Source: a bacterium (GTDB taxonomy: Bacteria; Pseudomonadota; Alphaproteobacteria; Rickettsiales; RI-342). From it: DNA of 44,466 nucleotides. The notes below the pieces were generated by a model. The model made no database searches. It was not told the origin of the DNA and saw nothing but the letters and a program-made list of their open reading frames with translations. The stretch lies in contig WGMV01000029.1 in the NCBI GenBank assembly GCA_016124905.1, positions 1-44,466 of the forward strand, in the 5' to 3' direction. The translations under genes and the position numbers were made by a program. Below are positions 1-44,466 of the stretch, piece after piece (position 1 is the stretch's first letter; each line of letters begins with the position of its first letter).

Positions 1-2
1 CG

Positions 3-30
3 AAAAAACCGGCCTGGTTGCCCAGGCCGG
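3..30 (-). terminator. Rho-independent terminator of the small secreted-protein gene
   Basis: A perfect 9-bp inverted repeat (CCGGCCTGG at 9-17, CCAGGCCGG at 22-30) encloses a 4-base loop. Read on the minus strand it is followed directly by six T residues (3-8). It lies 27 bases past the stop codon of the minus-strand gene ending at 58, so it fits as that gene's intrinsic terminator. Confidence 0.88.
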
Positions 31-57
31 CTCATTGCGCATCGTTAGGATGCTGGC

Positions 58-312
58 TTAGCGCTTCAGGTAATTCAGCTTATTTTCCATCAGCGGGTTA
101 TCGCTGGTGGTTTTGGGCTCGGCAACGGGGCCTGCTGCGGGGGCGACATTATTCAGGTCGCCTTTGAGGTCCTGAATTTCTTCCTGCTGGGCGCGGATGA
201 TTTTTTTGAGTTCTTTCGGGTCATTCGTCTGGTCGACTTTTTTCAGGTCAACGGCCAGGGCCGGGCTGGAAGCAACGGCCAGAATGGCAAAAGCGGCAAC
301 AACGGAACGCAT
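58..312 (-). CDS. Small secreted coiled-coil protein of unknown function
   Basis: An 84-residue protein. I chose the ATG at 312 because AAAGGA lies 8 bases upstream and because translation then opens with a clean signal peptide (MRSVVAAFAILAVASSPALA, cleaved after ALA). A longer in-frame start would put about 20 basic residues before it. The mature part is short and charged (VDLKKVDQTNDPKELKKIIR, then glutamate/glutamine-rich), probably one amphipathic or coiled helix of about 35 residues, with a Pro/Ala-rich linker and a basic tail. I recognise no family. The gene is monocistronic, with its own terminator at 3-30 and a candidate promoter at 344-372 overlapped by CtrA-type boxes. A periplasmic role is inferred from the signal peptide only. 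Confidence 0.75.
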   Translation of the reverse strand: MRSVVAAFAILAVASSPALAVDLKKVDQTNDPKELKKIIRAQQEEIQDLKGDLNNVAPAAGPVAEPKTTSDNPLMENKLNYLKR

Positions 313-343
313 GGATGGGGTCCTTTCCAAAAATGATGGACGG

Positions 344-372
344 AATCTAGCGCGGCCAATGGTTAATAACAA
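344..372 (-). promoter_or_regulatory. Candidate promoter of the small secreted-protein gene
   Basis: On the minus strand, TTGTTA (367-372) and TAGATT (344-349) are separated by exactly 17 bases. Each matches four of six sigma70 consensus positions. The -10 element overlaps a GAATC/GATTC site (343-347), the GANTC sequence methylated by CcrM in alphaproteobacteria. The -35 lies within the CtrA-type repeat. The start codon is 32 bases downstream of the -10. This is a sequence-based prediction. Confidence 0.5.
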
Positions 373-388
373 GTTAAACTTTTGTTAA
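363..388. promoter_or_regulatory. Double CtrA-type box, TTAA-N7-TTAA-N7-TTAA
   Basis: TTAA occurs at 363-366, 374-377 and 385-388, each separated by exactly seven bases. This gives two overlapping copies of the CtrA consensus TTAA-N7-TTAA, with an 11-bp period. On the minus strand the gene-proximal end also reads TTAACCAT, a known CtrA half-site variant. The array lies between divergent genes and covers the -35 region of the promoter at 344-372, the usual position for CtrA-activated promoters in Caulobacter. Binding by CtrA is an inference. Confidence 0.65.
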
Positions 389-497
389 CTCATCTTTTGG
401 TTGGGCAAAAAAAGCCATACTTAGGGTAAAACGAAGCAGTAGACACTAAATATAGTAAATGTTACGTTAATGCCATTCGCATTCCTTGGGGGCTTTC

Positions 498-1250
498 ATG
501 ACCAAATCCATCCTTTTCGCCGCAGTAACCCTGGCCGCAATGCTGGCGACGCAAGCCGCGTCGGCCGCAGATGAACAGGCGGAGGGCGGTTGGAAACTGC
601 CGGGTTCCATCACCGGAAACGTAACCTTTGCGTCCGATTATCGTTTTCGCGGCGTCACGCAAAACGATGAGAACCCCGTAGTTCAGGGCGGTTTGAATTA
701 CACCGTCCCGCTGATGGATAATCTCAGCTTTTACATGGGCGCCTGGGGCTCCAACGTGGATTTCAACGATGGCGATGAGGCCAATATGGAGCTGGATGCC
801 TTCACCGGTCTTTCCGGCACCATTGGCGACTTCTCGGCCGATCTGGGCATTCTGGGTTACTACTATCCCGGTGCGAATGAGAACCTGAACTACGATTACT
901 ACGAATACCAGCTGACGCTCGGCTATAATTTTGGCTTTATGCTGTTGCGCGGCTCGGTCAATTACACGCCTGACAACTTCGCCGATTCCGGCGATGCCAC
1001 CTACACCAAGCTCGCGGTGGAAGTCCCCCTGCCGTATGACCTGAAGCTCGCTGGCCGCGTCGGCCATCAGGAAATCCAGAACGAAGCCAATTTCGGCCTG
1101 CCTGATTACAATGACTGGGCCGCCTCCCTCAGCTACAATTTCATGGGGCTGGATTTCATGGCGGAATATACCGATACCGACATCGACAAGAGCGTCTGCT
1201 CGGACAATTGCGATGCGACGGTTATCTTCAGCGTAGCCAAAAGCTTCTAA
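498..1250 (+). CDS. TorF-family putative outer-membrane porin (Gcw_chp, TIGR02001-like)
   Basis: A 250-residue secreted beta-barrel protein. The ATG at 498 is chosen over a TTG 12 bases upstream because it starts the signal peptide (MTKSILFAAVTLAAMLATQA, cleaved after ASA). The mature chain begins with the pattern typical of this family (SITGNVTFASDYRFRGVTQN) and continues as alternating aromatic/polar strands. It ends in Phe (VAKSF), the usual last residue of outer-membrane barrels. Two cysteines near the C-terminus (VCSDNC) may form a loop disulfide. The family has been named as putative porins, but I know of no established substrate. It diverges from the small secreted-protein gene across the CtrA-box region and overlaps the end of the convergent gene by four bases (CTAA). 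Confidence 0.82.
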   Translation: MTKSILFAAVTLAAMLATQAASAADEQAEGGWKLPGSITGNVTFASDYRFRGVTQNDENPVVQGGLNYTVPLMDNLSFYMGAWGSNVDFNDGDEANMELDAFTGLSGTIGDFSADLGILGYYYPGANENLNYDYYEYQLTLGYNFGFMLLRGSVNYTPDNFADSGDATYTKLAVEVPLPYDLKLAGRVGHQEIQNEANFGLPDYNDWAASLSYNFMGLDFMAEYTDTDIDKSVCSDNCDATVIFSVAKSF

Positions 1251-3097
1251 TGACCGTGTGCCGGAAGCGAGCTGAGGTAGGTCTTCAGCTCCTCCCGCGC
1301 GCTTTCGGCAATCGTGTGATTCAGTTCGCGCGCACGGCTTGCGTTCAGGTTCGGCACGTCCCGGTGCAGGCTTTCATATAGGGCGAACACCGCATCGGCG
1401 AATGCCCCGGTTTCCGGCTGGCCGCCCATGCAATGCAGCACATAACGGGCATAATGGCTGGCATAATCCCACGCGGCCTGTTGCACCTTCCCGGCAATCG
1501 CGGCATTGCCGTCAGCGGCCTTGTCCACATGAGCCCAGCCCGGCAGGTTGCGCGGCCAGTTATCCGATGCCTGAAGATACGCCACGAAATCGGCGGCAAA
1601 ATCCTCCTCATGCGCCAAATGGTCGAGCGCCATGTCCGCAGGCAGCAGGTTGCCAGGCGCCCCCAGAAGCGGATTTGCTTCCATGAACTCGGTTGTATCG
1701 GGAATTGCCGTTTCAATGGCCTGACGCAGGGATTCGCCGCCCGTATCGCGAAACGTCCACCCCTTGCTGAAATTGGATTGCGTAAAACTCATCCCCGTGG
1801 CGCGCTCCACGGCGGCCTTCCACTCATGGTTCAGCGGGTCCTTGCCGCGGCTTTTCCACACCAGCGCGTAAAGGGGATAGGATGTGCCCGCCAGCAGCAG
1901 GGTGGCGCCAACGGCCAAACTGCCTGCCACCAGCCCCACCGCCTCGTCGGTGATGAAATTGACCGGGTTGTACCAGCGCGCGTTACTGCTCACCAGGTCA
2001 TAGACCGATTCGGCCTCGGTCTGCCCATGCAGCATGCGCCCCATTTCGGTGCGAATGGTTTTACCCATATGGGTGCGCCCTTGCACCAGTGTCTGATAGC
2101 GCGCCGGCCCGATCAGCAGATTGCCAAGCTGCTCAAACCGGCTGTTGACTGGCAGCAGTTTTCCATCCTCGCCAAAACCAACCGTGGGCGGAATGCTGTT
2201 GGTCAGGCGTGGCTTAACCTGGTAGGGCAGGCTGTCCAGCCGCTTTACATCCTCCGGGTCATCCTGTATCGCGCCATGCCTGTCCTGCACGGTGCGATAC
2301 ATTTTGACACCCGGTCTTCCCTGAAGCGTGAGCAGGGTGTTGACCCCTGGCTCCGCGTCCCATGCCTCGCCCTCAAGCAGCCGTGAATTCACGTGGGACT
2401 GGATTTCCTGCGTCTGGCGCATCACATGCTCAGGCGTCATTTCGCCGGCGAAATGGCGGATCAGCAGCCGCAATTCATTATGGGTGGCAAGGTTCATCGT
2501 GTCCGACACCACCCACAGCCCTTCCGGAAGGCCGTTTTCAATATGCTCAGCCTGAATTTCCGCTACTGAGCCGGAGGGCTGGTCGGGGTGGCGCGTCATG
2601 ATACGCAGCAGCTTGGCTGCTGCGCGCGCCTGCTCCTGGGAAGGATAGGCCGTTACGGTGCGCGGCAAATAAACCGGCAGCGTCCGGTTATTGATATAAG
2701 GGTTTTCATGCTGGGGCATATCCCGCGCAAACAGGTGATTGAGCTTGGAACCGCCCAGTGCGTCATTCACCCGGAAAACAGAGCCTCTGAAACCCGCTGG
2801 ACGGAGTATGGCCTCCAGCCGTTCCCAGGTCACATCCTGGCGCGTGACGCGCTCTGTGCCGAACCAGCGGCGCTTTTCATCCGCCGAAAAATCCTCATTG
2901 ATGTCCGGGACCATGTAGAAATTGATTTTGGCTTCCAGCTCAGCGCGTGCCCGCAGCATCTGGTCGTTCAGGTGCGCTTCGGGGTCAATGGCCAGACGCA
3001 GCGTATTGAACCCTGTCAGCAGCAATTGCTTGCGAAGGGGCATCTCGAGCTCATCAATCGCATCCACCGAAACGGTATGTCGGCTATCCAGGCGCAT
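1247..3097 (-). CDS. Large protein of unknown function with one hydrophobic segment
   Basis: A 616-residue protein starting at an ATG preceded by AAGGA at 8-base spacing. I do not recognise a family. It has no signal peptide. A hydrophobic stretch at about 386-414 (VGLVAGSLAVGATLLLAGTS, then YPLYALVW) could be one or two membrane passes and divides the chain. The roughly 385-residue N-terminal part is mixed and charged, with TYPSQEQARAAAKLLRIMTR and repeated acidic/basic helices. The roughly 200-residue C-terminal part is mainly helical with several Trp/Tyr. It is the last gene of the minus-strand run aspS-cmoA-methyltransferase-HTTM, 58 bases after the HTTM stop, so co-transcription is plausible. 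Like the unknown genes at 38997-41965 it looks lineage-specific. No function is proposed. Confidence 0.75.
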   Translation of the reverse strand: MRLDSRHTVSVDAIDELEMPLRKQLLLTGFNTLRLAIDPEAHLNDQMLRARAELEAKINFYMVPDINEDFSADEKRRWFGTERVTRQDVTWERLEAILRPAGFRGSVFRVNDALGGSKLNHLFARDMPQHENPYINNRTLPVYLPRTVTAYPSQEQARAAAKLLRIMTRHPDQPSGSVAEIQAEHIENGLPEGLWVVSDTMNLATHNELRLLIRHFAGEMTPEHVMRQTQEIQSHVNSRLLEGEAWDAEPGVNTLLTLQGRPGVKMYRTVQDRHGAIQDDPEDVKRLDSLPYQVKPRLTNSIPPTVGFGEDGKLLPVNSRFEQLGNLLIGPARYQTLVQGRTHMGKTIRTEMGRMLHGQTEAESVYDLVSSNARWYNPVNFITDEAVGLVAGSLAVGATLLLAGTSYPLYALVWKSRGKDPLNHEWKAAVERATGMSFTQSNFSKGWTFRDTGGESLRQAIETAIPDTTEFMEANPLLGAPGNLLPADMALDHLAHEEDFAADFVAYLQASDNWPRNLPGWAHVDKAADGNAAIAGKVQQAAWDYASHYARYVLHCMGGQPETGAFADAVFALYESLHRDVPNLNASRARELNHTIAESAREELKTYLSSLPAHGH

Positions 3098-3155
3098 AAG
3101 CCAATCCTTTCAGGGGGCTTATGTAGCGTGTGTATATGACAATTTTGCATGGCGG

Positions 3156-4676
3156 CTAGAGCGACGGGCAATCCTGCTCGTAATCCAGCTGGCGGGTTGG
3201 CTCGGAAAACACCCCGCCCGGCAAGGGAGTATCCTGCCAGTATTGATACACGCGCACATGCTTGATCGGGCCATATTCCTCGCGCATGGCGCCGCTGTTC
3301 CAGCGGCGGCAGATATACTGGCCAAAATAACCGCCCTGATAAGCCCAGTTAACGCGCATCATGTAATAAAGCCAGCGTGGATAGGGGTGCGCGTCATAGC
3401 CGCTATGAGGGCGGGAGTTACGTGGCGGCTCGGCCAGAAGGCGGTACGCATCCACTTTTTTGCCGTCACGCAGTTCCCCTTCCACCACGAACCAGTCGCT
3501 CCGGTGTGGCACGTTGGGCGCATAAACCCCCCAATGCTGATACAGCCCGATATGGGAGAGAATTTGCTTGAACGGCGCAGGAAAGGAAACATTCAAAAAG
3601 GGAAGAATCGCCATGTTCTGCCACAGGACCAGCAGTGCCAGCAGCGCCAGCGCGGCTTCTCTCGCGTCGGCCATGTGCCGCGGAAATGCCGGGGGGGCGG
3701 GCGTGGCGGGCAGGCGTGGGTCGAGCCGTTTCAGCCATTGCCCCATACGGCTTGAGAGTGCATTCAGAAAACGGGAGCGGCCTAACCACTTCCACACCAT
3801 CGGCGAGGTAAACGCGGTCAGTCCGGTAATGCTCACCAGCGGAAAAATTCCGATAGAAAGAAACGCCACAAATCCCAGATGCAGCAAAATCAGGAGCACC
3901 TGGCCAATCAGCCGCGCGGGGTATGTGAATACCGGCAGGAACAAAAGGGCAAACGCGAATATTTCCAGATACAGCACATAGAAATTCAGCCACTTGATGT
4001 AAGGCAGCCCAATGCTGGCCAGCGTCTGGGCAAAAATGGAATTATGCTGCACGATATTGAGTGCGTAATAAAGCCCAAGGCCGGATTCGTCCCAGTCCGT
4101 CCCCGTGGTTTTGAACAGCCCGCCGAAAACATAAAGATACAGCACCTGCAGCAGCAGCCCCGCCGATGCGAAAGAGAGATACACGGAAGGGGCGTCCTTG
4201 CCGCCCTCCCTCAACCGGTCAATGGATGCCCATTTCCCAAGCGGCAGAAACATGCTCCAGAAAAACAGCACTTTCAGCTGCATGTCGCAGCCAACCACGT
4301 AAGGGGAAATGCGGCTGATCATCGAAGTGGTCAGCAGCCAGCACAAAAAACACGCCAGCCGCGAGCGATAACCCAGCATCAGCGCCACGCCGCACAGGCA
4401 GGTGAAAGCAAACATGATATGCAAAAACCAGGCCTCGCCCGTCACAAAAAACAAGGAGAACCAGGCGGGAAACATCTCATAGCTGCCATAATCCACCGCC
4501 AGCCGGCGCGGCAATAACCCGTCATCGGTAAAAAATGTGCCAAGCTGCGTCCAGAGAAAGAGGGTGCCGAGCACCGTGGTGAAACCCAGCATTACCCGCA
4601 ACAGAGCGAGTGCTCTCACATCAATGCCGAAAAGCCGCTGCAGCAGCGGTGTGCCACGCTTCCATAATGCGATCAT
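3156..4676 (-). CDS. HTTM-domain (vitamin K-dependent gamma-carboxylase-like) membrane protein
   Basis: A 506-residue polytopic membrane protein. The ATG at 4676 is chosen because AGGGAGG lies 5-7 bases upstream; an earlier in-frame start adds 16 residues without a ribosome site. The first 330 residues carry multiple hydrophobic segments arranged as in the HTTM (horizontally transferred transmembrane) domain, which is related to the integral-membrane gamma-glutamyl carboxylase. The family-like segment VFGGLFKTTGTDWDESGLGL is followed by a paired Tyr region (YYALN). After a Pro-rich linker and one more helix comes a soluble C-terminal part of about 130 residues rich in Trp/Tyr. Bacterial HTTM proteins are mostly uncharacterised and need not be carboxylases. 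It lies between a membrane methyltransferase gene and an unknown gene in a minus-strand run headed by aspS and cmoA. Confidence 0.78.
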   Translation of the reverse strand: MIALWKRGTPLLQRLFGIDVRALALLRVMLGFTTVLGTLFLWTQLGTFFTDDGLLPRRLAVDYGSYEMFPAWFSLFFVTGEAWFLHIMFAFTCLCGVALMLGYRSRLACFLCWLLTTSMISRISPYVVGCDMQLKVLFFWSMFLPLGKWASIDRLREGGKDAPSVYLSFASAGLLLQVLYLYVFGGLFKTTGTDWDESGLGLYYALNIVQHNSIFAQTLASIGLPYIKWLNFYVLYLEIFAFALLFLPVFTYPARLIGQVLLILLHLGFVAFLSIGIFPLVSITGLTAFTSPMVWKWLGRSRFLNALSSRMGQWLKRLDPRLPATPAPPAFPRHMADAREAALALLALLVLWQNMAILPFLNVSFPAPFKQILSHIGLYQHWGVYAPNVPHRSDWFVVEGELRDGKKVDAYRLLAEPPRNSRPHSGYDAHPYPRWLYYMMRVNWAYQGGYFGQYICRRWNSGAMREEYGPIKHVRVYQYWQDTPLPGGVFSEPTRQLDYEQDCPSL

Positions 4677-4742
4677 GCACCCCTCCCTTTTGGGTATCTC
4701 TAGCGCAAGCCAACGCACTTGCACATGATCTATGTTAAGCGG

Positions 4743-5489
4743 CTAGGAGGTTTTGTGTTTTTTCAGCCAATGCACGCAACCGGCCCACAGCGCAATGCCC
4801 ACCGTAATGGCCAGAAGGGTTGCTTCCATGCCAAAATGCTGCGCCAGGCTTGCCTCGCCGATTTCTTCGTAGAACTCGGTCATGGCGATGATGGCGATGG
4901 TGGTGGTGATGGTCGGGTAATCTTTCTCAATCACACGTCCCAGGTTGAATTCCATGTCGGACGTCGCCATGCCGAACCGGCTGAACGTGATCCACCAGCG
5001 CGGCACATCCTTGCAATAGGCGCGGTAGGCATCGCCGAACTTTTCCAGCAGGTAGGCTTCCTCGGCATAAATGATGCATTGATAGATAAAGGCAAAAAAG
5101 CCGATGCCCGCCAGCATCACGGCAAGGTTGCCATGCATCAGGAACACGCCTGCATAAAGCAGCATATTGCCCACATAAAGCGGGTTACGGCAAAGCGCGA
5201 ACATACCTTCCGTCACTAGGTTTTCGGCATAAACCTTTTTATTCAGCCCGCCGCGCTTGATATAGGCAAACCCGATAACGGTGCCTCGGATCATCAGCCC
5301 CAGCAGGGCGAGCAATATGGCAAAACCATCCTTGATATGCTCAAGCATCTCGCTGCCGAACACCGTGTCCACCGGCACGGCGAGAACATAAAGGATGAAG
5401 ATAATGGCCGGAAACGAGCGGTTGCGATGACGGAAAAAACTATTGCCGATACGCACCATGATGGAATGTAGCCCGTATTGCTCGCTCAT
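4743..5489 (-). CDS. Isoprenylcysteine/phospholipid methyltransferase-family membrane protein
   Basis: A 248-residue integral membrane protein of the ICMT/PEMT-type SAM-dependent methyltransferase superfamily. The ATG at 5489 is preceded by GAGG five bases upstream. The hallmark is seen at residues 101-108 (RNPLYVGN) followed by AEEAYLLEKFGDAYRAYCKD and VPRW at about 142-165, the EE...L...FG..Y..Y...VPR signature around the SAM site. Hydrophobic helices flank it at about 27-45, 55-75, 107-140 and two near the C-terminus (194-205 and 222-238), which are additional to the core fold. The substrate could be a lipid or a thiol/carboxylate on a lipidated molecule; the sequence does not say. It starts 11 bases after the cmoA stop, so the two are probably co-transcribed. 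That pairing is the interesting part. Confidence 0.82.
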   Translation of the reverse strand: MSEQYGLHSIMVRIGNSFFRHRNRSFPAIIFILYVLAVPVDTVFGSEMLEHIKDGFAILLALLGLMIRGTVIGFAYIKRGGLNKKVYAENLVTEGMFALCRNPLYVGNMLLYAGVFLMHGNLAVMLAGIGFFAFIYQCIIYAEEAYLLEKFGDAYRAYCKDVPRWWITFSRFGMATSDMEFNLGRVIEKDYPTITTTIAIIAMTEFYEEIGEASLAQHFGMEATLLAITVGIALWAGCVHWLKKHKTS

Positions 5490-5500
5490 AAATCCTCTTG

Positions 5501-6280
5501 TTACTTGATGGCGATAATGCCGCAGAAATTATACCAGCGGAAGAAGATCTCCGTCTGTCGGAAACCGGCTTCCTTCAGCAAATCGATATTTTCTTCCAGA
5601 CGGTAAGGGATCAGCACATTCTCAAGCGCTTCGCGCTTTTTGGATATTTCCGTGTCCGTATAGCCCATCCGGCGTTTGTAATCGTAGTAATGGTTGATGA
5701 AAAGCCGGTTGAACACCGTGTTCTCGCTGGTCAGCTTTTCGATCAGGATCAAGCAGCCCTGCTCGTTCATGCCGTTATAGAGATTTTTCATGATGCGCTC
5801 GCGGTAAAGCGGGCGGGCGAACTGCAGCGTCAGCAGCATGGTGATAACGCTGGCATTCTCGATCTGCAGGCCTTTGTGGATGTCCACTTCCTGAAGCTCA
5901 ATCTGCCGTTTGGTGCCGGATGCGTCGATTTTCTGCTGGGCCTTGGCCAGCATCTCGGCGGAATTATCCATGCCCACGAACTGCACGGTCGAATCCACCC
6001 ATGCATCCATGGCCAGCATGGTCGTGGCCGTAGAACAGCCGATATCGTAAAGCCTGGTCTGCGGCACGGCGAAGTCGCGCGCCAGCTCGCAGGTCATGCG
6101 CTGCATTTCCTCATAATAGGGAACGCTGCGGCTCACCATGTCGTCGAATACATGGGCCACCTTGTCGTTAAAGCTGAAATCCGCCACCGGTTTTTCCGTC
6201 TCAAATACCTGGTCTTTTTGCTCAAGCTTTAACAGCGACTTGATGTTGCTGTTATTGCCCGGGTTCTTGCCGGTAGACAT
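5501..6280 (-). CDS. cmoA: Carboxy-S-adenosyl-L-methionine synthase (CmoA family)
   Basis: A 259-residue class I methyltransferase-fold protein aligning along its length with CmoA, which converts SAM and prephenate into carboxy-SAM, used by CmoB to make cmo5U34 in tRNA. Visible landmarks are FSFNDKVAHVFDDMVSRSVP (36-54), Tyr56, the SAM loop YDIGCS (78-83), MDNS (104-107), VDI (132-134), TLQF (151-154) and GYTDTEISKKREALENV (206-222). By alignment from memory, the E. coli carboxylate-binding Arg199 and Tyr39 correspond to Arg216 and Tyr56, both present. E. coli Asn132 corresponds to Leu149, an apparent substitution. An N-terminal extension of about 17 residues precedes the core. No cmoB is in the window. 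It lies 81 bases downstream of aspS. Confidence 0.87.
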   Translation of the reverse strand: MSTGKNPGNNSNIKSLLKLEQKDQVFETEKPVADFSFNDKVAHVFDDMVSRSVPYYEEMQRMTCELARDFAVPQTRLYDIGCSTATTMLAMDAWVDSTVQFVGMDNSAEMLAKAQQKIDASGTKRQIELQEVDIHKGLQIENASVITMLLTLQFARPLYRERIMKNLYNGMNEQGCLILIEKLTSENTVFNRLFINHYYDYKRRMGYTDTEISKKREALENVLIPYRLEENIDLLKEAGFRQTEIFFRWYNFCGIIAIK

Positions 6281-6361
6281 GTTTGCGCCCCCGATACGGT
6301 GTTGCAGCGTGATTAAGCAGGCGCATCATACTCCGCGCCGCTTAATCCGCAATATTCCTCA

Positions 6362-8176
6362 TTAAGCTGCCTGAGCTTTCTCTTTTTCCTCGGCCAGCAC
6401 TTGTTTTGCCTTGGGGGAAAGCTGAATATTGAGCTCCCGCAACTGCTTCTCAGTCGCTTCGCACGGCGCGCCCATCAGGATATCCTCGGCCTGCTGGTTC
6501 ATCGGGAATGCGATGATCTCGCGGATGTTGGGCTCATCGGCGATCAGCATCACCATGCGGTCCACGCCCGGGGCCAGCCCGCCATGCGGCGGTGCGCCAA
6601 AACGGAAGGCGCGCAGCATGCCGCCGAATTTCTCTTCCACCACATCGGCGCTGTAACCGGCGATCTCGAATGCCTTCAGCATGATGTCCGGCTTGTGGTT
6701 ACGGATCGCGCCGGAGGAAAGCTCCACGCCGTTGCACACAATGTCATACTGATGCGCGACGATATCCAGCGGGTTCTGCTTCAGCAGCGCATCCATCCCG
6801 CCCTGAGGCATGGAGAAGGGGTTGTGGCTGAACTCGATCTGCCCCGTATCCTCGTTTTCCTCGTAGAAGGGGAAATCCACCACCCAGCAGAATTTGAAGA
6901 TGCCCTGTTCGCGCAGCTCCAGCTGGTCGCACACAATGTCGCGCGCCTTACCTGCCAGCTTGGCGGCTTCCAGCACCTTGCCCGCGGCGAAGAACACGGC
7001 ATCGCCCGCGCCCATGCCGGTCAGTTCCTTCAGTTTGGCCAGGCGCTCTTCGTTCAGGAACTTGGCAATCGGCCCCTTGGCCGCGCCGTCCGTGCCGAAA
7101 ATGATATAGCCCATGCCCGGCGCGCCCTGTTCACGCGCCCAGTCATTCATGCTGTCAAAGAAGCTGCGCGGCTTTTCGGATGTTTTCGGCGCAGGCACAG
7201 CGCGCACCACCTGCCCATTGGCAATGGCTTTAGCAAAAATGCCGAAATCGGAATCGCGGAATACCTCTGTCACATCCGCCAGCTTCAGCGGGTTGCGCAG
7301 GTCCGGCTTGTCGGACCCATAATAGAGCATCGCATCGCGATAGGTGATGTGGGGGAAGGGCGCGGGCGTCACCACCTTATCGCCGAATTCCTTGAACACG
7401 CCTTCCAGCACGGGCTCAATGGCAGCAAACACATCTTCCTGCGTCACGAAGCTCATCTCGATATCAAGCTGGTAGAACTCGCCCGGGCTGCGGTCGGCGC
7501 GCGCATCCTCATCGCGGAAGCACGGGGCGATCTGGAAATAACGGTCAAACCCGCTCACCATCAGCAGCTGCTTGAACTGCTGCGGCGCCTGCGGCAACGC
7601 GTAGAACTTGCCCGGGTGCATGCGGCTCGGCACCAGAAAGTCGCGCGCGCCTTCCGGCGAGCTGGCCGTCAGGATCGGTGTCTGGAATTCCATAAACCCC
7701 TGCTCAATCATGCGGCGGCGCAGCGATGCAATCACCGCCGAACGGAGGATGATATTTTTGTGCAGCTTCTCACGGCGCAAATCGAGGAAGCGGTATTTCA
7801 GGCGGGTTTCCTCCGGCAATTCGCGCTCGGCATTCACCTGCATCGGCAGCACCTCGGCGGCGGATTCCAGGGCGAAGCTGCTCAACCGCACCTCAATCTC
7901 ACCGGTCGGGATGTTGGCGTTGATGGCCTCGGCATCGCGTTTGGTCACAGCACCGGTGATGGTCACCACGCTTTCCAGACGCACGGCGCTGGCGGTCTCG
8001 AAGGGTTTTTCGCCTGCTTCGGTCACGCATTGGGTGATGCCGAAATGGTCCCGCAGGTCGATGAACAGCAGGTTGCCATGGTCCCGCACACGGTGAACCC
8101 AGCCGGAAAGCTTGACTTCCTGCCCGACATGGCTGGTTTTCAATTCGTTACAGTGGTGGGTGCGGTAGCGATGCAT
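6362..8176 (-). CDS. aspS: Aspartyl-tRNA synthetase
   Basis: A 604-residue class IIb synthetase of the bacterial type, charging tRNA-Asp in the cytoplasm. The ATG at 8176 has AGAGAAG five bases upstream. The N-terminal OB-fold anticodon-binding domain (about 1-105) contains [20 protein letters not shown]. The catalytic core carries motif 2 at 220-229 ([10 protein letters not shown]), is interrupted by a GAD insertion domain at about 295-425, and carries motif 3 at 533-543 ([11 protein letters not shown]). Length fits the family (about 590-600). The short tail is Lys/Glu-rich. Whether it is discriminating or also makes Asp-tRNA-Asn cannot be settled here; many alphaproteobacteria use the indirect route with GatCAB. 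It heads the minus-strand run to 1247. The upstream region contains the intergenic repeat at 8215-8287. Confidence 0.97.
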
Positions 8177-8214
8177 AATGACTTCTCTAAATCTAAAACG
8201 ATGATACAGGGCAC

Positions 8215-8287
8215 CGTTACGAGCGCAGCGAGTTGGACCATTGAGGTCCCGCGCCTTAATAGGCGCGTGAAGCGAGCGTAGCGAGCC
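8215..8287 (+). repeat. Intergenic palindromic repeat, copy 1
   Basis: Between aspS and rnd. It begins GTTACGAGCGCAGCGAGTTG, continues with a GGACC/GGTCC inverted pair (8235-8239 and 8244-8248) and then GCGCC-TTAATA-GGCGC (8251-8266). It closes with CGAGCGTAGCGAG, a near copy of its opening CGAGCGCAGCGAG. A related copy lies at 31005-31074 with the same order of blocks. It encodes nothing I can see. Confidence 0.6.
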
Positions 8288-8300
8288 ACCATATGGTTTC

Positions 8301-8332
8301 TTGCTTTATTAAGGAATTAGCTGTGCTATAGA
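8301..8332 (+). promoter_or_regulatory. Possible promoter of rnd
   Basis: TTGCTT at 8301-8306 is followed after 18 bases by GCTATA (8325-8330), overlapping TATAGA (8327-8332). This lies about 50 bases before the rnd start codon in a locally AT-rich stretch. It is a weak match, offered because it is the best candidate between the repeat and the gene. Confidence 0.3.
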
Positions 8333-8383
8333 GCATCGTTTTATGAAAAACAAAAGTTAAATGACTTAAGGAAACAACCCTGC

Positions 8384-9631
8384 ATGCGCCCACGTCGCAA
8401 AACTTCCAGCCGCCACGCCAACAACCGTCGCAATGCTCCCGCTCGTCCGTACCACGCACGCAGCTCCAAAGGGGTGATCACCACCAACGAAGAACTTAAG
8501 GCATTCTGCGAACTTCTGGCTGCCGGTCCTTATATCGCGCTCGATACCGAATTCATGCGCGAAAAGACCTATTACCCCACACTTTGCCTCATCCAGGCCG
8601 GCAACGACGAATATATCGGCGCCATCGACCCGCTGGCCGAAGGCATCGACCTTCAGCCCCTGCTCGAGCTGATCATGAACGATGAGCTGGTAAAGATCTT
8701 CCACGCCTGCAAGCAGGATATGGAGATTTTCTACAACCTCCTCGGCGGCAAGGTCCCCCAGAACCTGTTCGACACCCAGGTGGCGGCCATGGTTTGCGGC
8801 TTTGGCGAGAATGCCTCCTACGCCCGCCTGGTCAAGGACGTGCTCGGCGTGAACCTGGAAAAAGCCCAGCAATTCACCGATTGGGCCCAGCGCCCGCTGC
8901 GTCCGGAACAGGTGGAATACGCCCTGGGCGACGTCACCTACCTGCCGGAACTTTATCATCACCTGAACGACATCCTTACCCAGGTGGAGCGTCAGGGCTG
9001 GATCGAAGAGGAAATGAAAACCCTCATCGACCCCGAAACCTACAACCCGGCCCCCGAAAAGGCCTGGGAGAAAATGCGCCTCCGCTCCCGCAACCCGCTG
9101 TTCGTGGCGATGGTGCAGGGCCTGGCTGGCTGGCGCGAGCGCGAAGCCCAGCGCCGCAACCATCCGCGCCAATGGGTGGTGAAGGATGACGGGCTGATGG
9201 AAATCGCCGCCACCACCCCCCAAAGCGTGGAAGCCCTGCGCCGCTTGCGCGGCGTGCGCGGCCATATGAGCGATTCCACCGCCGAGGCCATTGTCGGCGT
9301 AGTGCTGGAAGTGCTCGCCAAACCGGCCGAGGACCTGCCCAAGCTGCCGCGCCCGGCCATCCGCCCGACCATTCCGGATTCTACGGTGGAGCTGCTCCGC
9401 GTGCTGTTATGGCATTGCGCCGAGGTCGCCCGTGTCGCCCCGCGCATGCTCGCCAACACCTGGGAACTGGAAGAAATCGCCCTCTATGGCGAAAAGGCCG
9501 AGGTGGATGCCATGAACGGCTGGCGCAAGGAAGTGTTCGGCCAATACGCGCTGGAACTCTGCCAGGGCAAGGTCAGCCTCACCATCCACGATGGCGGCAA
9601 GCTGCGCCTGCTGCGTCACACGGGCAAATAA
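8384..9631 (+). CDS. rnd: Ribonuclease D
   Basis: A 415-residue 3'-5' exoribonuclease of the DEDDy family, acting in tRNA and stable RNA 3' maturation. The ATG at 8384 has AAGGA 10 bases upstream. The first 30 residues are a strongly basic extension (7 Arg and 2 Lys) not found in the E. coli enzyme. Catalytic residues are visible as Asp54 and Glu56 (LDTEFMRE), Asp112 (HACKQDMEIF) and Tyr179/Asp183 (EYALGDVTYL). An HRDC RNA-binding domain follows at about 210-295 and a less conserved second HRDC-like domain at the C-terminus. E. coli RNase D is about 375 residues; the difference is mainly the extension. Its stop codon directly abuts that of the convergent gene (9631/9632). Confidence 0.95.
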   Translation: MRPRRKTSSRHANNRRNAPARPYHARSSKGVITTNEELKAFCELLAAGPYIALDTEFMREKTYYPTLCLIQAGNDEYIGAIDPLAEGIDLQPLLELIMNDELVKIFHACKQDMEIFYNLLGGKVPQNLFDTQVAAMVCGFGENASYARLVKDVLGVNLEKAQQFTDWAQRPLRPEQVEYALGDVTYLPELYHHLNDILTQVERQGWIEEEMKTLIDPETYNPAPEKAWEKMRLRSRNPLFVAMVQGLAGWREREAQRRNHPRQWVVKDDGLMEIAATTPQSVEALRRLRGVRGHMSDSTAEAIVGVVLEVLAKPAEDLPKLPRPAIRPTIPDSTVELLRVLLWHCAEVARVAPRMLANTWELEEIALYGEKAEVDAMNGWRKEVFGQYALELCQGKVSLTIHDGGKLRLLRHTGK

Positions 9632-10045
9632 CTAAACCACGCCGTTGCTATATTCGGCTTCCCACGTCCTCAGCGCTTCGTTGAGGACGTGCAGCACGGC
9701 GTTGCGGTCGGCCCCGTCAAGCGCGCGAATGGCTGCCGGAACGTCCTTTTCCAGGTCCCCTTTGGCCATCTCAAGCACGGTTTTCTCTCCGGCTTCGGTG
9801 AATACAGCCCGCATCTCGGCTTGCAGCCTCATAACGCGCATTGTCTGGGGCAGGCTTTCATCGGTCAAGCCGGGCAAGCGCTTCAACCCGCCCTGCTGTT
9901 CAAGTTCGAACAGCATGTCCAGTATTTCCGGGCCGGTAATAGCTTCCGATCTATTTAGTCTCGCGCCCAGGGCCTGCAGTAACGAAACTTCCAGGCCATT
10001 AAGGATCAGCAGGTTATCATCGGCGGATTGAAGGGAAAGTGCCAT
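9632..10045 (-). CDS. Helical protein of unknown function
   Basis: A 137-residue soluble protein. I chose the ATG at 10045 because GGAG lies six bases upstream; the in-frame ATG at 10057 has no ribosome site, and longer versions run into the promoter region. The sequence is almost entirely predicted helix with regular Leu/Ile/Met spacing (ILNGLEVSLLQALGARLNRS, ILDMLFELEQQG, AIRALDGADRNAVLHVLNEA). It has no cysteine or membrane segment. I recognise no family. It diverges from the gene at 10197 over a shared AT-rich region, and its stop abuts the rnd stop with no gap. Confidence 0.6.
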   Translation of the reverse strand: MALSLQSADDNLLILNGLEVSLLQALGARLNRSEAITGPEILDMLFELEQQGGLKRLPGLTDESLPQTMRVMRLQAEMRAVFTEAGEKTVLEMAKGDLEKDVPAAIRALDGADRNAVLHVLNEALRTWEAEYSNGVV

Positions 10046-10057
10046 GCATGACTCCAT

Positions 10058-10086
10058 TATTTTAATCGTTATGCTGCCTGTATAAT
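10058..10086 (+). promoter_or_regulatory. Divergent promoter region with perfect -10
   Basis: TATAAT at 10081-10086 is a perfect plus-strand -10 element upstream of the gene at 10197, with only a weak AT-rich -35 equivalent near 10058-10063. On the minus strand the same bases read TATTAT, with GTCACA (four of six) 18 bases upstream. The region could therefore serve both divergent genes. Confidence 0.4.
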
Positions 10087-10196
10087 ACGGCTCCGATGAC
10101 GCTAATGTGACGGAAGCGTGAATATTCCATACGGTAAATACGGCATCTTGCGCCAAGCCCGCCGCAAGGCTAGCTTAAGGCTACACAGGGTGCCTC

Positions 10197-10853
10197 ATGC
10201 TGAGATTCAAAAGACCGAACATCGCAAGCTTCATGCATTTCGACCGCTTCAGCTGGGTGGCGCTTGCCATCCTGGTGGTGGTCTGTGCGGCGGTTTACGG
10301 TGCGCGGCTGGCCTCTCAAAAACCGCCTGAAACCGACCCGTTGCTCAAAGGAGTGGACCTGGCCAAGGAAGCCGCTCTGTTCGATGCAGGAAATTCGCTA
10401 GGCCTTTGCTACACCGATGGCCTGGTCACCCGCATCCGTAATGCCGAGGAAATGGGCAATGCCGCCGAAGTGCAGAACCTCATCGGCCAGGGCGAGGCCA
10501 TGTGCGACCAGAATAAGGACATGCTGGGCAAGGCCGCCTTCCTGGCTTCCGGCGCGGAAGCTGCCATCCAGGGCGGTAACGATTTGCGCACCGCCGAGGA
10601 ACTCTACCAGCGCCTGCTTAAATTGACCGGCACCGCCTTGCCGGAGGATGATGCCGCCGTTCACGTGATCAGGGGATATCGTGTGGTGGCGCTTCGGGGC
10701 ATCGCCACCATCTATACCCAGGCCGCCGCCGCGCTGAAGGAGCATGGCAACCCAGACAAAGCTGCGCAATACGAAGCCGCGGCCACCCAGATGCAGTCCC
10801 AGATCGACCAGCTAAGCCAATCCACGCAGGAAAATACTGTTAAAAAACCGTAA
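10197..10853 (+). CDS. Membrane-anchored helical protein of unknown function
   Basis: A 218-residue protein with a short basic N-terminus (MLRFKRPN) and one transmembrane helix at about 20-38 (WVALAILVVVCAAVYGARLA), so most of the chain should face the periplasm. The rest is helical and Ala/Gln/Glu-rich with paired-helix spacing like tetratricopeptide repeats (TAEELYQRLLKLTG, ALRGIATIYTQAAAALKEHG, PDKAAQYEAAATQMQSQIDQ). TPR-like folding is an inference; I do not recognise a named family. CAGGGTG precedes the ATG. The metallophosphoesterase gene follows after 38 bases on the same strand. Confidence 0.68.
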   Translation: MLRFKRPNIASFMHFDRFSWVALAILVVVCAAVYGARLASQKPPETDPLLKGVDLAKEAALFDAGNSLGLCYTDGLVTRIRNAEEMGNAAEVQNLIGQGEAMCDQNKDMLGKAAFLASGAEAAIQGGNDLRTAEELYQRLLKLTGTALPEDDAAVHVIRGYRVVALRGIATIYTQAAAALKEHGNPDKAAQYEAAATQMQSQIDQLSQSTQENTVKKP

Positions 10854-10891
10854 CAGCTTTCGGTTATGGTCTCCCGCAACTGGAGATACGC

Positions 10892-12013
10892 ATGACGGAA
10901 ATCAATACAGGCCTGACGGGCATAGAAGTCTTTTCAGATCTTCATCTGACAACGCTTTACGGCACAGGCAAGAAAGAGCTCGAGCGCATTTATGCGCGTT
11001 TGCAGGAGCTGGAAGACAAGGTCGCCCTCGGCGCGCTTGACCAGGGCCTGTGCCTGATAAACGGAGATTTGCCCGATTTGGACGAGCCCATGCCCGGGTA
11101 TGATCCGGTCAAGGCGGGCCTGTCGGTGGTGCGCCGCATTCTACAGGATTTCCCGCATCTCCACGTCGTTTATGTGGAGGGCAATCACGATAATCATCCC
11201 GAATACATAAAGCTCCTGCATGAGCTGGAGAGCGAATTTCCCGGCCGTCTGGAATACCGCAAATATTTCTATCATCGGGGCGATATCCTGGCGCTGCACG
11301 GACAGCACGTATTCGGCGGCGCGAAAAAAAGCGAGCAGCTGGAAGTGCCCGCCCTGGTGGCGGATAGCGACAGTGCGGAAATCCCCAAGCCGAACCCCAT
11401 TATGGCGGGCATTTACGGCATCGTGAAAATGCTGATCACCGGCATTGTGGCGGAAAAAAACTTCCCCAAGGAATACCTCATCAATCGCATGGAATATGCC
11501 TTGAACGACGTGGCGTCGGGCTCGGGCATCGGAATGGAGCGGCTTTTGGATATGGGCTCAAGGGAGGTGTTCCTGCAAAGCCTCAGGGAAATTCCCGAAT
11601 CCCATGGAGTTTCGGAACTCGACCGTCAGGCGATTGAGCGGCTGGCCGAAGAAATGGCCCAACTGGCCAGGGCCCTGTGCAATGGTGAGGTTCATCATGT
11701 GCTGGCCGGGCACGTTCATTGGCCCGAACCCTTGCTGAACATCCCGCTGGAAGTGGCAGGGCATCCGCTGCGAATGCATTTTACGGGCGCTGCCGTGCGC
11801 GATTTTGTCAAAGGAGTGCCCTGTGTTGGCCTGTCCATGATTCAGGAAGATGGCCAGACCAGGCAGATCTTCAGTTCCGTGCAGCCGGGCGATATTCTGG
11901 CCCAGGCCGATCAGCACATCATAGGTGACAGGGACACAAGCTCCGACCTGGATCTCTGGCGCGCGCTCATGAGTGGAGAATCCGTCGTGGAAGGCCAGGC
12001 AGCCGTTCGCTAA
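10892..12013 (+). CDS. Calcineurin-like metallophosphoesterase
   Basis: A 373-residue cytoplasmic protein. The ATG has GGAG seven bases upstream. All core motifs of the binuclear-metal phosphoesterase fold are present in order: SDLH (15-18), NGDLPDLD (57-64), GNHDN (97-101), the histidine pair LHGQH (135-139) and GHVHW near residue 273. A helical insertion of about 120 residues separates the HGQH and GHVH motifs. It is longer than the compact YfcE type and lacks features that would make me call it LpxH, CpdA or a nuclease, so the substrate is unknown. Its stop overlaps that of the convergent sulfurtransferase gene by four bases. Confidence 0.87.
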   Translation: MTEINTGLTGIEVFSDLHLTTLYGTGKKELERIYARLQELEDKVALGALDQGLCLINGDLPDLDEPMPGYDPVKAGLSVVRRILQDFPHLHVVYVEGNHDNHPEYIKLLHELESEFPGRLEYRKYFYHRGDILALHGQHVFGGAKKSEQLEVPALVADSDSAEIPKPNPIMAGIYGIVKMLITGIVAEKNFPKEYLINRMEYALNDVASGSGIGMERLLDMGSREVFLQSLREIPESHGVSELDRQAIERLAEEMAQLARALCNGEVHHVLAGHVHWPEPLLNIPLEVAGHPLRMHFTGAAVRDFVKGVPCVGLSMIQEDGQTRQIFSSVQPGDILAQADQHIIGDRDTSSDLDLWRALMSGESVVEGQAAVR

Positions 12014-13410
12014 TCCCGATAGAGCGTGGCCAGCTTGCGTTCCTGCCTGCTGACCGTGAACCCGGCCTGCTGTAACAACAGCAATGCGCGCGGATGGTCC
12101 AGCGAGGACACATTCACCATCACCCGTTCCGGCGCATGTTTCCAGGCGAGGTTCACGGCCGTATAGATCAGGTATTTGCCGAGCCCCCTGCCCATATGGT
12201 CCGGCAAAAGGCCGACATAGGGGATGCGGGCCTCTTCCGGGTTTCGCAGGTTAAGTTCAAAATAACCCGCAGGCGCGCCCTTATGGTAAAGCACATGTGC
12301 CTCATGCATCGGGTGGTGCAGGTAATCCGTCAGCTCCGTGTCATCCATGCGCAGGCGGCTGCTCCAGTGCCAGGGGCGGCCAATACGATGGTAGAGATAG
12401 CGATAATAGCTGAGGGGTATATCCTCCGCATACATCAGCTCCATATCGCCCGTCGGGGCCACGGGCATGGCCTTATCCGGCGGCATGGACATTTCCAGAA
12501 TGGTGTAGGTTACCTCCCCCGTCACCAGGGTGGGAATATGGATACCCGTCATCCGGCCGATATCATGCTCCACCGGCGTCAGCATCTCCGCCTGGCCCCA
12601 TTCCGCCCAGGAGCCGTCATACAACACCCAGTCTTCGTGCCCGATTTCGGCAAGCGCCAGGCACAGCACCGCTGCCGTCACGCCGCTGCCGCAGGTGGTG
12701 GCGATGGGTTTGGCCAGGTTTACCCCCGCCGCCTCAAACAGGCTCCTGAGCTTGTCAGGTGGCAGCAGTTGCTTGCAGATGGGGTCCAGCAGGCTGGCAT
12801 AATGCACATGGAAACTGCCCGGTATATGGCCCTGACGCATATGTTCGCGCGGTTCCACCTCGCGCCCGGCGAACCGTGCGGAGGAGCGCGCATCCACCAC
12901 TTGCCGCCCGTCCAGCATCTGCCGTTGCAGCCCATGCAGGTCGCACACAAGCCGGGCAGGCGAAGGAACGGGGTAATCCGTCTTCGCAGGGTTCACATAA
13001 TCCCCCGCCACCATCTGTCGCGCCGCCCTCCAGGCAGGCAGACCGCCTGCCAGCACCCGCACCTGCCGGTGGCCGAAGGCTTTTAGCATCCACCAGGCGC
13101 GCGCGGCGGAAAACAACCCTGCGCTGTCATAAACCACCACTTCATGTTCCGGCGTAATGCCAAGCTCCGCCATCCCTTGGGCAAAGGCCCCGGGTGACGG
13201 CAGCATATGGGGCAGGGGAGTCGTTTGGTCGGCCAGTTCGTCGATATCCAGAAACTGCGCCCCGGGAATATGCGCGGCATTGAACTCCTGCAATGCGTCC
13301 CGACCGCTGGCGGGCATGTGCCAAGATGCGTCCAGCACCGCCAGTTTGGTATCTTTGCCGAGGCGTTCGGCAAGCTCTTCCACGCTGATCTGGTGGAGGC
13401 TTGAACTCAT
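12010..13410 (-). CDS. Fusion: 3-mercaptopyruvate/thiosulfate sulfurtransferase plus GNAT acetyltransferase
   Basis: A 466-residue protein with two enzymes in one frame. Residues 1-285 form the two-rhodanese sulfurtransferase of the SseA type: an inactive first domain (AHIPGAQFLDIDELAD at 46-61) and a catalytic second domain with persulfide-forming Cys240 in CGSGVTA, the loop typical of mercaptopyruvate sulfurtransferases. Residues about 295-466 form a GNAT N-acetyltransferase with MGRGLG (406-411) as the acetyl-CoA loop and DHPRALLLLQQAGF near the C-terminus. I know this GNAT type (FYRYLY-like and HVLY-like segments) as a stand-alone alphaproteobacterial protein. No stop or frame change lies between the parts. 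The ATG overlaps the upstream DUF2610 stop as ATGA, so translation is probably coupled. Confidence 0.88.
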   Translation of the reverse strand: MSSSLHQISVEELAERLGKDTKLAVLDASWHMPASGRDALQEFNAAHIPGAQFLDIDELADQTTPLPHMLPSPGAFAQGMAELGITPEHEVVVYDSAGLFSAARAWWMLKAFGHRQVRVLAGGLPAWRAARQMVAGDYVNPAKTDYPVPSPARLVCDLHGLQRQMLDGRQVVDARSSARFAGREVEPREHMRQGHIPGSFHVHYASLLDPICKQLLPPDKLRSLFEAAGVNLAKPIATTCGSGVTAAVLCLALAEIGHEDWVLYDGSWAEWGQAEMLTPVEHDIGRMTGIHIPTLVTGEVTYTILEMSMPPDKAMPVAPTGDMELMYAEDIPLSYYRYLYHRIGRPWHWSSRLRMDDTELTDYLHHPMHEAHVLYHKGAPAGYFELNLRNPEEARIPYVGLLPDHMGRGLGKYLIYTAVNLAWKHAPERVMVNVSSLDHPRALLLLQQAGFTVSRQERKLATLYRD

Positions 13411-14126
13411 GCCGCGCCGCCGTTCTGGCTGTCTGTTTGCTCCTCGCCGCCACTTTCCTGCGCGGCGAAGGGGTTGGCCGGGGGCGCCTTGTTCGGGTCT
13501 GCCGTGGTGGGGGCGGTTGCCGCCGGTTTGAACGGGTTGGTCGGCGGCTTGGCGGGTGGGCCGGGCACGGTGGGTGCCTTGGTTGCGGCCTCGGGCGGCT
13601 TGGCGGGTTGGGCCACTGGCGGCAGCGCAACCGGTGCAGCGGGCGGTGCAGCGGGCGTGGCCGGTTTGGCCGGAGCGGCGGCGCCTGCCGCGGCTGGCGG
13701 TTTCGCCGCGCCTTGATTCTTGGCGAATGGGTTGGTCAGGCCGCCTGCTGCGGGGGCGGGTTTTGCCGCCGCTGCGGCTGTCGCGCCGGGTTTGGGCAGG
13801 CCGGGCACGGGTGCCGCTTTAGCGCCGGGCGCGCCGGGTTTTGCTGCGGCCGCGCCGCCGGTTGTCTGGCGCTTCTTCTCTTCCTCCTGCGCCGCGCCAA
13901 GTGCGTAGACGCATAACTCCTCAAAGGAAACGCCCTGCTCCTGGGATATTTTATGAAGCTTCTCAAAGCTTTCCATCACCTCGGGCGGGATGGTGCCGCC
14001 TCGCTCCTTAGAAAGCCAGTCAGCCTGAAATTGCAACGGATGGTTCTTGGGGTTCGGTTCGCCGATATAGACGCTGAAGGGGGATTTCTTGCCGCCGAAA
14101 TCGCACGGGATGGAAAATTTCTTCAT
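13407..14126 (-). CDS. DUF2610-domain protein with Pro/Ala-rich tail
   Basis: A 239-residue protein; the ATG at 14126 has CAGGAGG about 11 bases upstream. Residues 1-80 match what I recall of DUF2610, a short domain in Rickettsia and other alphaproteobacteria: MKKFSIPCDFGG, then YIGEPNPKNHPLQFQADWLS, RGGTIPPEVMESF and VSFEELCVYAL. The function is unknown. The remaining 160 residues are low-complexity Ala/Pro/Lys with three NPF tripeptides (132-134, 197-199, 218-220) and an acidic end. No signal peptide or membrane segment is present. It overlaps the following sulfurtransferase-GNAT gene by ATGA. The tail resembles in composition that of the adjacent complex I subunit. Confidence 0.75.
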   Translation of the reverse strand: MKKFSIPCDFGGKKSPFSVYIGEPNPKNHPLQFQADWLSKERGGTIPPEVMESFEKLHKISQEQGVSFEELCVYALGAAQEEEKKRQTTGGAAAAKPGAPGAKAAPVPGLPKPGATAAAAAKPAPAAGGLTNPFAKNQGAAKPPAAAGAAAPAKPATPAAPPAAPVALPPVAQPAKPPEAATKAPTVPGPPAKPPTNPFKPAATAPTTADPNKAPPANPFAAQESGGEEQTDSQNGGAA

Positions 14127-14204
14127 GGCGGCGGTTTCCTCCTGTTGGAACCATACCAAGGCGAGGTGAAGAAGCGATTAACCGCTTGTTAGTCCCTCGG
14201 GGGC

Positions 14205-14897
14205 CTATTTCTTTTTGCCCGGTTGTTTCGGCAGCGGCTTTTTTAACGCAACAATAGGTTTTGCCGGTTTGGCAGCGCCGGATGCAACGGGTTTGGTAAT
14301 CTTGGGTGCGGCAGGCGCGGTCGCTTTGCGCGGCGTTTGGCCAGCCACTGGCCTTGGCGCCACCTGGATAAGCTTTTTCTTGGCGGCGGGTTTTAACACG
14401 GGAACAATAGGGCGCCCGACTTCGGCCACCATTTTCTTGGTCGTGGCGGAGGAGGGTTCAATGGCCTTATTGCCGGCTTCCTGTGCCACGGCCGCCTGCT
14501 GCTGCATGGGCGCGGCATTGGCCTTGGCGGGGGAGGCCGGTGTGGCCATGCGTGGTATGGCCGCCGTGGGTGTGTTGGTTAGCCCGGCATAGGCGCGCAC
14601 CCGGTTAAAGGAGAAGTTATCGGCATAGGCCTTCACCTGAAGCGCCGGGTCGTGCGGCACGCCCAGCACGAAGCGGATGCCCCGTTCCTCGGCGTAGCTG
14701 ACGGCCTCTTCCTTGGTTGGGAATGCCAGCTTGAGCTGCTGCAGCATATCGCCTGATCCGGTCCAGCCCATGATATGCTCGATGCGCTTGCGCTCCTGCG
14801 GGATGAATTCCAGCACCCACGCGCCGGTTTTCCGCTTGCCGGACTGCATGGCCGTTTTAGCGGGGCGGTAGATCCGTGCAACAGGAGCCTCAGACAT
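14205..14897 (-). CDS. NDUFS4-like complex I accessory subunit with long basic tail
   Basis: A 230-residue protein. The ATG at 14897 has AAGAGG six bases upstream; an open frame further upstream runs antisense to the next gene and is ignored. Residues about 5-103 are the ETC complex I subunit domain (PF04800, the NDUFS4/18-kDa family): ARIYRPAKTAMQSGKRKTGA, WVLEF, MGWTGSGDM, FPTKEEAVSYAEERGI and KAYADNFSFNRVRAY. In alphaproteobacteria and mitochondria this subunit stabilises the peripheral arm of NADH:ubiquinone oxidoreductase. The usual bacterial protein ends near residue 100. Here about 125 further residues follow, rich in Ala, Pro and Lys and ending PKQPGKKK, with a strong positive charge. 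No other nuo gene is in the window. It diverges from the deaminase gene at 14959. Confidence 0.88.
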   Translation of the reverse strand: MSEAPVARIYRPAKTAMQSGKRKTGAWVLEFIPQERKRIEHIMGWTGSGDMLQQLKLAFPTKEEAVSYAEERGIRFVLGVPHDPALQVKAYADNFSFNRVRAYAGLTNTPTAAIPRMATPASPAKANAAPMQQQAAVAQEAGNKAIEPSSATTKKMVAEVGRPIVPVLKPAAKKKLIQVAPRPVAGQTPRKATAPAAPKITKPVASGAAKPAKPIVALKKPLPKQPGKKK

Positions 14898-14958
14898 GAT
14901 TAACCTCTTATTGTGCAACTCAGCGCTATAGTGGACAAAATAACGTGGATTTCCACCG

Positions 14959-15444
14959 ATGCAATCATCCCAGCAACAAGACGAGCACTTTCTGCGCCAT
15001 GTCATCCATCTGGCGCATGAGGTGCAGGCCCGCAACGAGGGTGGACCCTTCGCCTGCATCCTGGTGATGGATGGTGAGATCATCGGCACGGGCTGGAACC
15101 GCGTTACCGGCGATTGCGACCCCACCGCCCATGCCGAGGTGGTCGCCATCCGCGAGGCCTGCAAATCCCTGGGCCAGTTTCACCTGCACGGGGCCGTGCT
15201 TTATACCAGCTGCGAACCATGCCCCATGTGCCTGGCTGCCGCCTATTGGGCGCATGTGGACCGCATCGTCTTTGCGGCAAGCCGCGAACGCGCCGCCCTC
15301 AGCGGCTTCGATGATGCCTTCATCTACGATCAGTTCGCGCAGGAAGCATCCCAGCGCAGCATTCCCAGCATGCAAATGCTGGAAGAGGAGGGGGAAGATC
15401 CCTTTGATGCCTGGGACAAAAAGCGGGATAAGCGGCGTTATTGA
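14959..15444 (+). CDS. Guanine deaminase-type nucleoside/nucleobase deaminase
   Basis: A 161-residue zinc deaminase of the cytidine/deoxycytidylate deaminase fold. The zinc ligands and proton shuttle are visible as H58-A-E60 (PTAHAEV) and C88/C91 (SCEPCPMC). The extended matches to Bacillus GuaD are GDCDPTAHAEVVAIREACK, LYTSCEPCPMCLAAAYWAHV and the C-terminal SGFDDAFIYDQF, which in GuaD closes over the active site of the partner subunit. I therefore prefer guanine deamination to xanthine over tRNA adenosine deamination (TadA), but substrate assignment by sequence is imperfect. The gene abuts the convergent gene (15444/15445). Confidence 0.82.
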   Translation: MQSSQQQDEHFLRHVIHLAHEVQARNEGGPFACILVMDGEIIGTGWNRVTGDCDPTAHAEVVAIREACKSLGQFHLHGAVLYTSCEPCPMCLAAAYWAHVDRIVFAASRERAALSGFDDAFIYDQFAQEASQRSIPSMQMLEEEGEDPFDAWDKKRDKRRY

Positions 15445-15849
15445 TTACTTGCCGACAAATCCGGGCACAAAAAATGCCTGCACCTGCTCTTGTTCGGCCA
15501 GCATACGGACAATCTGAGTGGTTTGGGTCGATTGTGCCGATGGAAGCGCCACCGTTGGCACCAGCACATTGACAACATTGGCGGCATTGCGCCCCTCTTC
15601 GCCTGCCAGGCCCGCGACATAGCCATCAATGCCCTTTGCCGCCATATAGGACAGACCGGATTCCCGCAAAAGCCATTCTATCGCCGTCAACTCGTCGGCC
15701 CCATTGCCGTAATAAACGACCTTGTCTGTCGGAATCTTAGCCGCCTGAAGGGCATCAAGCAATTTACCGGCAAAAGCCTGGGCCGCTTCCGCATCGGGAA
15801 AGCAGATATTCCAGCCATAGTTCCAGTCATGCAAAGGGCTTTTCGGCAT
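15445..15849 (-). CDS. Small soluble protein of unknown function
   Basis: A 134-residue protein. I chose the ATG at 15849 because GGAG lies six bases before it; another ATG four codons earlier (15861) lacks a ribosome site. The chain alternates helices and strands (WNYGWNICFPDAEAAQAFAG, VVYYGNGADELTAIEWLLRE, NVVNVLVPTVALP) with no signal peptide and no recognised motif. The composition is ordinary for the region. I recognise no family. Its stop directly abuts the deaminase stop, and 116 bases separate its start from the divergent DUF2170 gene. Confidence 0.62.
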   Translation of the reverse strand: MPKSPLHDWNYGWNICFPDAEAAQAFAGKLLDALQAAKIPTDKVVYYGNGADELTAIEWLLRESGLSYMAAKGIDGYVAGLAGEEGRNAANVVNVLVPTVALPSAQSTQTTQIVRMLAEQEQVQAFFVPGFVGK

Positions 15850-15965
15850 AGGGCGCTCCATTTAAAGATGGCCTGTGATAAACCCGCCGCGTGACGTTTT
15901 TATGACCGCACCCGGAACAACCAACATCAAGCCTTTTTTAATCAGAAGCCTGCTAGGGTGCATCC

Positions 15966-16400
15966 ATGACCTATTTGCACGACCTATCTGCCCGGCTCGA
16001 AGTGGAAGGCGCCCGCCCGGACAGTGACCTGCGCTTTGACATCCAACTGGTGGACGGCCCCGTGCCGATGCTGGAACTGCTCATCCGCGACCGCGATTCC
16101 CTGCCCATGTACGTCGCCGCCTCGGCCTCCCAGCTCCTGTCTATCGTCCACCTCTTCCGCGATCAGGACGTCATCCTGTCCAAACGCCATGAGATGTGGG
16201 AGCGCATGCTGGAGCTCTCCATCCCCATGCCTTTGTCGTCCTACGGCAAAATGGGCGACGTCTATGTCGTCTTTGGCGCCATGTCGCTTGATTCTTCCAT
16301 CGAGGACATTCTGCTCGAGCTAAAAACCCTGAACGACAATGCCCTGGAAGCTCTCCATGCGATGGAGTCCTTCCTCATCCGCCCGTCCCAGGCGGGTTGA
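15966..16400 (+). CDS. DUF2170 (YjfI-like) protein
   Basis: A 144-residue protein that matches the C-terminal half of E. coli YjfI as I recall it: LSIPMPLSSYGKMGDVYVVF, then GAMSLDSSIEDILLELKTLN and DNALEALHAMESFL. The N-terminal half (LPMYVAASASQLLSIVHLFR) also fits the family pattern. In enterobacteria yjfI is beside yjfJ, a PspA/IM30 homologue, and the family is linked to the envelope stress system. No PspA-type gene is in this window, so that role is an inference from elsewhere. It has no membrane segment. Only one base separates its stop from the convergent giant gene. Confidence 0.75.
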   Translation: MTYLHDLSARLEVEGARPDSDLRFDIQLVDGPVPMLELLIRDRDSLPMYVAASASQLLSIVHLFRDQDVILSKRHEMWERMLELSIPMPLSSYGKMGDVYVVFGAMSLDSSIEDILLELKTLNDNALEALHAMESFLIRPSQAG

Positions 16401-16401
16401 A

Positions 16402-19400
16402 TCAACGCGGTATATCCGAATTTTTCAGCTGAGAAATCGCCTGCTCAAACGAGCTTTCGATCAGGTTCTTATCCGGCAGCTCCAGCGGCTGCATGATGAT
16501 GGGGTTATAACCGGTCAGCCCCCTCAATTCATCAATCAGCTCCGCGCGTTCTTTTACCACTGTTTCTTGCTGGCCATTACGCTGGCCTTCAAGCGTTACC
16601 TTGGCTATTTTTGCATCGTTTAAACGTGCGGATGGGGTGCCACACGCGCTTACAAACTTACCCACCACCGTATCCAGCTTGGTAAGAACATCCTCCAGCG
16701 TTTCAGGGTGTTGATCCAAAATATAAATGCCGGTTGTCACACGCGTCACATTATGGGTCTTGGTATATCCGGGCGTGAATCCCAATACCTTTAGTGATTC
16801 GGTCAAACGTTCCGGATCATAGCCGGGTTTACTGGTATCAAACCGCACTAAAGCCACATCCCGCTTATAGGTGCCGCTGTTGTTAACCGTGGACTCTGCA
16901 TAAAACTTTTTAAGATGCCGCAAGGCTTCCAGTTGATCTTGCGGGAATGTGTGATTGGGGTTCGATTCAAGCGTATCAAGATGGGCGACCATAAAGCCAA
17001 GCGCGCCTTCCACATGCGCGGCGCGATGCGTTTGCGTTGCCGCAATTGCCGCATCATTCTGCCGGTCAATCTCGATATTTCTCATATGCGCGGCCTGGCG
17101 TATGCGGGCAGGTGCTTCTTTCTCATATTCCGCCAAAGCGGCTTGATGTTCCGTATTGGACTGTTCATTCTGCCATTGGCTGATGGCATCTTTCACCTTT
17201 TGCCCATATTCATTGCTGTTAAGCGAAACCGTCACGTAGCCAGCGGCTCCTTTGATCGGATTGCCGGCAGGGTTGGCGTCTGAATATCTCACAGGCTTAT
17301 CAGAGGCGACAAGGCCAGCGTTCTTAAGGGCTTTTTCAGCTGCGTTGGCAGAGTTTTGCAGCCGTCCCAACGGCCCGGGCACATGGGCTATCATGATTTC
17401 TCCATGATAGAGAAACGCATGGTCGGGGTTCATTTTTGCTGCTTTTAGCACGTTTTTAAAACAGGCCAGTGTCTGCTCGGGTGTTGGCTTAAAACTACCA
17501 GGGTCTTTATGTATGGGAACCGGCTTGGGATCTGGGGTGTCAAAGGGTGTAACGCTGGGAATATGGGCCGGGAAATTTAGCGAAGTGGAGGTGAGTTCAT
17601 GGCGCGCCTTGTCCGTTTCAAACCCGCCTAGATGCTCCTGCAATGTCTTATTATCCACAAGCTTCACGCCGAAATCCTGCAGCGTTTTTATCGATGCCTG
17701 CACCGTAACAAGGTTTTGGGTGAGAACATCTCGCTGCGCCTCAAAATGCTTTACCGCATCGCCTATGATATGACGAAACTCATCTTCAATCGCAGCTTTC
17801 GCATCTTTCAGCGCATCCGGTTTCATAGCCGCGTTTAAGCGCGCCACCACATGCTCTGGCGCCACATCTCTCCAATAATTGCCATGCTTGAGGGTGTTTG
17901 CCACCTCAAAGCGGCCATGCTCTTTATTAAACTCAACAATGGTTTCCTTATGTTTGAAAATCTGGTAGAGGCGCCCGGCAATATCCTCCGCCCGGTCAAT
18001 CCATTCATCGCGCAAGCCTGTTGCGCTCTGCATATCCGCCATCAGCGCGTCCCAGCCCGCCAGGTCGGTCGTGGCCTCCACCCGTTCACGCGTCAGCACG
18101 CCATCAGGCGCAAATTGTGCCAGTTGGGCAAATGGCCTGGGCGCATTGCCGGAGGCGTTGAACTCATCTGAAAACCCATTACCTGCGACAACCTTGCCAT
18201 CATCCTGCCTGACCACGTAATCCACATAATCGGCAATGGTGGCATCAAACGTCAGGATAGCGCGAATCCTATTATCGAATCCTGTTACCTGCTCGGCCTC
18301 TTTGGCGGCCTGCTCCCTCTGCCGCTGCGCTTCCATGGCCTGCTTGACCTGTGAAAGCAGCGGTTCCGGAATGGAGAATTCGACAAGACGTGGGTCGCTC
18401 TGCCATTGCTGCCCATGTGCAATCACCTTAATCGGTGTTGCGGCCAGCTCGCCTTTCAGGCCAAAGAACGTCGCGAATGTAAGGTTTGCTTCGCCTGTGT
18501 CATGTTTCTGGTTATTGCCGCGATTGGCCGGGCTCGGCACCAGCATGGTGATGGCGTGGTCATCCCATATCTGGAAAAACCTGACGGTGCGGTTAGGCGG
18601 TTCGCCACTGACCTGCGGAGAATATTGGCCGTTTTGATGGGCATGGTGCACATCCGCCGGGTCCACATTCAGCAGGTCGAATCGCTCAAAGGGAGTTTTG
18701 AATGAGGCCTGCTGCTGTTCAAAAACACCGGTCATCTGATGGCAGGCCATGTCCTGAAACGCCAGCTCATCTGCCCGTATGACGGCGCGGGTGAAGTTCT
18801 GCGCATTGGGAATGTTCTTTTCCCGTACGCATAATCTCAACGTGTCCGAGCCATCCTGCGCGCCGGAAACGAAAAACCGCTCGCTCAGTTCTTTCTTCCC
18901 GATCTTTTCAAGCCCCCGTTGCAGATAGGCCCACGCCATGTCCCTGGCATCCTTATCGGCAGATGGCGCAAATTGAATATCGATGACGGGAACAAGATTA
19001 TTCACATCCGGCGTGAGGGACGAGATACTGACGGTAGCCTCGATATCCAAAAGGCCGAGCATATCCTTGACGGCACCAAGGCCTGCTTTTGCATCCTTGT
19101 CCGATCCGGCATGAAGATTAGCGGCCTCCTGAATGGCTGCCGCAATCTTTGCCGCCGCGTGCGCACGCTCCGTACGTATAATTTCCTGCAGTCCATTCAA
19201 CTCGGTTTCAGGAACGCCAATGGCCTCTGCAAGCCATGCTGGGTTATAAGGCGAGCCTGCATCCAGCACCTGCGGAAACTTTTCCCCCATTTTTGTCAGC
19301 GCATCCTGGCCTTTGCTTGTGCCGAAAAGTCGTTCAAAACAGACTCGGGGCGAAATATCATGGAGCCTGGCAAATGCTTGCAGGTTGGTTGCGCCGTTGC

Positions 19401-21339
19401 GTGTCACCAGTTCGGTTGGGCTGCCGTTGCAGAGCCCCAGCATAAGGGTGAAATCCGTTTCATTGGCCAGCCGCAAATGAAGATGCTTGGTTGCCTGTGC
19501 CACCAGATGCACTTCATTGCCAAACATCCCTTTGGCGAAGCTGGCCAGCGGATGTGGGTCATTTCCATTTTTTAAATTCAGCTGTCCGGCAAGTTCTGCC
19601 AGCGCGATGACGGAATCGACCCTTGCCGTTTCTAAAAACAGCCCAAGCCCCTCGCCCCAAAGGTCAAAAATGATCCTGCCCGCCACGTTGGGGCTCTGGC
19701 CGGCAATGGCGCGTTCCGTCAGTTTCGCCAAATCATCCAGCGACAGGTTGAATTCATTGATTGCAATATGGCGGCCCGTTTCCAGCGAATGAAAATTACG
19801 GTCCATGAATTCAACATAATCACCCCGATGCACCTGCTGAACATAACGCTCAATTCCATCAAGCGTAGAGCAGTCGAACCCCAGCTCCTTAAGCACGGCG
19901 CCATAGCTGTGCTTGGTGAAGGTGGCGATATTGTTCAGGCCATATTCCCGGATGAATTCCGCATGACTGCTGAATTTGAGGTTCGACACCAGGGCCTTCA
20001 GATCCTGCCCGTAAGAGACATAAGCCAGAGCAATGGTCTGCCCATTCCTGTCGGTAAGGCCAAGCGTCTCACGAAAGAGGTTCATGTCGTGGTTAAAAAC
20101 ACGCGCCACCATACCGGTATAGCCATTCTCGAGCAAATGACTGAGGGCTCTGCCGCCTATATTCTGCGTCGTGCCAACGGAAATCTCTTCCGGAACAAGT
20201 ACGCTGTTAACCGTCTTTTCAAGGTGGCCCAAAAATTGATTGGGGGAATAATGATTGCCCGCAATTAGATCGTCCCACACTTTATTGCTGATGACATCGT
20301 CTTCTTTCCTAACGGATGTAAAGGGGTTCGGTACGTGGATATTGCCGCGCTCCAATAGATCGGCCGTAATTCTAAGCAGCGCGTCATCGGATTCCGGAAT
20401 GATTTTGGCTTTTATTTGGGGATTGGTGATGCCGTCCGGTATTCCGCCTTGCGAGCGGTGCTGCTGAATCAGGGCTTCAAGTTTATCGTCCACCCAGATA
20501 CGGGCTTGGTTGGCCAGCATCTTTTGCAGGGATTGAATGCTATCCGCATAAGCAGGAATCTTATTTCCCTGGGGTGATTGGTGAATCGCCACAACCACAT
20601 CATACAGGCCGCTGTTACGCCTTACATCATCCCCCGCCAGCATCTGTTCCTTATTGGCGTTAGCGTTGTAACGCACAACTTTACAATGCTTTCCACCCAC
20701 CTGGTGTTTGATATAGGCTTCGGCATAAGCGGATCGGGCTAAGTCCCATTCACCGTCAAAAACAGCAAATTTAGCGTCGCTGATCTGCACCCGGATGAGA
20801 TTATTGAAAACTTGTATTTCTTGTGCAGGTTCCTGAACAGGCATCTGGCTGGAATTGCTGCTGGTATATTGATTGAACAACGCGCTGCCATCGGGATTGC
20901 CCTTGGTATTCAGCTTTTTCTTTTCCACCAGTTTGGCTTCGTAGAATGCTTTGCTTTTCTCATAAAGCTGATCCAGCAAGGCGTCATCGTTAAGCTGCTG
21001 AATGATACCCCGAACCGAGTCCACCTGTCTGCGTGGTACGAGTACAGGAACAGGAGAAATACCCTTCTCCTGGCAATATAACATGCAATGATTACCGTCA
21101 GCCAGCCTATCGCCGCTTATGCCCAATATTGGGGTTTTGGGGTTATCGATGCGATCATAGTTTTTGATGCGGTTATCGCTGTCTTGCTTGCGTTCTAGGG
21201 CAATGGCCGTGGTATTCGAAGCAACGGTGCCTGCCGCATATTCTTTCTTGAATTGCTCACGAAATGCCTCAGGGGACAGAAAATCCGTCCCGCTTACAAT
21301 GAGTGCCTCCGGCAGAATGAAATCTTCACCTGTAAACAC
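16402..21339 (-). CDS. Giant protein of unknown function with possible ParB-like N-terminus
   Basis: A 1645-residue uninterrupted protein starting at GTG (21339) with GAAGGGT seven bases upstream. It has no signal peptide and no clear membrane helix, so it is probably cytoplasmic or exported by a dedicated route. Residues about 60-100 read ILGISGDRLADGNHCMLYCQ then EKGISPVPVLVPRRQVDSV. This recalls the DG-H-R/alternating hydrophobic pattern of ParB/sulfiredoxin-like domains, but the usual Arg after His is Cys-Met here, so the call is weak. The rest is mixed alpha/beta with charged helices (MEAQRQREQAAKEAEQ near 1100; EYEKEAPARIRQAAHMRN near 1430), and I recognise no enzyme motif. G+C looks lower than in neighbours. 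It follows the 374-residue gene after 70 bases. Confidence 0.75.
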   Translation of the reverse strand: MFTGEDFILPEALIVSGTDFLSPEAFREQFKKEYAAGTVASNTTAIALERKQDSDNRIKNYDRIDNPKTPILGISGDRLADGNHCMLYCQEKGISPVPVLVPRRQVDSVRGIIQQLNDDALLDQLYEKSKAFYEAKLVEKKKLNTKGNPDGSALFNQYTSSNSSQMPVQEPAQEIQVFNNLIRVQISDAKFAVFDGEWDLARSAYAEAYIKHQVGGKHCKVVRYNANANKEQMLAGDDVRRNSGLYDVVVAIHQSPQGNKIPAYADSIQSLQKMLANQARIWVDDKLEALIQQHRSQGGIPDGITNPQIKAKIIPESDDALLRITADLLERGNIHVPNPFTSVRKEDDVISNKVWDDLIAGNHYSPNQFLGHLEKTVNSVLVPEEISVGTTQNIGGRALSHLLENGYTGMVARVFNHDMNLFRETLGLTDRNGQTIALAYVSYGQDLKALVSNLKFSSHAEFIREYGLNNIATFTKHSYGAVLKELGFDCSTLDGIERYVQQVHRGDYVEFMDRNFHSLETGRHIAINEFNLSLDDLAKLTERAIAGQSPNVAGRIIFDLWGEGLGLFLETARVDSVIALAELAGQLNLKNGNDPHPLASFAKGMFGNEVHLVAQATKHLHLRLANETDFTLMLGLCNGSPTELVTRNGATNLQAFARLHDISPRVCFERLFGTSKGQDALTKMGEKFPQVLDAGSPYNPAWLAEAIGVPETELNGLQEIIRTERAHAAAKIAAAIQEAANLHAGSDKDAKAGLGAVKDMLGLLDIEATVSISSLTPDVNNLVPVIDIQFAPSADKDARDMAWAYLQRGLEKIGKKELSERFFVSGAQDGSDTLRLCVREKNIPNAQNFTRAVIRADELAFQDMACHQMTGVFEQQQASFKTPFERFDLLNVDPADVHHAHQNGQYSPQVSGEPPNRTVRFFQIWDDHAITMLVPSPANRGNNQKHDTGEANLTFATFFGLKGELAATPIKVIAHGQQWQSDPRLVEFSIPEPLLSQVKQAMEAQRQREQAAKEAEQVTGFDNRIRAILTFDATIADYVDYVVRQDDGKVVAGNGFSDEFNASGNAPRPFAQLAQFAPDGVLTRERVEATTDLAGWDALMADMQSATGLRDEWIDRAEDIAGRLYQIFKHKETIVEFNKEHGRFEVANTLKHGNYWRDVAPEHVVARLNAAMKPDALKDAKAAIEDEFRHIIGDAVKHFEAQRDVLTQNLVTVQASIKTLQDFGVKLVDNKTLQEHLGGFETDKARHELTSTSLNFPAHIPSVTPFDTPDPKPVPIHKDPGSFKPTPEQTLACFKNVLKAAKMNPDHAFLYHGEIMIAHVPGPLGRLQNSANAAEKALKNAGLVASDKPVRYSDANPAGNPIKGAAGYVTVSLNSNEYGQKVKDAISQWQNEQSNTEHQAALAEYEKEAPARIRQAAHMRNIEIDRQNDAAIAATQTHRAAHVEGALGFMVAHLDTLESNPNHTFPQDQLEALRHLKKFYAESTVNNSGTYKRDVALVRFDTSKPGYDPERLTESLKVLGFTPGYTKTHNVTRVTTGIYILDQHPETLEDVLTKLDTVVGKFVSACGTPSARLNDAKIAKVTLEGQRNGQQETVVKERAELIDELRGLTGYNPIIMQPLELPDKNLIESSFEQAISQLKNSDIPR

Positions 21340-21409
21340 AAAACCGACCCTTCATTACGCGGGTCAGCCTAACAAACACTAACTAATTAACGATTAATCC
21401 GTGGGTTAA

Positions 21410-22534
21410 TTAAGTATTATCCGCGGCGGACAGATTGGCGGCCTCTTTCGCGACATGGTTCACCGGCTTTGCCACCGGTACCGGGGCGTTTGCCAGTTCA
21501 GGCGGCAGGGTTTTGATGCTGCTCAGGTCCTGCATGGTTTCCAGCACTGTGCGCATGGCTTCTTTCTTGGTCAGGGTGCTGCCGGCCTCGCGCATGGGGG
21601 GCACCATTCCACCCATATCCAGCGGCAGCGGGGATTCCGGGCCGCCCTGAGCCATTGCAGCGGCAGTGGAGCTGTCCGAATCCGCCATCAGCGAGGCGAT
21701 TAGCGCGGGGCTTGCCTCGATATCGCGGTTGGCACGGCTGGGTGCGCCAACGCGGGCCGGTTCAGGTCGGGTAAAGCCCTCATGGGTTACCGTGCCGTTG
21801 CGGTAGGCATCCAGGCTGAAACTGCGGCTGCCTGCCGGGCGGAAGGTAACCGGATGTTCGGATGTTTTATGCATTGCATGGACGGGTGCGTCCGGCTTGT
21901 CGGCCGGGGTGGGAATGCTGGCCAGTTTAACCGGGGCTTCCTTGGGCGCCTCGGCCACATCCAGGGATGCATCCGCATTGTTTTCGACACTCGGCAGGGC
22001 CGAGCTGGCAACGGGCACGGTGGGCGCGGCCTGCTGGGCGGCATCGGCACTGTCTGCCACGTCAAATACGTTGGGATCCTCTGTCGCCGCCATCACGGTG
22101 GTGTCTTTTACATCGCTATCAGTCGCGTCGGAGGCATCGGCCAGCATGGTGGCGCTTTCGTCGGTCGGCTGCTGTTCCTTACCCAGCATGGCCATAACCG
22201 GTTTGTCCAGGTCCAGCCCTTCTTCATTTTTGAGCGTGACGGTGGCCACCGCCACGGCCGCCCCGATTGGGCCGCCATAAAGCGTTCCGCCCATTACGCG
22301 GGCGGCATCGCTGATCTGGTCGCCGGTAACGGCGCGGTAAATGGAACCGACAATCGGCAATTGCTGCAACGGATTGATGGCATCCACCACATCGCCAAAG
22401 CTCAATTCCGAGCTTTTTTCGGCTTTGCTGGAAGAATCTGCCGAGCCATGCTCATTCGCCCGCTCCGAATATTGCCGGTAGCGGTCGCTCATATTGCGGC
22501 TATTATAGCTTGGAACCCAGTTATAATCTGACAT
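21410..22534 (-). CDS. Alphaproteobacterial conserved protein with Pro/Ala-rich C-terminal region
   Basis: A 374-residue protein. The ATG at 22534 is preceded by AGGAGA at eight bases. Residues about 45-98 carry a segment I associate with uncharacterised alphaproteobacterial proteins: FGDVVDAINPLQQLPIVGSI, YRAVTGDQISDAARVMGG and TLYGGPIGAAVAVATV. The last part is glycine-rich and mildly hydrophobic and could enter or touch a membrane. The remainder is acidic, Ala/Thr/Asp-rich and of low complexity, with a C-terminal helix (KEAMRTVLETMQDLSSIKTL). No function is known to me. It lies upstream of the giant gene on the same strand (70-base gap) and diverges from the chemoreceptor gene. Confidence 0.72.
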   Translation of the reverse strand: MSDYNWVPSYNSRNMSDRYRQYSERANEHGSADSSSKAEKSSELSFGDVVDAINPLQQLPIVGSIYRAVTGDQISDAARVMGGTLYGGPIGAAVAVATVTLKNEEGLDLDKPVMAMLGKEQQPTDESATMLADASDATDSDVKDTTVMAATEDPNVFDVADSADAAQQAAPTVPVASSALPSVENNADASLDVAEAPKEAPVKLASIPTPADKPDAPVHAMHKTSEHPVTFRPAGSRSFSLDAYRNGTVTHEGFTRPEPARVGAPSRANRDIEASPALIASLMADSDSSTAAAMAQGGPESPLPLDMGGMVPPMREAGSTLTKKEAMRTVLETMQDLSSIKTLPPELANAPVPVAKPVNHVAKEAANLSAADNT

Positions 22535-22693
22535 AACACGTCTCCTGCAACCTAACCAATGCAAGCCGCGTGCCAATTGCTGCCACTCGCCTTAAAAATC
22601 TCTTTTGCCAATCAAGCATTTGTTAAGTATCGCTGGGTAGTTTCAGGCCGCTTAAGCCCTGCCCAGATACCTCGAAAACCCTAGCCTTCGGTA

Positions 22694-24835
22694 ATGACCA
22701 TGAACATGCGCCTGTCTGTCGCTATTCCAGCCATGGTAACCCTGGCCTCCATGATGACGGCTGTACTGGGATCGGTCATCACATACTATGTAAGCCTGGA
22801 TGACTATCGCCAGGAAGCCATAAAAACACTGGAATTCACCGCCGAACGCAAAACGGAAACCGTACAAGGCTTTTTTGAAAGCGTTGACAAGGATGTCATT
22901 TACATGGGCGAATCCCCTCAGATTCGCGCGGCACTGGATGCATTTTTGGTCACTGAGGCGACATCCAGCCTGGCAGAGGCGAGAAAGCGCTATGGCGACG
23001 ATAACCCCTACCCGATAAAAGATCGCAGCAAACTGGCAGATGCGGGTGATGGCAGCACTTACAGCGCCGCCCATGCAACGCACCATGCAGCCTTGAAGCA
23101 TATAGCCGAAATCAAGGGATATTATGATCTGTTCCTGATCGATACAAAAGGCAACATCCTCTATTCCATCAACAAAGAGCCGGATTTTGGCGGCAACCTT
23201 GCCGAAGGCGAATTAAAGGATACCCCACTTGGCCGGCTCTACAAAAACGCGATGGCGCAAAAAAACGGCGAAAAACCAGTTTACAGTGATTTTGCGCCCT
23301 ACGCTCCCAGCGGCGGGGAGATTTCCGGCTTTACGGGCATCGCCATTGTCGATGCGGCGGGCAACCCAGTCGGCATGGTGGCCGTTCAGTTTCCGGAGGC
23401 TCGCTTTGTGAGCATGGTGGGCGCCAAAAGCAAAAATGACGAGGGTCAGTTCACCGTTTTCGGTTCCGACTATGTGCTCCATGCGGACGAAGCCCATGCT
23501 AAAACACCATTTGAAATAACAGGTAAATATAACGACGTTTACGAAATGGCCTCATCATCCGACGAACCTGTCGCGCAATATGATGTGCCTTCCAACACCG
23601 GTGACAAACAGGTTGGGCGTGGCATGAAAGCCATCAGGCTCAACGGCACAAACCTGGTGCTGGCATACGAATTGCCTACCTCTGTGCTCATGCATAATGT
23701 GAACAAGCAGCGCGATGTGCAGATTGTCATCTCCGGCGCGCTCATTCTGTTGGTCGGCGGCATGGGCTTTTTCTGGTCACGCAGGCTTATTGCCAAGCCG
23801 ATTGTGAACATGATCGGCTGCATGCGTCGCCTGGAACAGGGGGAAAAGGATTTTGAGGTGCCCAACCTCGACCGTCAGGACGAAATTGGCGACATTGCGC
23901 GCGCGCTGGAATCCTTCCGCAATACGGCCATCAATGCCGACAGGATCGCCGATGAGCAGCGCCATGAATCCACCCGCAGGGAAAAACGGCAGCGTCGTGT
24001 GGAAGAAGCTATTCAGGACTTCCAGCGCAAGGCGGAGGAGGCCATCGGCACCGTGTCCAGCGCGGCTGAGCAGTTGAGCGGCACAGCGGAGGAAATGGCA
24101 GGCAGTGTGGAGGCCACCACCCGCCGCAGCGGTCGCGCCGCCGATCTTTCCGACGAAGCGAACAACAACGTGCAGGCCGTAGCCGCCGCGGCAGAGGAAA
24201 TGAGCGCCTCGGTGCGTGAGATTGCCTCGCAGGTAACGCAATCCATGCAGGCGGTGGAACAGGCGGTTGCCAGCACCGGCGCCGCCGACAGCGCCGCCAA
24301 AACGCTGGCCGAGGCCAGCCAGGCCATTGGCGACATCGTGCAGATGATTCAGGACATCGCCAACCAGATCAACCTGCTGGCGCTGAATGCCACCATCGAA
24401 TCCGCCCGTGCAGGCGAATATGGCAAGGGCTTTGCCGTAGTGGCATCGGAAGTGAAGAACCTGGCCCAGCAGACCACCAAAGCCACCGAGGATGTCGCCG
24501 CTCAGATCGAGCGTATCCAAGGCGTATCGGGCGAGGTGGTGAAGGTTCTGGCCAGCATCAAGGATGCCATCGCGCAGGTGAATCAATATTCCATCGGCAT
24601 TGCCAGCGCCATTGAGGAGCAGTCCGCCGTCACCAATGAAATCTCCCGCAACATGCAGACCGCTGCCACGGGTGTGAAGGAAATTTCCGACAACATCACC
24701 CGCGTGAACGAGGCCAGCAACAAGGCCGATGGTTCCACCAGGCAGGTGCTGGCCGCCGCCAAGACGCTTTCTGGCCAGGCCTCAAGCCTCAGTGAGGAAG
24801 TGCAGCATTTTCTGAAGGAGATTATGGAAGGCTGA
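22694..24835 (+). CDS. Methyl-accepting chemotaxis protein
   Basis: A 713-residue transmembrane chemoreceptor. TM1 is at about 8-32. A periplasmic sensor of about 305 residues follows, with a Cache-type look ([20 protein letters not shown] near 60-80; [20 protein letters not shown] near 138-157; [20 protein letters not shown] near 215-234). TM2 is at about 341-361, a HAMP domain at about 362-415, and the signalling domain runs to the end. The conserved hairpin tip spans about 548-605 ([20 protein letters not shown], then [15 protein letters not shown]), where CheA/CheW bind. The C-terminus (EIMEG) has no NWETF-like CheR tether. Three ATGs lie within 12 bases (22694, 22700, 22706) with no clear ribosome site, so the exact start is uncertain. 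No che gene is nearby. The ligand is unknown. Confidence 0.93.
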
Positions 24836-24839
24836 AGAC

Positions 24840-25754
24840 CTAGCCTGTCCTGTCCGTAACGGCGATATCCGCCTGTGTCTGCGCCGCCATGCCGATGATG
24901 CTGGAAGAGGCGATGCAATCCCCCCGATCTATCCGCTCCAGCCAGTCGGGAATGCCAAAGGCGTTGGTGCAATGCACCGAGGCCGCGACGGCTTCTTGAA
25001 GCTGATTGTCCAGCCATGTTTCAATCTGCATATCCTGTGCGAGCGCGAGCCGCTGAATCAGCGCATCCATGTCCAGATCGGCATGAAGGAGAGCATGTGG
25101 CGCATCGCCGGGCTGCAAATGCACAAAAGCCCCGTGCTCATGTTCCAGAGAAATACCATCACGACCAAGCTGGCGGCACAGGCTCATGAGCAGCAGCAAC
25201 GCCAGCACGCTGTAGCGTTCATGCTCCTCATAAAGCTTTCCAGGAAGGGTGAGCGCATCCACCCGTGAGCAATCCACACCTATCGTGCCTTCGTCAAAGC
25301 CTCCTTGCGGGTCGGGTATCGCGCCTACTTCAAGGCGAAACCGTGCACTGCCATGGGCAGGCTCGCCCATGCCGAAACGCTGCCCGATGCGATGAACGGC
25401 TGAATCCACATGCTCCAGAAGGTTTCGCTGGCAGATAGGCGTTACCTGGCGCGCCAGCCCTTCAATGAAATGGGCGCGGATGATGTCGCCTGCCTCATCA
25501 TGCACGGGGGGCACCGAAATCCCCATAAGCGCCTGCAGGCTGTTGTAAAGGTAACGGTAATAGGGCTGGTTAACCCCTGCATCCGCGCCGGATTGATAGA
25601 GAATATCATAGAGATATGCATCGATTTCGCCGCTTCGCACCGCTTCCACCAGCCGCCATATCTCGTCGCTCAGGATGGCATGAACATGCCGTGCGATACC
25701 ATACAGGGCTGCGGCGCGCTGGGCTTCGTTAAAATAACGCGAGGGCAGGTCCAT
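24840..25754 (-). CDS. Soluble protein of unknown function
   Basis: A 304-residue protein starting six bases after the AIM24 stop, with AGGCGG ahead of the ATG, so it is probably translated from the same transcript. The N-terminal part is helical and aromatic (SRYFNEAQRAAALYGIARHV, DAYLYDILYQSG, NQPYYRYLYNSLQAL). The middle holds a beta-like segment (ARFRLEVGAIPDPQGGFDEG), and the C-terminal part is Ala/Gln/Asp-rich helix. Four cysteines are scattered without a metal-binding spacing. It has no signal peptide; one moderately hydrophobic helix (YSVLALLLLMSLCRQL) is probably buried rather than a membrane pass. I recognise no family. Four bases separate it from the convergent chemoreceptor stop. 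Confidence 0.68.
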   Translation of the reverse strand: MDLPSRYFNEAQRAAALYGIARHVHAILSDEIWRLVEAVRSGEIDAYLYDILYQSGADAGVNQPYYRYLYNSLQALMGISVPPVHDEAGDIIRAHFIEGLARQVTPICQRNLLEHVDSAVHRIGQRFGMGEPAHGSARFRLEVGAIPDPQGGFDEGTIGVDCSRVDALTLPGKLYEEHERYSVLALLLLMSLCRQLGRDGISLEHEHGAFVHLQPGDAPHALLHADLDMDALIQRLALAQDMQIETWLDNQLQEAVAASVHCTNAFGIPDWLERIDRGDCIASSSIIGMAAQTQADIAVTDRTG

Positions 25755-25760
25755 GGCCGC

Positions 25761-26576
25761 CTAGCGCAAAGCTTCCAGAAGGTTGGATGTCTGCATCTGC
25801 GCGCCGACGGATTTCAGCAGCTCGGCCGTCAGTTCGCGCGCCGTGGTGCTTTGGGTGCAGATATGCAGCGGCTTGTCCGTGTTATTGGTCAGGGTGGCCA
25901 CGGTAAAGCCTTCGCCGCCAAACACCATGGTGGCCAGGTTGCCCACAACCTCGACCGACAGGTTAACCCCCTCGTCGTAATAGGCGATTTTGCCGCTGCT
26001 CACGCGAATTTTTTCACCCGGCTGCAGCACGCGCTCATGCGCCACGCCACCCGCGGCCATCATCACCAGCCCCGGGCCGGTGATTTTCTGCATCAGCAGG
26101 CCTTCGCCGCTTATTAAGGTGCGAAACGGCCGGAACTTACGATCAAAGCTCACATCCACGCTGTCTTCGCAGGCGATAAAGGCGCCCGGCTGGCAGAGAA
26201 TCGTCTCACCCGCTTTTAATTCCCGTGTGATGATTTCGCCGGGAATCGCGGCGGAAATAACCACTTCCTGGCCATCGGCCAGGCTGTCGAACGCCACCAG
26301 TGCCAGCCCTTCACCGCCGATCATCCGTTTAAACGCGCCGCCCAGGCCTTTGCCTGCCAGGCTGGCATGCATGTCGATATCATTGTCCATTTCTACCATG
26401 CGGCCCGGTTCGGCCAGGATGGTCACTCCTTTGGGAATGGTGAGCTGCGCCAGGGGCAGTGCCTCGCCGCCTACCTGCCATTTAACGCCTTTGGCGGTGA
26501 CGCCTTCGCGTATTTTACCGAGCTTCTCCGCCTGCGCGGCGGCTTCCAGCATGGTATCGGGCGTCTGGTCGGTCAT
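25761..26576 (-). CDS. AIM24 family protein (TIGR00266/DUF124)
   Basis: A 271-residue protein; the ATG at 26576 has AGGGAG seven bases upstream. After an N-terminal segment of about 40 residues it has the repeated beta-sandwich pattern of the AIM24/DUF124 family: LTIPKGVTILAEPGRMVEMD, GGAFKRMIGGEGLALVAFDS, ISAAIPGEIITREL, GETILCQPGAFIACEDSVDV, and near the end VVGNLATMVFGGEGFTVATL. The bacterial members have no settled function. The mitochondrial homologue Aim24 affects inner-membrane organisation (MICOS), which may not carry over. It is the middle gene of a minus-strand set with the two-helix membrane protein upstream (66-base gap) and the unknown gene at 24840 downstream (6-base gap). Confidence 0.88.
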   Translation of the reverse strand: MTDQTPDTMLEAAAQAEKLGKIREGVTAKGVKWQVGGEALPLAQLTIPKGVTILAEPGRMVEMDNDIDMHASLAGKGLGGAFKRMIGGEGLALVAFDSLADGQEVVISAAIPGEIITRELKAGETILCQPGAFIACEDSVDVSFDRKFRPFRTLISGEGLLMQKITGPGLVMMAAGGVAHERVLQPGEKIRVSSGKIAYYDEGVNLSVEVVGNLATMVFGGEGFTVATLTNNTDKPLHICTQSTTARELTAELLKSVGAQMQTSNLLEALR

Positions 26577-26642
26577 GCGATGCTCCCTGAATTGAGGAGC
26601 ACATCATGCCCATAAAAGGTTACGGCCAGATTACAGACCTTA

Positions 26643-26945
26643 CTAAAGCTTGGAGATTTTATTGATATAAAGCATGATGATGGCGCCCAGAATCGGCCAG
26701 CCGAGCAGCCCGTAATGATCGCTCCGGCCGTTCAGCAGGTCGCGGTAGCCGGTATAGGTCTTGTCCCAGCACTTCTCAAATGCATCCTTGAAGGACACAT
26801 CTTTCCAAAGCACGGCGATCATGTCCGGCACGAAATGGAAGAAAAACACTGTGATGCAGGCGCCCAGAAGCATGGGAAACACCACATTGCGAAACGTGCT
26901 TTTGAGGGAAACCGGTTCCTTGTCCCTCAAGGTTGAATCTGACAT
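26643..26945 (-). CDS. Small two-helix membrane protein of unknown function
   Basis: A 100-residue protein. The ATG at 26945 has GGAGGGAG immediately upstream. An open frame continues far upstream antisense to dnaE, but that extension is a shadow. The N-terminal 18 residues are polar, then come a hydrophobic helix at about 20-46 (VVFPMLLGACITVFFFHFVP), a polar loop with Trp/Cys (WKDVSFKDAFEKCWDKTYTG) and a second helix at about 79-95 (LLGWPILGAIIMLYINKI). No family is recognised. It starts 45 bases from the divergent dnaE start, so the two may share a control region. Confidence 0.68.
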   Translation of the reverse strand: MSDSTLRDKEPVSLKSTFRNVVFPMLLGACITVFFFHFVPDMIAVLWKDVSFKDAFEKCWDKTYTGYRDLLNGRSDHYGLLGWPILGAIIMLYINKISKL

Positions 26946-26990
26946 GCTCCCTCCATTGCCTTGCGCAGAATAATGGCTATTCTGGCGTTT

Positions 26991-29900
26991 ATGCTTCCGT
27001 TTGTCCATCTCCGAGTCCACACGGCTTATTCCCTGTCCGAAGGCGCCCTCCGCCCGGAGGTGCTGGCCGCGTTCGCCAGGAAACACCGCATGCCCGCCAT
27101 CGGCGTGGCGGACCGAAACAACCTCTTCGGCGCGCTGGAATGGAGCAAGCTGGCCAAGGATAGCGGCATCCAGCCCATTGTCGGCGCCACGTTGAACGTG
27201 CTGATGCCACAGGGCGCCGGCATGGCCATGGCCACGCGCCGCCATGCGCAGCTGCCGCTCTATGCGCAGAATGAGGAGGGCTACCGTCACTTGCTGGCCA
27301 TCGTGAGCGATTCCTATCTCTCTCCCGCCGCCGACCCCGCCCCCTGCATTGATCTTGGCATGCTGCTGCACCGGGCCGAGGGCATCATCGCCCTCACCGG
27401 CGGGGCGGAAGGCCCCGTTGCCCGTCTGCTGCTGGAAGGCCGCGAGCAGGAAGCCGAAGACACGCTGATTGAGCTTCACCGCCTGTTCAAGGACCGGCTC
27501 TATGTCGAGATCCAGCGCCACGGCCTGCCGGAGGAGCGCGCCACCGAACCCAAACTGCGAGAGTTCGCGGCCAAACATAACCTCCCCATCGTGGCCACCA
27601 ACCTCTGTTATTTTGACGAGGAGTCGATGTTTGAGGCGCATGACGCGCTCCTTTGCATCGCCGAAGGCCGCTACCTTGTCGAGGCGGACCGCCGCAAATC
27701 CAACCCCAATTACCGCTTAAAGTCGCAAGCCGAAATGGCCGAGCTGTTTGCGGATATGCCCGAAGCCCTGTCTAACAGCGCGCGCATCGCCATGCGCTGC
27801 GGCTATGCGTCTCCCAGCCGCGCGCCCATTTTGCCCCGCTTCATGGAATATCAGGAGAAGGCCGAGGGCGCGCCTGAAATCACCGAGGAAGAAGAGTTCC
27901 GCCGCGTCTCGCGTGAAGGTCTGGAATGGCGTTTGAACACCTATGTCTTCAAACCCGAGATGAGCGAGGAAGAGAAAAAACGCATCGGCGATGAATACCG
28001 CGAGCGTCTGGAATTTGAGCTCAGCACCATCGAGAAAATGCGGTTCCCCGGCTACTTCCTCATCGTGTCTGAGTTCATCCGCTGGGCAAAAGAGCATGAG
28101 ATTCCCGTGGGGCCGGGGCGCGGCTCCGGCGCGGGCTCACTCGTGGCATGGGCCATGCAGATCACCGACCTTGATCCCATCCGCTACGGCCTGCTGTTCG
28201 AGCGCTTCCTGAACCCCGAACGCGTCTCCATGCCCGACTTCGACGTCGACTTCTGTCAGGACCGCCGCGACGAGGTCATCACCCACGTGCAAAGCATGTA
28301 TGGCCGCGATCGCGTGGCGCAGATCATCACCTTTGGTAAACTCCAGGCCCGCGCCGTGCTGCGCGATGTGGGGCGCGTGCTGCAACTGCCCTACGGCCAG
28401 GTGGACAAGATCTGCAAACTCGTGCCCAACAACCCGGCCAACCCCGTCACGCTGCAGGAAGCCATCGACATGGAGCCGCTGCTCCGTTCCGCCATGAGCG
28501 AGGACGGCCAGGTGGCGCATATGGTGGCCATCGCGCTCAAGCTGGAAGGGCTTTACCGCCACGCCTCCACCCACGCCGCCGGCGTGGTGATCGGCGACCG
28601 CCCGCTGCACGAGCTGGTGCCTATGTACCGGGACCCGCGCTCCGACATGCCGGTGGTGCAATTCTCCATGAAATATGCCGAGATGGCGGGCCTGGTGAAG
28701 TTCGACTTCCTCGGTTTGAAAACCCTCACCGTGCTGCAATGGGCCGTGCGCCTGGTGAAGGAGACCGAAGGGCTGGAGCTCGATCTGCTCAAACTGCCCG
28801 AGGGCGACAAGGTAACCTATTCCATGCTGGGGCAGGGCGAATCGGTCGGCGTGTTCCAGCTCGAGTCCGCCGGCATGCGCGACACGCTGCGCAAGCTGAA
28901 GGCCGACTGTCTGGAAGACATCATCGCGCTTGTCTCGCTCTACCGTCCCGGCCCGATGGACAACATCCCGACCTATGTCAACCGCAAGCACGGCAAGGAA
29001 AAGCCGGACTACCTCTACCCCATGCTGGAGCCCTGCCTGAAGGAAACATTCGGCGTCTTCATCTATCAGGAACAGGTGATGGAAGTGGCCCGCGTGATGG
29101 GCGGTTACTCCCTCGGCCAGGCCGATTTGCTCCGTCGCGCGATGGGTAAAAAAATCAAGGCGGAGATGGACGCGCAGAAAGACACCTTCGTCAAAGGCGC
29201 GCTGGAAAAATCCGTCCCCCGCGAAAAAGCCGAGGAAGTGTTCGACCTCATGGCCAAATTCGCTAGCTACGGTTTCAACAAATCCCACGCCGCCGCCTAT
29301 GCGCTGATCGCCTACCAGACAGCCTATTTAAAAGCCAATTATCCGGTGCAGTTCTTCACCGCGCTCATGGCGCTCGATGCGGGTAATACCGATAAGCTCC
29401 AGGTGTTCCGTCAGGATGCCGCCCGCATGGGCATCACCCTGCTGCCGCCGGACATCAACGCCTCGCGTGGCAATTTCAGCGTGGAGCCTTACAAGGGCGA
29501 GGGCAAGAAACCCCACCGCTATGCCATCCGCTATGCGCTTGGCGCCATCAAGAATGTCGGCATGGCCGCCATGGAAAAACTGGTGGAGGAGCGCGAACGC
29601 GGCGGGCCGTTCAAGGATATGTATGATTTCCTGAGCCGCCTGGATGACGAAACCCTCAACCGACGCAGCCTGGAATTCCTCATCAAGGCGGGAGCCTTTG
29701 ACAAGCTTCATCCCAACCGCCGCCAGCTGGTGGAAAGCCTCGACGGCCTGCTCGCCTGGCATAGCCATCAGATGGAGGAAAAAACCAGCCAGCAGCAAAG
29801 CCTTTTCGGCGGCAGTTCGGATGTCGCGGTATCCAGCAAACCGGCGCTGCAGAATGTACCCGAATGGGGCAACACCGAAAAACTCGGGCACGAATTCACC

Positions 29901-30521
29901 GCCATCGGCTTTTATCTCTCCTCCCACCCGCTGGAATCCTACGGCCCCGCATGCCGCCAGATGGGTGTGGTCTTCTCCGGCCGTTTCGGCGAGTTGCTCA
30001 ATGGCTCTTACCAGAGCGTGCAACTGGCTGGCATTGTGCTGTCGCGCAAAGTAAAGCTTTCCAACAAAGGCAAATTCGCCTTCATCGGCATTACCGACCC
30101 CCAGGGCAGTTTCGAGGTCTCTGTTTTCGACGAGGACATCCTCAACAAATACTGGAACGATCTGGAGGAAGGTTCGCGTCTGTGGATCCAGGCCGAAGGC
30201 AAGATGGATGAAAACGGCCCACGCCTGATCGCCAAGGCCATTCGCCCGCTGGATGATGTCATTACCGACCAGCAGAAGAACGGCAAATCCGGCCGCATCA
30301 TGCAATGGCGGATGGATGTCAGCGCCCGTCTGAAGGCGGCGGAGCTGAAAACCATGCTGCCCGAGGCCAAACCCGCCCGCAAAGGCAATCTCACGGTCAA
30401 ATTCATGCTGAAGGACGGCACCGGTCTTACGCTGCGCCTGCCGGGCCAATATGGCTTCTCCCCGGCTGATATGGAAAACTTACAGGCCTCGGCGGATATT
30501 CTTTCGCTGGAGTCCTTATGA
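26991..30521 (+). CDS. dnaE: DNA polymerase III alpha subunit
   Basis: A 1176-residue replicative polymerase, the polymerising subunit of the DNA polymerase III core. The order of parts is: PHP domain from the N-terminus (FVHLRVHTAYSLSEGALRPE); the palm with catalytic aspartates in PDFDVDFCQDRRDE at about 413-426 after GPGRGSGAGSLVAWAM; fingers with FGKLQARAVLRDVGR and HASTHAAGVV; the beta-binding/OB region (GIVLSRKVKLSNKGKFAFIG) near 1010; and a C-terminal tail. Length fits the alphaproteobacterial DnaE1 type (about 1150-1180). I prefer the ATG at 26991 because family members begin a few residues before FVHLRVH; an in-frame ATG at 26973 is possible and neither has a strong ribosome site. The stop overlaps the next gene as ATGA. 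Confidence 0.97.
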   Translation: MLPFVHLRVHTAYSLSEGALRPEVLAAFARKHRMPAIGVADRNNLFGALEWSKLAKDSGIQPIVGATLNVLMPQGAGMAMATRRHAQLPLYAQNEEGYRHLLAIVSDSYLSPAADPAPCIDLGMLLHRAEGIIALTGGAEGPVARLLLEGREQEAEDTLIELHRLFKDRLYVEIQRHGLPEERATEPKLREFAAKHNLPIVATNLCYFDEESMFEAHDALLCIAEGRYLVEADRRKSNPNYRLKSQAEMAELFADMPEALSNSARIAMRCGYASPSRAPILPRFMEYQEKAEGAPEITEEEEFRRVSREGLEWRLNTYVFKPEMSEEEKKRIGDEYRERLEFELSTIEKMRFPGYFLIVSEFIRWAKEHEIPVGPGRGSGAGSLVAWAMQITDLDPIRYGLLFERFLNPERVSMPDFDVDFCQDRRDEVITHVQSMYGRDRVAQIITFGKLQARAVLRDVGRVLQLPYGQVDKICKLVPNNPANPVTLQEAIDMEPLLRSAMSEDGQVAHMVAIALKLEGLYRHASTHAAGVVIGDRPLHELVPMYRDPRSDMPVVQFSMKYAEMAGLVKFDFLGLKTLTVLQWAVRLVKETEGLELDLLKLPEGDKVTYSMLGQGESVGVFQLESAGMRDTLRKLKADCLEDIIALVSLYRPGPMDNIPTYVNRKHGKEKPDYLYPMLEPCLKETFGVFIYQEQVMEVARVMGGYSLGQADLLRRAMGKKIKAEMDAQKDTFVKGALEKSVPREKAEEVFDLMAKFASYGFNKSHAAAYALIAYQTAYLKANYPVQFFTALMALDAGNTDKLQVFRQDAARMGITLLPPDINASRGNFSVEPYKGEGKKPHRYAIRYALGAIKNVGMAAMEKLVEERERGGPFKDMYDFLSRLDDETLNRRSLEFLIKAGAFDKLHPNRRQLVESLDGLLAWHSHQMEEKTSQQQSLFGGSSDVAVSSKPALQNVPEWGNTEKLGHEFTAIGFYLSSHPLESYGPACRQMGVVFSGRFGELLNGSYQSVQLAGIVLSRKVKLSNKGKFAFIGITDPQGSFEVSVFDEDILNKYWNDLEEGSRLWIQAEGKMDENGPRLIAKAIRPLDDVITDQQKNGKSGRIMQWRMDVSARLKAAELKTMLPEAKPARKGNLTVKFMLKDGTGLTLRLPGQYGFSPADMENLQASADILSLESL

Positions 30522-30940
30522 AAACACGCCCGCTTCTTTCCTGCATCGCCGTTCTGCTGACCGCCGCCCCGGCCTTTGCCCAGTCCCAGTGGCTCGACAA
30601 GGATGCCGCCATCAGCCGCCGTGCCGCCCGCAGCCATTATTATTACCGCATGCAGCAGGTCTGCGAAGGCAGGGAAGGCGCCGCCATCAACGCCAAAGCC
30701 TGCGCCAAGGCCAAGGCGGACCTGGATGCCGTCAACCGTGGCGCAATGACCGGCACCTATACCTACACCACACCGCCATCACCCGCCTTCTGCGATGCCC
30801 ACCCCGATGCCTGGGACTGCTCGCCCAACCAGCCGCCAGCCGTCGTACCCTCGCAACATTGTGACAACAACCCGCGCACGCGCGATTGCCCGCCGGATGA
30901 AGTGGTAAAACCGGCAAAGCCCTGGAAAATTCCGGAATAA
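30518..30940 (+). CDS. Small secreted protein with duplicated cysteine motif
   Basis: A 140-residue protein whose ATG overlaps the dnaE stop (ATGA), so it is translationally coupled to dnaE. The signal peptide is MKTRPLLSCIAVLLTAAPAF, cleaved after AQ or FA. The mature chain is basic and helical to about residue 75 with Cys49 and Cys62. It then carries two copies of CD-x2-P-x3-DC-x-P: C92-C101 (FCDAHPDAWDCSP) and C115-C124 (HCDNNPRTRDCPP), separated by a Pro-rich spacer. Six cysteines in an exported protein suggest disulfides. I recognise no family and see no reason for the coupling to dnaE beyond operon economy. A bidirectional terminator follows at 30950. Confidence 0.75.
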   Translation: MKTRPLLSCIAVLLTAAPAFAQSQWLDKDAAISRRAARSHYYYRMQQVCEGREGAAINAKACAKAKADLDAVNRGAMTGTYTYTTPPSPAFCDAHPDAWDCSPNQPPAVVPSQHCDNNPRTRDCPPDEVVKPAKPWKIPE

Positions 30941-30949
30941 ACTGAAAAC

Positions 30950-30990
30950 AAAAAGGCCGCCCCCCAATGCTAAAAACGGAGGGCGGCCCC
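30950..30990. terminator. Bidirectional terminator between the dnaE operon and rpsD
   Basis: GGCCGCCC (30955-30962) pairs with GGGCGGCC (30981-30988) around an 18-base loop. On the minus strand the stem is followed by TTTTTG (30949-30954), a good intrinsic terminator for rpsD. On the plus strand it is followed by CCTTGTCTTTT, a weaker U-rich tail for the dnaE transcript. It is one of only two convincing terminators in the window. Confidence 0.82.
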
Positions 30991-31004
30991 TTGTCTTTTG
31001 CTCT

Positions 31005-31074
31005 GTTACGAGCGAGGCGAGTTGGGCCACAACGCGAAGCATGGACTATGGCCCCGCGCCATAATTGGCGCATG
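31005..31074 (+). repeat. Intergenic palindromic repeat, copy 2
   Basis: It begins GTTACGAGCGAGGCGAGTTG and contains GGGCCA/TGGCCC arms (about 31024-31029 and 31048-31053) around an extra segment of roughly 18 bases absent from copy 1. It ends with GCGCCA-TAAT-TGGCGC (31057-31072) and TGA. The block order matches the copy at 8215-8287. It lies in the 3' untranslated region of rpsD. Confidence 0.6.
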
Positions 31075-31076
31075 AT

Positions 31077-31094
31077 CCCGGCCGTTAGGCCGGG
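31077..31094 (-). other. Perfect hairpin just after rpsD
   Basis: CCCGGCC (31077-31083) and GGCCGGG (31088-31094) form a perfect 7-bp stem with a four-base loop, ten bases beyond the rpsD stop codon. No U-run follows on either strand, so it is not an ordinary intrinsic terminator. It may stabilise the rpsD message 3' end or belong to the adjacent repeat. Confidence 0.5.
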
Positions 31095-31103
31095 CACTAA
31101 AGC

Positions 31104-31718
31104 TTAGCGGCTGTAATATTCGATAACCAGGTTCGGTTCCATCACCACCGGGTATGGCACTTCGGCCAGTTTCGGGCGGCGGGTATAGGTACCTTTGAAC
31201 GGACCGTCGAGCGTGATGTATTCCGGCACGCTGCGCTCGGGGTTTTGCTGGGTGGAAATCACCATGGCGATCTCGCGGGATTTGTCTTTCAGCTCCACCA
31301 CGTCGCCATCTTGAACGCGATAAGACGGGATGTTCACTTTTTTACCATTCACGCGGATATGGCCGTGGTTGACGAACTGGCGGGCGGAGAACACGGTCGG
31401 CACCAGGTTCATGCGGTAAACCACCACATCCAGGCGGCTTTCCAGCAACCCGATCAGGTTTTCGATGTTATCGCCCTTCAGGTTCATGGCTTCTTTGTAG
31501 ATGTTACGGAACTGGCGCTCGCTAATGTTGCCGTAATAATGCTTCATCTTCTGCTTTTCTTTGAGCTGCAGACCGTAGTCGGACGTTTTGCGGCGGCGCA
31601 GCGGGCCATGCTGGCCGGGGCCGTAATCACGCTTGTTCACGGGGTCCTTGGCGCGGCCCCAAAGGCTGACGCCATATCGGCGGGATACTTTATATTTCGA
31701 TTCGACGCGTTTCGTCAT
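31104..31718 (-). CDS. rpsD: 30S ribosomal protein S4
   Basis: A 204-residue primary 16S rRNA-binding protein that nucleates 30S assembly. The ATG at 31718 has AAGGAG six bases upstream. The N-terminal S4 segment ([20 protein letters not shown], then GPGQHG) lacks the zinc-binding cysteines, as in the Cys-free S4 type. The S4 RNA-binding domain occupies about 94-155 ([40 protein letters not shown]), and the C-terminus ends [16 protein letters not shown]. The gene stands alone instead of in the rpsM-rpsK-rpoA cluster, with its own promoter at 31864-31891 and terminator at 30950-30990. A leader of about 140 bases leaves room for feedback control by S4, which is known in other bacteria but not shown here. 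Confidence 0.97.
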
Positions 31719-31863
31719 GGGTGGCTCCTTGGGTATGTTGATGTTACAACAGGCTTGTGCCTGCCGGTGCCACGTCTGGTTACTGAGAAACCTTGATGAA
31801 ATATCTGGATTTTCCAGCAGGTGCGGCACGCCAGGCCACACCACGACCACCGTGGGAGGGTTG

Positions 31864-31891
31864 CTTTTAACGTGGCGCTCCACTATGTCAA
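31864..31891 (-). promoter_or_regulatory. Promoter of rpsD
   Basis: On the minus strand, a perfect TTGACA (31886-31891) is followed after 16 bases by TAAAAG (31864-31869), which matches four of six -10 positions. It lies about 145 bases upstream of the rpsD ATG and reads away from pmbA. The perfect -35 suits a highly expressed ribosomal gene. Confidence 0.6.
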
Positions 31892-31923
31892 GCGCTTAAT
31901 ATAAGGCGAAACAAGGAAAACAG

Positions 31924-33267
31924 GTGGAACAACAGGCCGAATCACAAGCAGAATGGCTAATCAGCAAGGCACGCGCCAATGGGGCGGATGCGGTGGAGGT
32001 TGTCTGGTCTGAAAGCCTGGAATCCGAGGTGAAATGGCGCCTCGGCAAGCTCGAAGGCGTGGAGCGGGCGGAATCCGCCGCTGTCGGCCTCCGTGTATTG
32101 GTCGGCAAGCGTCAGGCCAGCAGCTCCACCAACCTGCTGGATAAGGAAAACCTGGAAAAACTGGCCGCCCAGGTCGTGACGATGGCGAAGCTTGCGCCGG
32201 AGGACCCCTACGCCCGTCTGGCCAAACCGGGTGAATTCACCAAGGATAACGACCCCACCTCCCTCGAGATCAACGACCCCGAGGAGCTTTCACCCGAGCG
32301 CATGCGCGACATGGCTGCCGAGGCCGAGGATGCCGCCCGGGCGATAAAGGGTATCAGTAACTCGGAGGGTGGCGGTTGCAGCCAGAGCCGCAGCCACACG
32401 CTTCGCCTCACCAGCGAAGGCTACCGCAGCCGGGTGGCAAGCTCCAGCACCGGCATTTCCGTCTCCGTCCTGGCGGAAGATGAAAACGGCATGCAGCGCG
32501 ATTACGACTATGCCCTGCGCCGCTGGGCGAGCGACCTTCCTTCACCTTCCGACATTGGCAAATCCGCCGCCGAACGCACCTTAAAGCGCCTGGGCGGCAA
32601 AAAAATGCCGACCTGCTCCGTGCCAGTGGTGTTCGACCCGCGCGTGGCACGCAGCCTTCTTTCCTCCTTTGCCAGCGCCATCAACGGCCAGGCGGTCGCC
32701 CGCAAATCCAGCTTCCTGCGCGACCGGATGGGCGATGCCATCTTTGCTGATACCATCACCATCATCGACGACCCGCGCATGCTGCGCGGCCTTTCCTCTC
32801 GCATGGCGGATGCCGAAGGCCTGCCCACCCAAAAACGCGAGATGGTGAAAAACGGCGTGCTGCAAAGCTGGTTTCTGGACCTCGCCACCGCCGCCCAACT
32901 GGACCTCACCTCCACCGCCCATGCCGGGCGAGGGCTTTCATCACCTCCCAGCCCCGGCAGCAGCAACCTCTACATTGCCAACGGCACGCGCAGCCCGAAA
33001 GAACTGCTTGCAGCCATCTCCACCGGCTTTTACGTCACCGAAACCTTCGGCATGGGCATCAACACCGTCACCGGGGATTACAGCCAGGGCGCGGCAGGCT
33101 TTTGGATCGAGAATGGCGAGCTCACCCACGCCGTGCATGAAATGACCATCGCCGGTCACATGAGCGACATCTTCGCCAAACTCGAAGCCGCCAACGACCT
33201 GAAATTCGACTACGCCACCAATAGCCCGACGCTTCTCCTGCCTCCCATGATGGTAGCCGGGGCATGA
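31924..33267 (+). CDS. pmbA: TldE/PmbA-type metallopeptidase subunit
   Basis: A 447-residue TldD/PmbA family protein; the GTG at 31924 has AAGGAA six bases upstream. In E. coli TldD and TldE (PmbA) form a heterodimeric protease acting on microcin B17 precursor and CcdA; TldE lacks the metal-binding HExxxH and serves as the partner. Consistent with that, no HExxH is seen here. Family landmarks are VEVVWSESLESEVKWRLGKL near 23-42, VPVVFDPRVARSLLSSFASA near 235, GRGLSSPPSPGSSNLYIANG near 335 and the C-terminal TETFGMGINTVTGDYSQGAA with GFWIENGELTHAVHEMTIAG. The tldD partner is not in the window. It heads the lipid A/Kdo run and overlaps the next gene by ATGA. Confidence 0.93.
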   Translation: MEQQAESQAEWLISKARANGADAVEVVWSESLESEVKWRLGKLEGVERAESAAVGLRVLVGKRQASSSTNLLDKENLEKLAAQVVTMAKLAPEDPYARLAKPGEFTKDNDPTSLEINDPEELSPERMRDMAAEAEDAARAIKGISNSEGGGCSQSRSHTLRLTSEGYRSRVASSSTGISVSVLAEDENGMQRDYDYALRRWASDLPSPSDIGKSAAERTLKRLGGKKMPTCSVPVVFDPRVARSLLSSFASAINGQAVARKSSFLRDRMGDAIFADTITIIDDPRMLRGLSSRMADAEGLPTQKREMVKNGVLQSWFLDLATAAQLDLTSTAHAGRGLSSPPSPGSSNLYIANGTRSPKELLAAISTGFYVTETFGMGINTVTGDYSQGAAGFWIENGELTHAVHEMTIAGHMSDIFAKLEAANDLKFDYATNSPTLLLPPMMVAGA

Positions 33268-35012
33268 CGGCCGCCTACACCACCATCGCGCTGTTGAAGC
33301 GCATCTGGCGGGATTACCTGAAGCCGCAATGGCGCATCATGCTGGTGGCGGGCATTTGCATGCTGCTGGAGGCGGGCTCCACCGCCGCCAATGCTTGGCT
33401 GATGCAGCCGGTGCTGGACGATGTCTTCATCAAAAAGAACGAGACTCTGCTCTGGATCATCCCCGGCGCGGTCTTCCTCCTTGCCATTGTGAAAGCCTTC
33501 GCCACCTACGGCCAGGCCACGCGCCTGCGCACCGTTGGGCAGCGCCTGATTTCCAACATGCAAAAGCAGCTTTATGCCCATCTGCTCAGGGCGGATGTGG
33601 CCATGTTCACACGCGAATCCACCGGCCAGCTTCTCTCCCGCCTGGTCTACGACACCACGCTGTTGCGTGAATCCGCCGCCAGCATCATGACCGTGATGAT
33701 CAAGGAATTCGTCACGCTCATCTTTCTCCTCGGCGTCATGCTTCACCAGCATGTCACGCTCTCGCTGGTGGCGATGGTGGTCTTTCCGCTTGCCTTCTAC
33801 CCCATGCGCCGCTTGAGCAAGCGCATGCGCAAGCTCTCCCACAGCATGCAGGGCGGACAGGGCGAACTCACCGCACGTTTCGAGGAAAGCTTCTCGGCCG
33901 TGCGCATCATCAAGGCGCATAATCAGGAAGCGGCCGAGGCCGATCGCATCGGCGGCCTGATCGAGACCATGTTTGGCCAATACGTCAAATCCTTCCGCGT
34001 CAAGGGCGCCTCCGCTCCGATGATGGAAATGCTCGCCGGTCTGGCGATTGCGGGGGTGATTTTCTATGGCGGCCATCAGGTGCTGGAAGGCCATACCACA
34101 CCGGGCGCCTTCTTCTCCTTCATCACCGCCCTTATCATGGCTTACAAGCCGCTGAAGAGCTTGACCGGCTTCACCACCCTGCTGCAGGAAGGCCTGGCCG
34201 CCGCCGAGCGCGTCTTCCTCATCCTGGATACGCCGCCCTCTATAACCGACAAACCCGCTGCCCGCGAATTGCAGATCAACAAAGGCAACATCGCCTTCGA
34301 CCGAGTCTGCTTTCATTATGCCGACGGCACCGCCGCGCTGGACAATGTCAGCCTCACCATCCCCGGCGGCAAGACGGTGGCACTGGTCGGCACAAGCGGC
34401 GCGGGCAAATCCTCTCTCGCCAACCTGCTCATGCGTTTTTACGACGTCAGCAGCGGCGCCATCACCATCGACAAGCAGGACGTACGCGACGTCACGCTTC
34501 AATCGCTCCGCGGCAACATCGCCCTTGTGACGCAGGAAAATCTTTTATTCGACGATACGGTCGCCGCCAACATCGCCTATGGTCTGCCCGATGCCACGCC
34601 GGAACAGATCGAGGCCGCCGCCAAAGCCGCCGATGCGCATCACTTCATATCCGCGCTCGCGCAGGGCTATGCCACGCGCATCGGCCCGCACGGCATGACG
34701 CTCTCCGGCGGTCAGCGTCAACGTCTTGCCATCGCCCGCGCCATGCTGAAAAACGCCCCCATCCTGGTGCTGGACGAAGCCACCTCCGCGCTGGACCCCG
34801 CCACCGAGGCCGCCGTGCAGGACGCGTTGAAAACGCTCATGAAAGGCCGCACCACCCTGGTCATCGCCCACCGGCTTTCGACCATCGCCGATGCCGACGA
34901 AATCATGGTGATGAAGGACGGCAAGCTGCTGGAACACGGCACGCATGACATGCTGCTGAAACAGGGCGGCGAATATGCACGCCTCTACAAAAGCCAGGGT
35001 GCCGCGCGATGA
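33264..35012 (+). CDS. msbA: MsbA-type lipid A/LPS export ABC transporter
   Basis: A 582-residue half-transporter with fused membrane and ATPase domains. The first 325 residues hold six transmembrane helices (e.g. LIFLLGVMLHQHVTLSLVAM, GLAIAGVIFYGGHQVL). The nucleotide-binding domain has Walker A GTSGAGKSS at about 376-384, a Q-loop (VTQENLLFDD), signature LSGGQRQR at about 480, Walker B ILVLDEATSALD and the switch AHRLS. MsbA flips core-lipid A across the inner membrane. Its place directly among DUF374, waaA, lpxK and lpxL supports that substrate over a drug or peptide, though the family is broad. The length matches E. coli MsbA (582). ATGA overlaps occur at both ends (33264 with pmbA, 35009 with the acyltransferase). 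Confidence 0.9.
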   Translation: MTAAYTTIALLKRIWRDYLKPQWRIMLVAGICMLLEAGSTAANAWLMQPVLDDVFIKKNETLLWIIPGAVFLLAIVKAFATYGQATRLRTVGQRLISNMQKQLYAHLLRADVAMFTRESTGQLLSRLVYDTTLLRESAASIMTVMIKEFVTLIFLLGVMLHQHVTLSLVAMVVFPLAFYPMRRLSKRMRKLSHSMQGGQGELTARFEESFSAVRIIKAHNQEAAEADRIGGLIETMFGQYVKSFRVKGASAPMMEMLAGLAIAGVIFYGGHQVLEGHTTPGAFFSFITALIMAYKPLKSLTGFTTLLQEGLAAAERVFLILDTPPSITDKPAARELQINKGNIAFDRVCFHYADGTAALDNVSLTIPGGKTVALVGTSGAGKSSLANLLMRFYDVSSGAITIDKQDVRDVTLQSLRGNIALVTQENLLFDDTVAANIAYGLPDATPEQIEAAAKAADAHHFISALAQGYATRIGPHGMTLSGGQRQRLAIARAMLKNAPILVLDEATSALDPATEAAVQDALKTLMKGRTTLVIAHRLSTIADADEIMVMKDGKLLEHGTHDMLLKQGGEYARLYKSQGAAR

Positions 35013-35755
35013 ACACGGCTGCACGCAGCGAGAAGAAATTCAAACATCGCAGCCGCACGCGCATCCTGCTGCAATCCGTTCCTAAATTTCTGCTCAGGCG
35101 GAGCACGGTAAAGTGGTTGCTGGAATGGGTCGCCGCGCTCTATGTCCGTTTGGTGTTCATCACCTCCCGCTGGGAATGGATCGGTGATGCCGAATCCATC
35201 CGCCTGCTGCAAAAACCGGGTGAATCCGTCATCAGTGCTTTCTGGCACGGGCGGTTGCTGATGATGTTTTGTGCTTGGCGGCGAAACAACGACACCATGC
35301 ATGTGCTGATTTCCGGTCATCGCGATGGCCTTTTCATTGCCAACGTCACCAACAAGCTGGGCATGAACGTGGTGGAAGGCTCCACCAGCAAAGGTGGCGC
35401 AAAGGCTGTGCGCAGCCTCATCGGCCTGCTGGCCGAAGGCGACAGCATGGCCATCACGCCAGACGGCCCCCGCGGCCCTCGCGGCAGCGTGGCCGATGGC
35501 GCGATGGTGCTGGCACGCCTGACCGGCAAGCCTGTGCTGCCCTTTGCGTTTGGGACCTCGCGTGGCATCCAGCTGAAGAGCTGGGACCGCTTTTTATTAC
35601 CTTTTCCCTTTAGCCGCGGCGTTTTCGCCTGCGCGGCCCCGCTTCGTTTCTCGCGTGAGGATGACAATAAGGCCGCCAGCGAAAAACTTCGTCTCGCCTT
35701 GAACGAGGCCACCCGCATGGCTGACGAGGCCACCGGCAGGAACTACATCCCATGA
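35009..35755 (+). CDS. DUF374/lysophospholipid acyltransferase-family protein
   Basis: A 248-residue inner-membrane-associated protein of the DUF374 subgroup of lysophospholipid-type acyltransferases. Family landmarks are FWHGRLLMMFCAW (78-90), ISGHRDGLFIANV (101-113) with the catalytic-type HxxxG region, EGSTSKGGAKAVRSL (133-147 approximately) and ITPDGPRGPRG (149-159). A hydrophobic segment near 38-52 probably anchors it. The family usually sits beside waaA and lpxK in alphaproteobacteria, as here, so a part in lipid A or related lipid acylation is likely; I know of no settled substrate. The start (ATGA overlap with msbA) and end (ATGA overlap with waaA) suggest tight translational coupling. 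Confidence 0.88.
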   Translation: MNTAARSEKKFKHRSRTRILLQSVPKFLLRRSTVKWLLEWVAALYVRLVFITSRWEWIGDAESIRLLQKPGESVISAFWHGRLLMMFCAWRRNNDTMHVLISGHRDGLFIANVTNKLGMNVVEGSTSKGGAKAVRSLIGLLAEGDSMAITPDGPRGPRGSVADGAMVLARLTGKPVLPFAFGTSRGIQLKSWDRFLLPFPFSRGVFACAAPLRFSREDDNKAASEKLRLALNEATRMADEATGRNYIP

Positions 35756-37038
35756 GCCTGCCCCTTGCAGCCTATGGCCTGGTATCCACGCTGCTGCACC
35801 CGTTCGCGGCGCTCTGGCTTCGCCAGCGCACGGCCCGCGGCAAGGAGGACCGTACTCGTCTGCCCGAGCGCCTCGGCCACGCGCGCGGGCTGGCGCGTCC
35901 GGCGGGCGATCTGCTCTGGGCCCATGCCGCCAGCGTGGGTGAATCGCAGGCCGTGCTGCCCCTGTTGAAAGAACTCCGCGCCACCCATCCGGGCCTGCCC
36001 ATCCTGCTCACCACGGGCACCAAAACCTCCGCCCAGTTCGTCTCCGGCAAACTGCCCGAAGGCGTGCTGCACCGCATGGCCCCGCTGGACACGTTTCCTT
36101 CCGTCACCCGTTTCCTCAATCACTGGCAGCCGTCGCGGCTCCTGCTGGTGGAATCCGAACTATGGCCGGTATGGCTATGGGCGCTGGGCAGGCGGCACGT
36201 TCCCGTTGCCGTCGTCAATGGCCGCATGTCCGAGAAATCCTACGCCATGTGGGGCAGGCTGCATGCGCTGGCAAAACCGATGATGCGTTACGTCTCCCTG
36301 GTACTGGCGCAGGACGGCCCGGATGGCGATCGCTTCCGCGCTCTGGGTGCGGAGGATGTTCACGTCACCGGCAACATCAAGTGGGACACGCCGCCCTTGC
36401 CCGCCAGCGAAAGCGAGCTGGAGCGCCTCCGCGCCGCGATCGGCAGGCGCTCGGTCTGGGTGGCCGCCAGCACCCATGCCGGGGAAGAGTCCCAGCTGGC
36501 CGAGGCCCACGCGCTCATCCGTCAGCATGTTAAAAACGCCCTGCTGATCCTCGCCCCCCGTCATCCCCATCGCGGTAATCAGCTGGTTGCCGATCTACGC
36601 GAGGCAGGCTTCAACCTCGCCCAGCGCAGCCAGAGCGAGCCCATCACTGCCAAAACGGAAATCTATCTGGCCGACACCATGGGCGAACTCGGCCTGTGGT
36701 ACCGCCTGGCGCAGCTCGCGTTTGTCGGCGGCTCTCTCGTGGTGCATGGCGGGCAGAACCCGCTGGAACCCGCCCGCCTCGGCTGCCCCGTCATCGCCGG
36801 GTGGGACATGCATAATTTCGCCTCCATCACCCTGGCGCTGGAACAAAGCGGTGCGCTGGAACGCACGCCAACGCCCGCCGCCGTGGCCGAATCCGTGCTT
36901 CACCACTTCCAGAACAAAACCTATCTAGTCGCCCGCCGCAAGGCCGCGCTGGAAAGCGCCGGCAGCCAGTCCGGCGCCATTGCGCGCACCATGCGCCACG
37001 TGCAGCAATGGCTTGCCAGCCCGGTCGCGCTTCCGTAG
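35752..37038 (+). CDS. waaA: 3-deoxy-D-manno-octulosonic acid transferase
   Basis: A 428-residue GT30 glycosyltransferase that adds Kdo from CMP-Kdo to lipid IVA on the inner face of the inner membrane. An N-terminal hydrophobic anchor (LAAYGLVSTLLHPFAALWL) precedes the conserved LLWAHAASVGESQAVLPLLK, whose Glu is the catalytic base position in WaaA. Further landmarks are VESELWPVWLWAL, VAVVNGRMSEKSY, VTGNIKWD, WVAASTHAGEES, APRHPHR and the donor-site segment FVGGSLVVHGGQNPLEPARL. Length matches E. coli WaaA (425). Whether it adds one or two Kdo cannot be read from the sequence. It overlaps the preceding gene by ATGA; lpxK starts 10 bases after its stop. Confidence 0.96.
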   Translation: MSLPLAAYGLVSTLLHPFAALWLRQRTARGKEDRTRLPERLGHARGLARPAGDLLWAHAASVGESQAVLPLLKELRATHPGLPILLTTGTKTSAQFVSGKLPEGVLHRMAPLDTFPSVTRFLNHWQPSRLLLVESELWPVWLWALGRRHVPVAVVNGRMSEKSYAMWGRLHALAKPMMRYVSLVLAQDGPDGDRFRALGAEDVHVTGNIKWDTPPLPASESELERLRAAIGRRSVWVAASTHAGEESQLAEAHALIRQHVKNALLILAPRHPHRGNQLVADLREAGFNLAQRSQSEPITAKTEIYLADTMGELGLWYRLAQLAFVGGSLVVHGGQNPLEPARLGCPVIAGWDMHNFASITLALEQSGALERTPTPAAVAESVLHHFQNKTYLVARRKAALESAGSQSGAIARTMRHVQQWLASPVALP

Positions 37039-37048
37039 GTTGCGCCTT

Positions 37049-38047
37049 ATGCCTTTGCACACACCCCGTTTCTGGCAGACCAATAACTGGCTGGCGCAGC
37101 TCATGCAGCCGCTGGCCGCGCTGTATATCGGCATCGGCAAATTGCGCATGGCTCTCTCGCACCGCCGCATCGGCGCCGTTCCGGTGATCTGCATCGGCAA
37201 TGTGGTGGCGGGCGGCGCGGGTAAAACCCCTACCACCCAGGCCATCCTTCGCCTGTTGCAGGACTGGGGCGTCTCCCCCTTCGTCGTGGCGCGCGGCTAT
37301 GGCGGGCGCTTGAAGGGCCCCGTACGGGTGGATATCGCCGCCCACGGCCCCGCCGATGTCGGCGATGAACCGCTTATGCATGCGGGCGTGGCCCCCACCA
37401 TCGTCAGCCGCAACCGCTACCAGGGGGTGAAAGCCGCCGCCAAAGCGGGCGCGCGGGTGGTGCTGATGGATGATGGGCTGCAAAACAGCACGCTTTCTCC
37501 TAATTTCAGCTTTCTGGTGCTGGACGGCGTCTATGGCCTCGGCAACGGCTACGTCATGCCCGCAGGCCCCCTGCGTGAACCCCTGAAAAAGGCCGTGCAA
37601 CGGGTGGATGCCGCCATCCTGATCGGCGAGGACAAACACGGGCTGGCCGCGAAAGTCCCTTCCTACATCCCCGTCCTGCGCGCCCATATCGAGCCGGACG
37701 CCAACGCCGCGCGTCTGCTCACCGGCTGCAAGGTCATCGCCTTCTGCGGCCTTGCCCGCCCGGAAAAATTCTTCGACACCATGCGCACCATCGGGGCCGA
37801 TGTGATCGAGACCATCGCCTTCCCCGACCATCACCTCTACCAGTCCGAGGATATTCAGGAGCTGATCGACCACGCCCGTAGCGTCCCGGCCTACCTGGTC
37901 ACCACGCAAAAGGACTGGGTGAACATACCCACCCGCTTCCACGGCCATATCCAGACGCTTCCCATTCGCCTGAAATTCGAGGATGAAGCCGCCGTGCAGA
38001 AACTGATTCTTCCCTTGCTTGTCCAGCCGCAGAAAAAGCCGAGATAG
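37049..38047 (+). CDS. lpxK: Tetraacyldisaccharide 4'-kinase
   Basis: A 332-residue membrane-bound P-loop kinase that phosphorylates the 4' position of the lipid A disaccharide. I chose the ATG at 37049, which gives MPLHTPRFWQTNNWLAQLMQ, the usual start of the family; an earlier frame opening would overlap waaA and adds no conserved residue. The Walker A region is at 50-63 (GNVVAGGAGKTPTT), followed by FVVARGYGGRLKGPVRVD, VGDEPLMHA, LMDDGLQN and a C-terminal FPDHHLYQSEDI and TTQKDWVNI. The N-terminal helix (PLAALYIGIGKLRM) is the membrane anchor. It lies directly between waaA and the LpxL-type acyltransferase. Confidence 0.96.
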   Translation: MPLHTPRFWQTNNWLAQLMQPLAALYIGIGKLRMALSHRRIGAVPVICIGNVVAGGAGKTPTTQAILRLLQDWGVSPFVVARGYGGRLKGPVRVDIAAHGPADVGDEPLMHAGVAPTIVSRNRYQGVKAAAKAGARVVLMDDGLQNSTLSPNFSFLVLDGVYGLGNGYVMPAGPLREPLKKAVQRVDAAILIGEDKHGLAAKVPSYIPVLRAHIEPDANAARLLTGCKVIAFCGLARPEKFFDTMRTIGADVIETIAFPDHHLYQSEDIQELIDHARSVPAYLVTTQKDWVNIPTRFHGHIQTLPIRLKFEDEAAVQKLILPLLVQPQKKPR

Positions 38048-38094
38048 CCAATCGGCCCATTCCATGCGATAGAAGGGGACGGGATACCGAACAG

Positions 38095-39000
38095 ATGAAA
38101 CCACGCAAACACGCCCCCAAAAAACATGTCCTTGAAGCAGGGCTTTTGCGCCTGATGCTGAACGGCTTTCGCCTGCTTCCGCTGGATGCCGCCTCCTGGC
38201 TGATGGGTTTTCTGGCGCGCCTGCTGGGGCCGATGACCGGCGCGCAGAAAAACGGGAACCGCAACCTGAAAACGGTCATGCCCGAGCTCAGCGGGGCAGA
38301 GCGCCGCCGCATCCTGTCCCAAGTATGGGATAACCTGGGCCGCGTGAGCGCGGAAATGCCTTTTCTCGGTAGTCATGTTCTGGCAAAACGCATCACGGTC
38401 AGAAACCCCGAGGTGCTGCATCATGTCCGTGAAAGCGGCAAGCCCGCCATCTTCGTGGCCGGGCATTACGGCAACTGGGAAGTCGCCACCTGGGTGGCCA
38501 ACCTGCATGGCATCGCGCTCAACCTCATTTACCGCGCGGCCAACAACAAGGCCGCCGATGACCTCATCCAGTCCTGCCGCGCCAACATGAAAGTCACCCC
38601 CATGCCGGGCACGCCCGAAGGCGCGGCCAACAAATACTTCAAAAAGGGCCGTCGCGCTCTGCTCGGCATCGTGCAGGCGCTGGAGGCCGGACAGTCTGTC
38701 GGCATGCTGATCGATCAGAAATTTAACGACGGCCTGGAGCTCCCCTTCATGGGGCACCCCGCCATGACGGCCACCACCGCCGTGGAGCTGGCCATGCGTT
38801 ACAACGTGCCGGTAGTGCCCTTCCGCGCTGTACGGCATAAGGGCGTACATTTCACCACCGAACTCCACGATCCGATCTTCTTCCCCGAAGGCACCTCACC
38901 CGCCGATGCGATGGGGCAATTGCATTCCATCATGGAAGGCTGGATACGCGAACATCCCGGCCAGTGGCTTTGGCTGCACAAGCGCTGGAAAACCGCTTAA
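38095..39000 (+). CDS. LpxL/HtrB-type lipid A late acyltransferase
   Basis: A 301-residue inner-membrane acyltransferase that transfers a secondary acyl chain to Kdo-lipid A. The catalytic HX4E motif is H124-E129 in VAGHYGNWE. Further landmarks are GRVSAEMPF, QALEAGQSVGMLIDQKFNDG, LPFMGHPAMT, VPVVPFRAVR and the C-terminal PGQWLWLHKRWK. A hydrophobic helix is seen at about 30-46. Whether it is functionally LpxL, LpxM or LpxP-like cannot be decided, so I give no symbol. It is the last gene of the lipid A run, 47 bases after lpxK, and its stop overlaps the convergent gene in a palindromic TTAA. Confidence 0.92.
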   Translation: MKPRKHAPKKHVLEAGLLRLMLNGFRLLPLDAASWLMGFLARLLGPMTGAQKNGNRNLKTVMPELSGAERRRILSQVWDNLGRVSAEMPFLGSHVLAKRITVRNPEVLHHVRESGKPAIFVAGHYGNWEVATWVANLHGIALNLIYRAANNKAADDLIQSCRANMKVTPMPGTPEGAANKYFKKGRRALLGIVQALEAGQSVGMLIDQKFNDGLELPFMGHPAMTATTAVELAMRYNVPVVPFRAVRHKGVHFTTELHDPIFFPEGTSPADAMGQLHSIMEGWIREHPGQWLWLHKRWKTA

Positions 39001-40082
39001 GCGGGCTTATAGACCCGATACACCCCCTCGCACCATGCCTGTGCCAGATCAACAATGTGACTGGCCCGTTCACGGGCGGCGTTTGTTTGCGTATCCATGG
39101 CTTCCGCATAGCGTTCGATATTGGTGAACAGCATCAGTTCCGGCGGAACGCCCATCACAAACTCTCCGGCCCGGCTGCCGGGAATGGAGGCCGCCCCGTC
39201 CCGCTGCAGCGCCGTCAGAAGCAGCTGCTGAAAACGCGACGCCTCATCCATGCAGGTGCCGGCGGCGTCCTGCAGCATCGCATCGGCCATCACATCGGCA
39301 GAAAGGGAAAGCGCGCCGGCAAGCTCGGCATCCTGAGAATTGCCCGTCAAGTCAAACCATCTGGCCGTGGCGCGCGCCACCATCACCCAGCCCGTCAATT
39401 CGCCCCGCGCCATGAACGCATTCCATCCGGGTGCAAGCTGCAACGCTTCCTCATGAAGGTCTGGATGAGCCGCCGCGAAATCCACGTCATTCAGTATGCT
39501 CTGCATTGCGCCATCATAGTCGATGGCCATTTCCACCTGCTGATTGCGGAATGAGCCCGCGCCAGGCTCCACGCCTGTCATGATATTGTCCAGATCCGGC
39601 ATCATGGATGCATCGCGAACGAACTGGTGGTCCGCGCTCAAGAACCAGTCGCTGCGCAATTGCGTGCCAAGCCGCGCCACCTTGAAGTCATAATCATGGT
39701 TGAACGGCATGCTGTTGAAATCATACCCGCGCAGCATGGCCTCCTGCACCAGGGCAACGACCTGCCGTGCGCTCATGTCCGAAGCCATAGGGGCAAGGCG
39801 AGGGTTTCGTTCGGCCTGTTGCGCCAAAATCACCGTGCTGTCATGTATCAAATCATCCGTGAAACCTTCCAGCGCCCCTGCGCCGAGCTTAGCGGTGATG
39901 ATAAACACCGTCAGCAGCAGCGTAAGATAAAACGTCGGCATTCCATAAACACGCAACACCCACAGGGATTCGACAAACCCCTTCCACAAGTCGTTCAGGC
40001 GTTCGTATAAAGCCGTATCTTCAGTTACAATCGGCCCCTGCGCCCCATCATCCTGCTCAAGCGGTAAGGGCTGCGTCGCCAT
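38997..40082 (-). CDS. Single-pass membrane protein of unknown function
   Basis: A 361-residue protein with a polar N-terminus of about 45 residues, one transmembrane helix at about 47-66 (YGMPTFYLTLLLTVFIITAK) and a large helical domain. The domain is rich in Ala, Asp and Met (LVQEAMLRGYDFNSMPFNHD; ARATARWFDLTGNSQDAELA; FTNIERYAEAMDTQTNAARE) and has two well-separated cysteines in its C-terminal part. I recognise no family. It starts two bases after the stop of the 626-residue gene, so the pair forms one transcript and probably works together. Its stop overlaps that of the LpxL-type gene by four bases. G+C is ordinary. No function is proposed. Confidence 0.7.
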   Translation of the reverse strand: MATQPLPLEQDDGAQGPIVTEDTALYERLNDLWKGFVESLWVLRVYGMPTFYLTLLLTVFIITAKLGAGALEGFTDDLIHDSTVILAQQAERNPRLAPMASDMSARQVVALVQEAMLRGYDFNSMPFNHDYDFKVARLGTQLRSDWFLSADHQFVRDASMMPDLDNIMTGVEPGAGSFRNQQVEMAIDYDGAMQSILNDVDFAAAHPDLHEEALQLAPGWNAFMARGELTGWVMVARATARWFDLTGNSQDAELAGALSLSADVMADAMLQDAAGTCMDEASRFQQLLLTALQRDGAASIPGSRAGEFVMGVPPELMLFTNIERYAEAMDTQTNAARERASHIVDLAQAWCEGVYRVYKPA

Positions 40083-40084
40083 GC

Positions 40085-41965
40085 CTAGCCCCCCACAACC
40101 GGTAACGAAGGTTCAGCGGGTGGAGGGTTGTCCCTGAGGTAGTTCAACAGCATCTCAACATTATAGGCGCCCGCAAGATCAGGTAATAATGTATCCATGG
40201 CGGCAATATCTTCCGATACCATACGCCGCAAGGCGAGGGTCGCCAGCACATGGCAGGGCATGTGCTCCCGCAGGTGCTCGATATGCGCTTCCCTGCTGAC
40301 ATGGAGCGTATCGGGGGCATCCATGTATTTTTTGACCAGATCACGTGCGCTCCAGCCAAGGTCGCTCCGATGTTCATCCCATTGCTCCTGGCTAGGCAAG
40401 CCGTGGCAGAATATTCCGTGAGTGCGGTTGGCGATGAACAGCTGCTCGGGCGTAACCCCGAAAGGCGCATCCTTCAACGCCGGTAATTCTTCTTCCCAGA
40501 AGACGGCCCGAACGCCATGAAGCCGCTCGAACGCTTCTTGAGAGGCGGCATCCAGCTGGGAAACAAACGCATGGCTCACATAAGGCATGCCGGTGGGCAA
40601 CCCTTCCGTCCATTCCTGCGCTTCACGCGTGACCATGATTTCGGGGATGTTTCGCACCAGGTCAATATCATCATGCAGCTGCTGGCTGACACGCTTATAA
40701 ACCGCCTCACAATAAGGATGAAGCCGCTCGAATAATTGAATCGCCTCAGGGGCTTCGGCATATTGAGGGCCGTAGCCGTTAACGGCATAACCCGGTTGCC
40801 CGTCCTGCATGATGATCGGGTACACCACGCGCGCATGCGTCAGCTGCCGCAATTCCGTTTCATCGAAATGCTGCTGAATGACATCCGCAGGCAAGGCAAG
40901 CGCTGTGCCGCCGGTAATCTGCCATCCAACAATATCGGCCAGTTTCGCGGCAGGCGTTTCGGCTTCACGAATCAGCCGGTCGGCGGCAGTCTTGCCAAGG
41001 GTGGTGCCTAATTCCGCATGAATATCCTGCCAGCCATCAGGGCCGCCGCCAAATCCTTCAATTTTTTCGCGCGGCAAATCGCGCCCGCTATTATTGGCAA
41101 GGTGCTGATAATAGCTGCTGTTGCGTCCGGCAAAAATAGCATCTATGAGCGGTGCCGTTTCCGGGTTTTTTTGTACGAAGCGTGCTTCCACTTGATCAAA
41201 GCCGCTATCCCACAGTGTTTCCAGTTTCCATTCCGGTCTTTCCGCCAAAGCGAGTTGGGCGGCTTGGTCGCGCTCATCCAGCCGCTGCACCAGTTCCGCC
41301 CCTAACGGCGATGTGCCGTCCAGTACAATGCCGAATACATCCGCATAAGTGAGAACCGGTGTGTGCCCCTCCGTCCGCTGCATGAAGAATTCTTCAGGTT
41401 TGGTAAGCGTGCCGGGATGTGTTTTGAGAAAGTCAAAAAATGCCAGGATATTATCTGGCATATCATGTTCATCGCCCAGCCAGTGGCTTATGTTGATGGA
41501 AACATTCGCATGATGCGGAATGGGCCTTACATCCTGCATACCATCGTCATGGGATGTAACGGATGGAATGAGGCTCATATAAGGAGTGAGCTTAGCGGTA
41601 AAACCTGCCCAGTCTTTTTCAATGCTTTCAGCAGTAGTAAATTCAGGCGTGTGAGACATCAATAAAAGTTGTCGTCCCAGCCCTCTATCTGCACGTAACC
41701 AGAGACCCAAAACATCAATATCCTTCCGGATTCCGCGATGGGTATCACGAAATTCATCAGCATGTTGTTGCTGATAGCGTTCCAGTAAATCCAACAAGGT
41801 CGATTTATCGGGCTCACTCATCTCTTTAAGCCAGATAATGGCAAATGATCCAATTTGACCGGGTGCATTGGAATAGGCATCCGATGCATGAATATAATGC
41901 GGGCTAACCGCTTGCGGATGCCGACTGAAGATTTCAATAATCTGCTGGTCAATATTATCCATCAT
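40085..41965 (-). CDS. Large protein of unknown function
   Basis: A 626-residue soluble protein. The start is at the paired ATGATG (41965/41962) with AGGG five to eight bases upstream; an open frame extends 58 codons further without a ribosome site and with unrelated composition. It has no signal peptide or membrane helix. The chain is helical and rich in Asp, Glu, His and Pro (IIEIFSRHPQAVSPHYIHAS; EPDKSTLLDLLERYQQQHAD; HANVSINISHWLGDEHDMPD), with clusters of His and few Lys. I see no catalytic motif. Its G+C is lower at the N-terminal end (41600-41965). It is the upstream member of a pair with the membrane protein at 38997, lodged between the lipid A run and ubiD. It looks lineage-specific. 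Confidence 0.72.
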   Translation of the reverse strand: MMDNIDQQIIEIFSRHPQAVSPHYIHASDAYSNAPGQIGSFAIIWLKEMSEPDKSTLLDLLERYQQQHADEFRDTHRGIRKDIDVLGLWLRADRGLGRQLLLMSHTPEFTTAESIEKDWAGFTAKLTPYMSLIPSVTSHDDGMQDVRPIPHHANVSINISHWLGDEHDMPDNILAFFDFLKTHPGTLTKPEEFFMQRTEGHTPVLTYADVFGIVLDGTSPLGAELVQRLDERDQAAQLALAERPEWKLETLWDSGFDQVEARFVQKNPETAPLIDAIFAGRNSSYYQHLANNSGRDLPREKIEGFGGGPDGWQDIHAELGTTLGKTAADRLIREAETPAAKLADIVGWQITGGTALALPADVIQQHFDETELRQLTHARVVYPIIMQDGQPGYAVNGYGPQYAEAPEAIQLFERLHPYCEAVYKRVSQQLHDDIDLVRNIPEIMVTREAQEWTEGLPTGMPYVSHAFVSQLDAASQEAFERLHGVRAVFWEEELPALKDAPFGVTPEQLFIANRTHGIFCHGLPSQEQWDEHRSDLGWSARDLVKKYMDAPDTLHVSREAHIEHLREHMPCHVLATLALRRMVSEDIAAMDTLLPDLAGAYNVEMLLNYLRDNPPPAEPSLPVVGG

Positions 41966-42060
41966 AATCACCCTGTTTATCTTTATATCGTTGTCGATAC
42001 AATTAAGCGGGCCATATGACAGAAATGTTACAGCTCGGAAGCGATTGAACTGGGCCGATT

Positions 42061-43554
42061 CTATTCCAACCCAAGGCTTTGCCACATCGCATCCACCCGG
42101 CTCACCACATCCTCGCTCATGGCCAGCTTGGCGCCCCACTCGCGTTTGGTCTCGGGGTAGAGCTTATTGGTAGCATCCAGCCCCAGTTTGGAGCCGAGGC
42201 TCGGCTCGGGTGAGGCGAAATCCAGGTAATCGATCGGCGTATGCTCCATCACCATCATGTCCCGCGCCGGGTCCACGCGGGTGGAGATCGCCCACATCAC
42301 GTCCTTCCAGTCGCGTACATTGATGTCGTCATCCACCACGATGACGAATTTCGTATACATGAACTGCCGCAAAAACCCCCACACGCCCATCATCACCCGC
42401 CGCGCATGGCCGGGATAGGCCTTCTTCATGCTCACCACCGCAATCCGGTAGCTGCATCCTTCCGGCGGCAGCCAGAAATCCACAATCTCCGGAAACTGCT
42501 GGGTAATGAGCGGCACGAACAATTCATTTAGCGCCTCACCCAGCACGCTCGGTTCATCCGGCGGGCGGCCCGTGAAGGTCGTCAGGTAAATCGGCTTTTC
42601 GCGCATGGTAATCGCCGTCACCGTGAAGGTCGGGAATAGCTCCACCTGGTTGTAATAGCCGGTATGGTCGCCATAAGGCCCTTCCTCGCGGTAATCGTCC
42701 AGGCTCACATAGCCTTCCAGGATGATCTCCGCCGTTGCGGGCACTTCCAGTGGCACCGTTTTACAAGGCACCAGCTCTACCTTTTTGCCGCGCAAAAGCC
42801 CGGCAAACTGATATTCGCTCAGCGTATCCGGCACCGGCGTAACAGCCGCCAGAATCGTCCCGGGGTCTGCTCCCAGCACCACGGCGGCGGGGAAGGGCTC
42901 GCGCTTCTGCTCACCCCAGCGCGCATGGTGCTGCGCCCCGCCGCGATGCTTCAGCCAGCGCATCAGCGTGGTTTTCTTATCCACCAGCTGCATGCGGTAA
43001 ATGCCGAGGTTATAGCCATCCGTGCTGCCCTTGCCCGGCCCCTTGGTCACCACCAGCGGCCAGGTGATGAGCGGCGCGGGCTCACCCGGCCAGCAGCCTT
43101 GGATGGGCAGTTTGTTGAGGTCGATATCATCGCCCGTCAGCACCACTTCCTGACAGGCGGCCTTCTTCACCACTTTAGGCTTCATCGCCAGAATGCTCTT
43201 GGCCAGCGGCAGCATCTCCATGGCTTCGCGCCATCCGCCGGGCGGTTCCGGCTGGCGAAGAAAGGCGAGCGTTTCTCCTAAAGCGCGCAACTCATGCGGC
43301 TCGCGCCCCATGCCCATCGCCACCCGCCGCACGGTGCCGAACAGATTCGTCAGCACCGGCATGGAAGCGGGCTGGCCGAAATGGGTGGCATGCTCAAACA
43401 GCACGGCAGGCCCGCCGCTTTCCAGCAACCGCTTATGGATTTCCGTCATTTCAAGCTGGGTATCCACCGGCGTGGAAACACGCTTCAGCTCACCTTCTTT
43501 TTCAAGAAGCTCCATGAAATCGCGCAGGGATTCGTAGGCATGGCTTTTACTCAT
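42061..43554 (-). CDS. ubiD: 4-hydroxy-3-polyprenylbenzoate decarboxylase
   Basis: A 497-residue prFMN-dependent decarboxylase of ubiquinone synthesis, the same length as E. coli UbiD. The ATG at 43554 has AAGGA five bases upstream. The N-terminal [18 protein letters not shown] begins the family pattern. The prFMN-binding Arg is seen in GIYRMQ (Arg187), and the catalytic acidic pair in [11 protein letters not shown] (Glu291, Asp296). Further landmarks are [51 protein letters not shown] and the [12 protein letters not shown]-type segment near 385-415. Cofactor supply needs UbiX, which is not in the window. It lies 14 bases after the histidine phosphatase stop and is probably co-transcribed with it. 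Confidence 0.96.
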
Positions 43555-43568
43555 GCCATCCTTAAAGC

Positions 43569-44426
43569 CTAAGCCGCCGCCGCTGGCAAGGCTCGCGTTT
43601 CTTCTTCCGTTTTTGGCAGCAGCGCCAGCTGAACATCCGCCGCCACAGGCTTCACTTTCTGATAAGCCGCCAGCAGCAGTTTATCGGGGCTCTCCGGCTG
43701 GGCGGGTTTCCTGCCCGTCTCCTGGCCGCGAAACACATAGCCCTTATCGGTCATATGGCCGTTCTCGCGTACGAACAGGCGTATGTCCGCATTACCGGGG
43801 TTTGGCTCCTTGGCAAACCAGTCGTCATCCTTGTCGCGATCAAGCGCCATGGCCAGCGCGCGGGCCGTCACCCCATGCGTGACGATAACAAAATCCATCT
43901 GCCCGTTATGTTCCTGGTCGCGTATGAGCGTGCCCAGGAAATGTTTGGCGCGTTCATAGACCTTGAAAGGGCTCTCACCGCCCACAATCTCAAACGGCGC
44001 ATAGAATTTCGCGCCATTCGCGTAATAATTTCCGATACGCTCATACGCATCGGGGTAACGCGCTTGCTGCTCAAGGTCGCTGAGCCCTTCAAACAGCCCG
44101 AAGGCCTGCTCCTTCAGCAATGGATGCTGCTGAATGCTTTCCAGAATGCCGCCCGCATCGCGCATGCCCATGAGTTTGGCCACTTCGGCGGCGGTTTGCT
44201 CGGTGCGCAAAAAGGGGCTCACATACATGCGCACATGGCGTGGCTCGCCCGCCTGCTTGTAATACTGCGCCAGCCAGTCACCTGCGGCCAGCGCCTGCTG
44301 ATGGCCGAGTTTGCTGAGCGGCACTTTGGGGTCGGAATGCCGTGTATACATGCCCAAGTCGAGATTTCCCTCCGACTCCGCATGGCGAATAATGAAAATA
44401 CGCGTGCCGCTTTTAAACCCTGTCAT
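43569..44426 (-). CDS. Histidine phosphatase (phosphoglycerate mutase-type) family protein
   Basis: A 285-residue protein of the branch-1 histidine phosphatase superfamily. The ATG at 44426 has AGGAA five bases upstream. The catalytic RHAES (Arg14, His15) sits near the N-terminus. A second Arg lies in [10 protein letters not shown], the proton-donor Glu region in [15 protein letters not shown], and the second catalytic His in [14 protein letters not shown]. The spacing resembles the eukaryotic-like RHGxSEGN phosphatases more than glycolytic mutase, so the substrate is open. A C-terminal extension of about 60 residues ([20 protein letters not shown] and onward) is unlike the core. The 40 bases upstream to the window edge hold only its ribosome site. 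It is followed by ubiD. Confidence 0.88.
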
Positions 44427-44466
44427 GCGTTCCTGCCTGCCATGAACGGTCTTGATGCCGTTATCG

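Follow-up and report, generated by a model that had tools for sequence, protein, structure and literature searches.

A probable CtrA-activated promoter with three half-sites in register upstream of a small secreted protein gene in a Rickettsiales bacterium

A contig of 44,466 nucleotides from a bacterium of the Rickettsiales lineage RI-342 (GenBank assembly GCA_016124905.1, contig WGMV01000029.1; the whole stretch is referred to here as the window) carries, between two divergent genes, three TTAA tetramers, a GANTC site, and promoter-like hexamers. This arrangement raises the question of whether CtrA, a master regulator in alphaproteobacteria, controls a promoter at this locus, which of the two genes it would serve, and whether DNA methylation by CcrM contributes. 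The minus-strand gene (312 to 58), called from its open reading frame and codon-usage score, encodes an 84-residue protein with a signal-peptide-like start and no match in Pfam or NCBIfam. It is preceded by the Shine-Dalgarno-like sequence GGAAAGGA (321 to 328, minus strand; 8 bases ahead of the ATG) and followed on the same strand by a strong intrinsic terminator (34 to 3) consisting of a 12-pair hairpin and six T residues, with a predicted folding energy of −24.5 kcal/mol and a z-score of −5.5. Because of this terminator the gene looks like a one-gene unit, complete with ribosome site and secreted open reading frame. The plus-strand gene (498 to 1250) encodes a putative porin of the TorF family (TIGR02001, 184.6 bits versus a cut-off of 47.15; PF09694, 144.6 versus 24).

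The tetramers occupy positions 363 to 366, 374 to 377, and 385 to 388 and are separated by gaps of exactly 7 bases, so that the two overlapping CtrA boxes proposed in the preliminary description are exact in the sequence. The proximal box, TTAACTTGTTATTAA (363 to 377), and the distal box, TTAACAAAAGTTTAA (374 to 388), both assigned to the minus strand, each match TTAA-N7-TTAA without deviation and have the middle half-site in common. Read along the minus strand, the element is composed in full of TTAAC, AAAAGT, TTAAC, TTGTTA, TTAACCAT, TGGCCGC, and GCTAGATT; i.e., the pattern TTAAC-N6-TTAAC-N6-TTAACCAT unites two overlapping full boxes with the ungapped 8-mer TTAACCAT (359 to 366) and is followed by the −10-like element GCTAGATT. 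The 8-mer, a form of the CtrA motif also given in PMC9791040, occurs only once in the window, both strands counted. On the minus strand a C follows each of the three half-sites, in the plus direction only one of them; this, together with the last half-site being part of the full 8-mer, indicates that the element is directed at the minus-strand gene. Judged from its letters, this is a real and unusually complete predicted CtrA site.

An AT-rich intergenic region could by chance hold three TTAA tetramers that happen to fall into register, with CtrA inactive at the site. Indeed, when the 185-base intergenic region (40% GC) was shuffled, at least three TTAA tetramers appeared in 55% of the shuffles, and about 20 N7 pairs would be expected in the genome from the counts at neighboring spacers. 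Against this, only 0.045% of the shuffles gave an N7 triple (3.5% gave an N7 pair), and none of 50,000 gave the oriented TTAAC triple; besides the triple, the region has the TTAACCAT form (2% of the shuffles) and a −10-like element whose distance is close to the expected one. Across the window, two TTAA-N7-TTAA matches were seen versus 0.22 expected, a number reached in 2 of 100 shuffles, and none of the genome's other N7 sites (35 in all) forms a second triple. We consequently regard a chance arrangement as unlikely.

The genome (2.36 Mb in 47 contigs, 95% complete) encodes ChpT as well as a CtrA that is 68 to 69% identical to Caulobacter CtrA over 227 to 229 residues; the segment EPELKIIDVFICKLRKKL is identical in the two proteins. 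A scan for TTAA-N7-TTAA yielded 35 copies, whereas spacers of 4 to 6 and 8 to 10 bases total 121, or about 20 each (Poisson P of about 0.002 for the N7 excess). The motif is thus over-represented, and, by the same comparison, about 20 of the 35 sites may be background, which counts against the promoter reading. A simple gene caller based on codon usage places 30 of the 35 sites between genes, which is weak evidence because most pairs with other spacers are intergenic as well. A stronger sign that the motif is used is positional: with the box oriented towards a downstream gene, 8 of 35 oriented N7 sites have a CTA starting at offset 25, where about 0.5 would be expected, compared with 1 of 37 control pairs with other spacers. 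The binomial P value of 3e-8 for this offset is uncorrected for multiple testing (four patterns, 60 offsets), counts some sites in both directions, and refers to the same sites on which the pattern was found. This fixed offset agrees with the position of activating full boxes in Caulobacter, which begin at about −39, as in ctrA P2 (PMC4287350). TATAAT-like hexamers, in contrast to CTA, gave no clear peak by offset, and AATT-N7-AATT, considered as a control for N7 counts across the order, was set aside since it varies strongly between genomes.

Neighbors of the N7 boxes include dnaN, two M23 peptidases, CarD, a second porin, and a gene with a pilin-type N-terminal match slightly under the family cut-off. 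Three further arrangements of TTAA were recorded in the genome: a second three-half-site cluster, TTAA-N5-TTAA-N7-TTAA, upstream of dnaN (L004, about 1492 to 1515; G000:C7:3913-3936); five TTAA tetramers within 41 bases, with spacers of 6, 5, 6, and 4, upstream of a secA-like gene (L058, about 1500 to 1541; G000:C8:14441-14481); and a tandem 13-base repeat resembling TTAAA(C/A)GGGCCGG with four TTAA-N9-TTAA matches (G000:C8:27297-27352, in L059).

A minus-strand promoter had been proposed next to the boxes. The hexamers TTGTTA (372 to 367, within the proximal box) and TAGATT (349 to 344) are placed as described, with a spacer of 17 bases; as σ70 elements both are weak, each matching the consensus at only four of six positions, and an automated promoter scan did not report the pair. 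The −10 region reads better as GCTAGATT (344 to 351, minus strand), which is close to GCTANAWC, a form taken by the −10 element of alphaproteobacterial promoters. Measured from the proximal box, its CTA has an offset of 27, two bases more than the genome mode of 25, and this is the chief local weakness of the promoter reading. A −10 element at 349 to 344 would place the transcription start near position 337 and the proximal box at about −40, in agreement with the approximately −39 of activating full boxes in Caulobacter (PMC4287350).

Taken together, the oriented triple, the presence of ctrA and chpT, the N7 excess, and the CTA signature suggest that the site is probably a CtrA-activated promoter of the gene for the 84-residue secreted protein, the target also named in the preliminary description and a probable one in view of the orientation of the element and the gene's ribosome site and terminator. 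Phosphorylated CtrA would bind the proximal box, straddling the −35 region, and recruit RNA polymerase to GCTAGATT; the distal box, through the common middle half-site, may raise occupancy or alter the response to the CtrA level. The resulting transcript would run from near 337 to the terminator, with some 25 bases of leader. We infer the binding, the activation, the start site, and the role of the third half-site.

Several known systems resemble this arrangement. As in Caulobacter promoters of the ctrA P2 type (PMC4287350), TTAA-N7-TTAA overlaps the −35 region and begins some 40 bases upstream of the predicted start; unlike those full-motif promoters, the present site, known from its sequence, has two overlapping boxes with a common half-site instead of one box. 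More than one CtrA site per promoter, with one of them at −35, is also found at Caulobacter pilA and hemE Ps (PMC11264516), where the sites are separate and partly off-consensus, in contrast to the three exact half-sites in one register seen here. CtrA targets of Ehrlichia chaffeensis (PMC9791040), a member of probably the same order, feature TTAA-N7-TTAAC and include an outer-membrane protein gene; they are other genes, with binding tested there and predicted here. The promoter is thus probably a fresh instance of an already known promoter kind.

A more elaborate proposal held that the CtrA boxes act together with CcrM methylation of a GANTC site in the −10 region to time the promoter in the cell cycle. 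GAATC does overlap the −10 element (343 to 347). However, no CcrM-like protein was matched in the 95% complete genome with Caulobacter CcrM as the query (used without a positive control), and GcrA (PF07750) was not found there either, the corresponding Caulobacter control being positive. The only PF01555 methylase gene in the genome, detected by a search that was positive in Caulobacter, adjoins a gene for a helicase-like restriction subunit, which suggests that the methylase belongs to a type III restriction system; this probable restriction-modification system is located at L046 (G000:C2:105000-116000). Part of the Rickettsiales has been reported to lack both CcrM and GcrA (Brilli et al., PMC2877005). 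Moreover, a −10 element of the form GCTAGATTC contains GATTC in any case. The GANTC site, being without a known writer or reader, is probably incidental, and we infer that it plays no methylation role; because 5% of the genome is missing, the absence of CcrM and GcrA is not entirely certain. The combined model is very improbable; of the two genes expected for it, ctrA is present and ccrM was not found. A GANTC site by itself carries no statistical significance, and GANTC is under-represented across the window (87 sites, about 1 per 500 bases, versus 143 expected from shuffles) despite CcrM not being found. Caulobacter ctrA P1, cited as a precedent, likewise has GANTC and TTAA near one promoter, but does not serve as one: there, GANTC is located near −29 and the CtrA half site, at −14, is a repressing one (PMC4287350), whereas here GANTC is in the −10 element, full boxes are at −35, and CcrM and GcrA were not found.

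CtrA might also bind the site and mainly control the divergent porin, or serve both genes, as an activator of one and a repressor of the other. Precedents are the single CtrA site common to Caulobacter flgB and fliO, with opposite effects (PMC6180460), and the binding of Ehrlichia CtrA to the ompA promoter (PMC9791040). In the plus direction, however, neither box has a −10-like element at activating distance, and the C residues point towards the small gene, so that control of the porin, as put forward earlier, is unsupported.

Relatives of the two genes bear on the same point. TorF relatives occur in 8 of 344 genomes of the order, including the source genome; the porin as a single query gave no match in a contig scan, and a TorF alignment as the query retrieved 80 loci. 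For the small protein, a single-sequence search in 88 genomes returned only itself, and a four-row profile run against 344 genomes gave good scores only for its own building rows, other matches having E values of 0.02 or worse and lying mostly within long reading frames. Both genes are missing in the sister genome of the family, a point against the promoter reading. Divergent pairs of a TorF gene and a small secreted protein gene recur at L023 and L024, which represent two further families of the order; their small proteins resemble the 84-residue protein in little beyond PAAG, and this motif could be convergent in short alanine-rich proteins instead of inherited. The pairs from the three families span 58 to 1250 of the window, 520 to 2196 of L023, and 849 to 1980 of L024; at L023, two of these small genes follow one another.

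The only N7 box at L024 is 129 bases upstream of the porin start (124 and 135 bases for the two boxes here), a placement reached in 0.35% of shuffles. Since this box nearly touches the start codon of the small gene, it cannot act there in the way the boxes apparently do in the source genome; activation of the small gene at L024 is thus unlikely, which favors the porin as the target. L023, on the other hand, has no N7 site with fewer than three mismatches, so that one of the two relatives with the gene pair is without a comparable box, which also counts against the promoter reading. None of 78 further TorF loci has a box at the corresponding place, a single one having N7 sites within 700 bases, at the distant positions −660 and −671. 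The idea that TorF genes in general have a conserved box was accordingly rejected. Conservation in relatives thus holds for the gene pair and is only suggestive for the box, and control directed mainly at the porin, or at both genes, appears improbable. That the divergent TorF porin and the PAAG-containing small secreted protein form an old CtrA-controlled module of the order, in a lineage without CcrM and GcrA, is a tentative proposal with the odds against it.

If the small gene is indeed activated by CtrA, an envelope gene joins those controlled by CtrA in a lineage that has been little studied. With a box and CTA at a fixed distance as the criterion, candidate CtrA-activated promoters of this lineage could be listed from the genome sequence by itself. 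That CcrM and GcrA are apparently absent helps set an older CtrA circuit apart from the methylation layer of Caulobacter. The pair of porin and small protein is a modest lead; were it a module as proposed, CtrA would through it have an output in the envelope of a lineage that lacks the CcrM/GcrA layer.
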